Shown: in pieces, positions 1 through 64,000 of the stretch
Position numbering within the stretch: the first letter of the stretch is position 1
Layout: each line of letters starts with the position of its first letter
From: Pseudoxanthomonas beigongshangi
GTDB taxonomy: Bacteria; Pseudomonadota; Gammaproteobacteria; Xanthomonadales; Xanthomonadaceae
Direction: 5' to 3'
DNA length: 64,000 nucleotides
NCBI RefSeq assembly: GCF_016820515.1
Contig: NZ_JADHDV010000019.1
Span: forward strand, 1-64,000
Program-made: the position numbers and the translations under genes
The notes under the pieces: generated by a model
What the model saw: the letters and a program-made list of their open reading frames with translations, nothing else
The model's database searches: none
Told to the model about the DNA's origin: nothing

Positions 1-2464
1 CGACCATCGCCGCCGCCGGCAGATCGGCGGGCCGCAGCGCGCGGCGCGGCAACGCCCAACCACGCCAGTCCAGCCAGTCGGCCAGATCGCGGCGGCCGCT
101 GGCCAGGGCCACGCCCAGCGGGGTCTGGCCATCGGCGGCGCGCGAATCCGGGCATGCGCCCTTGGCGATCAGTTGGCGCAACGCGAGTTCGCGGCCCAGC
201 GCCGCGGCCAGGTGCAACGCGGTCATGCCGTGGCTGTCGCGGGCTTCGCGATCCACGCCGATATCCAGCAGCCGGTCCAGCAGTCGCGACCAGCCCAGTC
301 GCACCGCCAGCGCCAGCGGCGGATCTCCCAGCGGCGAGGCCGCGAAGGGATCGGCGCCGCGTTCCAGCAGGTCGCAGGCGAACTGCTCCAGCCCGCGCCC
401 GATCTGTTCGCCACGCGCGCAGGCGTCGAGGAAGCGCGCCAGTCCGCCGGCCCCCGCCGGGGACGCGGCGCGGCGCAGCAGGACCTGCACCGAGGCCATG
501 GCCTCGCCGCCACGCGACAGCAGCGCGAACAGCGGCGTGTCGCCGGCCGGATCCAGCGCATCGGCGTCCGCGCCCTGCGCCAGCAGCCATTCCAGGCGTT
601 GCGGCGAAAGCGCGATCTCGGGGTCGTGCAGCAGCGCACCCAGCTCCTGGCGCGATGCCAGCCGCGCCAGCGGCGCCAGTTCGCCGCGCGGGCGATCCGC
701 ATGCAGCCCATCGCGCAGCAGCGCGATCGGCGCGCGATCCGGCGGCGGCTGGTCGTCGTCGCCGGCACTTACCGCCGACGGCAGCGGATAGGCGGCATCC
801 AGCGCGGACACGATCGCCCAGCGGCCCGCCTCGGCGGCGAGATCCACCGCGCGCCGGCCCTGCGCATCGGGCTGATCCGCCGCCACGCCCAGGTCCAGCA
901 GGCGCCGGATCAACGCCGGCGAGGCATTCTCGGAGGCGCAGGCCACGCGAACCGCGTTGCGCTGTTCGGTGTCGCTCACGGTCACGTCCACGCCCGCTTC
1001 GGCCAGTCGCTCCAGCACCGCGATGCGGCCGCCACGCGCGGCTTCCAGCCACGGCGTGCGCCCCTGTGCATCGTGGGCATGCACATCGGCGCCCGCGGCC
1101 AGCAGCGTGTTGACGATGTCGATATGGCCGGCGAGCGCGGCTTCGTGCAGCGCGCTGCGGCGCTGGCCGTCACGGGTGTCGACCTTGGCGCGGTGCTTGA
1201 GCAGCAACTGCACGCCGGCGGGATCGTCTTCCTCGGTGGCGGCGGCGGCCAGCAGCACCGGTTGCCCGCCGGCCGGTTCGGGACGCGCGCCACGCTCGAG
1301 CAGGAACTTGGCCAGGCGCCAGTTGCCGGCCACGCAGGCCACGCCCAGCGGACTCAGGCCATCCTGGTTGATGGCGTCGATCTCGGCGGCGGCGTCGCGC
1401 AACAGGGCGACCACGCCGGGATCGGAACTGCGCGCGGCATGATGCAGCGGGGTGTTGCCTTCGCCATCGGCGACCCGCGGATCGGCGCCGTTGGCCAGCA
1501 GGGTGGTCACCGCGTCGGGACGGCCATGCCAGCTGTCGCGGGTGGCGGCCAGCAGCGGGGTCATGCCGGCGTGGGCGTGGTTGAGATCCACGCCATGGCC
1601 GATCAGGGTGCGCAGCAGGCGCAGATCCGGCAGCACCGCGGCCAGCACCGGCAGGCTGCGCTGATCGCGCGAGGACGGCGCCGGCAGCGCATGCGGATCG
1701 GCGCCGGCTTCCAGCAGTTCGAGCGCGCGATCGACCCGGCCGCCGCGGGCGGCGTCGAACAGGGCCTGTTCCAGATCCGCTTCGTGGACCGGTGCGGGCG
1801 CCGTTGCGCTTTCCTGCATTGGCGGCAGGCCGGCACTCATTTCCACCACCAGCAGGCCGCGCGCGGCGGCGATGGACTGGATGCCCCAATGCAGCGCCGG
1901 CAGCGCCAGCACATAGATCGGGGCGACGATCAGCCGCGTTTGCGCCGGAAGCAGATCCGGCCACGCCAGCACCAGGCCGCCGGCGATCGCCAGCGCCACC
2001 AGCGCGGCCACGCCCAGCCCGCGCCAGGCATGGAAATCCCGCTCGGCCAGCGCGCGCCAATGCCAGCCCAGGCTGCCCGGTTCGCGCTCGATGCCCTGCC
2101 ACAGCGGCCAGGTCCGCCACAGGCCGATCAACAGCACGCCCACCACCGCGCTCAGGCCCAGCGCCGCCTGCAGGCTGCCGCTGTCACCCAGCGCCGACAG
2201 CGGCCAGGCGATCAGCACCGCCACGGTCACGAACGCGCCGCCCCAGGCGATCAGCAGGGCCGGCAGCGATTCGCGCCAGTCGCGCGCCACCGGCAGCGGC
2301 CGGCTGCCGCGCTGCCACGACCAGGCCAGCGCCAGCGCCGGCTGCGCCAGCCAGGCGCCGAACGCCGCCAGCGGGCCACCGACCCAGCCCAGCGCGGCCA
2401 GGGCCACGCCCAGGAGACCGGCGATCGCGGCCAGCCGGCGTTGTTGGCTTGCGGACTCAGGCAT
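1..2464 (-). CDS. Ankyrin-repeat membrane protein (3' end outside window)
   Basis: Continuous minus-strand reading frame from ATG at 2464 to the window edge, about 821 codons, so the C-terminus is missing. The start MPESASQQRR is followed by four or five hydrophobic segments (roughly residues 10-200), then a long helical repeat region from about residue 230 with ankyrin signatures such as GMTPLLAA, GNTPLHHAA and GMTALHLAA at intervals of 30-35 residues. Ankyrin repeats are protein-protein interaction scaffolds; here they would be held at the inner membrane. The partner is unknown and I infer no enzymatic role. The start codon overlaps the stop of ycgL by 8 nt, so the two are probably translationally coupled. 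No clear defect is visible. Confidence 0.85.
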   Translation of the reverse strand, partial: MPESASQQRRLAAIAGLLGVALAALGWVGGPLAAFGAWLAQPALALAWSWQRGSRPLPVARDWRESLPALLIAWGGAFVTVAVLIAWPLSALGDSGSLQAALGLSAVVGVLLIGLWRTWPLWQGIEREPGSLGWHWRALAERDFHAWRGLGVAALVALAIAGGLVLAWPDLLPAQTRLIVAPIYVLALPALHWGIQSIAAARGLLVVEMSAGLPPMQESATAPAPVHEADLEQALFDAARGGRVDRALELLEAGADPHALPAPSSRDQRSLPVLAAVLPDLRLLRTLIGHGVDLNHAHAGMTPLLAATRDSWHGRPDAVTTLLANGADPRVADGEGNTPLHHAARSSDPGVVALLRDAAAEIDAINQDGLSPLGVACVAGNWRLAKFLLERGARPEPAGGQPVLLAAAATEEDDPAGVQLLLKHRAKVDTRDGQRRSALHEAALAGHIDIVNTLLAAGADVHAHDAQGRTPWLEAARGGRIAVLERLAEAGVDVTVSDTEQRNAVRVACASENASPALIRRLLDLGVAADQPDAQGRRAVDLAAEAGRWAIVSALDAAYPLPSAVSAGDDDQPPPDRAPIALLRDGLHADRPRGELAPLARLASRQELGALLHDPEIALSPQRLEWLLAQGADADALDPAGDTPLFALLSRGGEAMASVQVLLRRAASPAGAGGLARFLDACARGEQIGRGLEQFACDLLERGADPFAASPLGDPPLALAVRLGWSRLLDRLLDIGVDREARDSHGMTALHLAAALGRELALRQLIAKGACPDSRAADGQTPLGVALASGRRDLADWLDWRGWALPRRALRPADLPAAAMV

Positions 2465-2714
2465 CGGTGGATTCGTCGCTGTCCGGCTGCGGCGGGAACT
2501 GGATATGGAATCCGCGCGCGGCGAGGTTGCCGCGGACCACCCCGGCGTCTTCCCGGGCCAACTTGCGTTCGGGGGTGAGCGCCACTTCCAGCACGAAGCT
2601 CAGGTCGCCCAGTTGGGTGCGCAGCGGTTCGGGCAGGCGGGTGAAGTCGTCGCGCGCGGCCAGGTACACATAGGTGTCCGCCTTGCGCAGGCTTTTGTAA
2701 ACGAAGGCTTGCAT
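2457..2714 (-). CDS. ycgL: YcgL domain protein
   Basis: 85-residue protein starting MQAFVYKSLRKADTYVYLA. The small YcgL family (PF05166) is conserved in gammaproteobacteria; members begin with this pattern, are about 90-100 residues long and have no firmly established biochemical role. The ATG at 2714 is preferred over the longer in-frame extension to 2864 because family members begin at this Met and the extension has a random high-GC composition. The stop codon overlaps the ATG of the downstream ankyrin protein, making a two-gene unit. In related genomes ycgL often sits beside rnd (RNase D), which is not seen here. Confidence 0.85.
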   Translation of the reverse strand: MQAFVYKSLRKADTYVYLAARDDFTRLPEPLRTQLGDLSFVLEVALTPERKLAREDAGVVRGNLAARGFHIQFPPQPDSDESTDA

Positions 2715-2884
2715 CCGCGCGTACGCGTCCTGCCGTGGAAAAGTAGGGAATGGCGGAGATTGTGGAGGAAACCCGAATGCGGGGAAACCCTGCACGTTCA
2801 GGCCTCGCATGACCATCGGCGGGCGATGCCGGCATCCGCGGCTGCTACGCTTGCACCCTTTCACACCGGCCTAACGGAAACTCC

Positions 2885-5254
2885 ATGCGCCACGTTCTGC
2901 CCGCCCTGCTCCTGCCACTGTCGCTGGCCCTCGCCGGCCCCCTTTCCGCGCAGGAAGCCACGCCACTCACCATCGAACAGGTGATGGCGGATCCGGACTG
3001 GATCGGTCCGCCGGTCGAACGCGCCTGGTGGTCGTGGGATGGCCAGCGCGTGCAGTACGACCTCAAGCGGCCGGGCAGCCTGAGCCGCGACACCTACGTG
3101 CAGGCCGTCGCCGGCGGCCGCGCCGCCGAACGCGTCGGCGATGCCGAGCGCGGTGGCCTGGACGCACCGAACCCGCAGATCGACGCGCGCGGGCAGCGCA
3201 TGCTGTTCGTACGCAACGGCGATGTGTTCCTGCGCGATCTGCGCAGCGGCGCGCTGACCCAGCTCACCCGCAGCAACGACACCGAGGCGCAGGCGCGCTT
3301 CGCCCGCGACGGCGGCGTGATCTGGCGCAGCGGCAACGACTGGTATCGCTGGACCGCGCAGGGCGGCACCACCCAGGCGCTGGTGCTGCGCGCGGAAAAG
3401 GATCCCAATGGCGCGCCCAAGGCCGACGCGCTGCGCGAACAGCAGCTGCGCACGCTGGAGACCCTGGCCCGGGATCGCGCGTTGCGCGATGCCGCGCGCC
3501 AGCAGGACGACGCCTGGCGCAAGGCCGACGGCAGCCGCGCGCCGGCGCCGGTCTACCTCGGTGCCGACGTCAGCATCGCCGACAGCGCGATGTCGCCGGA
3601 TGGCCGCTGGGCGCTGGTGGTGACCCAGGCCAAGGGCGCCGACGAAGGCCAGGAAGGCAAGATGCCGATGTACGTCACCGAGTCCGGTTACGAGGAATTC
3701 CAGAGCGTGCGCACCCGCGTGGGCCGCAACGATCCGGTGCCGCAGTCGCTGTGGCTGGTCGACGTGGCCGCGGGCAGCGTCCGGCCGCTGGCCTACGACG
3801 CGTTGCCCGGCATCGCCGAGGATCCGCTGGCCGCGATGCGCAAGGCGGCGGGCAAGGATCCGCTCAAGGGCAACCGTCCGCTGCGCGTCGAGAGCGAAGC
3901 CACTGCCGCGATCGCCTGGAGCGACGACGGCCGCCAGGTCGCGGTGCAGTTGCACGCGATCGACAACAAGGACCGCTGGATCGCCACCGTGGACCTGGCC
4001 GGCGCGCGCCTGCAACCGCGCCACCGGCTCAGCGATCCGGCCTGGATCAACTGGAACAACAACGAATTCGGCTGGTTGCCCGACGGCAGCCTGTGGCTGC
4101 TGTCCGAGCAGTCCGGTTATTCGCACCTGTACACCATCCAGGGCAACGGCAAGCCGCGCCAGCGCACCAGCGGCCGCTGGGAAGTGACCTCGCCGGTGCC
4201 GACCACCGACGGCAGCGCCTTCTTCTTCCTGTGCAATCGCGCCAATCCCGCCGACTACGAAATCTACCGGTTGGATCTGGCCGGCGACCAGGTCAGCGAG
4301 GTCACCGCGCTGGACGGCGTGGAGCGCTTCGCGCTGTCGCCCGATGATCGGCGCGTGCTGGTCAGCCATTCCAGCGCCTACGTGCCGACCCAGCTGTCGG
4401 TGGTCGACGCGGCCGGCGGCACGCCGACCGCGCTCACCGACACCCGCACGCCGGCCTTCAAGGCGCGCGAATGGATCCAGCCGGAAATCGTGCAGGTGCC
4501 GTCGAAGCATGGCGCGGGCCAGGTATGGGGCAAGTACTACGGACCGAAGACGCTGGAGCCGGGCAAGCGCTATCCGATCGTGATGTTCGTGCACGGTGCC
4601 GGCTACCTGCAGAACGTGCACCATCGCTACCCCACCTACTTCCGCGAGCAGATGTTCCACAACCTGCTGGTGCAGCGCGGCTACATCGTGCTGGATCTGG
4701 ACTACCGCGCCAGCGAGGGTTATGGCCGCGACTGGCGCACCGCGATCTATCGCAACATGGGCCATCCGGAGCTGGAGGACTACCTGGACGGCCTGGACTG
4801 GCTGGTCGAGACCCGCCAGGGCGATCGCGACCGCGCCGGCATCTACGGCGGTTCCTACGGCGGCTTCATGACCTTCATGGCGCTGTTCCGCAAGCCGGGC
4901 GTGTTCAAGGCCGGCGCCGCGCTGCGTCCGGTGGTCGACTGGACCCAGTACAACCACGAATACACCTCCGGCATCCTCAACACCCCGGAGCTGGATCCGC
5001 AGGCCTACCGCACCTCCTCGCCGATCGAATACGCCGCCGGGCTGCAGGATCACCTGTTGATCGCGCACGGCATGATCGACGACAACGTGTTCTTCCGCGA
5101 TTCGGTGGTGCTGACCCAGAAACTGATCGAACTGCACAAGGACAACTGGGAACTCGCGCCATATCCGCTGGAGCGCCACGGCTTCACCCGCGCCGATTCC
5201 TGGCTGGACGAATACAAGCGCGTGCTGAAGCTGTTCGAGAACAACCTGAAGTAA
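2885..5254 (+). CDS. Secreted S9 family prolyl oligopeptidase-type peptidase
   Basis: 789 residues. A signal peptide (MRHVLPALLLPLSLALAGPL then SAQ) implies export. The N-terminal two thirds form a seven-bladed DPP-IV/POP-like propeller (repeated S-P/A-D-G-R motifs such as MSPDGRWALV); the C-terminal third is an alpha/beta hydrolase. The catalytic triad can be read directly: Ser657 in GGSYGGF, Asp732 in HGMIDDNV and His765 in ERHGF. Members of this family remove dipeptides or acyl-amino acids from short peptides, usually in the periplasm. Exact specificity cannot be read from sequence. It stands alone, 6 bp before the next small membrane-protein gene, which may share its transcript. A second S9 enzyme lies at 17088. 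Confidence 0.93.
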   Translation: MRHVLPALLLPLSLALAGPLSAQEATPLTIEQVMADPDWIGPPVERAWWSWDGQRVQYDLKRPGSLSRDTYVQAVAGGRAAERVGDAERGGLDAPNPQIDARGQRMLFVRNGDVFLRDLRSGALTQLTRSNDTEAQARFARDGGVIWRSGNDWYRWTAQGGTTQALVLRAEKDPNGAPKADALREQQLRTLETLARDRALRDAARQQDDAWRKADGSRAPAPVYLGADVSIADSAMSPDGRWALVVTQAKGADEGQEGKMPMYVTESGYEEFQSVRTRVGRNDPVPQSLWLVDVAAGSVRPLAYDALPGIAEDPLAAMRKAAGKDPLKGNRPLRVESEATAAIAWSDDGRQVAVQLHAIDNKDRWIATVDLAGARLQPRHRLSDPAWINWNNNEFGWLPDGSLWLLSEQSGYSHLYTIQGNGKPRQRTSGRWEVTSPVPTTDGSAFFFLCNRANPADYEIYRLDLAGDQVSEVTALDGVERFALSPDDRRVLVSHSSAYVPTQLSVVDAAGGTPTALTDTRTPAFKAREWIQPEIVQVPSKHGAGQVWGKYYGPKTLEPGKRYPIVMFVHGAGYLQNVHHRYPTYFREQMFHNLLVQRGYIVLDLDYRASEGYGRDWRTAIYRNMGHPELEDYLDGLDWLVETRQGDRDRAGIYGGSYGGFMTFMALFRKPGVFKAGAALRPVVDWTQYNHEYTSGILNTPELDPQAYRTSSPIEYAAGLQDHLLIAHGMIDDNVFFRDSVVLTQKLIELHKDNWELAPYPLERHGFTRADSWLDEYKRVLKLFENNLK

Positions 5255-5259
5255 GAGTC

Positions 5260-5802
5260 ATGCCGGCCGCGCCACGTTCCCAGTTCGTCACCATCACCGC
5301 GTGGCTTTCGCTCGCGCTGGCGCTGGTGGGCGTGCTGACCGGACTCCTGCAGTGGGCGATGTTCGCCGCCAGCCCGGCGGATCAGGGCCTGCTGGACGCG
5401 CTGACCGCCGGCGGCGGGTCCGGCCTCCCGCTGCCGCCATCGCTGCTGTGGGTGTTCGATCACCTTGGCCTGTTGCTGCTGGCGTCGCTGCTGTCATCGG
5501 TGCTGCTGGCGGTGGCCTCGTGGGGCCTGTTGCAGCGCCGTGAATGGGGCCGCTTCGGCTTCATCGTCCTGCTCGCCGGCGGCGCCCTGCTGACGCTGGC
5601 GGGGGCTTTCGCTTTCGACGGGCTGATGGGCGATCTGAACGCACGGGCCGGGTTCGATCCCGGCAACGTGGATCCATTGCTGGCCAACCTGCAGGCGGCC
5701 ATGCGGATGGCGATCTACGCCACCGCGTTGCTGATCGGAATCCTGCACGGCGCCATCGTGTGGAAACTGTGCACGCCCGCCGTGCGCGCGGAATTCCACT
5801 GA
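5260..5802 (+). CDS. Hypothetical four-helix membrane protein
   Basis: 180 residues, ATG at 5260 only 5 nt after the S9 peptidase stop, so probably co-transcribed. Four hydrophobic stretches are evident (about residues 12-34, 66-90, 98-120 and 150-170), separated by short polar loops, with a charged RREWGR loop between the second and third. I do not recognise a named family and see no catalytic motif. The longer in-frame extension into the upstream gene (from 4471) is rejected because it overlaps a well-supported protein. An inner-membrane location is inferred from hydrophobicity. Confidence 0.75.
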   Translation: MPAAPRSQFVTITAWLSLALALVGVLTGLLQWAMFAASPADQGLLDALTAGGGSGLPLPPSLLWVFDHLGLLLLASLLSSVLLAVASWGLLQRREWGRFGFIVLLAGGALLTLAGAFAFDGLMGDLNARAGFDPGNVDPLLANLQAAMRMAIYATALLIGILHGAIVWKLCTPAVRAEFH

Positions 5803-5859
5803 CGCTCGGAGTCCGCGCGGCGCCGATATACTGGCGCCCCCCACAACGAGCGTTTGTTC

Positions 5860-7410
5860 ATGTCACGAGCATGGATGCTGACCGCGCGGATCGCCGGTGC
5901 CCTCCTGATTGGCCTCCCCACCCTGGCGCTGGCCGCGTCGCCCGCCTGCGGCGTCTACCGCAACGCCGATGGCAGCCGCGAGCTGCGCATCGAGACGACG
6001 GCCACCGCGACCGAGCACACCTCGTACCAGGCGCCGCGTCCGCTGGCCTACGCCCCGGCCGGCGACAACATCACCGCCTACGATCTGGAAAGCGCCTACT
6101 CCGAAACCTGGACGCCGGAAAACGGCGGCCGCGCGCTGCGCACGGAAATGGACGAGGTCTACACGCTGGCGCAATCCGCGCAGTGCGCGACGCCTCCGCC
6201 AGCGCCCAACGGCGGCTGCCGCGCGGATCTGTCCGGCTGCTTCGAGGCCCGGACCGAGGCCGATGAGCCGACCCTGGCGCGCTGGTGCGAACAGGAAGCC
6301 CTGCCGTTCGCCTGCGTGGCGCTGATTGAAGGCTTCCAGGAAGCCGCCGATCAGGCATCGCGCGGCGACGCCGGGACGGAAGAGGCGCCGCCGGAGTGTG
6401 TGGAAGGCCATCCGGCCTTCTCCGAAGCCGCCTGCGAGGTCAAGGTCAAGGAGGCGATGACGCGCGCCTTCGCCGATGCCTTCAAGGGCATGTACGCCGA
6501 CGATCTTCCCCTTTCCGGGCCGCACCTGGATCGCAGCCTGGCGTTGTGCCAGCGCAGCGGTTCGGCCAAGGTCTGCGGCGCAGCGGCGGAGAAACTGTGG
6601 AACGCGGGGCGCTACCTGGATGCGCGCGCGGCGCTCACCCTCGCCTGCGAGCGCGGCGGCGACAAGGACGCCTGCGGCAAGACGGCGCCGCTGGCGGCGC
6701 TGACCGCGGCGGACCTGCGCGCCGCGCCGGCCACCGCCCTGCCCTGCGGTGCCTACGCGGCGGAGAGCGGACTGATGTCCGAACTCGACTTCGGCGATGC
6801 CGGCCGGGTCGAAGGCGGCTTCGGCAGCGTCATGCGTGCGCGCCTGGAGAACGGCCTGATCCGCATCCGCCACGACAAGGGCGGCGATTTCGTATTCAAG
6901 GCAATTGGCGGCGATCGCCTGCTCGGCCTGGACAGCTGGAACCGCTATGCGGTCTACCAGCGCGGCGAAGGCGGCGCGGATCGCTGCGCGCCGCCGCGCC
7001 AGTTCGTCGAGCACCCGCTGGTCGAGGATTGCCCCGCCATCAGCCAGGCCGGCGGCGCCGAAGCCTGCTGCAAGGCCGGCAAGCTGCAGGGCTGCAACGC
7101 GCTGGGTCACCAGCGCGCGCTGGAAGGCAATTGGGCCGCCGCCCAGCCGCACTACCTGCGGATCTGCGCGGCCGGCGTGCGCGTGGGCTGCGAGAACCTG
7201 ATCCGGGCCTATGCGGAAACCGGCGATGACGCCGTCATCGAGTCGACGCGCGCCGTGTGCGCCAAGGACGAACGCCACGTCGCCTGCGATGTGCTGGAAA
7301 CGTCCAACTGGGAACAGATGGGCGTCGGCCGCGCGCTCCAGGACGCCTTGCGCGAACTGGAACAGGAAGCCGGCGACGACGCCCCGGAAGAAAGCGAAGC
7401 GACGCCCTGA
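5860..7410 (+). CDS. Cys-rich periplasmic protein with Sel1/Hcp-like repeats
   Basis: 516 residues from ATG 5860; a TTG two codons upstream is also in frame. The N-terminus ([20 protein letters not shown] then TLALAA) is a signal peptide. The mature part carries about 22 cysteines, many in pairs spaced 7-8 residues apart inside short helical units: [48 protein letters not shown]. That spacing resembles disulfide-stapled Sel1-like repeats of the Helicobacter Hcp proteins. Function is unknown; a disulfide-bonded periplasmic scaffold is an inference. A TATACT element at 5827-5832 could be the -10 box, giving a leader of about 20 nt. The C-terminal tail is acidic. It lies directly before hemF but with a separate promoter. 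Confidence 0.75.
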
Positions 7411-7470
7411 CGATCGCCCCGGTGCCGCCACACCGTCCGCCGGAAAAGGACGGCGGTGGCGGCCCGCCGC

Positions 7471-7476
7471 TAGAAT
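7471..7476 (+). promoter_or_regulatory. -10 element TAGAAT of a putative leaderless hemF promoter
   Basis: TAGAAT lies exactly 7 nt before the hemF ATG at 7484, so transcription would begin at or within a base or two of the start codon. No good -35 is seen and no Shine-Dalgarno precedes the ATG. The same arrangement recurs at other genes in this window. Confidence 0.4.
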
Positions 7477-7483
7477 GACGGGC

Positions 7484-8395
7484 ATGAACGACATCACGCC
7501 CGTCCGCGACTATCTCACCGACCTGCAGGACCGCATCTGCGCCGCCATCGAGGCGGCCGACGGCCAGGCCCGCTTCCAGGAAGATCTGTGGAACCGGCCC
7601 GAAGGCGGCGGCGGCCGCACCCGCGTGCTGCGCGGCGGCGGCGTGTTCGAGCAGGCCGGCATCGGCTTTTCCGACGTCTCCGGCAGCAAGTTGCCGCCCT
7701 CGGCGTCCGCGCATCGTCCCGAGCTGGCCGGCGCCTCCTGGCGCGCGGTCGGCGTCTCGCTGGTGTTCCATCCGCGCAACCCCTTCCTGCCCACCACCCA
7801 CGCCAACGTTCGCCACTTCCGCGCCGAGCGCGACGGGCAGGCGGTGGCGTGGTGGTTCGGCGGCGGTTTCGACCTGACCCCGTTCTATCCGTTCGACGAG
7901 GACGTCCTCCACTGGCACCGCACCGCGCGCGAGCTGTGCGAACCGTTCGGCGGCGCCGAGCGCTATGCCGCGCACAAGCACTGGTGCGACGAGTATTTCT
8001 TCCTGAAGCACCGCGCCGAGACCCGTGGTGTCGGCGGCCTGTTCTTCGACGACCTGGGGCAGGATTTCGAACGCGACTTCGCCTACCTGCGCGCGGTCGG
8101 CGACGGTTTCCTCGATGCCTACCTGCCGATTGTCGAGCGCCGCAAGGACACACCGCACGGCGAACGCGAGCGCGAGTTCCAGTTGTACCGCCGCGGCCGC
8201 TACGTGGAGTTCAACCTGGTCTACGACCGCGGCACCCTGTTCGGCCTGCAGAGCGGCGGCCGCGCCGAATCCATCCTGATGAGCCTGCCGCCCTACGTGC
8301 GCTGGGAATACGGCTACCAACCCGAAGCCGGCAGCGCCGAGCAGCGCCTGCGCGACTACCTGCGCCCGCGTGACTGGTTGAATGAACTGGGGTAA
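7484..8395 (+). CDS. hemF: Oxygen-dependent coproporphyrinogen III oxidase
   Basis: 303 residues from ATG 7484; an ATG three codons upstream (7475) is also possible. HemF oxidatively decarboxylates two propionates of coproporphyrinogen III to give protoporphyrinogen IX in heme synthesis and requires O2. Hallmarks are clear: [23 protein letters not shown], the [14 protein letters not shown] block, [19 protein letters not shown] and the C-terminal [13 protein letters not shown] motif. Length matches the family (about 300). The gene is monocistronic in appearance, converging with the YetF-like gene. I chose 7484 because the -10-like TAGAAT at 7471 overlaps the other ATG. hemB lies about 19 kb away in the same window. 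Confidence 0.97.
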
Positions 8396-8478
8396 GTCGG
8401 TTTCGGGCGCGGTCACTGCGGTGCCCAGGCAATTCCCCGGTGAGTCTCAACCACCGAATGACAGGTCATCCCGTCCTC

Positions 8479-8564
8479 TTTTAGCCCCCTTGACCCGCCA
8501 TGCGGCTGTTGAAAGCGAAAAAAGGGGCGGGTATCTGCGCAGCGGGTGACGGGGATTCGCCCTC
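8479..8564. repeat. Dispersed palindromic intergenic repeat, copy 1
   Basis: Between the convergent hemF and YetF-like genes. It has the block layout of the copies near 28230, 51283 and 58342: a C-run/G-run pair (TAGCCCCCTT and AAAAAAGGGGCGGG), a short GC hairpin around CTGCGCAG, then ACGGGGATTCG. This copy is more degenerate than the others. It may fold in RNA and serve as a bidirectional transcription barrier, but there is no T-tract. Confidence 0.55.
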
Positions 8565-8600
8565 GGCGTGAAGACTGGCGCGTCCCGCCAGCCTCACCCC

Positions 8601-9089
8601 TCACGCGCGTCGCGCCACCAGCGTGATGTGTCCATTGGTTTCCAGCACCGCCAGATGGATCTCGTCGATCGCGTCGATGCCCGCCTCGCGCATCGCCTTG
8701 TCGAAATCCTCGCGGCTGATCAGCTCGCGCCGCAGGACATCCTTGTAAACCTTGCCCTCGCGTGCCAGCAGCACCGGCGAACCTTCCACCAGCGCCTCGA
8801 ACCGGCGGTTGCGCGCCGACGCCAGGCCCACCAGCCAGTTGATCGCCATCAGCGTGCCCGCCAGCAGCAGACCGCCACCCACCGAAGCGTCCTCGCCCAG
8901 CAGCGCGTTCTGGACCGCGTTGCCCAGCAGCACCACCAGCAGCATGTCGAACGAGGTGAACTGTCCCATCGTGCGCTTGCCGGATACCCGGATCATCACC
9001 AGCAGCGCGAAGTAGACGATGACCGCGCGGGCGATGAAGCCCCACCAGGGCATCGAGAGGTTGAACGTCTGATGCAGGAAGGAATCCAT
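8601..9089 (-). CDS. DUF421 (YetF-like) membrane protein
   Basis: 162 residues from MDSFLHQTFNL. Three hydrophobic N-terminal helices are followed by a soluble C-terminal domain of about 80 residues. The family signature R-x-S-GKRTMGQ-x-T and the domain sequence EGSPVLLAREGKVYKDVLRR identify a DUF421/YetF protein. Bacillus members of this family occur in spore and envelope contexts; the function in proteobacteria is unsettled. The ATG at 9089 is preferred to the extended start at 9146, since the extension is not hydrophobic and overlaps the terminator region. It stands alone, convergent with hemF. Confidence 0.85.
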   Translation of the reverse strand: MDSFLHQTFNLSMPWWGFIARAVIVYFALLVMIRVSGKRTMGQFTSFDMLLVVLLGNAVQNALLGEDASVGGGLLLAGTLMAINWLVGLASARNRRFEALVEGSPVLLAREGKVYKDVLRRELISREDFDKAMREAGIDAIDEIHLAVLETNGHITLVARRA

Positions 9090-9144
9090 GTCCAGGCTCC
9101 GTTCGGGTTGCCGACACGTTAGCGTGCCCGGTCTCGAAGGACGC

Positions 9145-9280
9145 ACAAATAAAAAGCCCCGAAGACCAGGGGGAGGTCATCGGGGCCAGGGGAACGGGGA
9201 CCTGGGGAGGGGTCGCCGTTCCGGGGAGATCGCTCCAGGGGATGGGAGAGATCCGCGACAGACGTTGCATCTGTCGCGAG
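9145..9280 (-). ncRNA. Putative sX13-like trans-acting small RNA
   Basis: The roughly 370-bp gap between polA and the YetF-like gene holds an RNA-like unit on the minus strand. It begins with a perfect 5' hairpin (GCGACAGA, 7-nt loop, TCTGTCGC), continues with several unpaired C-runs (CTCCC, CCCC, CCCCTCCCC, TCCCCC) in G-poor context, and ends in a strong rho-independent terminator. The Xanthomonas sRNA sX13 lies, as I recall, downstream of polA, is about 115 nt long and presents C-rich loops that pair with G-rich target mRNAs; this locus fits in position, length and architecture. The boundaries are estimated from a -10-like element and the terminator. No protein-coding signal is seen in this stretch. 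The name is inference; the hairpin and C-runs are directly visible. Confidence 0.72.
9148..9186 (-). terminator. Rho-independent terminator of the putative sRNA
   Basis: On the minus strand GCCCCGA-t-GACC pairs with GGTC-t-TCGGGGC across a C-rich loop, followed immediately by TTTTTATTT. It is the strongest terminator in the neighbourhood and lies about 280 bp beyond the polA stop. Confidence 0.85.
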
Positions 9281-9283
9281 TTA

Positions 9284-9311
9284 TCTGACCATTTCCCACA
9301 TGGATGGTTCG
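9284..9311 (-). promoter_or_regulatory. Sigma-E/AlgU-type promoter for the putative sRNA
   Basis: On the minus strand CGAACC (-35-like, 9311-9306) is followed after 16 nt by GTCAGA (9289-9284). This matches the sigma-E family pattern GGAACT-N15/17-GTCnnA or TCTGA with correct spacing, and puts the start near 9278-9280, at the base of the first hairpin. No convincing sigma-70 -35 exists at 17 nt. The Pseudomonas sRNA ErsA, also next to polA, is AlgU-dependent. Confidence 0.5.
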
Positions 9312-9360
9312 TGAAGATTCCCGTTAAGAATCCGTGGAATTAAGGCCGCATTCATTTTAT

Positions 9361-9376
9361 TGAACTGTCCAGTTCA
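9361..9376. repeat. Perfect inverted repeat between polA and the sRNA
   Basis: TGAACTG-tc-CAGTTCA, 7-bp arms around a 2-bp centre, in an AT-rich patch. The loop is too short for a terminator hairpin, so a dimeric-protein operator is more likely. It sits about 80 bp upstream of the predicted sRNA start. The rest of 9311-9462 shows no gene. Confidence 0.5.
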
Positions 9377-9462
9377 AAAATTGAATCGCACCCTGTTTCT
9401 ACATCCCGCGCGCAAGTTTCTGGTTGTCAACGGGTTTCCGGATTTAGACGTTCAAATCGGTC

Positions 9463-12225
9463 TCAGTGGGCCTGATCCCAGTCGTCGCCGACCCCGCTGT
9501 CGACCACCAGCGGAACGATGAGTTGCGCCGCCGCCGACATCCGCGCGCCGGCCTCGGCCACCAGCGTGGGCACGAAGTCGGCATCGGCCTCGAATACCAG
9601 TTCGTCGTGCACCTGCAGGATCATCAGCGCGCGTTCGCGATGCTCGGCCAGCCACGCGTCCACCGCGATCATCGCGCGCTTGATGATGTCCGCGGCCGTG
9701 CCCTGCATCGGCGCGTTGATCGCCGCGCGCTCGGCGCCTGCACGCTGTCCCTGGGTACCCTTGTTGATGTACTCCAGGTACAGCCGGCGGCCGAACACGG
9801 TCTCCACGTAGCCATGCTCGCGCGCCTGCTGGCGGGTGCGCTCCATGAAGTCGCGCACGCCCGGATAGCGGCTGAAGTACAGCGCGATGTAGTCCTGCGC
9901 CTCGCCGCGGCCGATGCCGAGCTGGCGGGCCAGGCCGAATGCGCTCATGCCGTACATCAGGCCGAAGTTGATCGCCTTGGCCGCGCGGCGCTCGTTGGAG
10001 GTCACGTCCTCCAGTTGCCGGCCGAACACTTCCGCCGCGGTCGCCTTGTGGATGTCGGCGCCCGATTCGAACGCGCGCACCAGGCCCGGATCCTCGGACA
10101 GGTGCGCCATGATCCGCAGCTCGATCTGCGAATAATCGCAGGCGATCAGCTTGCGCCCCGGCGGCGCCACGAACGCCTTGCGGATGCGGCGGCCGTCCTC
10201 GGTGCGGATCGGGATGTTCTGCAGGTTGGGATCGGTGGACGACAGCCGGCCGGTGGCCGCACCGGCCTGGTGATAGCTGGTGTGCACGCGGCCGGTGACC
10301 GGATTGACCATTTCCGGCAACTTGTCGGTGTAGGTGCTGCGCAGCTTGGCCAGCCCGCGGTACTCGAGGATCACGCGCGGCAGTTCGTGCTGGTCGGCGA
10401 TTGCCTCAAGCGCCTCCTCGTTGGTGCTGGGCTGCCCGGTCGGGGTCTTCAGCACCGCCGGCAGCTTGAGTTCGTCGAACAGCAGCGCCTGCAGCTGCTT
10501 GGGCGAATCCAGGTTGAAGCTGCGCCCGGCCAGTTCGGTGGCCTTCTGCTGGGCGGCCAGCATGCGCTTGGCCAGGTCCGCGCTCTGCCGGCGCAGTTCG
10601 TCGCCGTCGATGCGCACGCCATTGGCCTCGATGCGCGCCAGCACCGGCACCAGTGGCATCTCGATGTCGCGATATACGCGTTCCAGACCCGGCTCGGCGG
10701 CGAGTTTCGGCGCCATCACCCGGTGCAGGCGCAGGGTCACGTCGGCGTCCTCGGCGGCGTAGCGGGTGGCGTCGTCCAGCGCCACTTGCGAAAACAGGAT
10801 CTGCTTGGCGCCCTTGCCCGCGACCTGTTCGTACTTGATGGTGTCGTAGCCGAGGAAGCGCTTGGCCAGGCTGTCCATGTCGTGGCGGTTGCTGCCGGAG
10901 TTGTATACGAAGCTCTCCAGCATGGTGTCGTCGGCATAGCCGCCGACCTCCACGCCATGGCGGCGCAGCACGTGCAGATCGTACTTGCCGTGCTGGCCGA
11001 GCTTGCGCTTGCCGGGATCGGCGAACAACGGCGCCAGCCGGGCCAGGGTGGCGGCCTGGTCCAGTTGCACGGGCGCGCCCGGATAGACGTGCCCCAGCGG
11101 CAGGTAGGCCGCCTTGCCGGGTTCCACCGCGAAACTCATTCCGACCAGGTTGGCCTGCATCGCGTCCAGGCTGTCGGTCTCGGTGTCGAAGGCGAACTCG
11201 TCGGCCGCCGCCAGCCGGGCGATCCAGGCCTCGAGCTGGGCCTCGCTCAGGACCGTTTCGTATTCGCCGGGTGCGGACCACGCCGCATCGATCGGCGCGG
11301 CATCCGGCGCCGGCCCGGACACGAAACCGGTGCCGCGCGCGCGGCCGGGTTCCTTCTCCGCGACCGCGCCGGCGGCGGCGCCGCCGTCCAGTTCCTTCAA
11401 GGCCTGGTTGAAACCGTAGCGCGAATACAGCTCGCGCAGTTCGCCGACATCGCGATTGCGCAGCGCCAGCGTCTCCGGCCCGCCGGGCAGCGCCACATCG
11501 GTCTTGATGGTGACCAGTTCACGGTTCAGCGGTAGCCGCGGCAGCGCCGCGCGCAGGTTCTCGCCGATCTTGCCCTTGATGCCGTCGGCGCCGGCGACGA
11601 TCGCATCGAGCGTGCCGTATTCGCCCAGCCACTTGGCGGCGGTCTTGGGACCGCACTTCTCCACGCCGGGCACGTTGTCCACGGTATCGCCCATCAGGGC
11701 GAGGAAGTCGACGATCTGCTCCGGCCGCACGCCGAACTTCTCCATCACCGCCTCGGCCGAATCCATCCGGCTGCCGCTCATGGTGTTGACCAGCGCCACG
11801 CCCGGTCGCACCAATTGGGCGAAATCCTTGTCGCTGGTGGAAATGGTGACGTCGATGCCCTGCGCCGCGCCCTGCAGCGCCAGCGTGCCGATCACGTCGT
11901 CGGCCTCCACGCCTTCAACGCACAGCAGCGGAAAGCCCAGCGCCTCGACGATCCGGCGCATCGGTTCCACCTGCGCGCGCAGATCCTCGGGCATCGGCGG
12001 ACGGTTGGCCTTGTACTCGGGATACAGGGCGTCGCGGAAGGTCGGTCCGCTGGCATCCAGCACGAAGGCCACGTAGTCGGGCATTTCCTTGAGCGTGGCG
12101 CGCAGCATGTTGACCACACCGAACAGCGCGCCGGTCGGTTCGCCGGCGGTGTTGGTCAGGGGCGGCAGCGCATGGAACGCGCGGAACAGGTAGCTGGATC
12201 CGTCGATCAGGACTAGTCGTTTCAT
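9463..12225 (-). CDS. polA: DNA polymerase I
   Basis: 920 residues, close to the 928 of E. coli. Three domains are in order: N-terminal 5'-3' exonuclease (MKRLVLIDGSSYLFRAFHAL through the VEADDVIGT and SDKDFAQLV motifs), 3'-5' exonuclease with an intact acidic Exo I motif (FDTETDSL), and family A polymerase with motif A (DYSQIELRIMAHLS), motif B (RRAAKAINFGLMYG) and motif C (QVHDELVFE). It is thus expected to keep proofreading as well as primer removal and gap filling. It is transcribed away from a DUF2782 lipoprotein gene, a neighbour also seen in Pseudomonas, and towards the putative sRNA. Confidence 0.98.
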   Translation of the reverse strand: MKRLVLIDGSSYLFRAFHALPPLTNTAGEPTGALFGVVNMLRATLKEMPDYVAFVLDASGPTFRDALYPEYKANRPPMPEDLRAQVEPMRRIVEALGFPLLCVEGVEADDVIGTLALQGAAQGIDVTISTSDKDFAQLVRPGVALVNTMSGSRMDSAEAVMEKFGVRPEQIVDFLALMGDTVDNVPGVEKCGPKTAAKWLGEYGTLDAIVAGADGIKGKIGENLRAALPRLPLNRELVTIKTDVALPGGPETLALRNRDVGELRELYSRYGFNQALKELDGGAAAGAVAEKEPGRARGTGFVSGPAPDAAPIDAAWSAPGEYETVLSEAQLEAWIARLAAADEFAFDTETDSLDAMQANLVGMSFAVEPGKAAYLPLGHVYPGAPVQLDQAATLARLAPLFADPGKRKLGQHGKYDLHVLRRHGVEVGGYADDTMLESFVYNSGSNRHDMDSLAKRFLGYDTIKYEQVAGKGAKQILFSQVALDDATRYAAEDADVTLRLHRVMAPKLAAEPGLERVYRDIEMPLVPVLARIEANGVRIDGDELRRQSADLAKRMLAAQQKATELAGRSFNLDSPKQLQALLFDELKLPAVLKTPTGQPSTNEEALEAIADQHELPRVILEYRGLAKLRSTYTDKLPEMVNPVTGRVHTSYHQAGAATGRLSSTDPNLQNIPIRTEDGRRIRKAFVAPPGRKLIACDYSQIELRIMAHLSEDPGLVRAFESGADIHKATAAEVFGRQLEDVTSNERRAAKAINFGLMYGMSAFGLARQLGIGRGEAQDYIALYFSRYPGVRDFMERTRQQAREHGYVETVFGRRLYLEYINKGTQGQRAGAERAAINAPMQGTAADIIKRAMIAVDAWLAEHRERALMILQVHDELVFEADADFVPTLVAEAGARMSAAAQLIVPLVVDSGVGDDWDQAH

Positions 12226-12321
12226 GCGGCGATTCTACGCCCCGTCGCGGGCGCGGCGTCACGGCGCATTGGCGTCGTTTGGCGCATAATCCCCGAACCG
12301 GTCATTCCCGAGGAGTCCGCG

Positions 12322-12627
12322 ATGTCCCGCATGACGTTGGCACCCGCCGCGCTTGCCGTGTTGCTGCTGGCAGGTTGCGCGTCGATGGGCGGCGCCCAGG
12401 ACGATCCCGGCGTGGATCTGGCCGACGCCCAGGTCGCGGTCCGCACCGAAACCAATGGCGACGTGATCGAGGAATACCGCGTGGCCGGCCAGCTGCGCAT
12501 GGTCAAGGTCACCCCGGCGCGGGGTCCGGCCTATTACCTGATCGACGAAAACGGCGACGGCCGGCTGGACAAGAGCAAGGGCGAAGGCCCGGTATCGCCG
12601 GTGTACTGGAAGATCTACGGCTGGTGA
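12322..12627 (+). CDS. DUF2782 lipoprotein
   Basis: 101 residues with a lipoprotein signal (LLLAGCAS, lipobox Cys at about 19). The remainder fits DUF2782: VIEEYRVAGQLRMVKVTP, then PAYYLIDENGDGRLDKSKG. The acidic D-E-N-G-D-G run looks like an EF-hand-type loop and is typical of the family; calcium binding is untested. GAGGAG lies 7 nt before the ATG. Divergent from polA with 96 bp between them, where CATAAT at 12285-12290 could be a -10. The polA-DUF2782 pairing is conserved in pseudomonads and xanthomonads, but the role of this lipoprotein is unknown. Confidence 0.85.
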   Translation: MSRMTLAPAALAVLLLAGCASMGGAQDDPGVDLADAQVAVRTETNGDVIEEYRVAGQLRMVKVTPARGPAYYLIDENGDGRLDKSKGEGPVSPVYWKIYGW

Positions 12628-12768
12628 GTCGCGGTTTCGGTCGCGGATGGTGGTTTACCGGTTCGTGATGCCCTTGCTGCGACGGGAAAAGCCGCTTGGC
12701 TCCCAGGCGCGTGCCCCCTCCCGCCCTTCGGGCACCTTCCCCCCGCAAGTGGGGGAAGGAATCCATGT

Positions 12769-12868
12769 GCGCGGCCTGTGGCCGCGAGCCTTCCATTTCG
12801 CAGGGACCGGGGAGAGAAGGCCCATCCCTGTCGCGAGGCAGCGGAAAGCCCGCGGCCACAGGCCGCGC
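12769..12868. repeat. Long imperfect intergenic hairpin (18-bp perfect ends)
   Basis: The arms GCGCGGCCTGTGGCCGCG (12769-12786) and CGCGGCCACAGGCCGCGC (12851-12868) are exact reverse complements. Further pairing inside (TCGCAGGGA with TCCCTGTCG) extends the stem over about 100 nt. It lies between DUF2782 and the convergent uspA. The preceding bases 12715-12760 contain a C-run/G-run hairpin CTTCCCCCCGCAAGTGGGGG. No T-tract; probably a dispersed REP/MITE-like element. No gene is seen in 12628-12878. Confidence 0.6.
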
Positions 12869-12878
12869 GCGCTGCGGA

Positions 12879-13325
12879 TCAGCGCACCACCAGCACCGGC
12901 ACGTGGCTGTGGGTCAGCACTTCGTGGGTCTGGCTGCCGATCAGCAGGCGTCCCAGACCACGCCGGCCATGCGAGGCCATCACGATCAGATCCGCCTTCT
13001 GTTCGGTTGCCGCTTCGATGATGCCTTCGGCCGCGTAGCGATCGCGGATGTGCACCGGCGTGATTGCCAGGCCCCGCGCCCGCGCGTGCTCGGTGACCCC
13101 GTCGAAGATCCGCTGGGCGGCCTCGTCCTGGGCTTTCTGGTAGTCGGTGGAGAAGCGGTTGGCCGCGCCCCAGCCAAGGGCATCGTCAAAGCCGGTGACG
13201 ATGGGTTCGCTGACGGTCACCACGGCGACCTGCGCCTTGAGCTGGCTGGCCAGCACCAGCCCCTGCTCCACGCCCTTCATCGCCAGCTCCGAACCATCGG
13301 TCGCTATCAGGATGCGCTGATACAT
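12879..13325 (-). CDS. Universal stress protein (UspA family)
   Basis: 148 residues from MYQRILIATDGSELA. A single Usp domain: N-terminal ATDGS, and a C-terminal nucleotide loop MASHGRRGLGRLLIGSQT that follows the ATP-binding G-2x-G-9x-G-S pattern with Ala in place of the first Gly, ending in PVLVVR. Family members bind ATP and support survival under starvation, oxidative or low-oxygen stress. The ATG at 13325 is chosen because upstream residues are regulatory DNA. A perfect FNR/ANR box and a -10 element lie before it, so oxygen-limited induction is the best guess, as for Anr-controlled Usp proteins of Pseudomonas. It lies downstream of uvrD but behind its own promoter. Confidence 0.92.
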   Translation of the reverse strand: MYQRILIATDGSELAMKGVEQGLVLASQLKAQVAVVTVSEPIVTGFDDALGWGAANRFSTDYQKAQDEAAQRIFDGVTEHARARGLAITPVHIRDRYAAEGIIEAATEQKADLIVMASHGRRGLGRLLIGSQTHEVLTHSHVPVLVVR

Positions 13326-13356
13326 GGGGATACCTCCGTCGTCGTGGGGTGGAACC

Positions 13357-13398
13357 ATTACACGCCGGAATGCCTCGCCATGCCTTGATCGGAATCAA
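13357..13398 (-). promoter_or_regulatory. FNR/ANR-type promoter of the universal stress gene
   Basis: TTGATCGGAATCAA at 13385-13398 is a perfect TTGAT-N4-ATCAA site. On the minus strand TGTAAT (13362-13357) makes a -10 box. A start about 7 nt further on (near 13350) puts the centre of the site at -41.5, the class II activator position. The start codon is at 13325, leaving a short leader. Confidence 0.7.
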
Positions 13399-13408
13399 TC
13401 CGCGGGCG

Positions 13409-15586
<2,178 letters not shown>

Positions 15587-15631
15587 CGCGGCATTTTACA
15601 GGACGCCACGGTGGAAACCCCGTCGCGCCGC

Positions 15632-16279
15632 TCAGTGGGCGGCGGCGTGCTCGCGCTTGGGGGCAGCGGCACTCATCAATTTGTCGGTGTAGGCGATGCC
15701 GATCGCCGACAGGATGAAGGCGCCATGGATGATGGTCTGCCACATCACGCCGATGGAGGTGACCGAGGTGCACTTCACCGCGCCCAGGTCGTAGCCGGCC
15801 TTCAACGCGCTCGCGACGGTGGAGAGCGCGCTGACGTGGTCCTGCGACCCGCACAGCGGCAGGCCGAGCTCGCCGGCGCCGATGAAGGTCTTGAGCAGGT
15901 GGATGGAGGAGATGCCGATGATCGCCATCGCCAGCTTCACCTTCAGCACGCTGGCGTTGACGTGGCTCAGCCACTCCGGCTGGTCGGGATGGTTGTGCAG
16001 GCGCAGCCGCGACACGAAGGTCTCGTAGCCGCCGACGATCACCATCACCAGCAGGTTGGAGATCATCACCACGTCGATCAGGCCCAGCACCAGCAGCATG
16101 ATGCCTTGCTCGGTCAGGGTGTTGGCGCCGTGAATCAGGTGCCACAGCTCCTTCAGGAACAGGAACACGTAGACCGCCTGGGCCGCGATCAGGCCCAGGT
16201 ACAGCGGCAGCTGCAGCCAGCGGGAAGCGAAAATCAGGTTCGGCAGGAAACCAAGGCGCGCATTGGTCGGTTGCGACAT
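15632..16279 (-). CDS. yqhA: YqhA family (TIGR00645) membrane protein
   Basis: 215 residues from MSQPTNARLGFLPNLIF. Several hydrophobic helices, including LYLGLIAAQAVYVFLFL, IMLLVLGLIDVVMISNLLVM and a C-terminal one; the middle section VGGYETFVSRL and LSHVNASVLKVKLAMAIIGISS matches the YqhA/UPF0114 family. The function is unknown. One unusual trait is a central insert with two Cys (LPLCGSQDHVSAL, GAVKCTSVTS) that would face one side of the membrane between helices and could form a disulfide. The ATG at 16279 is preferred to 16339. It precedes uvrD by 45 bp on the same strand and may be co-transcribed. Confidence 0.88.
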   Translation of the reverse strand: MSQPTNARLGFLPNLIFASRWLQLPLYLGLIAAQAVYVFLFLKELWHLIHGANTLTEQGIMLLVLGLIDVVMISNLLVMVIVGGYETFVSRLRLHNHPDQPEWLSHVNASVLKVKLAMAIIGISSIHLLKTFIGAGELGLPLCGSQDHVSALSTVASALKAGYDLGAVKCTSVTSIGVMWQTIIHGAFILSAIGIAYTDKLMSAAAPKREHAAAH

Positions 16280-16389
16280 GGGGGTCGGATGCAGTGCTGG
16301 GAAAGGGCGCAGGTTACCGGTCCGATCCCCTGCTGCCAACCCGCGAGCGGCGTTACACTCGGCCCTTTCGTGCCCCGGGGTCCCCCGCG

Positions 16390-19343
<2,954 letters not shown>

Positions 19344-19347
19344 CGAC

Positions 19348-19791
19348 ATGAGCCAGATCCCCGTCCCGCCGCCGAACTGGTGGAGCCGCAACTGGAAGTG
19401 GTTCGTACCAACGCTGGTGGTGACGGGGATGGCCCTGGTCGCCGCCTTCATCCTGGCGATCATGAGTTTCGTGTTCAGCATGATGAAGTCGTCCGAGCCT
19501 TACCAGACCGGACTTTCACGCGCCCGCGCCGACGCCGCCGTGGTGGCGGCGCTGGGCGAACCGATCACGCCGGGCTATTTCGTCCAGGGCAACATCGACG
19601 GCAGCGCCGCGTCCGGCGAGGCGAACCTCGCCATCCCGCTCAAGGGCAGTCGCGGCGCGGCCACGCTGTACGTGGAAGCGAGCAAGCGGGCAGGCGAATG
19701 GCAGTACGAGACGCTGGTGGTGGCCCTGGACGGTGGCCAGCGGATCGATTTGCGGGATGAAGACGACGACGCCGGGGAATTCGGGCGCTGA
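19348..19791 (+). CDS. Coa1-like (cytochrome oxidase assembly factor family) membrane protein
   Basis: 147 residues. A cytosolic N-terminus rich in Pro, Trp and Lys is followed by one transmembrane helix at about residues 18-45 (LVVTGMALVAAFILAIMSF), then a soluble alpha/beta domain. Features shared with Coa1/Tim21-like bacterial proteins are SSEPYQTGLSRARADAAVVAALGEPI, G-Y-F-V-Q-G-N-I, and the late strand AATLYVEASKRAGEWQYETL. Coa1 helps cytochrome oxidase assembly in yeast; the bacterial relatives are common but uncharacterised, so the function is only suggested by family. It lies 4 nt after the peptidase stop. Confidence 0.72.
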   Translation: MSQIPVPPPNWWSRNWKWFVPTLVVTGMALVAAFILAIMSFVFSMMKSSEPYQTGLSRARADAAVVAALGEPITPGYFVQGNIDGSAASGEANLAIPLKGSRGAATLYVEASKRAGEWQYETLVVALDGGQRIDLRDEDDDAGEFGR

Positions 19792-19810
19792 GTCCGCACC
19801 GGCGCGCACC

Positions 19811-21511
19811 TCAGAAGCGGTAGTCCGCGCTTTTCAGCACCAGGCCGTCGACGTCCTTGTGCCACCACAGGATGACGGCGGCCCGCGGCGTCGTTGCCAG
19901 CGGGATCACACCGCCCGGCTCGCCTCCAAACAGCGCATTCCCGGATATTCCGACCTCGTCCAGAACCGTCGGCGCCAGCCAGCGCCCGACCGCCGGGTCA
20001 TAGCGATCCAGCACAATCTGGAAGCGCCCGTCGTCGCGCACGCGCCGCTGCGCAGGAGGCGGCGCCAACCGCCCGATCGACACCACCGCCCGGATATCGT
20101 CGACACGGAAGGTGCGCATCCGCCGGCGGTCGAGTTGGACGAATCCCTCCGGCAGCGTGAGCGGAGGCGTCGCGTCGGCACGCCATTCCCACGGCTCCGA
20201 CGTATCGGCGACCGCCGCGTAGTGCGCCAGCGCACCGACCGGATTCCATCCACCCGCCGCGTCGAATTCGGATCCGCCGATCACGAACAACCGCGCATCG
20301 TCCTCCAGCCAGCCGATGCGTACCGGCCACGGCGTGAGCGGCAGCGGATGCCACGTGCCCGCGGGTACGGGCAGCAGCGCGCCCGCCGTGCGGTCGCCTC
20401 GCTCCCAGCGGAGCGCTACGCCGCCCGACGGCGCGATTTCCAGATCGCTCAGTTCACCGCCGCAGCCGTCCTGCCGGCAGTCCGTCAGCCGCAGCGGTTG
20501 CGACCATCGCCGGTCCTGCGGAGCGCGGCGGGCGACGAAGACATCCCGGCCGATCGGCGGTGCGGTGACTTCACTCCAGGCAGCCCAGAACGTGCCGTCA
20601 GCGCCGCTCCGCAACCACGGCGTGCAGGCGATCGCGTTGGCGCAGCGCGCGAGCACCCGCGGCGTCTCCCAGCGCCCGTTGCGCACATCGAACCGGCTCG
20701 TCTTCAGTTCGTTGCGGATCCGCGCGGCCAGCAGGAAAGGACGGTCGACCACTTGATCGTTCCAGGCCACGGTCACGTTGCCATCGCCGTCCATGGCCGC
20801 GGCGGGCGGCGTGCTGACGCCAAACCCGTATCCTCCGGTCCGGCGCGGGTCCACCGGGATCGCCTCGCTCCAGCGCTCGCGGGCGGCGTCGAAACGCGCG
20901 GCCAGGAGCGCATGCCGCCGCTGGGGCGCGACGCTGCTGGACAAGGTCCGCACCGCGCGCGCCTGCGTGTCCGCGATCTCCGACCAGATCGCCGTCGCAT
21001 CTCCGTCCGGCGCGACCAGCAAAACCAGTTCGTGCACGTCCACCTGCAACGCCTTGTCCGCAGGGGTCACGCGCTGGACCGCTTGCCATGCCGCCTGCCC
21101 CGCGAGATGCCGCGCGACGAGGACGTGCCGTCCCGTCGAGGTGTCCTGCATCCAGGCCACGAACACCGTTCCCGCCGCATCCGCCGCCGCCTGCAGGTTG
21201 AAGGAACGCTGCCCGGGCGCCGTGGGTTCCGGACCGATGCGAACCGCCGCGCTCCACGCTCCTCGCGCGGCATCGCGGCGAGCGGCGTACACGGTCGCAC
21301 CCTCGATCCATGCCAGGGTGAGGCTGCCGTGCGCATCGGCCACCGCCTGCACGCCATCCAGGCGCTTCACCCGCGCGATCTCCGCGACAGGACTCGCTCC
21401 GGACCCGCGATCAGGCGCCGGCGTCATGCCTGCGCCCTGCATGCCGCGCCCACCCGCCGAAGCAGCGAACACGCAAGCCATGAACACCCATCCCGGCATC
21501 GTGCGAACCAT
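19811..21511 (-). CDS. Secreted propeller-like repeat protein, function unknown
   Basis: 566 residues from MVRTMPGWVFMACVFAASAG, a signal peptide; ATG 21553 is a longer alternative. At intervals of about 50 residues the sequence repeats a pattern of small residue-W followed by an acidic or polar residue (LAWIEGA, VAWMQDT, AIWSEIA, VAWNDQV, AAWSEV), each after a short D-A-x-G segment. This is the look of a beta-propeller such as BNR/sialidase-like repeats. A Cys-rich stretch (NAIACTPW, TDCRQDGCG) may hold disulfides. No sialidase catalytic residues were located, so no enzyme is claimed. It follows another secreted-protein gene by about 50 bp on the same strand. Confidence 0.7.
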   Translation of the reverse strand: MVRTMPGWVFMACVFAASAGGRGMQGAGMTPAPDRGSGASPVAEIARVKRLDGVQAVADAHGSLTLAWIEGATVYAARRDAARGAWSAAVRIGPEPTAPGQRSFNLQAAADAAGTVFVAWMQDTSTGRHVLVARHLAGQAAWQAVQRVTPADKALQVDVHELVLLVAPDGDATAIWSEIADTQARAVRTLSSSVAPQRRHALLAARFDAARERWSEAIPVDPRRTGGYGFGVSTPPAAAMDGDGNVTVAWNDQVVDRPFLLAARIRNELKTSRFDVRNGRWETPRVLARCANAIACTPWLRSGADGTFWAAWSEVTAPPIGRDVFVARRAPQDRRWSQPLRLTDCRQDGCGGELSDLEIAPSGGVALRWERGDRTAGALLPVPAGTWHPLPLTPWPVRIGWLEDDARLFVIGGSEFDAAGGWNPVGALAHYAAVADTSEPWEWRADATPPLTLPEGFVQLDRRRMRTFRVDDIRAVVSIGRLAPPPAQRRVRDDGRFQIVLDRYDPAVGRWLAPTVLDEVGISGNALFGGEPGGVIPLATTPRAAVILWWHKDVDGLVLKSADYRF

Positions 21512-21564
21512 CGTCCGTGCCTTGCCATACTGGCCTTCCGTCCTCGCACGCATCTTCCACCACC

Positions 21565-21987
21565 TCACCACCGGCAACCGTCGTCTCCGGAAACCTCGAT
21601 GCCGGGTACCCAGGAAAATTCCGTCCGCTTGCCGGTGCGTGCGTTCGTGTAGGCCATGGAGTGGATCTGTGCTCCCTGGCTGACCATCTCGTAGCGACCG
21701 TTGACCTTGCCCTCCAGCATCTCCTGCCAGGTGGTGGTGAACTGATACGGGCGGCCAGGCACCATTTCCTCCACTTCCTCGCTTTCGCGCACCAGCGGCA
21801 GGCTGTCGCGCGAACCCGCGTAGCGCACCGCGCCGCCCGACCAGGCGATCGCGGCGTCGTGATAGAGACGGAGCTCGAAGCGGACGGGACGCGCGCCTTC
21901 GGAGGTGAAACAGCGGATGTCGGTGCTGACCGCGCCCTGGGCGCTGCCCGCCATGCACAACGCGAGCGCTGGAAGAAGTTTTCTCAT
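21565..21987 (-). CDS. Hypothetical secreted protein
   Basis: 140 residues starting MRKLLPALALCMAGSAQGAV, a classical signal peptide. The mature part is small and mainly beta-like (VRFELRLYHDAAIAWSGGAVRY), with Cys near both ends (DIRCF and GDDGCRW) that could be disulfide-linked. I do not recognise a family. The ATG at 21987 is selected because it starts the signal peptide. The likely downstream partner is the propeller-like gene. Confidence 0.68.
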   Translation of the reverse strand: MRKLLPALALCMAGSAQGAVSTDIRCFTSEGARPVRFELRLYHDAAIAWSGGAVRYAGSRDSLPLVRESEEVEEMVPGRPYQFTTTWQEMLEGKVNGRYEMVSQGAQIHSMAYTNARTGKRTEFSWVPGIEVSGDDGCRW

Positions 21988-22132
21988 CGGAATCCTTGGG
22001 CCGGGGGCGATGCAGGATGCCAGCCCGGACGACATGGCGGGACAGCGTGCGGAGAGGCGAGCGTAGCCTTCGGGTGACAGCACGGGAATCGGAACCGTCC
22101 GAGCGTCCACGTCGTCCATGCGGGGTGATGCG

Positions 22133-22834
22133 TCATTCGCCCAACGGGCGGCAGGGAATCCCGAAATCGATGTGGTAATGCTCGTCATGGCGGACCCAGG
22201 CCTGCCCCGGCATGAAACGCACCTGCCGGCGGATGAAGTCGCCGCGGCGGGTGCGGTACAGGGCCGGGATCAGCGCCGGATCGAAGATGACCCGCTCCAT
22301 CGCGATGCCTTCGCGGCGGGCGGCGGCGTGCACCGCATGCAGGTGTTCGGCGATGGCTTCGTAGTCGATGCGTAGATTGCCATGACGGCCCTGGCGATCG
22401 AACTCGATGCCGTAGCCGAACTTGTTGTCCACGCGGGAAGGCAGCGGCACCGAGCGGCCGGATTCGTCGAGTATCGGCACCATGAAATCGACCGCCAGTC
22501 CGTTCTGGTGGGTGCGGTGCGGGCGAAAGGGTCCGCCCTGCGCCCAACCCGATTCGCCGTAGACGAACACGCGATCGGGCATCGATTTTTCCAGCGCACC
22601 GTAAGCGTGGGTGATCACCCGGACCACGCGCGAATGCGCATGGGTCCGGCCGAGGCGGACGCCCAGTCCGCTGTAAGGCTGGAAGTTGGCGCCGGAAACG
22701 GGGATCCGTGCCGCCTTCTCCAGGCGACCGTGGCCGGGCGTGCCGAAACAGACGCTGTCGGTGGCGAAACCGGCGGATGCGATGACGAGCGTGGCCAGTC
22801 CGGCCAGCAACGCCAGCCTTCCTGGCAGGCGCAT
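22133..22834 (-). CDS. Penicillin-insensitive murein endopeptidase (MepA-like, M74/LAS)
   Basis: 233 residues with a signal peptide (LALLAGLATLVIASAGFA). The zinc signature of the LAS peptidases is complete: H109-x6-D116 in HQNGLAVDF and H219-x-H221 in HYHIDFG. Block FGTPGHGRLEKAARIP and the G-Y-G-I-E-F segment resemble E. coli MepA, which hydrolyses D-Ala-meso-DAP cross-links of peptidoglycan in the periplasm. It is about 40 residues shorter than E. coli MepA (274). It begins 7 nt after the stop of the RcsF-like lipoprotein gene, so the two probably form an operon related to envelope maintenance. Confidence 0.88.
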   Translation of the reverse strand: MRLPGRLALLAGLATLVIASAGFATDSVCFGTPGHGRLEKAARIPVSGANFQPYSGLGVRLGRTHAHSRVVRVITHAYGALEKSMPDRVFVYGESGWAQGGPFRPHRTHQNGLAVDFMVPILDESGRSVPLPSRVDNKFGYGIEFDRQGRHGNLRIDYEAIAEHLHAVHAAARREGIAMERVIFDPALIPALYRTRRGDFIRRQVRFMPGQAWVRHDEHYHIDFGIPCRPLGE

Positions 22835-22841
22835 GCGGGAT

Positions 22842-23303
22842 CTAGCGCGCGGGCGGACTGGTCGGCGGAACGGTCGCCGGTGGCGGCGCGGCCCCCGGCG
22901 GCACGTAGATCGCCACGCCGGCGGCGCGCTTCTGGGTGGTGGGGATGCCGATGCCGACGCCGCCACCGCTGTGGCGTCCGTAGCTGCCGGCACCGACCGA
23001 CATGCCGACCGGCGAACCGCTCGAACCCACGCCCATCAGCACGACGCCGTTGGCGCCCAGCGCCGCGGCCTCGCGCTTGAGCCGGGCGACCGCGGCGTCG
23101 GTCTGGCCCTGGGTGCCGAAACCGACCGCGCTGGTGGATTCCAGCTGGGCGATTTCCACCGAACCCGGAGGCGGTGTGCTGTAGACCTGGACCTGGGCCG
23201 GGTCGATCGGCGCGCGCGCCGTTCCCAGCATCACCTTGGACGTTCCGGCGCATCCGGTCAGCAGGATGGCCAACCCCAGCATGGCGGCAAGACGGACGGA
23301 CAT
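22842..23303 (-). CDS. Lipoprotein with RcsF/YbjQ-like domain
   Basis: 153 residues with a lipobox (LLTGCAGT, Cys at about 18). The domain reads VQVYSTPPPGSVEIAQLEST, then TDAAVARLKREAAALGANGVVLMGVG, the strand-helix-strand pattern of RcsF and related lipoproteins that sense or modulate the envelope. A Gly/Ser-rich and a Pro-rich C-terminus (APPPATVPPTSPP) follow. Membership of the RcsF fold is inferred from pattern only. Divergent from xanB2 with a 131-bp gap, in which ATATGGCATAT at 23352-23362 is a short palindrome. Confidence 0.68.
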   Translation of the reverse strand: MSVRLAAMLGLAILLTGCAGTSKVMLGTARAPIDPAQVQVYSTPPPGSVEIAQLESTSAVGFGTQGQTDAAVARLKREAAALGANGVVLMGVGSSGSPVGMSVGAGSYGRHSGGGVGIGIPTTQKRAAGVAIYVPPGAAPPPATVPPTSPPAR

Positions 23304-23434
23304 GGCACGACTCCCGTGGTTTGCGCCGGATCATCCGCCGCAGGGACTGAATATGGCATATCCGCGCCGGTGCCCCGGGATCCCCGGGCCGCGCGGTATC
23401 ATGACGGCCTGTTCATGCGTATCCGTACCGAAAG

Positions 23435-24457
23435 ATGAGCGTCGTCCCCGACTTCCGGCCCAGCAGCGCACGGCTGGCGGTCGACCATGTCCCCGTCGCC
23501 GCGCTGGCCCGCGAGCTGGACCGGCCGGACACCCTGGCGATCTTCGGTTTCGGCGACACCGCGCCCACCCGCGGGCAGGTGTCCGATCCGCGCTACCTGC
23601 ACGTCCCGCTGCAGCCGCTCCACGGCACCGCTTGCCTGGAAGTCTGGCGCTCCCCGGCGACGGTCTTGTCCGGCGTCACCGATGACGGCATCAGCTGGGC
23701 CAGCGACGGCGAACTGCAGTTCGGCGTGCTGGAAATGGAAGAACCCGAAGGCGGCATCCTGCTGGCCGGTGAACTCGTCTATCGCCGCCTGACCGGGTTC
23801 TGGCAGGCCAGCGGTTACCCGCACCTGCTGCGCATCTGGAATTACCTGGACGCGATCATCCTGGGCGAAGGCGATCACGAGCGCTATCGCCAGTTCTGCG
23901 TCGGCCGCGTGCGCGGGCTGGGTCCGTTCGACACCGGCACCCTGCCGGCGGCCACCGCCGTCGGCAGCCGCGACGGCCGCCGCGTGCTGCAGGTGTACTG
24001 GCTGAGCGCGCGCGTGGCCGGCACGCCGCTGGAGAATCCGCGCCAGGTCAGCGCCTACCGCTATCCGCGCGAGTACGGCCCGCAATCGCCGAGCTTCGCC
24101 CGCGCGCTGCTGCCGACCTCGGCGCCGGCGTTGCCGCTGTTCCTGTCCGGCACCGCCGCCATCGTCGGCCACGCCTCGCAGCATGCCGAATCGCTGAAGG
24201 CGCAACTGGACGAAACCCTGACCAACCTTGACAGCCTGATCGGCGCGGCGCGCGCACTGCGTCCGCAGTTGCCCGCCCACCTGGATGCCTCGGCGCGGCT
24301 GAAGGTCTACGTGCGCGATGCCGAAGACGCCGAAGAGGTCGCGGCGCAGCTGGCGGCGCGCCTGGGCGGCGAGGTGCCCTACCTGATGCTGCTGGGCGAC
24401 GTGTGCCGACGCGAGCTGCGGGTCGAAATCGAAGGCATGCACGGCCTGGCGGCTTGA
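23435..24457 (+). CDS. xanB2: Chorismatase (XanB2 / FkbO / Hyg5 family)
   Basis: 340 residues. Characteristic blocks are GTACLEVWRSPATV, LTGFWQASGYPHLLRIWNYL, GEGDHERYRQFCVGRVRGL, ALPLFLSGTAAIVGHASQH and a C-terminal VEIEG with the probable catalytic Glu. Xanthomonas XanB2 turns chorismate into 3-hydroxybenzoate (xanthomonadin precursor, diffusible factor) and 4-hydroxybenzoate (ubiquinone). Homologues are often annotated as pteridine-dependent deoxygenase. In Xanthomonas the gene lies beside the xanthomonadin pig cluster; here none of those genes are adjacent. aroE, which feeds chorismate, is 5 kb downstream. Whether 3-HBA, 4-HBA or both are made cannot be decided from sequence. Confidence 0.9.
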   Translation: MSVVPDFRPSSARLAVDHVPVAALARELDRPDTLAIFGFGDTAPTRGQVSDPRYLHVPLQPLHGTACLEVWRSPATVLSGVTDDGISWASDGELQFGVLEMEEPEGGILLAGELVYRRLTGFWQASGYPHLLRIWNYLDAIILGEGDHERYRQFCVGRVRGLGPFDTGTLPAATAVGSRDGRRVLQVYWLSARVAGTPLENPRQVSAYRYPREYGPQSPSFARALLPTSAPALPLFLSGTAAIVGHASQHAESLKAQLDETLTNLDSLIGAARALRPQLPAHLDASARLKVYVRDAEDAEEVAAQLAARLGGEVPYLMLLGDVCRRELRVEIEGMHGLAA

Positions 24458-24521
24458 TCGCCGCCGCGCCGCACCCATACTCGGGGCATCGCCGGCCCTT
24501 TCCGGCGCGGAGATGACATCG

Positions 24522-24770
24522 ATGGGTCTGATCAGTCTGCTGTGGGGCATCGTCGCGATGGTCTGGATGGTGCTCGCCCTGATCCCGCTGCTGGGATGGG
24601 GCAACTGGTTCCTGATTCCGTTCGCCGCGGTGGGCGCGATCATCGCCGCCATCGGCGTCCTGTTCACCTCCGCCGGCAACCGCGGCCGCGCCAAGACCGG
24701 CCTGGTCCTCAACGGCATCGTCATCGTGGTCGCCATCGGCCGCCTGATGCTGGGCGGCGGCATCGTCTGA
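24522..24770 (+). CDS. Small two/three-helix membrane protein
   Basis: 82 residues, almost entirely hydrophobic: MGLISLLWGIVAMVWMVLAL, a G-W-G-N-W turn, FLIPFAAVGAIIAAIGVLF and a last helix after NRGRAKTGLVLNGI. Similar small proteins occur across Xanthomonadaceae without assigned function. ATG 24522 is chosen over ATG 24513 because GGAG then lies 9 nt upstream instead of directly abutting the start. A CATACT at 24476-24481 is a possible -10 element. Confidence 0.72.
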   Translation: MGLISLLWGIVAMVWMVLALIPLLGWGNWFLIPFAAVGAIIAAIGVLFTSAGNRGRAKTGLVLNGIVIVVAIGRLMLGGGIV

Positions 24771-24948
24771 GCCGGGCCGTCCAAAACGTAATCGCCGTTG
24801 ATTGAACCCCCCGGCCGCGCGGCGCAGACTGCGCCGGCCGGGTTCCCCCCGCTGCATTGCCCGGCGTCGTCCGCCCCTGCGTCCTTGCACCCGGGCCGTC
24901 GCGATCCGGTGGGCGCAGGCGTCCCTGTGTCCTGCAATGGAGCGCCTC

Positions 24949-25396
24949 ATGAAGCACTCGCATCCGTCCTGGTGGCTGCTGGCGGGTTTCGCCGCCTGCC
25001 TGACCGCCCAGGCCAGTCCCCAATCCTCGCCGCCCGCGGCGACGCCTTCCCAGACCGAAGCCACCGCCGCCGACAGCAAGGTCGCCATCGACCCGAAGAC
25101 CGGCAAGCTGCGTCCACTGACGCAGGAAGAACGCCGGCAACTCAGCGAACAGTCCCGCGGCGCCGCCAAGGCGCGTCGCGCCGAGCCGCTGGGCGCGGGC
25201 AAGAAGGGGTTCGTGGCGCCCGCCACCGAGACCGAGGCCCACGCCGGCCAGCGCCGGCTGCCCGCCGGCGGCCTGGTCCAGCCGGTGCCGGAAAGCAGCA
25301 TGACCGACCTGATGATCGTCCGCGGCGCGGATGGCCAGTTGCGCATGGACCATGCCGATGACGCGTCGAAGCTGCAGCAGGCGAAGGAGGCCAGCG

Positions 25397-25404
<8 letters not shown>
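24949..25404 (+). CDS. Small secreted protein coupled to a metalloprotease
   Basis: 151 residues with a signal peptide (HPSWWLLAGFAACLTAQA). After a Ser/Thr/Ala linker comes KVAIDPKTGKLRPLTQEERR, a D-P-x-T-G-x-L-R pattern that I have seen in small secreted proteins placed before PA-domain or PEP-CTERM-associated genes. The rest is low complexity and charged. GGAG lies about 8 nt before the ATG. The stop overlaps the next ATG by 8 nt, so translation is coupled to the protease. It might be a chaperone, propeptide-like inhibitor or docking partner; this is conjecture. Confidence 0.68.
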
Positions 25405-28134
<2,730 letters not shown>

Positions 28135-28136
<2 letters not shown>

Positions 28137-28218
28137 TTCGGGATTCGGGATTCGGGATTCGGGATTCGGGATTCGGGATTCGGGATTCGGGATTCGGGAT
28201 TCGGGATTCGGGATTCGG
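28135..28218. repeat. Perfect heptamer tandem repeat, 12 copies of GATTCGG
   Basis: Twelve identical copies of the 7-bp unit GATTCGG (84 bp) starting within the TGA of hemB. On the opposite strand it reads as CCGAATC repeats. Such heptamer arrays are known in xanthomonad intergenic regions and are expected to be length-variable by slippage. No protein is supported here, although a minus frame through it encodes NPESRIP repeats. Confidence 0.9.
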
Positions 28219-28229
28219 GAAAGGTTCGC

Positions 28230-28346
28230 CTTTGCCTCCCCCTTTGTAAAAGGGGGATTGAGGGGGATTTGCTTTTCGCGCCAAAAGCAAATCCCCCGTC
28301 ATCTGCGTTCGCAGATGCCCGCCCCCTTTTTCAAAGGGGGCTTAAG
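28230..28346. repeat. Dispersed palindromic intergenic repeat, copy 2
   Basis: Composite of nested hairpins: CCCCCTTTGTAAAAGGGGG, then a perfect 15-bp stem GGGGGATTTGCTTTT / AAAAGCAAATCCCCC (28262-28276 with 28283-28297), an ATCTGCGTTCGCAGAT hairpin, and CCCCCTTTTTCAAAGGGGG. Related to copies at 8479, 51283 and 58342. The remaining 28347-28439 holds a degraded similar block (CCTTGATCCGCCATCCGGC) and no gene. Confidence 0.8.
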
Positions 28347-28439
28347 TGGAAAACCTTCCTGTTCGGAAACTGCGTTTTGCCTCTCCCTTGATCCGCCATC
28401 CGGCTGTCGAGAAGCCGCTGCAGAGGGGGCTTTCATGAC

Positions 28440-29336
28440 TCACCCCGGCAAACACCCCGCCTTGCCGCGCCGCGTCGGCGCCAGCGTGCGATAGATATCC
28501 AGTTTGCCCGCCGTCGGCGCGCGCGCGGCGCCGCTCACCAGCATTTCGCTGGGCCGTGAGGGATCCACCACCGGTCCCAGCGTGGTGCCTTCGGCCGAGT
28601 TGAACGACAGCGACCACGGGGCGATGCCGGAATAGGCCTGGCCATCGCATTCGGCGACGAACAACTGGATCGGCTGCTCCCCGGCCTTGTCCGAACGCGC
28701 GAACACCAGCGCCTTGCCGCCATCGAGCCAGGCCGCGTCGAATTCATCCACCGCGCTGTTGATCCCCGGCACCGGTTGCGGATCGACGAAGGCCTTGCCG
28801 TTCCAGCGCGCGACGAACAGGTCATGGCGCCCGGCGCCACCGAACCCGTTGCTGGCAAACAGCAACCGGCGGCCGTCGGCGCTGGGCGTGGGCGCCCATT
28901 CGTTGCCGGCGCTGTTGACGCCCGGCCCCAGGTTTTCCGGTTCGCCGAAGCCGCCGTCCGCCTTCACCGCGACGCGATAGAGATCGTCTCCGCCGTGGCC
29001 ACCGGGACGGTTGGAGAAGAAGTACAGCCAGCGGCCGTCGGCGCTCAGCAACGGGTCGAAGTCGTTGGCGGCGGAATTGATCGGCAGCGGCTCCGGGTCG
29101 GTCCAGCGCTTGTCACGCAGGTGCGCCTGCCACAGGTCCCAGCCGCCCGCGCCGCCGCTCCGGTCGGTGCTGCCCCAGACGATCCGCTGTCCGTCCGGAC
29201 TCACGCTGCCACGCACTTCGGTGGCCGGTGTGGACACCACGCCCATGCCCTCGATGCCGAACTCGGCCAACTGCCCGGCCGCGGCGGCTGAGAGTAGACT
29301 GCCGATCAGGACGGCAGCCGCCCGTGTTGGTTTCAT
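28440..29336 (-). CDS. Exported TolB-like PD40 beta-propeller protein
   Basis: 298 residues with a signal peptide ([17 protein letters not shown]). At least four PD40/WD-like blades are visible, each with an S-x-D-G-R motif: [53 protein letters not shown] and a later [13 protein letters not shown]. The N-S-A-x-x-E/D-F motif recurs before each blade. It is likely a periplasmic binding or scaffolding propeller; no catalytic domain is attached. Lone Cys in AECDG and AGCLPG may pair. GGAG lies 7 nt before the ATG. Divergent from aroE with only 48 bp between start codons. Confidence 0.82.
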
Positions 29337-29371
29337 GGTGTCGCTCCGTGCCGGTTCCCTCACCCACGGGA

Positions 29372-29377
29372 TATATA
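29372..29377 (+). promoter_or_regulatory. -10 element TATATA of a putative leaderless aroE promoter
   Basis: TATATA ends 7 nt before the aroE ATG at 29385, so the transcript should begin at or next to the start codon. No Shine-Dalgarno is visible. The -35 region is weak. Confidence 0.4.
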
Positions 29378-29384
29378 CCAAGTC

Positions 29385-30233
29385 ATGTCCACCGTTCGTT
29401 ATGCCGTTTTCGGCCATCCGGTCTCCCACTCGCTCTCGCCCCGCATCCATGCCGCGTTCGCGCGCCAGACCGGCGTATCGCTGGCCTACACCGCCATCGA
29501 CGCGGCGCCGCACGAATTCGTCGGCGCGCTGGATCGGTTCGTCGGCGAGGGTGGCAAGGGCGCCAATGTCACCCTGCCGCTGAAGGAAGCCGCGTTCGCG
29601 ATCTGCGCGCGCACCAGCGAGCGCGCGCGGCGCGCCGGCGCGGTGAACACGCTGAGCTGGAACGACGGCCAGTGGCACGGTGACAACACCGACGGCGCGG
29701 GCCTGGTGCGCGACCTGACCGGTCGCAACGGACTGGACCTGCGCGGTCGCCGCGCCCTGATGCTGGGTGCCGGCGGAGCCGCGCGCGGGGTCGCCCCGGC
29801 GTTGCTGGATGCCGGCGTCTCGGAACTGATCGTGGTCAACCGCACGCCCGAGCGCGCCGATGCCCTGATCGATGCGATGGGGGAGCCGGAGCGCGCGCTG
29901 TCACGCTATTGGCAGGACCTGGGCGATATCGGTGACTTCGGCCTGATCGTCAATGCCACCTCGGCGGCGCGCGGCGGCGGCGAGGATTTCGATTTGCCGT
30001 TCACCCTCACCACGCCGCGCACGCTCGCGGTGGATCTGAACTACGGCGAAGCCGCCATCCCGTTCCTGGCCTGGGCCAGGGCGGCCGGCTGTCGCGACGC
30101 GGTCGATGGTCTGGGCATGCTGGTCGAACAGGCTGCCGAGGCCTTCGAAGCCTGGCATGGCGCGCGCCCCGACAGCGATGCCGTGTATGCCGCGCTGCGC
30201 GGCAAGGACGCACTGCTGGTCACCGCCGACTGA
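29385..30233 (+). CDS. aroE: Shikimate dehydrogenase
   Basis: 282 residues. AroE reduces 3-dehydroshikimate to shikimate with NADPH, feeding chorismate and the aromatic amino acids. The N-terminal substrate domain shows [18 protein letters not shown], the catalytic Lys in [11 protein letters not shown] and Asp in GDNTDGAG. The Rossmann domain carries GAGGAARG and the NADPH motif VNRTPERAD. The C-terminal G-L-G-M-L-V-x-Q-A-A-E-A-F is typical. Start chosen at ATG 29385. It precedes a small membrane-protein gene by 21 bp. Confidence 0.96.
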
Positions 30234-30254
30234 AGCCGAATCACGGAGACGCCG

Positions 30255-30602
30255 ATGGAACCGTTCCTGATCCAGCTTCTGACCGTGGTCGGCTACCAGT
30301 TGCCGGAACTGCTGGCCTGCGGTGCCGCGCTGGCCCTGTTGTGGATGTGGGCGCAGCCAGCGCCCGGCCGGACGCTGGCCTTGTGGGGAACCGGCCTGCT
30401 GCTGGGTTCGGCCGTGCTGCGGCTGCTGGCGAGCGTGTTCCAGGCCTGGAACATCCACCACATGCCGGAAGGTGGCTACGAGAGCATGCAGGGCCTCTTC
30501 ATGGTGATTTCGGCGCTGACCATGCTGTTCGGCCTGGTATCGTCGGTCGGCCTGGTGCTGCTGGCCTGGGGTGCCGCCAAGGCGATGCGCGCTCCGCGCT
30601 GA
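30255..30602 (+). CDS. Hypothetical small membrane protein
   Basis: 115 residues with three hydrophobic helices (about 8-30, 38-60 and 78-108) and a polar loop between the second and third (WNIHHMPEGGYESMQG). ACGGAGACGCCG precedes the ATG and gives a good ribosome site. It starts 21 bp after aroE, so may be co-transcribed. I do not recognise a family or function. Confidence 0.72.
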   Translation: MEPFLIQLLTVVGYQLPELLACGAALALLWMWAQPAPGRTLALWGTGLLLGSAVLRLLASVFQAWNIHHMPEGGYESMQGLFMVISALTMLFGLVSSVGLVLLAWGAAKAMRAPR

Positions 30603-30629
30603 GCGAACACGGTTCGGTGGAACCCGACG

Positions 30630-30711
30630 GTAGGAGCGGCCTCCGGCCGCGAGCTTTTTGAACGTCCGGTAATCCGCGCGCAAAAGCTCGCGCCGGGGAC
30701 GGCGCTCCTAC
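30630..30711. repeat. REP-like palindrome with GTAGGAGCG ends
   Basis: GTAGGAGCG at the left end pairs with CGCTCCTAC at the right, enclosing a second pair GCGAGCTTTTTG / CAAAAGCTCGC. The TAGGAGCG-type border is common in REP families of Pseudomonas and xanthomonads. It sits between convergent genes. Confidence 0.72.
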
Positions 30712-30769
30712 CTGGTTCGGTCGTGTGGTGACGCTGCTTTGGTGGTTCGATGGGGCGCGGAGCGACGGG

Positions 30770-32068
30770 CTACAGCAATCCGTCGCGCTTGACCGCCAGG
30801 TAGCGCTCCACCAGCGCCGCCGGCAGATCCGCGCAGGTCACGTCCAGCACCATCACGTGGTGTCGCCGCAGGGCGTCGTGCGCGATCGCGCGCTGCTCCA
30901 GGTAACGGGCAATTGCGCCGGCGTGGACGGCGCCGGGCAGATCCTTCACCGGCGCGGCCAGCGCCTCGTCCAGTTCGCGTTCGCGCAGGCTCGCCACGCA
31001 CACCAGATGGCGCTTCTGCAGCAGCCGCACCGCGGCCAGCAGATCCTCGATGTCCTCGTCGCGCACGTTGGTCACCAGCATCACCAGCGAACGACGCCGC
31101 TGGCGCAACGACAGCTCGGTGGCCGCGGCCAGGTAATCGGTGGCGACCGGCTGCGGCTGCAGGTCATAGCTGGCCCGCAGCAGGGTATCGATCGCGCCCA
31201 TGCCGCGCTGCGGCGCGACCCAGCGGCGCTCGCCACCGCTGGCGCCCAGGCCGACCGCGTCGCCCTGGCGCAGCGCCAGGTAGGACACCACCAGGGTGGC
31301 GTTGAGCGCGTGGTCGAAATGCGACAGGCCGCCTTCGCGCGCCATCATCCGGCGGCCGGTGTCCATCAGCATCACCAGTTGCTGGTTCTTCTCGTCCTGG
31401 TATTCGCGCGAGATCAACTTGCGCGCGCGCGCGGTCGCCTTCCAGTCGATCTGGCGCAGGCTGTCGCCCACCCGGTACTCGCGCATCTGGTTGAAGTCGG
31501 TGCCCTCGCCGCGCCGGCGCTTCAGGTGCGCGCCGACCAGCCGCGAAGCCTGTTCGGCACTGAACAACGCGAACCGGGTCAGCGGCGCGAAGTCCGGATA
31601 CACGCGCACGGTGCGCGACTCGCCAATCCGGCGCGATTGCCACCACAGGCGCAGCGGCGAGTGCAGGCGGATCTGCGTGCCTTCGAAAACCGCGTCGCCG
31701 CGTTCGGTCGGGCTCAACCGATAGTGGAAGGACGTGGACTGGCCACGGCGCAGCCGCAGCCGCTGCGGCAGGCCCTGCATGGTCCAGTGGCCGGGATGCA
31801 GATCGAACACGTCCACGCGCTGCCGCGACGCCGCTTCCAGGCGCACCGACACCTCGCGCGCGATCCCTAGTGGCCACGCATCCGGCATCTCCCGCTCAAC
31901 CACCGGCGATGGCCGGCGCCGCAGCCACAGCGCGTCGATCGCCGCCAGCAGGATCACCGCCGCGCCCGCGCCCAGCCAGGCCACCCGAGGCATGCCGGCG
32001 AACAGCGCGGCCAGGCCGGACAGGCCCCACAGCACCAGGCAGGCGATCAGTGGCCAGGCGGGTCTCAT
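30770..32068 (-). CDS. DUF58 domain protein
   Basis: 432 residues. Two N-terminal hydrophobic segments (WPLIACLVLWGLSGLAALFA and AGAAVILLAAIDALWL) anchor it in the membrane; a soluble region follows with the DUF58 core GTDFNQMREYRVGDSLRQID and VMLMDTGRRM, a von Willebrand A-like region with an Asp of the MIDAS type. DUF58 proteins are regular partners of MoxR ATPases and may be their substrates or adaptors. The ATG overlaps the MoxR stop (ATGA), so it is the last gene of the six-gene operon. Confidence 0.92.
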   Translation of the reverse strand: MRPAWPLIACLVLWGLSGLAALFAGMPRVAWLGAGAAVILLAAIDALWLRRRPSPVVEREMPDAWPLGIAREVSVRLEAASRQRVDVFDLHPGHWTMQGLPQRLRLRRGQSTSFHYRLSPTERGDAVFEGTQIRLHSPLRLWWQSRRIGESRTVRVYPDFAPLTRFALFSAEQASRLVGAHLKRRRGEGTDFNQMREYRVGDSLRQIDWKATARARKLISREYQDEKNQQLVMLMDTGRRMMAREGGLSHFDHALNATLVVSYLALRQGDAVGLGASGGERRWVAPQRGMGAIDTLLRASYDLQPQPVATDYLAAATELSLRQRRRSLVMLVTNVRDEDIEDLLAAVRLLQKRHLVCVASLRERELDEALAAPVKDLPGAVHAGAIARYLEQRAIAHDALRRHHVMVLDVTCADLPAALVERYLAVKRDGLL

Positions 32069-33057
32069 TTGCGCGGTGCTTCCACCTTGGCCAGCAGGGC
32101 GCGCAGCACGTCGTCCGGCGACTGGCCCTCGATCTGCAGTTCCGGCGCCAGCGCGATGCGGTGGCGCAGCGCGGGCGTGGCGATGTCGCGCACGTCGTCG
32201 GGCGTGACGAAATCGCGTCCCTGCAGCACCGCCTGCGCGCGCGCGGCGCGCACCAGCGCGATGCTGCCGCGCGGGCCGGCGCCCAGCGAAATGCCGGGCC
32301 ATTTGCGGGTGGCGGCGACAATGCGCACCGCGTAATCGATCACCTGCTCGTCCACCGTCACCGCGGCGGTGCCTCGCTGCATGGCGAGGATGTCGGCCGC
32401 ACCAAGCACGCGTCGCACCTGCGACAGATCGAAGTCGCCGGCGGTGCGGCCGGTGGTGATCGCGTCGACCATCCGCTTTTCGTCGTCCAGCTCCGGATAG
32501 TCGATCAGGATCTTCAGCAGGAAACGATCCAGCTGCGCTTCCGGCAGCGGATAGGTGCCTTCCTGCTCGACCGGGTTCTGGGTGGCGAGGGTCATGAACG
32601 GCGGCGCCAGTTCGAAGGACTTGCCCTCGATGGTCACCTGCCCTTCCTGCATCACTTCCAGCAACGCGGACTGGGTCTTGGCCGGCGCGCGGTTGATTTC
32701 GTCGGCCAGCAGCAGGTGGGTGAACACCGGGCCGCGCCGGATCTTGAAGCTCTCGGTCTTGGGGTCGTAGACGGCGTGTCCGCTGACGTCGCTGGGCATC
32801 AGGTCGGGAGTGAACTGCACGCGCGCGTAGGTCAGTTCCAGCGCCTGTGCCAGCGCGCGCACCAGCAAGGTCTTGCCCAGCCCGGGCACGCCCTCGATCA
32901 GCACGTGGCCGCCGGCCAGCAGCGCGATCAGGATCTGGTCCAGCACTTCGGCCTGGCCGATGAACGCCTTGGACACTTCCTCGCGCACCTGGGCGGCGCG
33001 TTCGGCCAGGATTTCGCCGGTCATTGCGCCGTCGATTGCGGCGGTGGAATCGTTCAT
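32065..33057 (-). CDS. MoxR family AAA+ ATPase
   Basis: 330 residues. Walker A GVPGLGKT at residues 56-63, Walker B LLLADEINRAP, sensor 1 in MTLATQNPVEQEGTYPLPEAQLDRF and the C-terminal lid with GPRGSIALVRAARA. MoxR proteins are chaperone-like ATPases that mature or insert partner complexes, usually with a DUF58 protein. Its first codons overlap the stop of the DUF4350 gene (ATGA) and its stop overlaps the DUF58 start, so expression is tightly coupled. The target of this machine is not known. Confidence 0.95.
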   Translation of the reverse strand: MNDSTAAIDGAMTGEILAERAAQVREEVSKAFIGQAEVLDQILIALLAGGHVLIEGVPGLGKTLLVRALAQALELTYARVQFTPDLMPSDVSGHAVYDPKTESFKIRRGPVFTHLLLADEINRAPAKTQSALLEVMQEGQVTIEGKSFELAPPFMTLATQNPVEQEGTYPLPEAQLDRFLLKILIDYPELDDEKRMVDAITTGRTAGDFDLSQVRRVLGAADILAMQRGTAAVTVDEQVIDYAVRIVAATRKWPGISLGAGPRGSIALVRAARAQAVLQGRDFVTPDDVRDIATPALRHRIALAPELQIEGQSPDDVLRALLAKVEAPRK

Positions 33058-34232
33058 AGTCGGTTTCTCAGCTGGATCAGGGTGGAAATGCGGTCTCGGA
33101 AGCCGGCCTTGTCCTGCGTGGACGGCGTCTGCAGGGCGTTGCGCACGGTCTCGACCGGGATGTCCAGGCGCTCGGCCACCGCCTGGATCTGGGCCTCGCC
33201 GGCGAGCGCGGCGGCCACCGGATCCCGGCGGCGCAAACGGCTCAGGAAGGCCTGGCGGGCGGCAACGTAGAGCAGCACGCCGCGTCCGTAGCGGAACAGG
33301 TGATCGCCGCTGGCGCGCACGTGTTCCAGCAGCGAACGGCGATCCATCGGCGGTGCCGGAAGCGGCGGGCCGAAGCGCTGCATCCGCGACCACAACCACA
33401 CCAGCAGCGCGACCAGCAGCGGCAACCAGACCATCCAGCCACGGAACAGGATCGTGCGCAGCAGCGACGGCATGTCCGCGGCGTAGACCAGGTGCATGGT
33501 GCCGGCGCCGTAGTTGGGCGCCAGCACCTGTCTCGCCAGCGCCTGGTGCGGCGGATCGCGCAAGCCGCCCTGGGGCGCCTTCAGCGGGTCCCCGAACGGA
33601 TTGCCGGCACCGCCCTGGTTGGTCAGGAAATCGAAGTCCGCCAGCACGTCGACGTGGCCGTCGCCATGGGCCAGGCGGGCGTAGACGTAGCCGGCATCCA
33701 GGTCGCCCCAGGCCAGTTCCGGTTCCACGTCGTGCAGGCGGAAACGCCGGCCGCGGCAGAATTCGACATGCGCGCGCTGGCCTTCCACCTGCAGGTCGGC
33801 GCAGCTGCTGTCGTCGGTGCTCTCCACGCCCAGCCACTGCAACAGCAGCGGATCCGGGCTGCCGTCCCAGATTCGCTGGGGCGGCGTGCGCACCAGCAGG
33901 TGGCCACCGCCTTCCACCCAGTCCAGCAGCCGTTCGGCCTGCACCGCGTCCAGGCCACTGGCTTCGTTGAACAGCAGCACGGTATCGCGCGGTCCCGGCG
34001 GATGCGCGTCCAGTGCGAGCCGCTGCCGCGACTGCGCCTTTATTCCATCGGCCTCCAGCGCCTTGCGCAGCGCGTAGAGCGGGTTGTACGCCGCCTCGCC
34101 GTTGGGCGGCAGGTACAGGGTCTGGTCGACCCGGTGGTAGTTGCGCGTGAACCAGTACACGCCGGCCGCGATCAGCAAACCGCCCAGCAGGGTCAGGGCG
34201 ACGATGAGGGCCACCTTTCCGGGTCGCTTCAT
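33054..34232 (-). CDS. DUF4350 domain protein
   Basis: 392 residues from MKRPGKVALIVALTLLGGLL, a membrane anchor. A periplasmic-type region follows (YNPLYALRKALEADGI, a GATase-like fold characteristic of DUF4350, and VLLFNEASGLDAVQAERLLDWVEGGGHLLV), then a second helix (MVWLPLLVALLVWLW) and a cytosolic tail ending with a helical domain. DUF4350 often accompanies MoxR operons and may bind a ligand without catalysis. ATGA overlaps link it to DUF4129 upstream and MoxR downstream. Confidence 0.88.
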   Translation of the reverse strand: MKRPGKVALIVALTLLGGLLIAAGVYWFTRNYHRVDQTLYLPPNGEAAYNPLYALRKALEADGIKAQSRQRLALDAHPPGPRDTVLLFNEASGLDAVQAERLLDWVEGGGHLLVRTPPQRIWDGSPDPLLLQWLGVESTDDSSCADLQVEGQRAHVEFCRGRRFRLHDVEPELAWGDLDAGYVYARLAHGDGHVDVLADFDFLTNQGGAGNPFGDPLKAPQGGLRDPPHQALARQVLAPNYGAGTMHLVYAADMPSLLRTILFRGWMVWLPLLVALLVWLWSRMQRFGPPLPAPPMDRRSLLEHVRASGDHLFRYGRGVLLYVAARQAFLSRLRRRDPVAAALAGEAQIQAVAERLDIPVETVRNALQTPSTQDKAGFRDRISTLIQLRNRL

Positions 34233-35809
34233 GCCAGCCACCCGCCGCGCGCCTGCATCTGTCCCAGCAGGGATTCGAACTCCGCCTCCTCCGGCAGCCG
34301 CTGCGCATAGGCCGCGTACTGCCAGACCCGGACGATGCGGGCGAACAGCTGCCGATCCTCCACCTGCGCCATCCGCCGCGACAGCCGCAGGCATTCGGCC
34401 TCGGTGGCGCCCGGCGGCAATTCCACCTGCGCGCGGCGGCCCATCGCCTGCACGCCGGCCCGGTACAGCAGCGCCAACGCGTCGCGCGCGCACCCTTCGC
34501 GCCACAGGCGACGGGCGACGCTCGCCACGTCATCGGGCAGCGCTTCGGGAATCCGTACCGGTTCGCTGGCAACGTCGGCATCGAACACTGGCGCACGTCC
34601 GCCCGCCCCGCGCATCCACGGCAACCAGTAGCGCGCGGTCGCCAGCAGGATCAGCACCAGCACGCCGAGCAGGATCCACAGGCCCCATTCGGCGAGGAAG
34701 GCGAACAACGCCGCCACGCCCTGTAGCCAACCCATCTGCGGACGCCGGGAGGGTGTCTCGGGCTCGGCCTTGTCGATCCGCTCCCACTGCTTCTGCACCA
34801 CGCTGCGGTTGAGCGACGGATCCCGGTAGGCCTGCGTGCTGGCGCGACGGAAACCGCCATCGTCAACCCGCTGATCGCCGAAGACTTCCGGCAGGGTCGG
34901 CGGCTTCGGCGCGTCATCGGCACCATCGGACACCACGTGCGCGTCGGAATCCTCGGCCGCTGGAACCTCCGGGTCCTCGCTCTGCGCCCGCGCCATTCCC
35001 GGCACCAGGCCCCCCATCAGCACCAGCGCGACAACCAGCGCCGACGCGCCGCGGGCAAGCCGGCCGCGCAACTTGCGGAACACGATCTCCACGTCCCACG
35101 CTTCAAGCTGGGTGCGGCGGTTGAGGTACAGGCCGAAGCCGGCGCCGACGAAGAATGGTTCCACCACCGACATCGCCATCCAGGCCAGCGCGTTGAGGCC
35201 AATCCTTACCCAAGCCGGCGACTGCTCGACGATCAGCGTCCAGGTGGTGCGCAGGGTTTCCGGCAGCAGCTCCAGCGGCGTGAACATCAGGATGCCGGCG
35301 ATGCCGCCCAGGAACAGCGCGCCTTCGAAGTGCAGGCAGACCAGGGTCAGCAGCGCGGCGTTTCCGTAGATCGCTCCCCCCAGCACGCGACGGCGTTCGC
35401 GCAGGCGCTGGCCCTGCACGCCTTCCAGCAGGTCCACCGGCAGGTACAGTGAACGCACCGGGCTCAGGCGCCGCCAGGTCAGGTAGTGCAGCATCGGCTT
35501 CCAGCCCCAGGTCGCCTGCGCGCGCACGGTCTCGCGTACGCCGGGCACCGCGCCGAACACCGCGCGCGAGGCGACGTACATCGGAATGCGGTCGAACACC
35601 GGCTTGAGCCACCACATCAGGAAGCCGGCCAGGCCGATCAGGTCGAGCGCCCAGCCGGCCGCGTTGAGCAGCACGAACACCGGCAGCGTCACCAGCAGCC
35701 AGGGCTTCCAGATCGCGGCCGCGTGCCGGCGCACCAGCGCCATGCCCAGTTCCATCGCCTCCCAGGACGAACGCGCGCGCAGCTGGACGGTGAGCTGTTC
35801 AAGCCTCAT
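34229..35809 (-). CDS. DUF4129 domain membrane protein
   Basis: 526 residues. The N-terminal 240 residues have several hydrophobic segments (AAIWKPWLLVTLPVFVLLNA, LTLVCLHFEGALFLGGIAGI and others). A linker rich in Asp/Glu/Pro follows (about 270-350), then one more helix (WGLWILLGVLVLILLATARY) and a C-terminal helical DUF4129 domain (ALPDDVASVARRLWREGCARDALALLYR). DUF4129 occurs at the ends of transglutaminase-like and MoxR-associated proteins; here it stands without a transglutaminase. Its start overlaps the SpoIIM stop by 11 nt and its stop overlaps DUF4350. Confidence 0.88.
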   Translation of the reverse strand: MRLEQLTVQLRARSSWEAMELGMALVRRHAAAIWKPWLLVTLPVFVLLNAAGWALDLIGLAGFLMWWLKPVFDRIPMYVASRAVFGAVPGVRETVRAQATWGWKPMLHYLTWRRLSPVRSLYLPVDLLEGVQGQRLRERRRVLGGAIYGNAALLTLVCLHFEGALFLGGIAGILMFTPLELLPETLRTTWTLIVEQSPAWVRIGLNALAWMAMSVVEPFFVGAGFGLYLNRRTQLEAWDVEIVFRKLRGRLARGASALVVALVLMGGLVPGMARAQSEDPEVPAAEDSDAHVVSDGADDAPKPPTLPEVFGDQRVDDGGFRRASTQAYRDPSLNRSVVQKQWERIDKAEPETPSRRPQMGWLQGVAALFAFLAEWGLWILLGVLVLILLATARYWLPWMRGAGGRAPVFDADVASEPVRIPEALPDDVASVARRLWREGCARDALALLYRAGVQAMGRRAQVELPPGATEAECLRLSRRMAQVEDRQLFARIVRVWQYAAYAQRLPEEAEFESLLGQMQARGGWLA

Positions 35810-36794
35810 CGGGGGTTCCCCGGCCGCCGCGCCACAGCCACAACAGCACCAGCGTCCACAGCGTCGCCGAGACGCCGTATTTCACCGGGGCGGGAATCGA
35901 CTGGATCGAGGACCAGAACGCTTCGATGAAGGCGGCGACAAAGAACATCAACGCCGCGCCCAGGCAAATCCGCGCACCCTTCCAGCCGGCCTCGACCAGC
36001 GCGTCCACCCGCCGCCGCCGCCCGGGCGCGAGCAGGTTGTAGCCCAGCCGCAGGCCGGCGCCGCCGGTGATGACGATCGCGGTCAGCTCGAACGGCGCGT
36101 GCCCGGCGACGAAGCGCCACAGCGGATCGGCCGAACCGATCTGCTGGAGGTGGCCGAACGAGGCGCCGATGTCCACGCCGTTGAAGATCAGCACGTAGAT
36201 CGGTCCCAGGCAGCCCAGCAGCCCGCTGGCGAACACGCGCAGGCCGATGCTGGTGTTGTTCATGATGTACACGCCGAACATGTACCAGTCGCTGCCCGAG
36301 TCGCGGCCAAGCCGGTGGCGCGGGTCGTTGGGATCGAACATCCGCTCCATCGAGGCGATTTCCTCCGGCGCCTTGATCCCGTGGATCAGCTCCGGCTGGT
36401 ACTGCAGCAGCACGAACAGCACGATCATCGGCAACGCGAACAGCGCCGCGGCGACCCACATGCAGGCCGCCTCGCTGCGGACCAGCCGCGGGAAGTCGGC
36501 CAGCACGAACACCAGCGCGCGCCGCCAGCGCGGCGGCGGCGTGCGGTACAGCAGGTTGTGACCGCGCTGCATCAGCTGCTGCAGGCGATCGGTGATCTGC
36601 GGGCTGTAGCCGCGCTTGCGCGCCAGCGCCAGCTGCTCGCAGATGCGGCGATAGCGGGCCGGCACGTCCTCGTCGGCCAGTTCGGCGCGGTTGCGCGCAT
36701 CGCGCGCCTGGCGCGGCTCGCCACGCAGATCCAGCCAGTGTTCGAAGGCCAGCCATTCGCGCTGGTAGCGGGCGACGAACTGCTCCTGCCTCAT
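35799..36794 (-). CDS. SpoIIM family (stage II sporulation M-like) membrane protein
   Basis: 331 residues. After a charged N-terminal half ([20 protein letters not shown]) come about five transmembrane helices with the SpoIIM motif [18 protein letters not shown] and [20 protein letters not shown]. In Bacillus SpoIIM joins the DMP complex (with SpoIID and SpoIIP) for septal peptidoglycan remodelling during engulfment; in non-sporulating bacteria homologues accompany RDD and MoxR genes and have unknown roles. Its ATG overlaps the stop of the RDD gene. No SpoIID/P homologue is nearby, so a sporulation role is excluded. Confidence 0.93.
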
Positions 36795-37474
36795 CGACGC
36801 CCCACCAGCCAGTTGGCCATGCCGTACAGGCGCAATACGCCGGCCTGTCCCTGCGCCTGGGTCAACGGCGCGACGATGTCGGCCAGCTCGGCCTGGCGTG
36901 CCGGCGTCAGCAATGGCGCGCGTTCGCCGAAGGCGACGATCGCGGCCTGTTCGTCGGGCTGCAGCCCGGGCGGCACCGCCACCACCACGTCGGCCGGTGC
37001 CGGCACGGCGTCGCGCGAATGATCCACGTGGACCACGACGGTCCTCGCCACCATGTCGCCAAGCCGGCGGCCATGCGGATCGGCCAGGCTGCTGATCAGC
37101 CCGGCCATGTAGCCGAATGGCAACATGTCGACCGTGCGCAGCAGGTTGCGGGTGATCGCCGCGAGCCAACCCAGCGGCGCGCCGTCGGCCGACACCACCC
37201 GCAGGCCCATCGCGCGCTTGCCGACGGTCTGCCCGTTCCAGAACGCCTCCAGGGCGATCGGGTAGATCCAGTAGACGATGAACATCAGCACCATCGACAG
37301 GCCCTGGCCCATCTTGCCCATCAAGCCGAGCACGGTGCCGACCACGAACAGGATGCCCACCCGCACCGCCAGATCGATCGACCAGGCCACCGCGCGCGGT
37401 ACCGGGCCGGAAGCCGGCAGATGCAGGGCGACGCCCTCGGGCGTGATCACCTCACGGTAGGTGTCCAGTTTCAA
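36791..37474 (-). CDS. RDD family membrane protein
   Basis: 227 residues beginning with TTG at 37474 ([17 protein letters not shown]), with GGGTGA a few nt upstream; no in-frame ATG is better. RDD motif: [19 protein letters not shown], helix two, then [20 protein letters not shown], helix three with [13 protein letters not shown] and [10 protein letters not shown]. The tail is soluble. RDD proteins are small transporters or membrane partners of uncertain substrate. As first gene of the operon, its rare start codon could limit expression of the coupled chain RDD-SpoIIM-DUF4129-DUF4350-MoxR-DUF58. Confidence 0.9.
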
Positions 37475-37624
37475 TGCGTCACCCGATGCCGGCCCGCGTG
37501 CGGGTGCCGGCGATGCGCCGTCCTGGCGATATCTGCGTGCTGCGCGCCATGCGCGATCCGATCCCCTGTTCCATCCGTTGCGACTTTAGCCGCCACGGCG
37601 GCGCTTGCCCAGTCCGCGCAAGGC

Positions 37625-37630
37625 TACACT
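37625..37630 (+). promoter_or_regulatory. -10 element TACACT, putative leaderless promoter
   Basis: TACACT ends 6 nt before the ATG of the YkgJ-like gene at 37637. A TTGCCC at 37605 is too close (14 nt) for a standard -35. No ribosome site is present. Confidence 0.4.
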
Positions 37631-37636
37631 GCCGCC

Positions 37637-37903
37637 ATGTCATCGCTGTTTCCCTGCCGCGCCGGATGCGCCGCCTGCTGCACCGCGCCGTCCATCGCCT
37701 CGCCGATCCCCGGCATGCCCGCCGGCAAACCGGCGGGCGTGGCCTGCGTGCAACTGGACGAGGCGCTGCGCTGCCGGCTGTTCGGACACCCCGAACGCCC
37801 CCGGTTCTGCGCCACCTTCAAGCCGGGACCGGAAATGTGCGGGCGCAGCCGCCAGGAGGCCATGGCCTACCTGGACGCGCTGGAGCGGGCCACCCGGCCC
37901 TGA
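37637..37903 (+). CDS. YkgJ family cysteine cluster protein
   Basis: 88 residues. Cys are arranged C-x3-C-x2-CC near the start ([15 protein letters not shown]), plus V-A-C-V-Q-L, LRCRLFG, RFCATF and EMCG. Conserved motifs such as G-M-P-x-G-K-P-A-G-V and G-H-P-E-R-P-x-F-C match the YkgJ/CxxCxxCC family, proposed to bind zinc or iron-sulfur. The start at 37637 is set by the Cys cluster and by the TACACT box just before. Divergent from the RDD operon. Confidence 0.85.
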
Positions 37904-37919
37904 TGCCTGGCGATGCATA

Positions 37920-38825
37920 TCAACTGACGGTCGGTTTTTCCTTCTTGCCAGCGAACACACGCCGGATGCCCGCGCCGATGGCGACCACGCCGATCAGCAG
38001 CAGCTTCCAGAACTTGGCAAACACCAGGCCGATCTTGGCGAACAGGCCGGCCTTCGCCGCGAGTCCGCCGCCGACCAGCGCCGCCAGGCCGTAACTGGCG
38101 ACCTTGTCGGTGGATGCGTCGAAGTCGGCGTAGCGGGCGCCAGCGTCGAACTCGGTCATCGGCAGCAGTTCCTGCATGCCTTTCTGTACCTGCGCCAGTT
38201 CGGTCATGTCAGCCACCGCGTTGAGGCTGAGATAGCCATGCCGCCCGAGTACGCGGATGTCGTAGTTCAACGTATGTTCGGCGCTGCCGTTGAAGGACAG
38301 TTCCTTGGCCCAGTAGAGCTTCTTGGCCGAACCGTCATAGCGCGGCGGCACCGCCCAGCCGACCAGATCCACGGTGCCGTAACCGGCCTCCTTGCGCGCG
38401 CCGTTCTCCTCGCTCGTGGACTTTTTCATTTCGGTCAGCATCTCGGCGTAGTCGATCTTGGCCGCGTCCTCGTCGGAGACATAACCCTCGTCCGAGTAGG
38501 TGACCACGACGGCCCAACTGTCGTCGGTCAGCAGATCCGGCTTGCGCGGCACGATCAGGCCCAGCACCGATTCATCGGGCGGATTGCCCCACAGATCCTC
38601 CAGCACGCGGCGGGCGTCGGCCTGCTCCAGGTAGCGGAAGTCCGGCGTCAGCTGGAAGCGCGCGTGTGCCTTTGGCACGGTGATGTCGCCCTCCTTGAAC
38701 TGCAATCCCGCGACGAACTGTTCAGCGCTCGGGCCGGCGTCTTCCCCGTCTTCCTGCGCCATTGCCGGCGTTCCCCACGCCAGTGCCACGGCGGCCAGCA
38801 GGCCACCGAACCATGGTTTCAGCAT
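37920..38825 (-). CDS. DUF2167 domain secreted/membrane protein
   Basis: 301 residues with signal peptide (MLKPWFGGLLAAVALAWGTP then AMAQ) and a C-terminal membrane segment (FWKLLLIGVVAIGAGI) followed by a basic tail (RRVFAGKKEK). The mid region reads VLGLIVPRKPDLLTDDSWAV, VTYSDEGYVSDEDAAKIDY, LVGWAVPPRYDGSAKKLYWA and LNYDIRVLGRHGYLSLNAVA, all typical of DUF2167. The fold and role are unknown; the protein should face the periplasm with a membrane anchor at its end. Follows the gamma-carbonic-anhydrase gene on the same strand at 166 bp. Confidence 0.88.
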   Translation of the reverse strand: MLKPWFGGLLAAVALAWGTPAMAQEDGEDAGPSAEQFVAGLQFKEGDITVPKAHARFQLTPDFRYLEQADARRVLEDLWGNPPDESVLGLIVPRKPDLLTDDSWAVVVTYSDEGYVSDEDAAKIDYAEMLTEMKKSTSEENGARKEAGYGTVDLVGWAVPPRYDGSAKKLYWAKELSFNGSAEHTLNYDIRVLGRHGYLSLNAVADMTELAQVQKGMQELLPMTEFDAGARYADFDASTDKVASYGLAALVGGGLAAKAGLFAKIGLVFAKFWKLLLIGVVAIGAGIRRVFAGKKEKPTVS

Positions 38826-38991
38826 TTTCTTCCCCGTTGATGGACAGATCCCTGTCCCGCGCCAGTGTTGCCGGAGCGCCGGCGGCAGGCAAGCCTCGGC
38901 CATCGGCAAAGGATTCGGCGGGTTCCAGGCAAGCCGGAACGCAATCCCGGCAACCGGCGGGTTCCGGCCGGACCGTGGAAACCGGAAGACG

Positions 38992-39534
38992 TCAGTCCTT
39001 CGCGGCCTGCAGGTACTGATCCTTCAGGCGCACGTAGTGGGCGGCCGAGTAGTGCAGGCTCTCGATTTCCTTGTCGCTGAGCCGGCGGGCGAAACGCGCC
39101 GGATTGCCCAGCCACAGTTCGGCCTCGCCGATGACCTTGCCGGGACCGACCACCGCGCCGGCGCCGACGAAGCCGTATTTCTTCACCGTGGCGCCGTCCA
39201 GGATGCACGCGCCCATGCCGATCAGGCACAGGTCCTCGATGGTGCAGGCGTGGATGATGGTGCCGTGACCCACCGTGACATCGGCGCCGATCAGGGTCGG
39301 ATGGCCGGCCCGGTTGTACGGGCTGTGGTGGCTGACATGGATGATGGTGCCGTCCTGCACGTTGGTGCGGGCACCGATGCGGATGTGGTTGACGTCACCC
39401 CGGATCACCGTGCCCGGCCACACCGAGACGTCCTCCGCCAGTTCGACGTCACCGATGACGGTCGCCGCCGGGTCCACGTAGACGCGCGGGCCGAGGGCGG
39501 GAAAACGGTCAAGATAGGGGCGGATAGCGGTCAT
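38992..39534 (-). CDS. Gamma-carbonic-anhydrase-like hexapeptide protein
   Basis: 180 residues. Left-handed beta helix built from hexapeptide turns (YVDPAATVIGDVELAEDVSV, IRGDVNHIRIGARTNVQDGT). Metal ligands are visible: His in HVSHHSP and in VGHGTIIHACTIED. The Q-D-G-T-I-I-H and N-P-A-R-x-x-R segments place it in the YrdA/PaaY/CaiE group, several of which are weak carbonic anhydrases or thioesterases. The exact substrate is uncertain. Divergent from the aldehyde dehydrogenase, 50 bp between starts. Confidence 0.92.
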   Translation of the reverse strand: MTAIRPYLDRFPALGPRVYVDPAATVIGDVELAEDVSVWPGTVIRGDVNHIRIGARTNVQDGTIIHVSHHSPYNRAGHPTLIGADVTVGHGTIIHACTIEDLCLIGMGACILDGATVKKYGFVGAGAVVGPGKVIGEAELWLGNPARFARRLSDKEIESLHYSAAHYVRLKDQYLQAAKD

Positions 39535-39571
39535 GTCGCCATTGTAGCGACCATACGCACGCGTCCGGCCC

Positions 39572-39577
39572 TACACT
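39572..39577 (+). promoter_or_regulatory. -10 element TACACT, putative leaderless promoter
   Basis: TACACT lies 7 nt before the ATG at 39585 of the aldehyde dehydrogenase gene. No Shine-Dalgarno is seen, so transcription probably begins at or near the A of the ATG. Confidence 0.4.
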
Positions 39578-39584
39578 CCGGTGC

Positions 39585-40994
39585 ATGGACACTCCCGCCG
39601 ACACGCCCGCGACCGAACTCCCCTCCACCCTCAACCGCCTGCGCGCGGCCTGGCAGGCACGACGACCGGACCTGGCCCAGCGGCAGGCGGATCTGCAGCG
39701 CCTGCGCGACGCGCTCAAGCGCCGGCTGGACGAGATGGCCCGCACCATCGCCGCCGATTTCGGCCACCGTTCGCTGCACGAGAGCCGCATCGCCGACGGC
39801 ATGACCGTGCTCAACGAGATCGATCACCTGCTCAAGCACCTGCGCCGCTGGATGCAGCCGCGCCGGGTCGGGGTGGGCTGGCGATTCTGGCCCGCCAGTG
39901 CGGAGATCCGGCCCGAACCGGTCGGCGTGGTGGGCGTCATCGCGCCATGGAACTACCCGGTCAACCTGGCCCTGATCCCGCTGGCCACCGCCATCGCCGC
40001 CGGCAACCACGTCTACCTGAAACCCTCCGAACACACCCCGCGCACCACCGCGTTCCTGCGCGAACTGCTGGCCGAGGTCTTTCCCGCCGATCGGGTGGCG
40101 GTCGCCAGCGGCGGTCCCGAGATCGCCTCGGCCTTCGCCGGCCTGCCCTTCGACCATCTGGTGTTCACCGGTTCCACCGCGGTGGGCCGCAAGGTGATGG
40201 CCGCCGCCGCGCCGCAGCTGACCCCGCTGACCCTGGAACTGGGCGGCAAGTCGCCGGCCATCGTCTGCGACGACTATCCGCTGGAACAGGCCGCGGCGCG
40301 GCTGGCGACCGGCAAATGGTTCAACGGCGGCCAGACCTGCATCGCCCCAGACTACGTGCTGGTCGCGGCGCACCGCCGCGATGCGCTGGTGGAAGCGCTG
40401 CGCAAGCAGGTGAAGGCGCGCTACGGCGATCTGCAGAATCCGGGCGACTACACCCGCATCATCAACGACGGCCAGTTCGCGCGGCTGCGTGGCTATCTGG
40501 ACGACGCGCAGACACGTGGCCTGACGGTGATTCCGCTGGCCGGCGCCGAGGACGCCCGGGAGCGGTTGTTCCCACCGACCCTGGTGCTGGATCCGGGCGA
40601 TGACGCCAAGGTGATGCAGGACGAGATCTTCGGCCCGATCCTGCCGATCCGTTCGGTCGATTCGCTCGACGAGGCCATCGCCTACGTCAACGCGCACGAT
40701 CGCCCATTGGCGCTGTATCCCTTCAGCAACGACCGTTCCCGGATCGAGAAGATCCTGAAGAACACCCTGGCCGGCGGCGTCACCGTCAACGACACCGTGC
40801 TGCATTTCGGCATCAACGATCTGCCGTTCGGCGGCATCGGTCCCAGCGGCATGGGCGCCTACCACGGCAAAGCCGGCTTCGACGCGTTCAGCAAGGCCCT
40901 GCCGATCCTCTGGCAAAGCCGCCGCGCCGGCAGCGACATGCTCAAGCCGCCCTACGCGAAGGTGGCGCGGTTCATCGACTTCATCGTCCGATAG
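39585..40994 (+). CDS. Coniferyl-aldehyde-dehydrogenase-type (class 3-like) aldehyde dehydrogenase
   Basis: 469 residues. Catalytic Cys252 in GGQTCIAPDYVL and general base Glu218 in LELGGKSPAIV; NAD site in APWNYPVNLALIPL and VFTGSTAVGR. The C-terminal motif NDTVLHFGINDLPFGGIGPSGMGAYHG (split here only by reading) is typical of class 3/fatty-aldehyde and coniferyl aldehyde dehydrogenases. It oxidises aldehydes, probably aromatic or medium-chain, with NAD(P)+. The assignment to coniferyl aldehyde is by resemblance to CalB and is not certain. Confidence 0.9.
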   Translation: MDTPADTPATELPSTLNRLRAAWQARRPDLAQRQADLQRLRDALKRRLDEMARTIAADFGHRSLHESRIADGMTVLNEIDHLLKHLRRWMQPRRVGVGWRFWPASAEIRPEPVGVVGVIAPWNYPVNLALIPLATAIAAGNHVYLKPSEHTPRTTAFLRELLAEVFPADRVAVASGGPEIASAFAGLPFDHLVFTGSTAVGRKVMAAAAPQLTPLTLELGGKSPAIVCDDYPLEQAAARLATGKWFNGGQTCIAPDYVLVAAHRRDALVEALRKQVKARYGDLQNPGDYTRIINDGQFARLRGYLDDAQTRGLTVIPLAGAEDARERLFPPTLVLDPGDDAKVMQDEIFGPILPIRSVDSLDEAIAYVNAHDRPLALYPFSNDRSRIEKILKNTLAGGVTVNDTVLHFGINDLPFGGIGPSGMGAYHGKAGFDAFSKALPILWQSRRAGSDMLKPPYAKVARFIDFIVR

Positions 40995-41294
40995 CGCCGG
41001 CGACCTCCCGGCCCCGCGTCGGCGATGCCGAAGCGGGCCGGAATCCGGTTCTCGTTTCGGCGCAGACCGAGATCTTTCCCCCGTCGTTCCGGCGAACGCC
41101 GGAATTCATTGACGGCAGAATGGGTCCCAGCTTGACCGACCTACCGGTCGTTGGAGGCCGCCGGGATGACGACGGCGCGATTGGCAGGCCCCCCGCAGGA
41201 AACGAGGGTGGCCGGGTCCGACCATGCAGATCGCGCAAGGTTGCCGCGACACCGATCAGCAACCAGGCGGTTGCCGAGAGCGGAGATTGGTTGG
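40995..41294. other. Gene-poor stretch with dispersed repeat
   Basis: Between the aldehyde dehydrogenase and the Lrp-family gene. It contains a pair CCGTCGTTCCGGCG (about 41081) and CGCCGGGATGACGACGG (about 41159) forming an inverted repeat, and the 50-bp block at 41124-41173 that recurs at 43773. No coding signal or terminator was found. Confidence 0.6.
41124..41173 (+). repeat. 50-bp direct repeat, left copy
   Basis: Matches 43773-43822 with 5 differences, all transitions. It is part of a larger repeat with inverted ends and could belong to the common GCCGGGATGAC-type intergenic family. Confidence 0.75.
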
Positions 41295-41768
41295 TCAATC
41301 TCCCTCGTCGAGCGGCAGCCGGGGCATGCGACGCTTCACCGGCGAGGATTGGATGATCGCCGTATTGGTCGCGGCATAAGGAAGAAACCGGTCGATCAGG
41401 GACTCAAGTTCCTCCACCCCTCGCACGAAAGCACGTGCGACGAAGCAGTCGTCCCCCGTCACACGCTCTGCTTCCACGACCTCCGGCGTCTCCTGCAGAA
41501 GGGCGGCAACGCGCGAGAGTTCGCCGGGCATCGGCCGCAGGCGCATGTGCACCGCCAGCGGCAGCCCCACGGCGCCAGGATTCAATCGAATCGTGTAGCC
41601 CTCGATGACGCCGCTCTCCTCGAGTCTCCTGACGCGCTCGGCCGCGGCGGGCGGAGAAAGACCGACCTTGTCGGCGAGTTCCTTCATCGATAGCCGCGCA
41701 TTCTCCGACAGCAGTTCCAGCAACCGTCGATCAAGCGTGTCGAGGGGTCGAACAATGCGTCGGCTCAT
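41295..41768 (-). CDS. Lrp/AsnC family transcriptional regulator
   Basis: 157 residues. N-terminal winged HTH: LDRRLLELLSENARLSMKEL, ADKVGLSPPAAAERVRRLEE, GVIEGYTIRLNPGAVGLPL; C-terminal RAM domain with E-R-V-T-G-D-D-C-F-V-A-R-A and the effector loop. Lrp-family members respond to amino acids and often control the adjacent divergent exporter. Here it is divergent from an RhtA-type exporter with 116 bp in between, which is AT-rich relative to its surroundings. Codon use in this pair is less GC-biased than in the neighbours, suggesting transfer. Confidence 0.93.
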   Translation of the reverse strand: MSRRIVRPLDTLDRRLLELLSENARLSMKELADKVGLSPPAAAERVRRLEESGVIEGYTIRLNPGAVGLPLAVHMRLRPMPGELSRVAALLQETPEVVEAERVTGDDCFVARAFVRGVEELESLIDRFLPYAATNTAIIQSSPVKRRMPRLPLDEGD

Positions 41769-41884
41769 GGCTTCTTCTTTTTTTAGGAAAAACGGTCATA
41801 TTTCAATCAAAAGCCTCAGAAGAATGCGCCTTTGACCTTATTTTGTCCATGTAAAACGAGAATATCGCCTTCTATCATGATCAT
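41769..41884. promoter_or_regulatory. AT-rich divergent control region
   Basis: Between lrp-type and rhtA-type genes. T-runs (TTCTTTTTTT), TTGACC at 41832 and TTGTCC at 41843 give -35 candidates towards the exporter, but no single -10 can be chosen. Expected operator of the Lrp-type protein; a specific site was not found. Confidence 0.5.
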
Positions 41885-42757
41885 ATGGAAGCGATACCCC
41901 AGCCTGCGCGCCGCGCCCTTGATGCCTTGCCGCCCCACCTCTGGTTCGGCGTCAGCGCCGTGTTCCACTATCTCGGCCCCTCCTTTGCCGTGCTTCTCTT
42001 TCCGGCCGTGGGTGTGTTGGGGGTAGCGTGGCTGCGGATCGCGACGGCGGCTTTCGTCTTCGCTCCGATCACCCGACCGTGGCAAACGCTCGGTCGGGCG
42101 GACAGGTCCGGCCGCTGGTTGATCGCGGCAATGGGCGTTTGCCTGGCCCTGATGAACTGCGCCTTCTATCTTGCTCTCGATCGCCTGCCGATCAGCCTTG
42201 TCGCCGCCATCGAGTTTGTCGGCACCATCAGCATTGCCGTCCATGGCTTGCGCACGAAACGGAACCTTGCCGCCCTTGCGCTCGCTGTCGTTGGCGTCTT
42301 CGCCCTAATCGATGTCACCTGGTCGAGTGATCCCGTCGGCCTGTTCTGGGCTTTTCTAAACGGTGCGCTGTTCGTCGCCTATATCCTGCTGGGTCATCGG
42401 ATGGCCCGGACGGGTGCCGGCAATGGCATCCAGCAGCTGGGCGCAGCCATGGCGATCGCCCTGATCGTCGTCCTGCCGATTGGTTTCAAACAAGCCCTCG
42501 CCGCCTTCAGCGACCCTCTGCTCGTCATGGCCGGGATCGGCGTAGGTGTCTGCTCCTCGGTCATCCCCTATGTCTGCGACCAGCTCGCAATGGCGAAGCT
42601 CAAGCGTTCTACCTTCGCCCTCATGCTGGCGCTGCTGCCCGCCGTGGCTACGCTGGTTGGCGCGCTGGTCCTGGCTCAAATCCCCAACGGTCAAGACATG
42701 CTGGGCATCGCCTTGGTGATGCTGGGTGTCGCCCTCCACAAACAACCGAAGGACTGA
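41885..42757 (+). CDS. EamA/RhtA-type amino acid exporter
   Basis: 290 residues with ten predicted membrane helices in two EamA repeats. Similar to E. coli RhtA: LPPHLWFGVSAVFHYLGPSF, GVLGVAWLRIATAAFVFAPI, ALMNCAFYLALDRLPISLVA, AIEFVGTISIAV and LLPAVATLVGALVLAQIP. RhtA exports threonine and homoserine; the partner Lrp regulator probably detects the amino acid exported. Genes of this pair look lower in GC than the rest. The start at 41885 has no good ribosome site. The end overlaps the ribosome site (AAGGA) of pip, 3 nt away, so the two may be co-expressed. Confidence 0.9.
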   Translation: MEAIPQPARRALDALPPHLWFGVSAVFHYLGPSFAVLLFPAVGVLGVAWLRIATAAFVFAPITRPWQTLGRADRSGRWLIAAMGVCLALMNCAFYLALDRLPISLVAAIEFVGTISIAVHGLRTKRNLAALALAVVGVFALIDVTWSSDPVGLFWAFLNGALFVAYILLGHRMARTGAGNGIQQLGAAMAIALIVVLPIGFKQALAAFSDPLLVMAGIGVGVCSSVIPYVCDQLAMAKLKRSTFALMLALLPAVATLVGALVLAQIPNGQDMLGIALVMLGVALHKQPKD

Positions 42758-42760
42758 ACC

Positions 42761-43744
42761 ATGTTTCCACCTCTGGAGCCCTTCGCGGAGGGCCTGCTTG
42801 ATGTCGGAGACGGACATGCAATCCACTACTGCCAGTCCGGCAACCCGGAGGGCCAGCCGGCGCTGATCCTGCATGGCGGCCCCGGCGCGGGCTCTTCTCC
42901 CTATCATCGGCGGTTCTTCGACCCGGATATCTACCGCATCATCCAGTTCGATCAGAGGGGATGCGGCAAGTCCAGGCCGAACGCCAGCCTGGACGCCAAC
43001 GATACCTGGAGCCTCGTCGCCGACATGGAGCGGCTGCGCCAGCGGCTGGGCATGGATCGGTGGTTGCTGTTCGGCGGATCCTGGGGCTCCACGCTGGCGC
43101 TCAGTTATGCCGGCAAGCATCGCGATCGTTGCGTCGCCCTCATCCTGCGCGGCATCTGGCTGAATCGCGAGGACGATATCGCCTGGGACTATGGCGGGCT
43201 ACGCCGGTTCTGGCCGGAGGCATTCGCCGGGTTCGAAGAGTTCGTCCCCGAAGAGGAGCGAGGCGACCTGCTGGCTGCCTACCATCGACGCCTGTGCGAC
43301 GAGGATCCGGCCGTGCACATGCCGGCGGCCGTTTCATTCTGCCGCTGGGAAGCGGCCTGCGAACGCCTGTTGCCTTCCGGGGAGGAAATCCTCCCCGGAC
43401 CGGAAACCCTGGCGCTTGCACGCATCGAAGCGCATTTCACGATCAACCGCGCTTTCACGGAGCCGGATGCGCTGATGGCGGCGGCGGAACAACTGGGTGA
43501 CCTGCCGGGAGCGATCGTGCACGGCCGCTACGACATGCTGTGCCCGGTGGATGGCGCGCTGGCCATCGCCCGAGCCTGGCCCGGAGCGCGTCTGACCATC
43601 GTGCCCGATGCGGGCCATTCCGCTTTCGAACCCGGCATCCAAGCGGCCTTGCTGGCCGAGACGGCGGCGCATGCCTTCCCACGGCATTGGGAGCACGAGC
43701 GTGGCTCGCGATCCCTTCGGCCCAGCGGGGTCGCGCCGCCGTGA
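42761..43744 (+). CDS. pip: Proline iminopeptidase (prolyl aminopeptidase)
   Basis: 327 residues. S33 alpha/beta hydrolase with oxyanion motif HGGPGAG, DQRGCGKSRP, nucleophile Ser107 in GGSWGSTL, Asp258 in GRYDMLCP and His286 in AGHSAFE. It removes N-terminal Pro from peptides in the cytosol, complementing the S9 exopeptidases elsewhere in the window. No signal peptide. It begins 3 nt after the exporter, with AAGGA in the tail of that gene as ribosome site. Its composition looks native, unlike the preceding pair. Confidence 0.95.
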   Translation: MFPPLEPFAEGLLDVGDGHAIHYCQSGNPEGQPALILHGGPGAGSSPYHRRFFDPDIYRIIQFDQRGCGKSRPNASLDANDTWSLVADMERLRQRLGMDRWLLFGGSWGSTLALSYAGKHRDRCVALILRGIWLNREDDIAWDYGGLRRFWPEAFAGFEEFVPEEERGDLLAAYHRRLCDEDPAVHMPAAVSFCRWEAACERLLPSGEEILPGPETLALARIEAHFTINRAFTEPDALMAAAEQLGDLPGAIVHGRYDMLCPVDGALAIARAWPGARLTIVPDAGHSAFEPGIQAALLAETAAHAFPRHWEHERGSRSLRPSGVAPP

Positions 43745-43772
43745 TTCACCCGCGTGCAGCACCCATATACAA

Positions 43773-43822
43773 GTCCCGGCTTGACCAACCTGCCGGCCGT
43801 TGGAGACCGCCGGGATGACGAC
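43773..43822 (+). repeat. 50-bp direct repeat, right copy
   Basis: Right-hand partner of 41124-41173; sits 28 bp after the pip stop. Beyond it up to 43957 there is no gene, only CCGTCATTCAGGCGACGG-like repeat remains and a CATAGT -10 candidate at 43926-43931 for the MFS gene. Confidence 0.75.
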
Positions 43823-43957
43823 AAGGCCCGTTCATCGATATCGTCCTCCCGCCGTCATTCAGGCGACGGCGGAGAAAGCGGCCCCCATGCATTTTCCCGC
43901 TGTCGAAAACCGCACCACTCGCGCGTCATAGTCAGGTCACCCCGCACAGGACCGCCC

Positions 43958-45514
43958 ATGACCTCCCCGACGTCCCCCAAGGCCACCCGCCGCGAATGGA
44001 TTGGCCTGGCCGCCATCGCCCTGCCCTGCATGGTCTACGCGATGGACCTGACCGTGCTCAACCTGGCGTTGCCGGCGATCAGCGCCGAACTCAACCCTTC
44101 CACTTCGCAACTGCTGTGGATCGTCGACATCTACGGGTTCCTGGTGGCCGGCTTCCTGATCACGATGGGAACGTTGGGTGATCGCATCGGCCGGCGCCGG
44201 CTGTTGCTGATCGGTGCGGCCGCGTTCGCCGCGGCCTCGGTCATCGCCGCCTTCTCGCGCAGCGCGGAGATGCTGATCGCCATGCGCGCGCTGCTGGGCG
44301 TGGCCGGCGCCACCCTGGCACCGTCGACGATGTCGCTGATCCGCAACATGTTCCATGACGAGCACGAGCGCCAGTTCGCGATCGGCGTGTGGATCGCCAG
44401 TTTCTCGGTCGGCGGCGCGATCGGTCCGCTGGTCGGCGGCCTGTTGCTGGAATGGTTCTGGTGGGGCGCGGCGTTCCTGGCCGCGGTGCCGGTGATGGTG
44501 CTGTTGTTGCTGCTGGGACCGAAGCTGCTGCCCGAATACCGCGATCCCGACGCCGGCCGGCTGGATCCGGCGAGCATGGCGCAATCGCTGTTCGCGGTGC
44601 TGGCGGTGGTGTACGGCCTCAAGCGGATCGCCGAGTACGGCGCCGATACGCGCGGTCTGCTGGTGCTGGCCGCCGGCCTGGTGCTGGGCGTGCTGTTCGT
44701 GCGCCGACAGCGGCACCTGGACTATCCGTTCCTGGACGTCACCCTGTTCCGCCGTCCCGCCTTCAGCGCGGCGATCGTCGCCTACGCGCTGGCCGGCCTG
44801 TCGATGATGGGCGTGTACATCTTCATGACCCAGTACCTGCAACTGGTGCTGGGGCTGTCGCCGCTGGAAGCCGGTTTCGCCACCGTCCCGTGGTCGCTGT
44901 GCTTCACCGTGGGATCGCTGCTGGCGCCAAGGCTGGCGCGCCACTGGGGCGCGCGGCGGGTGATGGTGCGCGGCCTGCTGGTGGCGGCGGTCGGCTTCGG
45001 CATCACCGCGCTGGTGGTGCCGCCGCACGGGCTGTGGATCCTGATCGCTGGCATGCTGGCGATGAGCATCGGGATGGCGCCGGTGTTCACCGTGGGCAAT
45101 GAACTGATCATCACCACCGCGCCGCCGGAACGCGCCGGCGCGGCGTCGGCATTGGCAGAAACCAGCGCCGAACTCAGCGGCGCGCTGGGCATCGCGCTGC
45201 TCGGCAGCGCCGGCATGGCGCTGTACCGCTTCTGGCTGGAGCCGGCATTGCCGGCGGATCTGGCCCACGCCGCCGCCGGCCATGCCCTGTCCACGCTGGG
45301 CGGCGCGATCGCCACCGCCGAAACGCTGCCGGCCGGCCAGGCCATCGCCATCGAAACGACCGCGCGCGCCGCGTTCACCGACGCCATGCGGCTGGTGGCG
45401 GTGTTCGGCGGAACGATGATGCTGTTGGCGGCGTGGATGGCCTCGCACCTGATGCGCGATGGCGAGGGCGAAGGCCATGTGACGAGCGTGGCCAACGAGG
45501 CTTCCGGCGCATGA
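43958..45514 (+). CDS. MFS multidrug exporter (DHA2, 14-helix, SmvA/QacA type)
   Basis: 518 residues with 14 predicted helices. Signature parts: LDLTVLNLALPAI-type motif as AMDLTVLNLALPAISAEL, motif A GTLGDRIGRRRLLLIG, motif C region ASFSVGGAIGPLVGGLLLE. This matches DHA2 drug/H+ antiporters such as SmvA and QacA, which extrude quaternary ammonium compounds and other cations. ATG 43958 is chosen; the upstream in-frame extension is repeat DNA. No TetR regulator is adjacent. Substrate not deducible. Confidence 0.92.
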   Translation: MTSPTSPKATRREWIGLAAIALPCMVYAMDLTVLNLALPAISAELNPSTSQLLWIVDIYGFLVAGFLITMGTLGDRIGRRRLLLIGAAAFAAASVIAAFSRSAEMLIAMRALLGVAGATLAPSTMSLIRNMFHDEHERQFAIGVWIASFSVGGAIGPLVGGLLLEWFWWGAAFLAAVPVMVLLLLLGPKLLPEYRDPDAGRLDPASMAQSLFAVLAVVYGLKRIAEYGADTRGLLVLAAGLVLGVLFVRRQRHLDYPFLDVTLFRRPAFSAAIVAYALAGLSMMGVYIFMTQYLQLVLGLSPLEAGFATVPWSLCFTVGSLLAPRLARHWGARRVMVRGLLVAAVGFGITALVVPPHGLWILIAGMLAMSIGMAPVFTVGNELIITTAPPERAGAASALAETSAELSGALGIALLGSAGMALYRFWLEPALPADLAHAAAGHALSTLGGAIATAETLPAGQAIAIETTARAAFTDAMRLVAVFGGTMMLLAAWMASHLMRDGEGEGHVTSVANEASGA

Positions 45515-45623
45515 GGCATCCGAGGTGGCGCCTGCCGCGCGCACGCCGTCGCGGACACATCACTTACACTGACGCCTCTGTCTCTCTGGCGCCCGCGGGC
45601 GCCCACGACCACGGATGCACGGG

Positions 45624-46394
45624 ATGAAGATCGCCAGCTGGAACGTCAATTCGCTCAATGTCCGCCAGCCGCATCTGGAGCAATGGCTGGGTGCGTTCTC
45701 GCCGGACGTGGTGGGCATCCAGGAAACCAAGCTGGAGGATCACCGTTTCCCCGACACCGTGCTGGCCGGGCTGGGCTACCGCAGCATCTTCGCCGGACAG
45801 AAGACCTACAACGGCGTGGCGATCCTGTCGCGGGTGCCGGCCACCGAGGTGCAGATCGGCGTCCCCGGTTTCGAGGACGAACAGAAGCGCGTGATCGCCG
45901 CGACCGTGGGCGATCTGCGCATCGTCAACCTGTACGTGGTCAACGGCCAGGACGTGGGCACCGACAAGTACGCCTACAAGCTGCGCTGGCTGGATGCCGT
46001 GCACGGCTGGCTCGCCGAGGAGCTGCAGCGGCACCCGAAGATGGTCGTGCTGGGCGATTTCAACATCGCCCCGGACGATCGCGATGTCTACGACCCCAAG
46101 GTCTGGGGCGATGCCCACATCCTGACCTCAGTCGCCGAGCGCGACGCGCTCCGCCGCCTGTACGCGCTCGGCCTGCACGACGCCTTCCGCATGCACAACG
46201 ACGAAGCCGGCGTGTACAGCTGGTGGGACTACCGGATGGGCGGGCTGCGCCGCAACCTGGGCCTGCGCATCGATCTCACCCTGGTCTCGGACGCGTTGCG
46301 CGCGCAGGCCGCCGCCGCCGGCATCGATCGCGAGCCGCGCACCTGGGAACGCCCCAGCGACCACGCGCCGGCCTGGGTGCAACTGGCCGGCTGA
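45624..46394 (+). CDS. xthA: Exodeoxyribonuclease III
   Basis: 256 residues from MKIASWNVNSL (an ATG three codons upstream is an alternative). Major AP endonuclease and 3'-5' exonuclease of base-excision repair. Catalytic residues of the family are in place: Glu34 in IQETK, Asp145/Asn147 in LGDFNIAP, Asp217 in RIDLTL and Asp246/His247 in SDHAPAW. Length is near the 268 of the E. coli enzyme. A strong bidirectional terminator follows. Confidence 0.96.
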   Translation: MKIASWNVNSLNVRQPHLEQWLGAFSPDVVGIQETKLEDHRFPDTVLAGLGYRSIFAGQKTYNGVAILSRVPATEVQIGVPGFEDEQKRVIAATVGDLRIVNLYVVNGQDVGTDKYAYKLRWLDAVHGWLAEELQRHPKMVVLGDFNIAPDDRDVYDPKVWGDAHILTSVAERDALRRLYALGLHDAFRMHNDEAGVYSWWDYRMGGLRRNLGLRIDLTLVSDALRAQAAAAGIDREPRTWERPSDHAPAWVQLAG

Positions 46395-46418
46395 TCCGCA
46401 CTCGTTTGAAGGAAATAA

Positions 46419-46448
46419 ACAAAGGCCCGGCGTGCGCCGGGCCTTTGT
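46419..46448. terminator. Bidirectional terminator between xthA and the YeaQ-type gene
   Basis: ACAAAGGCCCGGCG and CGCCGGGCCTTTGT form a perfect 14-bp stem with a 2-nt centre. Short A/T flanks on both sides suit termination in both directions of these convergent genes. Confidence 0.8.
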
Positions 46449-46517
46449 GATGCCACGGACCTTGGGTGCGTCTCGAATCAGCGCACGCGGCCGCAGCGAA
46501 ACCGGATCATCGTGGCG

Positions 46518-46775
46518 TCAGCGTGCGCGTCCCCGGGTGAACAGGTTGACGATCAGCAGCAACACCACTGCGCCGATGAAGGCGGTGACCAGGAATCCGA
46601 TCCAGCCTCCTCCCAGGCCCAGCCCGAGCGCCGGCAGCAGCCATCCGCCCAGGAAACCACCGATGATGCCGACCACGATGTTGAGAATGATGCCCTGCGA
46701 ACCATCACGCCTCATCACCAGGCTGGCCAGCCAGCCCGCGATACCACCGACGATCAGATAGATGAGAAAATTCAT
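46518..46775 (-). CDS. GlsB/YeaQ/YmgE family small membrane protein
   Basis: 85 residues with three Gly-rich hydrophobic helices: MNFLIYLIVGGIAGWLASLV, then NIVVGIIGGFLGGWLLPALG and GFLVTAFIGAVVLLLIVNLF. The family (transglycosylase-associated, PF04226) is often stress-induced and of unknown biochemical function. GGAAGGAG sits upstream of ATG 46775; the longer frame to 47129 overlaps the next gene's control region and is rejected. A small CCCCGGTCTTCGGGG hairpin is in its leader. Confidence 0.9.
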   Translation of the reverse strand: MNFLIYLIVGGIAGWLASLVMRRDGSQGIILNIVVGIIGGFLGGWLLPALGLGLGGGWIGFLVTAFIGAVVLLLIVNLFTRGRAR

Positions 46776-46948
46776 TCTGCCTGTCTCCTTCCGTTGTGGA
46801 CTCCGGCCCCGAAGACCGGGGACGGTGCGATTAAGCGATTGCCGCCGTGAAACCACTGTTAAGCCGGATAGGGGGAATGGCATCCTTGCAGCGCGGTGAT
46901 AACGCGGATCGCGCCGCGATGCACGCTGCCCCGCACCACCGGCCGACC

Positions 46949-47560
46949 ATGACCGAGATTCCCTCCATCTTCCCATCCGCGACCATGCCGCCCGCCTGGC
47001 GGTTCGGGCGGTTCCAGGTCTGGCTGCGCGCGCACCCCCCCCGCATGCGCGGCGAACCGACCGCGCGGCAGGTGCTGGCCGAAGCGCTGGCACAGCCGGC
47101 CGACGCCTTGCCGATCCGGCGCGACGCACGCGGCAAGCCCCATTTCGCGGCGCCCTTCGACGACCAGGCGATCAGCTGGAGCCACAGCGGCGAGGTGCTG
47201 CTGGTCGCGCTCGGGCCGGCACGCGACCTGGGCGTGGATGTCGAACGCCATCGCGAACGGCCGCGGATGATGGAGATCGCGCAGCGCTTCTTCCATCCCA
47301 GTGAGCTGGACTGGCTGCGCGCGCAGGATGACCCGGCGCGCGCCGGCGCGTTCGTGCGCCTGTGGTGCGCCAAGGAGGCGCTGCTGAAGGCACACGGCCA
47401 TGGCGTCTCCTTCGGCCTGGAGAAGCTGGTGTTCGGCGAACGCGAAGACGGCCTGCAGCTGATCGACTGCGATCCCGCGCTGGGCTCCCCGGCCGAATGG
47501 CAATTGCACGAATGGGAACCGCTGCCCGGCTACCGCGGCGCGCTGGCCTGGCGGGCCTGA
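46949..47560 (+). CDS. 4'-phosphopantetheinyl transferase (Sfp/AcpT type)
   Basis: 203 residues from [23 protein letters not shown] 46847 and ATG 46877 are less likely starts. Sfp-type signatures are clear: [24 protein letters not shown] with the Mg-binding Asp/Glu pair, [11 protein letters not shown] and [20 protein letters not shown]. It moves the phosphopantetheine arm from CoA to carrier proteins; the single-domain form here could serve fatty-acid, polyketide or non-ribosomal systems such as the aryl-polyene pigment. It directly precedes rsmG but with a separate -10. Confidence 0.9.
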
Positions 47561-47575
47561 GTCCCGCCGTTCGGC

Positions 47576-47581
47576 GATAAT
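47576..47581 (+). promoter_or_regulatory. -10 element GATAAT of a putative leaderless rsmG promoter
   Basis: GATAAT ends 7 nt before ATG 47589. It overlaps the alternative ATG at 47580, which argues for the downstream start. Confidence 0.4.
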
Positions 47582-47588
47582 GCGCGCG

Positions 47589-48236
47589 ATGAATGCCCCG
47601 ACGCTGCCCGCCGGCCTGGACGCGCAACTGCGCCAGGGCCTGACCGAACTCGGCCTGGACGCCGCCGCCCTGGCGCCGCCGCTGCTGGACTATCTGGCCC
47701 TGCTGCACCGCTGGAACCGCACCTACAACCTGACCGCGATCCGCGACCCGGCCGAGATGGTGACCCGCCACCTGCTGGATTCGCTGGCCATGCACGCGCA
47801 CGTCGCCGAAGGCAGCCTGGCCGATCTGGGCACCGGGCCGGGGTTGCCGGGGATTCCGCTGGCCATCACCCACCCCGGACTGCGGGTGACGCTGGTCGAA
47901 AGCAACGGCAAGAAGGCCCGCTTCATGCGCGAGGCGGTGCGCCAGCTGGGCCTGGGCAACGCGCGGGTGGCCGAATCGCGCGCCGAGGCGCTGGACGAAC
48001 CCGCCGCCTACGACCACCTGACCGCGCGGGCCATGGACACGCTGGCCGGCATCATCGCCGTCGGCGGACACCTGCTGAAACCGGGCGGTACCCTGCTGGC
48101 GATGAAGGGCGTGCGGCCGGACGAGGAAATCGCCGCGCTGCCACCGGACTGGCAGGTCGAGGCCATCCATCCGTTGCGCGTGCCCGGCCTGGTCGGCGAG
48201 CGCCATCTGATCGTGGTGCGCAAGGCAGGCGCCTGA
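47589..48236 (+). CDS. rsmG: 16S rRNA (guanine-527-N7)-methyltransferase
   Basis: 215 residues from [13 protein letters not shown]-binding motif [42 protein letters not shown] and the C-terminal [14 protein letters not shown] are diagnostic of RsmG/GidB. It methylates G527 of 16S rRNA; loss gives low-level streptomycin resistance. It sits upstream of parA and parB, as in many bacteria near the origin. Start chosen as above. Confidence 0.96.
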
Positions 48237-48337
48237 ACCCGCGCCTCGATCCCCATAACCGATTGATATCGTTGGACGCCTCGAGGGCATGAGCGCCGTT
48301 CCCGGGCGCCGCCGCGCGGCCGGATCGGCGAGGCGAA

Positions 48338-48367
48338 TTCGCAGGACCGGTCCGGACCCCGCATAAT
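48338..48367 (+). promoter_or_regulatory. Promoter of parAB
   Basis: TTCGCA (48338-48343), 18-nt spacer and CATAAT (48362-48367). The start codon is 37 nt beyond the -10. A GGTCCGGACC palindrome lies in the spacer and might bind a regulator, possibly ParA itself; unproven. Confidence 0.5.
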
Positions 48368-48403
48368 CCCCCATCCACCCCGTGTCCCGAGGCGACCACC
48401 CGC

Positions 48404-49201
48404 ATGGCCCGCATCATCGCGATCGCCAACCAGAAAGGCGGCGTCGGCAAGACCACCACTGCCGTCAATCTGGCCGCCGCGCTGGCGCGTGCCCCGCAGC
48501 GCGTGCTGCTGGTGGATCTGGACGCCCAGGGCAATGCCACCATGGGCAGCGGCGTGGACAAGCGCGAACTCGAGAATTCCACCTGCGACGTGTTGCTGCA
48601 GGAAGTCGACGCGCGCACGGCGATCGTGACCACCCAGGAAGGCTTCGACCTGCTTCCCGGCAACATCGACCTGACCGCCGCCGAGATCCAGCTGATGGAG
48701 ATCGACGGCCGCGAGCTGCGCCTGAAGGCCGCGCTGGAACCGATCCGCGGCGACTACGACTTCATCATCATCGACTGCCCGCCGGCGCTGTCGCTGCTCA
48801 CCCTCAACGCGCTGACCGCGGCCGACTCGGTGCTGGTGCCGATGCAGTGCGAGTACTACGCGCTGGAAGGCCTGAGCGCGCTGGTGGAAACCATCGAGGC
48901 GCTGAAGACACGACTGAATCCCGGCCTGGAGATCGAGGGCGTGCTGCGCACCATGTTCGACGTGCGCAACAACCTGGCCAACGCCGTCTCGGCGGAACTG
49001 ACCCAGCATTTCGGCGATCGCGTGTTCCGCACCATCGTGCCGCGCAACGTCCGCCTGGCCGAGGCGCCCAGCCACGGCCAGAGCATCGTCGGCTACGACC
49101 GCACCTCGCGCGGCGGCGTCGCCTACCTGGGCCTGGCCGGGGAAATCATCCGCCGCCAGAGTGAACGCAAGAAGCAAGAAAAGAGGATGGAGTACGCCTG
49201 A
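48404..49201 (+). CDS. parA: Chromosome partitioning ATPase ParA
   Basis: 265 residues. Deviant Walker A motif NQKGGVGKTTTAVNLA (Lys11 and Lys16), VDLDAQGNAT, and switch IIDCPPALSLLTLNAL. ATP-dependent DNA-binding protein that moves ParB-parS complexes. Small Soj-type protein with no N-terminal HTH, so chromosomal rather than type Ia plasmid. GAGG precedes the ATG. The stop TGA shares its A with the parB ATG (49201). Confidence 0.96.
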   Translation: MARIIAIANQKGGVGKTTTAVNLAAALARAPQRVLLVDLDAQGNATMGSGVDKRELENSTCDVLLQEVDARTAIVTTQEGFDLLPGNIDLTAAEIQLMEIDGRELRLKAALEPIRGDYDFIIIDCPPALSLLTLNALTAADSVLVPMQCEYYALEGLSALVETIEALKTRLNPGLEIEGVLRTMFDVRNNLANAVSAELTQHFGDRVFRTIVPRNVRLAEAPSHGQSIVGYDRTSRGGVAYLGLAGEIIRRQSERKKQEKRMEYA

Positions 49202-50100
49202 TGAGCGCGTCGAAGAAACGCGGCCTGGGCCGCGGGCTGGAGGCCCTGCTCGGCCCCAAGGCGGCCGAGACCCCACCACCGGAAGCCCAGCCGGGCGAGG
49301 CCCTGCGCACCCTGCCGGTGGCGCACCTGCAACCCGGCAAGTACCAGCCGCGCATGGCGATGGATCCGGCCAAGCTCAGCGAGCTGGCCGAGTCGATCAA
49401 GGCGCAGGGCGTGATCCAGCCGATCGTGGTGCGCGAACTGGCGCCCGGACGCTTCGAGATCGTCGCCGGCGAACGCCGCTGGCGCGCCTCGCAGGAAGCC
49501 GGCCTGGCCGAAGTGCCGGTGGTGGTGCGCGAGCTGGACGATCGCACCGTCATCGCGATGGCGCTGATCGAGAACATCCAGCGCGAGGATCTGAACCCGC
49601 TGGAAGAAGCGCAGTCGCTGCAACGCCTGATCAACGAATTCTCGCTGACCCACGCCGAGGCCGCCGAAGCGGTCGGCCGTTCGCGCGCCGCGGTGTCCAA
49701 CCTGCTGCGCCTGCTGGAACTGCCGCCGGCCATCCGCGCGCTGCTGGAAGCGCGCCGGCTGGAAATGGGCCACGCCCGCGCGCTGCTGACGCTGTCGCCG
49801 GAACTGGCCAGCAAGCTGGCCTCCGATGCCGCCGACCAGGGCTGGTCGGTGCGCGAGGTCGAACACCGCGCCCAGCAGTTCGCCGCCGGCAAGGTGCCGG
49901 TGATCGGCCGCAAGGCCAAGCCCGGCAAGGCCGCGCCGCAGCCGGACATCGCCGCCCTGGAAACCGAGCTGTCCGAAGGCCTCGGCACCCGCGTCACCAT
50001 CGCCCACGGACGCGGCGGGAAGGGCAAGCTGATCATCCAGTACACCGATCTCGACACCCTCGACGGCGTGCTGGAGAAGCTGCGCGGCCCGCGCGGCTGA
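49201..50100 (+). CDS. parB: Chromosome partitioning protein ParB
   Basis: 299 residues. N-terminal ParA-stimulating peptide SKKRGLGRGLEALLG, CTPase motif GERRWRA at residues 90-96, ENIQREDLNPLEEAQ, HTH SLTHAEAAEAVGRSRAAVSN and a C-terminal dimerisation domain. ParB clamps slide from parS using CTP. No parS (TGTTTCACGTGAAACA type) was noticed in this window. One-base overlap with parA. A GGCGCGCC pair after the stop (50107-50132) could form a hairpin. Confidence 0.96.
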   Translation: MSASKKRGLGRGLEALLGPKAAETPPPEAQPGEALRTLPVAHLQPGKYQPRMAMDPAKLSELAESIKAQGVIQPIVVRELAPGRFEIVAGERRWRASQEAGLAEVPVVVRELDDRTVIAMALIENIQREDLNPLEEAQSLQRLINEFSLTHAEAAEAVGRSRAAVSNLLRLLELPPAIRALLEARRLEMGHARALLTLSPELASKLASDAADQGWSVREVEHRAQQFAAGKVPVIGRKAKPGKAAPQPDIAALETELSEGLGTRVTIAHGRGGKGKLIIQYTDLDTLDGVLEKLRGPRG

Positions 50101-50181
50101 GGCCCGGGGCGCGCCCCCAGCGGAGGCGCGCCGACACATCGACAAGACCAGATTCAGCCGGTGGCGGCAAAATAGGCGCCC

Positions 50182-50907
50182 ATGACATCCAGCCCCGCCC
50201 TCTCCGTCGTCGTCCCGGTCTTCAACGAGCGCGACAACGTCACGCCCCTGATCGACGAGATCACCGCCGCGCTGCGTGGCCGGATCGATTTCGAGATCGT
50301 CTACGTCGATGACCATTCCCGCGACGACACCCTGGCCGTGCTGCAGGCCCTGAAGGCGCGCGTGCCGGAACTGCGGGTGCTGCAACATGTCCAGCAGAGC
50401 GGCCAGAGCACCGCCATCCGCACCGGCGTCAAGGCCGCGCGCGGCGCCTGGATCGCCACCCTGGACGGCGACGGCCAGAACGATCCGGCCGACATTCCCA
50501 AATTGATCGCCGCGCGCGATGGCGGCGAGGCGCAGACCAGGCTCTACGCCGGCTGGCGGGTCAACCGCCAGGACAGCGGCAGCAAGCGCTGGGCCAGCAA
50601 GTGGGCCAACGCGATCCGCTCGCGCATGCTGCGCGACGAGACGCCGGATACCGGCTGCGGCATCAAGCTGTTCGAACGCGAAGCCTTCCTCGACCTGCCC
50701 TACTTCGATCACATGCACCGCTACCTGCCCGCGCTGATGCAGCGCGCCGGCTGGAAGACGATCAGTGTGCCGGTCAATCACCGCCATCGCACCGCCGGCG
50801 TGTCCAAGTACAACAACCTCAACCGGGCGCTGGTCGGCATCAGCGACCTGCGCGGCGTGGCCTGGCTGATCAAGCGCGGCAAGCGCACGGCGGTCCGGGA
50901 GCTCTGA
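50182..50907 (+). CDS. GT2 family glycosyltransferase (dolichol-phosphate-mannose-synthase-like)
   Basis: 241 residues. Sequence begins ALSVVVPVFNERDNVTPLID, with VDDHSRDDT and the metal motif LDGDGQNDP, then ETPDTGCGIKLFERE and NHRHRTAGVSKYN. This is the DPM1/ArnC-like subgroup without the C-terminal membrane helices of ArnC. It would transfer a sugar to undecaprenyl phosphate. Followed after 1 bp by a LAB_N protein, a common partner in lipid-linked sugar systems. A CAAAAT at 50168-50173 might be a -10 for a nearly leaderless mRNA. Confidence 0.92.
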   Translation: MTSSPALSVVVPVFNERDNVTPLIDEITAALRGRIDFEIVYVDDHSRDDTLAVLQALKARVPELRVLQHVQQSGQSTAIRTGVKAARGAWIATLDGDGQNDPADIPKLIAARDGGEAQTRLYAGWRVNRQDSGSKRWASKWANAIRSRMLRDETPDTGCGIKLFEREAFLDLPYFDHMHRYLPALMQRAGWKTISVPVNHRHRTAGVSKYNNLNRALVGISDLRGVAWLIKRGKRTAVREL

Positions 50908-50908
50908 G

Positions 50909-51250
50909 GTGGAAGTGCACTGGCTCAACCAGCCAATCGAGGCGCTCTACTGGACCGGCCTGCATGTCACCGGCTGGAAGCTGATCGGTTACACCGGCGC
51001 ACTGATGTTCGGCGGCCGCTGGCTGGTCCAGTTCATCGCCTCCCGGCGCGCCGGCAAGCCGGTCATCCCGCGCCTGTTCTGGTACATGAGCGTGCTGGGC
51101 AGCCTGATGACGCTGAGCTACTTCCTGTTTTCGGCCAAGCAGGACTCGGTCGGCGTACTGCAGAACCTGTTCCCGGCCTTCACCGCGCTGTACAGCCTGT
51201 ACCTGGACATCCGGCACCGCGGCTGGCACCGCGACAAGGCCAGCCACTGA
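50909..51250 (+). CDS. Lipid-A-disaccharide synthase N-terminal domain (LAB_N) membrane protein
   Basis: 113 residues from GTG 50909. Three helices and the LAB_N pattern: ALMFGGRWLVQFIASRRAGK, PVIPRLFWYMSVLGSLMTLS, VGVLQNLFPAFTALYSLYLD. In Pseudomonas and many others this domain stands alone next to GT2 genes and may flip or handle lipid-linked sugars. No LpxB catalytic domain is attached. Start codon is GTG with no gap from the GT2 gene, so coupling is likely. Confidence 0.88.
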   Translation: MEVHWLNQPIEALYWTGLHVTGWKLIGYTGALMFGGRWLVQFIASRRAGKPVIPRLFWYMSVLGSLMTLSYFLFSAKQDSVGVLQNLFPAFTALYSLYLDIRHRGWHRDKASH

Positions 51251-51282
51251 CGGCGAGGCGTCGCCGAACCCTACCGCGCTGT

Positions 51283-51352
51283 TCCTCCCCCTTCGAAGAA
51301 GGGGGACCGAGGGGATTCGCTCCTGGCGCCGCCCCCAATCCCCGTCGCCCCT
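51283..51352. repeat. Dispersed palindromic intergenic repeat, copy 3
   Basis: CCCCCTTCGAAGAAGGGGG followed by ACCGAGGGGATTCG and CCAATCCCCGTCG, matching the block layout of copies at 8479, 28230 and 58342. It separates the LAB_N gene from the czc cluster. Confidence 0.65.
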
Positions 51353-51394
51353 GCGATTGTGTAACGCCACGCCCCGCCGTTAGCCTGTGCAGCC

Positions 51395-51787
51395 ATGCCC
51401 CTGCTCCGCCGCTTCCGCCGCCCCACCCTCATGCGCCTGCTGGCGCTGTGCGTGCTGCTGCTGGGCGTGATCGCGCAGCCGGTGATGGCCTCGGTGGGCG
51501 GCGTCCACGAACTCGGCCACGGCGGCGGCCTGCATTCGCATGTGGATGCGGACGCGGTCCCGGACGGCGAAGGGCACGAGCGCGGGGACGACGAATCCGG
51601 CAAGACCCGCGGCCTGCTGCATGCCCTGATGCATGCCACGCACTGCTGTGGCCACGCGCCGGCGATGCCGGTGGCGGCCACGATCTGGCAGCCGCTCGCG
51701 CCGCTGGATTCCGTGTCGTTCCCGCACGACGCGCCGGTTCCCACCCACCGCAGCGACAAGCTGTTGCGCCCGCCGATAGCGATCTGA
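51395..51787 (+). CDS. His-rich exported protein, CzcI-like
   Basis: 130 residues. N-terminal hydrophobic segment (LMRLLALCVLLLGVIAQPVM) is a signal peptide. The mature region is rich in His, Asp and Glu (HELGHGGGLHSHVDADAVPD, EGHERGDD, LLHALMHATHCCGHAPA), fitting a periplasmic metal-binding protein. In Cupriavidus czcI sits just before czcCBA; the position here is the same. A role in sensing or modulating Zn/Co/Cd efflux is inferred. No regulator gene (czcRS) is present in the window. Confidence 0.7.
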   Translation: MPLLRRFRRPTLMRLLALCVLLLGVIAQPVMASVGGVHELGHGGGLHSHVDADAVPDGEGHERGDDESGKTRGLLHALMHATHCCGHAPAMPVAATIWQPLAPLDSVSFPHDAPVPTHRSDKLLRPPIAI

Positions 51788-51842
51788 GGCACTCCCGGCC
51801 CGGCCGGGTTTCATTCGTCCTCGATCCTTTCGGAGAATTCCC

Positions 51843-53110
51843 ATGTGGTTGCGTCTGGCGGCTTTGGCCGCCTTCGTGGCCGTGTCCGTCGCACCCGCGC
51901 GGGCACAGTCGCCTGTTGTCCTGTCCCTGGACGACGCGTTCGCGCGCGTCGCCCGTACCCATCCCGATCTGCGCCTGGTCGACGGCCAGCAGCGCGTCCT
52001 CGCCGCGGAAGCCGAAGTCGCCGCGCTGCGTCCAGGCCTCACCGCCGGCGCGTCGGTCGAAAACGCGCTCGGCACCGGTGACGTCAGCGGTTTCGGCGGC
52101 GCCGAAATCAGCCTGACCCTGGCCGGCGTGCTCGAACGCGGCGGCAAATGGGACGCCCGCCGCACGCTGGCGCAAAGCCGCATCGACGCGCTGGCGGTGC
52201 AGCGCGAGACCCGCCGGCTGGATCTGCTGGCCGAAGTCGCGCGCCGCTACCTGGCCATCACCGCCGCCCAGCGCCAGCGCGCGGTGGCGCTGGACGATAT
52301 CGAGCAACGCACGCGCACGGTCGCGGCCGCGCGCCAGCGGCTGGCCGCGGGCGCTTCGCCGGAATCGGTGCTGCTGACCGCGCAGGCCGCGCTCACCCGC
52401 GCGGAACTGGAGCGCGATCATGCCGATCGCCTGTTGATGTCCGCGCGCCAGCATCTGGCCGCGCTGTGGGGCGAACGTGATCCCGGCTTCGACACCGTGG
52501 CCGGCAATCCGCTGGCGCTGCCGGCGGTCGCCGACTTCGGCGAACTGGCCGCCTTGCTGGACAGCACCCCGGAGTTGGCCCGCTTCGCCGACGAGCGCCG
52601 CATCCGCGAAGCACGCGTGCAACTGGCGCGCAGCGAACGCAGCGCCAATGTCGACTGGCAGTTCGGCGTGCGCCGGTTGCAGGAGAACGGCGATACCGGC
52701 CTGATGGCCAGCGTCGCGATTCCATTGGGCAGCGCGCGCCGCGCCGAACCCGGCATCCGTGCAGCCGAGGCGGAGCTGGCGCTGGTGGAGATCGAACGCG
52801 AAGCCGAGGGGCTGGCGCTGTACTCGACCCTGGCCGAGGCGCATGGCCGCTACCGCACCGCGCAGTTCGAAGTGAAGCGCCTGGACGAGGCGGTGCTGCC
52901 GAAGCTGGCCAAGGCCGAACGCGCCGCCGAGCGCGCGTATCGCGCCGGCGCCATCAGCTATCTGGAATGGGCGCAGCTGCAATCCGAGCGCACCAGCGCG
53001 CGCCGGCAGCAGCTCGACGCCGCCCTCGACGCACAGCGCGCGCTGATCGAAATCCAGCGCCTGACCGGCCAGCCGTTCGTGGCCGCCGCCCCCGCACAAG
53101 GAACCTCCCC

Positions 53111-53114
<4 letters not shown>
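51843..53114 (+). CDS. czcC: Outer-membrane factor of heavy-metal efflux (CzcC, TolC family)
   Basis: 423 residues with a signal peptide (LAALAAFVAVSVAPARAQ). Two long coiled regions of the TolC repeat type: LDDAFARVARTHPDLRLVDG, LRPGLTAGASVENALGTGD, LDLLAEVARRYLAITAAQRQ and LDEAVLPKLAKAERAAERAY. GGAG precedes the ATG. Forms the exit duct for CzcB and CzcA. The stop overlaps czcB (ATGA at 53111). Confidence 0.93.
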
Positions 53115-57587
<4,473 letters not shown>

Positions 57588-57594
57588 ACCGGAC

Positions 57595-57631
57595 GGCCCG
57601 GGGCGTGGGGAACCGTCCCGGGCCCGTTTCC
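57595..57631 (+). terminator. Possible terminator after czcA
   Basis: GGCCCGGG and CCCGGGCC flank a 14-nt loop and are followed by CGTTTCC. The T-run is poor, so termination efficiency is uncertain. Confidence 0.4.
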
Positions 57632-57642
57632 GGCCTAAGTGC

Positions 57643-57671
57643 TTGCATGGAAAGGGAAAGCCCTCCATAAT
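57643..57671 (+). promoter_or_regulatory. Sigma-70 promoter of rpmB-rpmG
   Basis: TTGCAT, 17-nt spacer and CATAAT; best conventional promoter in the window. Start predicted near 57678, leaving an approximately 155-nt leader before the rpmB ATG. Confidence 0.75.
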
Positions 57672-57687
57672 GCGCGGCTCGCTGTGT

Positions 57688-57780
57688 CCGGTCCCCGACC
57701 GGGCGAGTCCTGAAGCGCAATTTGGACTCGCCGCCGACAGCAGATTTTTTGCCCGATCTGCGCACCGCTGTCATGCGGTG
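57688..57780 (+). promoter_or_regulatory. Structured leader of rpmB-rpmG
   Basis: Contains a CCGGTC-CCC-GACCGG hairpin, a perfect stem GGCGAGTCC / GGACTCGCC (57702-57732, 13-nt loop) followed 10 nt later by GATTTTTTG, and a CACCGC-TGTCAT-GCGGTG hairpin (57763-57780). The arrangement with the T6 run may allow attenuation or feedback by a ribosomal protein, but no known riboswitch or leader was recognised. Confidence 0.5.
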
Positions 57781-57832
57781 GGGCCGCCGCCTCCCTGGCC
57801 AAGGGAAGCATCAAACTTTTTTCGAGGTGCGT

Positions 57833-58069
57833 ATGTCCCGCGTATGCCAAGTCACCGGCAAGCGTGTGCAGACCGGTAACAACGTCTCGCACGCCAACAA
57901 CAAGACCCGTCGTCGCTTCCTGCCCAACCTGCACGAGCGCCGCTTCTGGGTCGCCAGCGAAAACCGCTGGATCAAGCTGAAAGTTTCCGCGCATGCCCTG
58001 CGCACCATCGACAAGAACGGCATCGACTCCGTTCTGGCCGAGCTGCGTGCCCGCGGCGAGAAGGTCTGA
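57833..58069 (+). CDS. rpmB: Ribosomal protein bL28
   Basis: 78 residues, [20 protein letters not shown], then [20 protein letters not shown] and the tail [20 protein letters not shown]; a full-length bL28, matching E. coli (78). GAGG lies upstream of ATG 57833. First gene of a two-gene ribosomal operon with rpmG after 13 nt. It is probably non-zinc (C-/C+ type variants differ in having CxxC; here only a single Cys). Confidence 0.97.
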
Positions 58070-58082
58070 GGAGTAATCGAAC

Positions 58083-58247
58083 ATGGCAACCAAGCGTGAC
58101 AAGATCCGTCTGATCTCCTCGGCCAACACCGGCCACTTCTACACGACGGACAAGAACAAGAAGAACACCCCGGGCAAGATGGAAATGAAGAAGTACGACC
58201 CGGTCGTGCGCAAGCACGTGATCTACAAGGAAGGCAAGATCAAGTGA
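58083..58247 (+). CDS. rpmG: Ribosomal protein bL33
   Basis: 54 residues: [55 protein letters not shown] complete bL33 of the zinc-free form (no Cys). GGAG is 9 nt before the ATG. Follows rpmB by 13 nt and precedes a strong terminator. Confidence 0.97.
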
Positions 58248-58291
58248 TGTCGTGATGCGCTTGCCCCCGGCGAGCGCATCCGCGTCATCCG

Positions 58292-58320
58292 AAGCCCGCC
58301 GCAAGGCGGGCTTTTTGTTT
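58292..58320 (+). terminator. Rho-independent terminator of rpmB-rpmG
   Basis: AAGCCCGCC, loop GCAA, GGCGGGCTT, then TTTGTTT. A perfect 9-bp stem with GNRA loop and T-tract. Confidence 0.92.
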
Positions 58321-58341
58321 GCTTCGGGAATGAAGCGAAGA

Positions 58342-58475
58342 GCGAATCCCCCTCGGTCCCCCTTTTTCAAAGGGGGAGGAACAGCAATTCTCTGGCAGCT
58401 GAACTCGGCAATGATTGCTAGCCCCCTTTGAAAAAGGGGGCGGGCGCCCGCGTAGCGGGCGACGGGGGATTTGCG
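58342..58475. repeat. Dispersed palindromic intergenic repeat, copy 4 (complete)
   Basis: The ends CGAATCCCCC and GGGGGATTTGCG pair. Inside, CCCCCTTTTTCAAAGGGGG and CCCCCTTTGAAAAAGGGGG are reverse complements and there is a GCCCGC-GTA-GCGGGC hairpin. Best-preserved copy, about 134 bp. The remaining 58476-58560 shows no gene. Confidence 0.85.
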
Positions 58476-58560
58476 CGGTTGGCCGGCAACACCCCGCCAC
58501 CTTCCGGTTTGCACCGACTACGGCCAGAATCGGCGCATCACTCCGACGACAAGGCGCCGC

Positions 58561-59970
58561 ATGGACTGGTCGCTGGGAACCGTACTGCTGATCCTCGACT
58601 GGATGATCCGGCTGGCCGCGCTGCTGTGGATTCCCAGCCGCACTTCGCCGGCGGCGGCGCGCAGCTGGATGCTGCTGGTCGGGTTCGTGCCGCTGCTGGG
58701 CCTGCCGGCCTACCTGCTGCTGGGCCATCCGTGGCTGTCGCGCGAACGCGTCCAGCGCCAGGCGCGCGCCTCGCAGGTGATCCGCGAGGAACAGCAGCCG
58801 CTCGCCGCGCTGCGCTGGCAGCCCGAAGGCGGCATCGCCGCGGAGATGGCGCCGCTGGTCGAACGGCAGGGCGCGTTCATGCCCATCCGCGGCAACACGG
58901 TCGAACTGCTGGACGACTATGACGATTCCCTGCGCGCGTTGATCGCGGCCATGGACGGGGCGCACGCGAGCATCCACCTGCTGTATTACCTGATGTTCGA
59001 CGACGCGGTCGGCGATGCGGTGGTCGCTGCGCTGGAACGCGCGGCCGGGCGCGGGGTGGAATGCAGGCTGCTGCTCGACGCGGTCGGCGCCAAGCGCGGA
59101 TGGCGCCGCTACGCGCGACGCCTGCGCAAGGCCGGCGTGCAGGTCCATCAGTTGCTTCCCGGTGGCCTGCGCTGGCGTCGCAGTGGCCGGATGGATCTGC
59201 GCAACCACCGCAAGATCGCGGTCATCGATGGCGCTACCGGTTTCATCGGTTCGCAGAACCTCGCCGACCCGATGTTCATTCCCGGCTTTCCCAATCGCGA
59301 ACTGGTCGCCCACGTGCGCGGGCCGATCGTCGCCCAGCTCGACGCGGTGTTCGCCAGCGACTGGTACCTGGAAACCGGCGAGCGCCTGCACGTGGATCCC
59401 GTTCGCGCCACCGGCACGGGCCAGGTCGCGATGCAACTGCTGCCGAGCGGGCCGGCCTATCCCTTCGAGAACGCACGCGATGCCGTCAACGCGCTGATCC
59501 ATCTGGCCAAGCGCCGCATCGTGCTGGCCACGCCCTACTTCGTGCCCGACGACGCCACCCTCAGCGCGCTGCGCATCGCCGCGCTGTCGGGCGTGGAGGT
59601 GCAACTGATCCTGTCCGATCGCAACAACCAGCGCCTGACCGCGTGGGCTCAGGAGTCCTACTACGCGGAACTGCTGGCCTGCGGCGTTCGCATCGCGCTG
59701 TACCAGCCGCACTTCCTGCATGCCAAGCACATGAGCGTGGACGACGAAGTCGCGCTGGTCGGTTCGATCAACCTCGACATCCGCTCGTTCGCGCTCAACG
59801 CGGAAATCGGCCTGCTGTGCTATGACCGCGCGGTGGTCGCCCGGCTGCGCGGGATCGAATCGGAATACTTGCGCGATGCCCGCAGCGTCCACGGCGAGGA
59901 CTGGGCACGACGCCCGGCGTGGCGGCGCAGCCGCGATGGCATCGCGCGCCTGGCGGATTCGCTGATGTAA
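58561..59970 (+). CDS. cls: Cardiolipin synthase
   Basis: 469 residues. Two N-terminal helices (VLLILDWMIRLAALLWI and WMLLVGFVPLLGLPAYLLL) anchor it. Two phospholipase D-type HKD motifs: His216/Lys218/Asp223 in NHRKIAVIDG and His387/Lys389/Asp394 in HAKHMSVDD. It joins two phosphatidylglycerols (or PE and PG) to make cardiolipin at the inner membrane. The size and N-terminal helices fit ClsA type. ATG 58561 is used; the upstream in-frame extension is repeat DNA. No clear promoter in the palindrome before it. Confidence 0.93.
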   Translation: MDWSLGTVLLILDWMIRLAALLWIPSRTSPAAARSWMLLVGFVPLLGLPAYLLLGHPWLSRERVQRQARASQVIREEQQPLAALRWQPEGGIAAEMAPLVERQGAFMPIRGNTVELLDDYDDSLRALIAAMDGAHASIHLLYYLMFDDAVGDAVVAALERAAGRGVECRLLLDAVGAKRGWRRYARRLRKAGVQVHQLLPGGLRWRRSGRMDLRNHRKIAVIDGATGFIGSQNLADPMFIPGFPNRELVAHVRGPIVAQLDAVFASDWYLETGERLHVDPVRATGTGQVAMQLLPSGPAYPFENARDAVNALIHLAKRRIVLATPYFVPDDATLSALRIAALSGVEVQLILSDRNNQRLTAWAQESYYAELLACGVRIALYQPHFLHAKHMSVDDEVALVGSINLDIRSFALNAEIGLLCYDRAVVARLRGIESEYLRDARSVHGEDWARRPAWRRSRDGIARLADSLM

Positions 59971-60090
59971 CAAAACGTCGATGTTGAAAGCGCCTGATGC
60001 GCAACGGTTTTCGCGTATTTGTAAAGTTTGCGTTGCCCGGTCATGCGCCACTGATGCCAAGCCAGCATGAGGCGCGCCGGATCGATCCAC

Positions 60091-60096
60091 TACAAT
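60091..60096 (+). promoter_or_regulatory. -10 element TACAAT, putative leaderless promoter
   Basis: TACAAT ends 7 nt before ATG 60104 and overlaps the alternative ATG 60095. Transcription would start at or beside the ATG. Confidence 0.4.
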
Positions 60097-60103
60097 GCGG
60101 CCC

Positions 60104-61474
60104 ATGACCAGCGTATCCGCGGGCCTCGCCCATGACATCGCCATCATCGGGGGAGGCGCCGGCGGCGTCCTGACCGCCATCCAGTTGCTGCGCGCGGCGA
60201 CCGCGCCGCTGCGCATCGCGCTTTACGAACCGCAATCCACGCTTGCCCGTGGCGTGGCCTATGCCACGCCCTATCCGGAACACCTGCTCAACGTGCCGGC
60301 ACAACGCATGAGCGGCTTCAGCGATCAGCCGGACGATTTCCTCGATTTCCTCAGCGCCGATCCGCAGGAACGCGCCGCGTTGGCACCCATGTTCGTCGAG
60401 CGTCATCGCTACGGGGAATACCTGCGCGATCGCCTGGAGCGCGCGCGCGCGGCCAGCCCGGCCACGCTGGTGCACATCGTCCAGCCGGTGATGGCGATGG
60501 ATCGAAACGAGGCGGGCTGGCGACTGCGGCTCGCCGATGGCGCGCAGGCCGATTGCGATGCGGTGGTGCTGGCGGTCGGCAACCGCCCACGCCCGCTGCC
60601 GGCGCGCGGCGCCGGCGGCCTGTCCGCCGATGCCAGCCTGTCGGCCTGGGATTTCGACGCGGTGCGCGCGGTTCCCGGCGATGCCCGGCTGTGCATCGTC
60701 GGTTCCGGATTGAGCATGGTCGACGCGGTGTTGAGTTTCGTCGCCACCGAACATCGCGGCGCCATCCATGTGCTTTCGCGGCATGGCTGGCTGCCGCAGC
60801 CGCATGCGCCGCATGCGGTGGCCGATTTCGATCCGGCGCGGTTGCTGTCGCTGGACCTGCGCGCGCGCCTGCGCTTCGTCCGCGAACGCGTGCGCGAAGC
60901 CGCCGCCGCCAGCCTGCCCTGGCAGGCGGTGATGGAACGCCTGCGCCCGCACGGACAGGCGCTGTGGCGTTCCCTGTCGGAATCCGACCAGCGGCGTTTC
61001 CTGCGCCACGTCGTGCGGCTGTGGGACGTGCACCGGCACCGGGTGGCGATTTCCGTGCACGAGCAGTTGCAGGCGCTGATCGATCGCGGGCAGCTGCGCA
61101 TGCACCGCGGCCGCCTGGACACGGTGATGCAGGTCGGCCGCTGCGTGCAGGTCGGCGCGAACGTGCGTGGCAGGCCCGGGCTGGCGCTGGAAGTGGATCG
61201 GGTGGTGAATGCCACCGGTGTCGAGATGCGGGTTCCGACCATGCGCAATCCGCTGCTGACCGAGCTGCTGGGCGAGGGCCACGCGCGCACCGGCCCGCAC
61301 GGCATCGGCATCGACGCCGGCGACGACGGGCGGGTGCTGGACGCCGATGGCCGCGTCCAGCCCGACCTGTGGGTATTGGGCAGCCTGCGGATCGGCAACC
61401 TGTGGGAAAGCACCGCCATTCCTGAACTGCGGGGCCAGGCCGAAGCGGTCGCCCGCCAGTTGATCGCGCGCTGA
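60104..61474 (+). CDS. FAD/NAD(P)-binding oxidoreductase-like protein
   Basis: 456 residues from MTSVSAGLAHD; ATG 60095 is an alternative. Rossmann motif IIGGGAGGVLTA near the N-terminus, FAD-type GVAYATPYPEHLLNVPA and a second dinucleotide motif CIVGSGLSMVD. Matches the FAD-NAD(P)-binding (PF13454) family, whose members include HpnW-like and siderophore/antibiotic oxidases; the substrate is unknown. The C-terminal motif VLGSLRIGNLWESTAIPELR is conserved in the family. It stands alone after cls. Confidence 0.85.
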   Translation: MTSVSAGLAHDIAIIGGGAGGVLTAIQLLRAATAPLRIALYEPQSTLARGVAYATPYPEHLLNVPAQRMSGFSDQPDDFLDFLSADPQERAALAPMFVERHRYGEYLRDRLERARAASPATLVHIVQPVMAMDRNEAGWRLRLADGAQADCDAVVLAVGNRPRPLPARGAGGLSADASLSAWDFDAVRAVPGDARLCIVGSGLSMVDAVLSFVATEHRGAIHVLSRHGWLPQPHAPHAVADFDPARLLSLDLRARLRFVRERVREAAAASLPWQAVMERLRPHGQALWRSLSESDQRRFLRHVVRLWDVHRHRVAISVHEQLQALIDRGQLRMHRGRLDTVMQVGRCVQVGANVRGRPGLALEVDRVVNATGVEMRVPTMRNPLLTELLGEGHARTGPHGIGIDAGDDGRVLDADGRVQPDLWVLGSLRIGNLWESTAIPELRGQAEAVARQLIAR

Positions 61475-61537
61475 CGCGGGCGCGCTCGCCGGCCGTCGTT
61501 TACCCGCCAGCATCCCCGGCGGATTTCCTCCCTTGCT

Positions 61538-61564
61538 GTAGAGCGGAGCCAGCTCCGCTGCTAC
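61538..61564. repeat. REP-like palindrome before the sensor kinase
   Basis: GTAG-AGCGGAG and CTCCGCT-GCTAC pair in an imperfect hairpin with a CCAG centre. Similar to GTAG-type REP units of Stenotrophomonas. 61475-61597 otherwise holds no gene. Confidence 0.65.
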
Positions 61565-61597
61565 GCTGGTTCCGATGTCGGGCGCCGGGAGGCGGCA

Positions 61598-64000
61598 TTG
61601 GTTTCGAGCTGGATTCTGCTGCTGGTGTCCATCAGCTACGCGGCGCTGCTGTTCGGCGTGGCATGGTGGGGTGATCGTCGCCCGATGTATCCGGATCGGC
61701 CGTGGCTGCGTCCGGTGGTGTACAGCCTGGCGCTGGCGGTCTACTGCTCGTCCTGGACCTTCTACGGCGCGGTCGGCAGCGCGGTGCGCAACGGCATCGG
61801 CTACCTGCCGATCTACCTGGGTCCGCTGCTGCTGCTGCTGTTCGGCTGGCGGATCATCGAACGGCTGGCACTGATCGCGCGTAGCGAGAACACGGTGTCG
61901 ATCGCCGACTTCATCTCCTCGCGCTACGGACGCTCGCGCCGGCTGGCCGCGCTGGTGACGGTGATCGCGTTGATCGGCGTCGTTCCCTACCTGGCGCTGC
62001 AGTACAAGGCGGTGGCGATGAGCCTGGGCGTGCTGACCGGCCAGCCCGGCGGCAGCGCGCATGGCTTCTTCTCGGATCCCGCGCTGTACGTGGCGTTGCT
62101 GATGGCGCTGTTCGCCGCCCTGTTCGGCACCCGCCAGGTCGACGCCACCGAACATCATCACGGCATGATGCTGGCCATCGCGCTGGAGTCGATGGTCAAG
62201 CTGGTGGCGATGATCGCGGTCGGCCTGTTCGCCTACCTGTGGCTGCAGGGCCGCTCCATCCCGGTCGCCGAGTCCGCACGCACGCTGTTCGAGAATTCGC
62301 CACCGGTCGGATTCGTCACCCAGACCCTGCTCGGGTTCCTCGCGATCGTCTGCCTGCCCCGCCAGTTCCATGTCGCGGTGGTCGAATGCAGCGACGTCGG
62401 CGATATCCGTCGGGCGCGCTGGCTGTTCGGCACCTACCTGGTCCTGATCTCGGTGATGGTGGTGCCGATCGCCGCCGCCGGCGTGGCGTCCTTCGGCATC
62501 GGCAGCGGCGTGGCCGATGACAGTTTCATCCTGGCGCTGCCGCTGGCAGACGGCAGCAAGGCGCTGGCGTTGATCGCCTACGTCGGCGGTTTCTCCGCCG
62601 CCACCGGCATGGTCATCGTCGCCAGCATCGCGCTTGCCACCATGGTCAGCAACGACCTGGTGATGCCGGTGCTGCTGCGGCGCGGCTGGGCGGATCATCA
62701 CGCCGAAGCCGACGTCGCTTCGCGGGTGCTGTGGATCCGCCGGTTCGCGATCCTGCTGCTGGCGCTCGCCGCCTACATCTATTACCGCAGCAGCGGCAAC
62801 GACAGCACGCTGGCGTCCTATGGCCTGATGGCGTTCGCGGCGGTCGCCCAGTTCGCGCCGGGCCTGATCGGCGGCCTGTACTGGCGCGGCGCCAGCCGGC
62901 GCGGCGTGGAAGTGGGCATGCTGCTGGGCTTCGGCACCTGGATCTACACCCTGCTGCTGCCGACCATGACCCAGGCCGGTGGCTTCGATGCGTCATGGAT
63001 CGCGACCGGACCGTTCGGCATCGCCTGGCTGCGGCCGCACCAGCTGTTCGGATTGAGCGGCTGGGATCCGCTCACCCACGGCACGTTCTGGTCACTGCTG
63101 GTGAACACCGGCGCGATGATGGTGATCTCCGCGCGCTGGCGGCCCGGTGTGGACGATCGCCTGCGCGCGGCGCCGTTCCTGGATCCGTACGCGCAGCGCC
63201 CGGCGCTGGTCGCCGGCGAATGGCCCGGCAGCGTGCGGGTGGGCGACCTGCAGACCCTGGCCGAACGGGTGGTCGGCGAGCGCCATGCGCGCCGCGCGTT
63301 CCAGGAACAGGCCCAGGCGTTGGGCCGCGAGATGCAGCCCGGCGCATCTGCCGACCGCGCCTGGGTGCAATTCACCGAGCGTCTGCTGGCCGCCTCGATC
63401 GGTGCGGCGTCCGCGCGCATTGTCCTGACCAGCGTGCTGCGCGGATCGGGCATGGAACTGGGCGAAGTGGTCGCGGTGCTGGACGAGGCCGGCCAGGAAC
63501 TGCGCTTCAACCGCGAGATCCTCTCCACCACCCTGGAAAACATCGCCGCCGGCGTCAGCGTGGTCGATCCCGAGATGCGGCTGGTCGCCTGGAACCGGCG
63601 CTACCAGCAGATGTTCGGCTACCCCGACGGCATGCTGTACGTCGGCCGGCCGGTCGCCGACCTGATCCGCTACAACGCCGAGCGCGGTGAGCTGGGCGAA
63701 GGCGACGTCGACGCGCAGATCGGCAAGCGCATCGCCTACATGCGGGCAGGCTCGCCCCACGTGTTCGAGCGCGTGCGCAGCGATGGCCAGGTGATCGAGA
63801 TGCGCGGCCAGGCCCTGCCCGGCGGCGGCTACGTCACCAGCTACAACGACATCACCGACTTCAAGCGCGCCGAGTTGGCGCTGCGGGAAGCCAACGAGAC
63901 CCTGGAGCAGCGCGTCACCGAACGCAGCCGCGCGGCCGAAGCGGCCCAGCAGTCCAAGACCCGCTTCCTCGCCGCCATCAGCCACGACGTATTGCAGCCG
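61598..64000 (+). CDS. Symporter-domain sensor histidine kinase (3' end outside window)
   Basis: At least 801 residues; starts with TTG 61598 (MVSSWILLLVSISYAALLFG), with GGGAGG 5 nt upstream. The N-terminal 13-helix region resembles sodium/solute symporters (SSS family), e.g. YCSSWTFYGAVGSAVRNGIG and SVSIADFISSRYGRS. A PAS domain follows (about 650-740: LENIAAGVSVVDPEMRLVAW), a coiled coil (REANETLEQRVTERSRAAEA) and the phosphoacceptor His796 in AAISHDVLQP at the window edge. Family members (CbrA-like/NahK-like) usually continue with HATPase and often a receiver. The ligand is unknown; metabolite transport coupled to signalling is possible. Confidence 0.93.
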   Translation, partial: MVSSWILLLVSISYAALLFGVAWWGDRRPMYPDRPWLRPVVYSLALAVYCSSWTFYGAVGSAVRNGIGYLPIYLGPLLLLLFGWRIIERLALIARSENTVSIADFISSRYGRSRRLAALVTVIALIGVVPYLALQYKAVAMSLGVLTGQPGGSAHGFFSDPALYVALLMALFAALFGTRQVDATEHHHGMMLAIALESMVKLVAMIAVGLFAYLWLQGRSIPVAESARTLFENSPPVGFVTQTLLGFLAIVCLPRQFHVAVVECSDVGDIRRARWLFGTYLVLISVMVVPIAAAGVASFGIGSGVADDSFILALPLADGSKALALIAYVGGFSAATGMVIVASIALATMVSNDLVMPVLLRRGWADHHAEADVASRVLWIRRFAILLLALAAYIYYRSSGNDSTLASYGLMAFAAVAQFAPGLIGGLYWRGASRRGVEVGMLLGFGTWIYTLLLPTMTQAGGFDASWIATGPFGIAWLRPHQLFGLSGWDPLTHGTFWSLLVNTGAMMVISARWRPGVDDRLRAAPFLDPYAQRPALVAGEWPGSVRVGDLQTLAERVVGERHARRAFQEQAQALGREMQPGASADRAWVQFTERLLAASIGAASARIVLTSVLRGSGMELGEVVAVLDEAGQELRFNREILSTTLENIAAGVSVVDPEMRLVAWNRRYQQMFGYPDGMLYVGRPVADLIRYNAERGELGEGDVDAQIGKRIAYMRAGSPHVFERVRSDGQVIEMRGQALPGGGYVTSYNDITDFKRAELALREANETLEQRVTERSRAAEAAQQSKTRFLAAISHDVLQP

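Follow-up and report, generated by a model that had tools for sequence, protein, structure and literature searches.

The closest described relative of the locus analyzed here is sX13, a small RNA known in Xanthomonas, Xylella, Stenotrophomonas and Pseudoxanthomonas, always behind polA, and presented as exclusive to the Xanthomonadaceae in the accessible text of PMC3771888 (Schmidtke et al. 2013). The Xcv RNA measures 115 nt, the same as the annotated form; its expression is described as constitutive, with higher levels at 37°C, under NaCl and in MMA. It represses G-rich targets independently of Hfq, with a role in planta for loops 2 and 3 and repression conferred by G4 motifs close to starts, and its 5′ 14 nt are dispensable for the plant phenotype (PMC3771888). 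Spot 42 is likewise encoded behind polA; it requires Hfq according to PMC3771888. ErsA of Pseudomonas aeruginosa is 132 nt long (PMC5819304), is sigma22-dependent and raised at body temperature (PMC7565897), and is predicted to bind anr via a U-rich unstructured domain (PMC8575079).

The RNA behind polA in our window (the whole 64-kb stretch of Pseudoxanthomonas beigongshangi DNA that was analyzed) is the sX13 of a Pseudoxanthomonas, as shown by a covariance model, polA synteny, three stems with C-rich loops, and a terminator. The reading that best explains the data as a whole, to which we assign a probability of roughly three in four, is a sigma-E-driven, earlier-starting Pseudoxanthomonas sX13 that belongs to a wider family of RNAs with C-rich loops. 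A first-pass annotation had called an sX13-like small RNA behind polA and suggested a search of the region with the Rfam sX13 model; the match, at 98.6 bits (E 1.4e-17) against Rfam's own gathering threshold of 50 for RF02232, makes the call stronger than it was first put. It is the sole Rfam match in the window at gathering thresholds and the single sX13 match in the whole genome; alpha-r14 (RF02344) reached 24.8 bits at this locus against a threshold of 58.8, and anti-hemB (RF02837, threshold 49.5) had no match in the window. The RNA lies 200 nt past the last PolA codon, on the same strand, and is followed by a YetF-like gene whose PF20730 YetF_N domain scores 24.1 bits, under its cut-off of 26.5 (Table 1). 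The further suggestion that the locus extends the family outside plant pathogens is not news, since Stenotrophomonas maltophilia and non-pathogenic Pseudoxanthomonas were already listed in 2013 (PMC3771888). A literature search that covered few subscription papers returned PMC3771888 alone for a small RNA "downstream of polA", and prior description elsewhere is possible.

Table 1. Features of the sX13 locus and its flanks (positions in the window).
Feature	Position	Strand	Basis
polA, upstream, same strand	9463..12225	−	ORF; DNA_pol_A 522.6 bits
Putative −35 GAACCA, sigma-E-type	9305..9310	−	Likeness to GAACTT / GAACCT (PMC4229105)
Putative −10 TCAGA	9284..9288	−	Likeness to TCTCA / TCTTA (PMC4229105)
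Inferred transcription start region	9276..9278	−	Spacing from putative −10; repeat pairing drops nearby
5′ inverted repeat CGCGACAGA-TGCAACG-TCTGTCGCG, perfect 9-bp; inferred 5′ hairpin of primary transcript	9254..9278	−	Co-varying arms
sX13 small RNA (RF02232, model positions 1-115)	9150..9266	−	Covariance match, alignment and fold
Loop 1 CCCC	9238..9241	−	Unpaired in MFE and centroid folds
Linker CCCC, between stems 1 and 2	9223..9226	−	Exposed in MFE fold
Loop 2 CCCC	9204..9207	−	Exposed in MFE fold
Intrinsic terminator stem-loop, then T-run	9155..9187	−	Scan and fold
Loop 3 CCCCC, within terminator hairpin	9169..9173	−	Exposed in MFE fold
YetF-like gene, downstream	8601..9089	−	PF04239 YetF C-terminal domain 49.7 bits

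The predicted fold is far more stable than expected from composition, with a minimum free energy of −53.1 kcal/mol against −35.4 ± 3.1 for shuffled sequences (z −5.72), and none of 200 shuffles was as low. Like Xanthomonas sX13, the RNA matches the model over its full length, is polA-linked, and folds into three stems with C4, C4 and C5 loops and a terminator. Two structural claims of the first-pass annotation, that at least four C-runs lie outside stems and that the terminator is strong, hold in this fold: four C-runs of at least four are unpaired, one of them in linker 1 and the others in loops, and the terminator stem is followed by a T-run. The extra exposed CCCC in linker 1 sets this copy apart from Xanthomonas sX13, being absent from the aligned Xanthomonas copies, and it is variable inside Pseudoxanthomonas. 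Conserved pairing among related polA flanks, on which that annotation had staked its reading, is present. In alignment A2, a hand-picked set of 31 well-aligning Xanthomonadaceae sequences, 94.5% of cells are paired and 17 of 39 pairs have changed on both sides, which none of 500 shuffles reaches; stem 1 (helix 2) is 84.7% paired and has no pair with a both-sided change. RNAalifold did not recover stem 2 from 65 sequences aligned plainly with MAFFT, and this approach was replaced by A2 and by model-guided alignments, of which A3 and A4 are model-fitted.

Within the family, sX13 matches were found in 142 of 149 genomes (E up to 0.001), 113 of them over the cut-off. Across the order, 70 of 200 genomes matched, and 34 of these belong to other families (7 above the cut-off, 27 below), mainly the Rhodanobacteraceae (Luteibacter, Frateuria, Rudaea). 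For comparison of flanks we used rows that represent part of these matches, with the orientation of L001-L030 set by the count of C-runs against G-runs. In 113 of 132 rows the RNA follows polA on the same strand; of the remaining 19, 4 have less than 1 kb of upstream contig and several represent second copies at other sites. Among rows from other families, fetched from 27 of the 34 genomes, 21 of 30 are polA-linked. A candidate degenerate copy in a genome of the same genus (G117) was dropped, as its match sits at a contig end.

Upstream of the RNA in the window lies the motif GAACCA-N16-TCAGA. It is similar to two sequences given in the accessible text of PMC4229105, the sigma-E consensus of X. 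campestris (GAACTT/TCTCA) and a site of S. maltophilia (GAACCT/TCTTA). A strict form of the motif, GAAC-N16..18-NTC[TA], occurs in 56 of 87 Xanthomonadaceae rows outside Xanthomonas (window included), in 3 of 21 Rhodanobacteraceae rows and in none of 5 Xanthomonas rows. The total, 59 of 113 rows, compares with a shuffle mean of 1.03 and a maximum of 5, in shuffles that keep base composition only and for related sequences, so that such values are not probabilities. Many Rhodanobacteraceae rows that lack the strict form have CAACTT or AAACTT instead. RpoE is encoded in this genome (352.8 bits). From this motif, we consider it likely on balance that sX13 is driven by the envelope-stress sigma factor RpoE/sigma-E, and such control would make the RNA a repressing arm of the stress response. 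The published rise of sX13 at 37°C and in salt parallels the temperature response of ErsA, which is no proof of sigma-E control. In the literature search, with its limited coverage of subscription papers, sX13 and RpoE were named together in one paper, once each.

The five Xanthomonas rows (L002-L006) have neither GAAC nor NTC and read GATC..TTATAT where the window has its sigma-E-type motif, a difference that points to a possible switch of sigma factor. The absence of the strict motif from these rows fits the constitutive expression of sX13 reported there, and the same copies lend some weight to a different reading, in which an ordinary sigma-70 promoter (GATAAC here; CATATAG or TTATAT in relatives) drives the RNA and the sigma-E look is incidental. 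TATAG following GTC in many copies would also agree with a sigma-70 promoter. We nevertheless regard this as unlikely, though it is the strongest of the alternatives, because no sigma-70-type site passed a scan of positions 8600-9800 and because GAAC and NTC[TA] recur class-wide at a fixed spacing, in 57 of 85 loci.

The position of the motif bears on where the transcript begins. The motif ends 17-20 nt before the annotated start, and at this spacing A9266 is too far away to be the start. An inverted repeat straddles A9266, the annotated 5′ end, and its standing as an RNA hairpin thus depends on where transcription truly starts. The 5′ hairpin of the first-pass annotation is accordingly upheld in part: the perfect 9-bp repeat exists, and it forms an RNA hairpin only if the start lies upstream of A9266. 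With 12 extra 5′ bases the minimum free energy falls to −70.0. Most copies have an inverted repeat upstream of the annotated first base. This evidence lies outside the Rfam sX13 model, and the repeat is also present in Xanthomonas DNA.

The arms of the repeat co-vary. In 113 polA-linked rows, taking the better of two registers and dropping L076 (less than 50 nt upstream), all 7 positions pair in 83 rows, 6 in 26 and 5 in 4; the mean of 6.70 out of 7 compares with 5.25 when partners are swapped (maximum 5.54 in 2000 swaps), and at single offsets the main one gives 5.79 against 1.35-3.62 for the others. Of the 18 rows without polA, 12 have 6 or 7 positions paired and 5 have 2 or 3. The 5′ helix (helix 1) is paired in 99.1% of cells on A2, with 5 of 7 pairs changed on both sides, and in 93.5% on the model-fitted A4, with 7 of 7 so changed. 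GCAA is found in the 5′ loop of all 31 A2 sequences; we discarded it as a mark of the wider family, since only 15 of the 85 class loci have it in or beside the loop. Moving outward, pairing in the register with a 7-base loop goes from 82 of 88 rows at −10:+11 to 60 at −11:+12, 24 at −12:+13 and 67 at −13:+14, and in the 8-base register from 22 of 25 at −10:+10 to 7 of 25 at −11:+11, a drop that falls near the start predicted from the promoter.

An alternative is that transcription does begin at A9266 and that a dimeric regulator binds the palindrome, as a DNA operator, over the start site. The published length of 115 nt in Xcv fits this, as does a symmetric repeat near a promoter. A fixed binding site, however, would not be expected to appear as 33 distinct arm pairs that keep their complementarity across 113 rows, and the conserved promoter-like elements are too distant from A9266. 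Mismatches also favor G-U over A-C on the sX13 strand, a strand asymmetry that a DNA operator does not predict: the ratio over distinct arm pairs is 12:3 when 6 positions are counted (22:5 over rows; 22:6 on A4). The bias weakens as more positions are counted (16:8 at 7, 24:10 at 8), which leaves the operator some room. Weighing these points, we judge an operator rather improbable and hold that transcription probably starts near 9277, not 9266, with a primary RNA that begins with the 9-bp hairpin; the annotated 5′ end, inside the hairpin loop, would then be a processed end. The RNA extends over 9150-9266, or over about 9150-9277 if the start is as we infer. What is new here is probably a transcript that begins about 10 nt earlier than described, with a hairpin outside the Rfam model.

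Relatives of sX13 look more widespread than has been described. A covariance model built from the 31 Xanthomonadaceae sequences (R1) was searched at E up to 0.05 against named PolA loci. It matched 35 of the 37 that were grouped with the Xanthomonadales by label or rank (L131-L164, L166, L168 and L176) and 15 of the 43 others, the latter always on the polA strand; Salinisphaera shabanensis and Endozoicomonas sp. G2_2, both among these 15, have three copies each. By eye, a promoter-like GAAC...NTC pair lies just upstream in 20 of the 24 printed matches. A second model, R2, which was trained partly on polA-linked gammaproteobacterial loci, was run against 369 genomes of the class and matched 105 at E up to 0.001; 100 of these lie outside the order. 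We examined the best match of each of 85 of these 100, the 15 left out being among the weaker; at least one of the 85, L307, is not independent of a training locus (L206). PolA lies within 1.5-2 kb in 51 of the 85 loci, and in 48 the match is on the same strand and downstream; 34 have no polA nearby, 3 of them with less than 1 kb of contig upstream. The strict motif precedes 57 loci and is missing from 28, against a mononucleotide-shuffle mean of 0.84 and a maximum of 4; among 845 other windows, 14 have it. In 60 of the 85 loci a 5′ stem of 6 bp or more is present, against a mean of 11.5 and a maximum of 21 in 20 shuffles that again preserve base composition only. In loci with both motif and stem, the latter starts 6-10 nt past the TCW of the −10 element in 38 of 46 cases. 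A search of the phylum matched 11 of 299 genomes, of which 3 are labelled outside the class (E 6e-5 to 5e-4; the outside-class share of the 299 is unlisted).

That these matches are convergent or generic, no more than C-rich hairpins and a terminator behind polA, is a notion to which we give little credence. Terminators do add to scores, Spot 42 reaching 16.5 bits, and the 34 loci without polA nearby sit well with such a view; yet a genome-wide search lands near polA in 51 of 85 cases and behind the motif in 57, the Xanthomonadaceae-only R1 reached its 15 of 43 other PolA loci on the polA strand every time, and an unrelated-DNA control, made up of 127 kb of hfq, pilJ and sigma-factor loci, gave 0 even at E up to 1. 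It is highly likely, as judged from these comparisons, that sX13 is one branch of a family of C-rich-loop RNAs in many Gammaproteobacteria, often polA-linked and with a sigma-E-type promoter. At gathering thresholds, an Rfam scan of 80 of the 85 loci (L338-L342 left out) gave a family overlapping the match in 4 and left 76 unnamed, with RF02232 itself matched in none of the 80.

The family that overlaps in those 4 loci (L269, L273, L307 and L316) is anti-hemB (Burkholderia RNA 7, RF02837); in L286 it lies about 100 nt beyond the sX13-model match, with no overlap. Overlaps of anti-hemB with sX13-model matches downstream of polA were also seen in three named PolA loci, L190 (3978-4072), L199 (3287-3385) and L206 (4098-4197). 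RF02837 and RF02232 may be related; Rfam keeps anti-hemB as a separate family, with no clan shown.

ErsA presumably sits beside polA as well, and we take a locus of Pseudomonas sp. A-1 (L171) to be its place. With filters off, R2 gives a full-length match of 133 nt there at 31.1 bits, twice the best score elsewhere in 12 loci (15.5 bits), and with default filters it gives none at this place. A sigma-E-type motif starts 23 nt past the end of the PolA match, and the R2 match follows just after. The analogy with ErsA, first drawn by position, thus gains the unfiltered score and the motif, with no match at default filters; a distant relationship between sX13 and ErsA is possible, set against the weak score and the U-rich domain through which ErsA is predicted to pair with anr. 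A phage search with this presumed ErsA-place DNA found nothing, and our literature search, covering few subscription papers, found no paper naming both RNAs. The parallel that was drawn with Spot 42 is not supported: that sX13 here is a Spot 42 homologue, as its identical place behind polA might suggest, is extremely unlikely, given no Spot 42 Rfam match in the window and an R2 score for Spot 42 in its own region (16.5 bits) that is close to the 15.5-bit background and comes without a sigma-E motif.

A more ambitious synthesis places sX13, as the Xanthomonadaceae branch, in a family of envelope-stress (sigma-E) small RNAs that spans the Gammaproteobacteria, was ancestrally encoded behind polA and is characterized by a 5′ hairpin and C-rich, anti-Shine-Dalgarno-like silencing loops; Rfam sX13, anti-hemB and Pseudomonas ErsA would be separately named pieces of it, and Xanthomonas would secondarily have lost sigma-E control. 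We put the chances of this at about even. Such a family would be a counterpart, in other lineages, of the enterobacterial sigma-E RNAs. If the comparative evidence stands, sX13 becomes a sigma-E RNA open to testing, the 5′ end mapped for it should be examined again, and Rfam at gathering thresholds has no name for most of the wider family (76 of 80 loci). Three RNAs that now carry separate names could be connected in this way, and many gammaproteobacteria that have received little study could gain a candidate post-transcriptional arm of envelope stress. The co-varying 5′ repeat, the sigma-E-type motif and the class-wide relatives appear to be new.

With respect to function, the exposed C4 and C5 loops would pair with G-rich stretches at or near translation starts and would thereby repress translation without a need for Hfq; by analogy with Xcv, this is very probably how the RNA acts. 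The G-rich targets proposed in the first-pass annotation fit the mechanism published for Xanthomonas. This genome encodes Hfq. The hfq ORF itself reads AAGGGG, with GGGG at nt 9-12, and matches the published hfq site. The site is not shared by all relatives: GGG encodes Gly4 of hfq in 11 of 28 sequences, against 24 of 227 other Gly codons; we rejected this conservation as proof of a target site, as GGA is enriched at Gly4 too (9 of 28 against 8 of 227) and start-codon context may explain part of the effect. GGGG also stands 10-13 nt ahead of the ATG of a putative pilG, so named for its motifs and its position upstream of pilI/pilJ-like ORFs; no separate pilH was seen at that locus.

Additional copies of the RNA were encountered at several loci. 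Neighboring sX13-like copies near polA number three each in L198, L201 and L156 and four each in G489:C33 and G596:C8; a sigma-E-type pair precedes each printed copy in L198 and L201 and two of the three in L156. A gammaproteobacterial match with a sigma-E-type motif, L185 3993-4109, is found by R2 and not by R1 at E up to 1. Three genomes, G002 (L036/L057), G110 (L071/L072) and G004 (L073/L074), carry two sX13 matches each, with polA absent from the flanks retrieved (2 kb; 853 nt for L071 and 1750 for L072), and in these the RNA seems to have moved or been duplicated. In one genus of Rhodanobacteraceae, diverged second copies (L112, L115 and L116) likewise have no polA in the fetched flank, and the copy in L115 has a GAAC element upstream.
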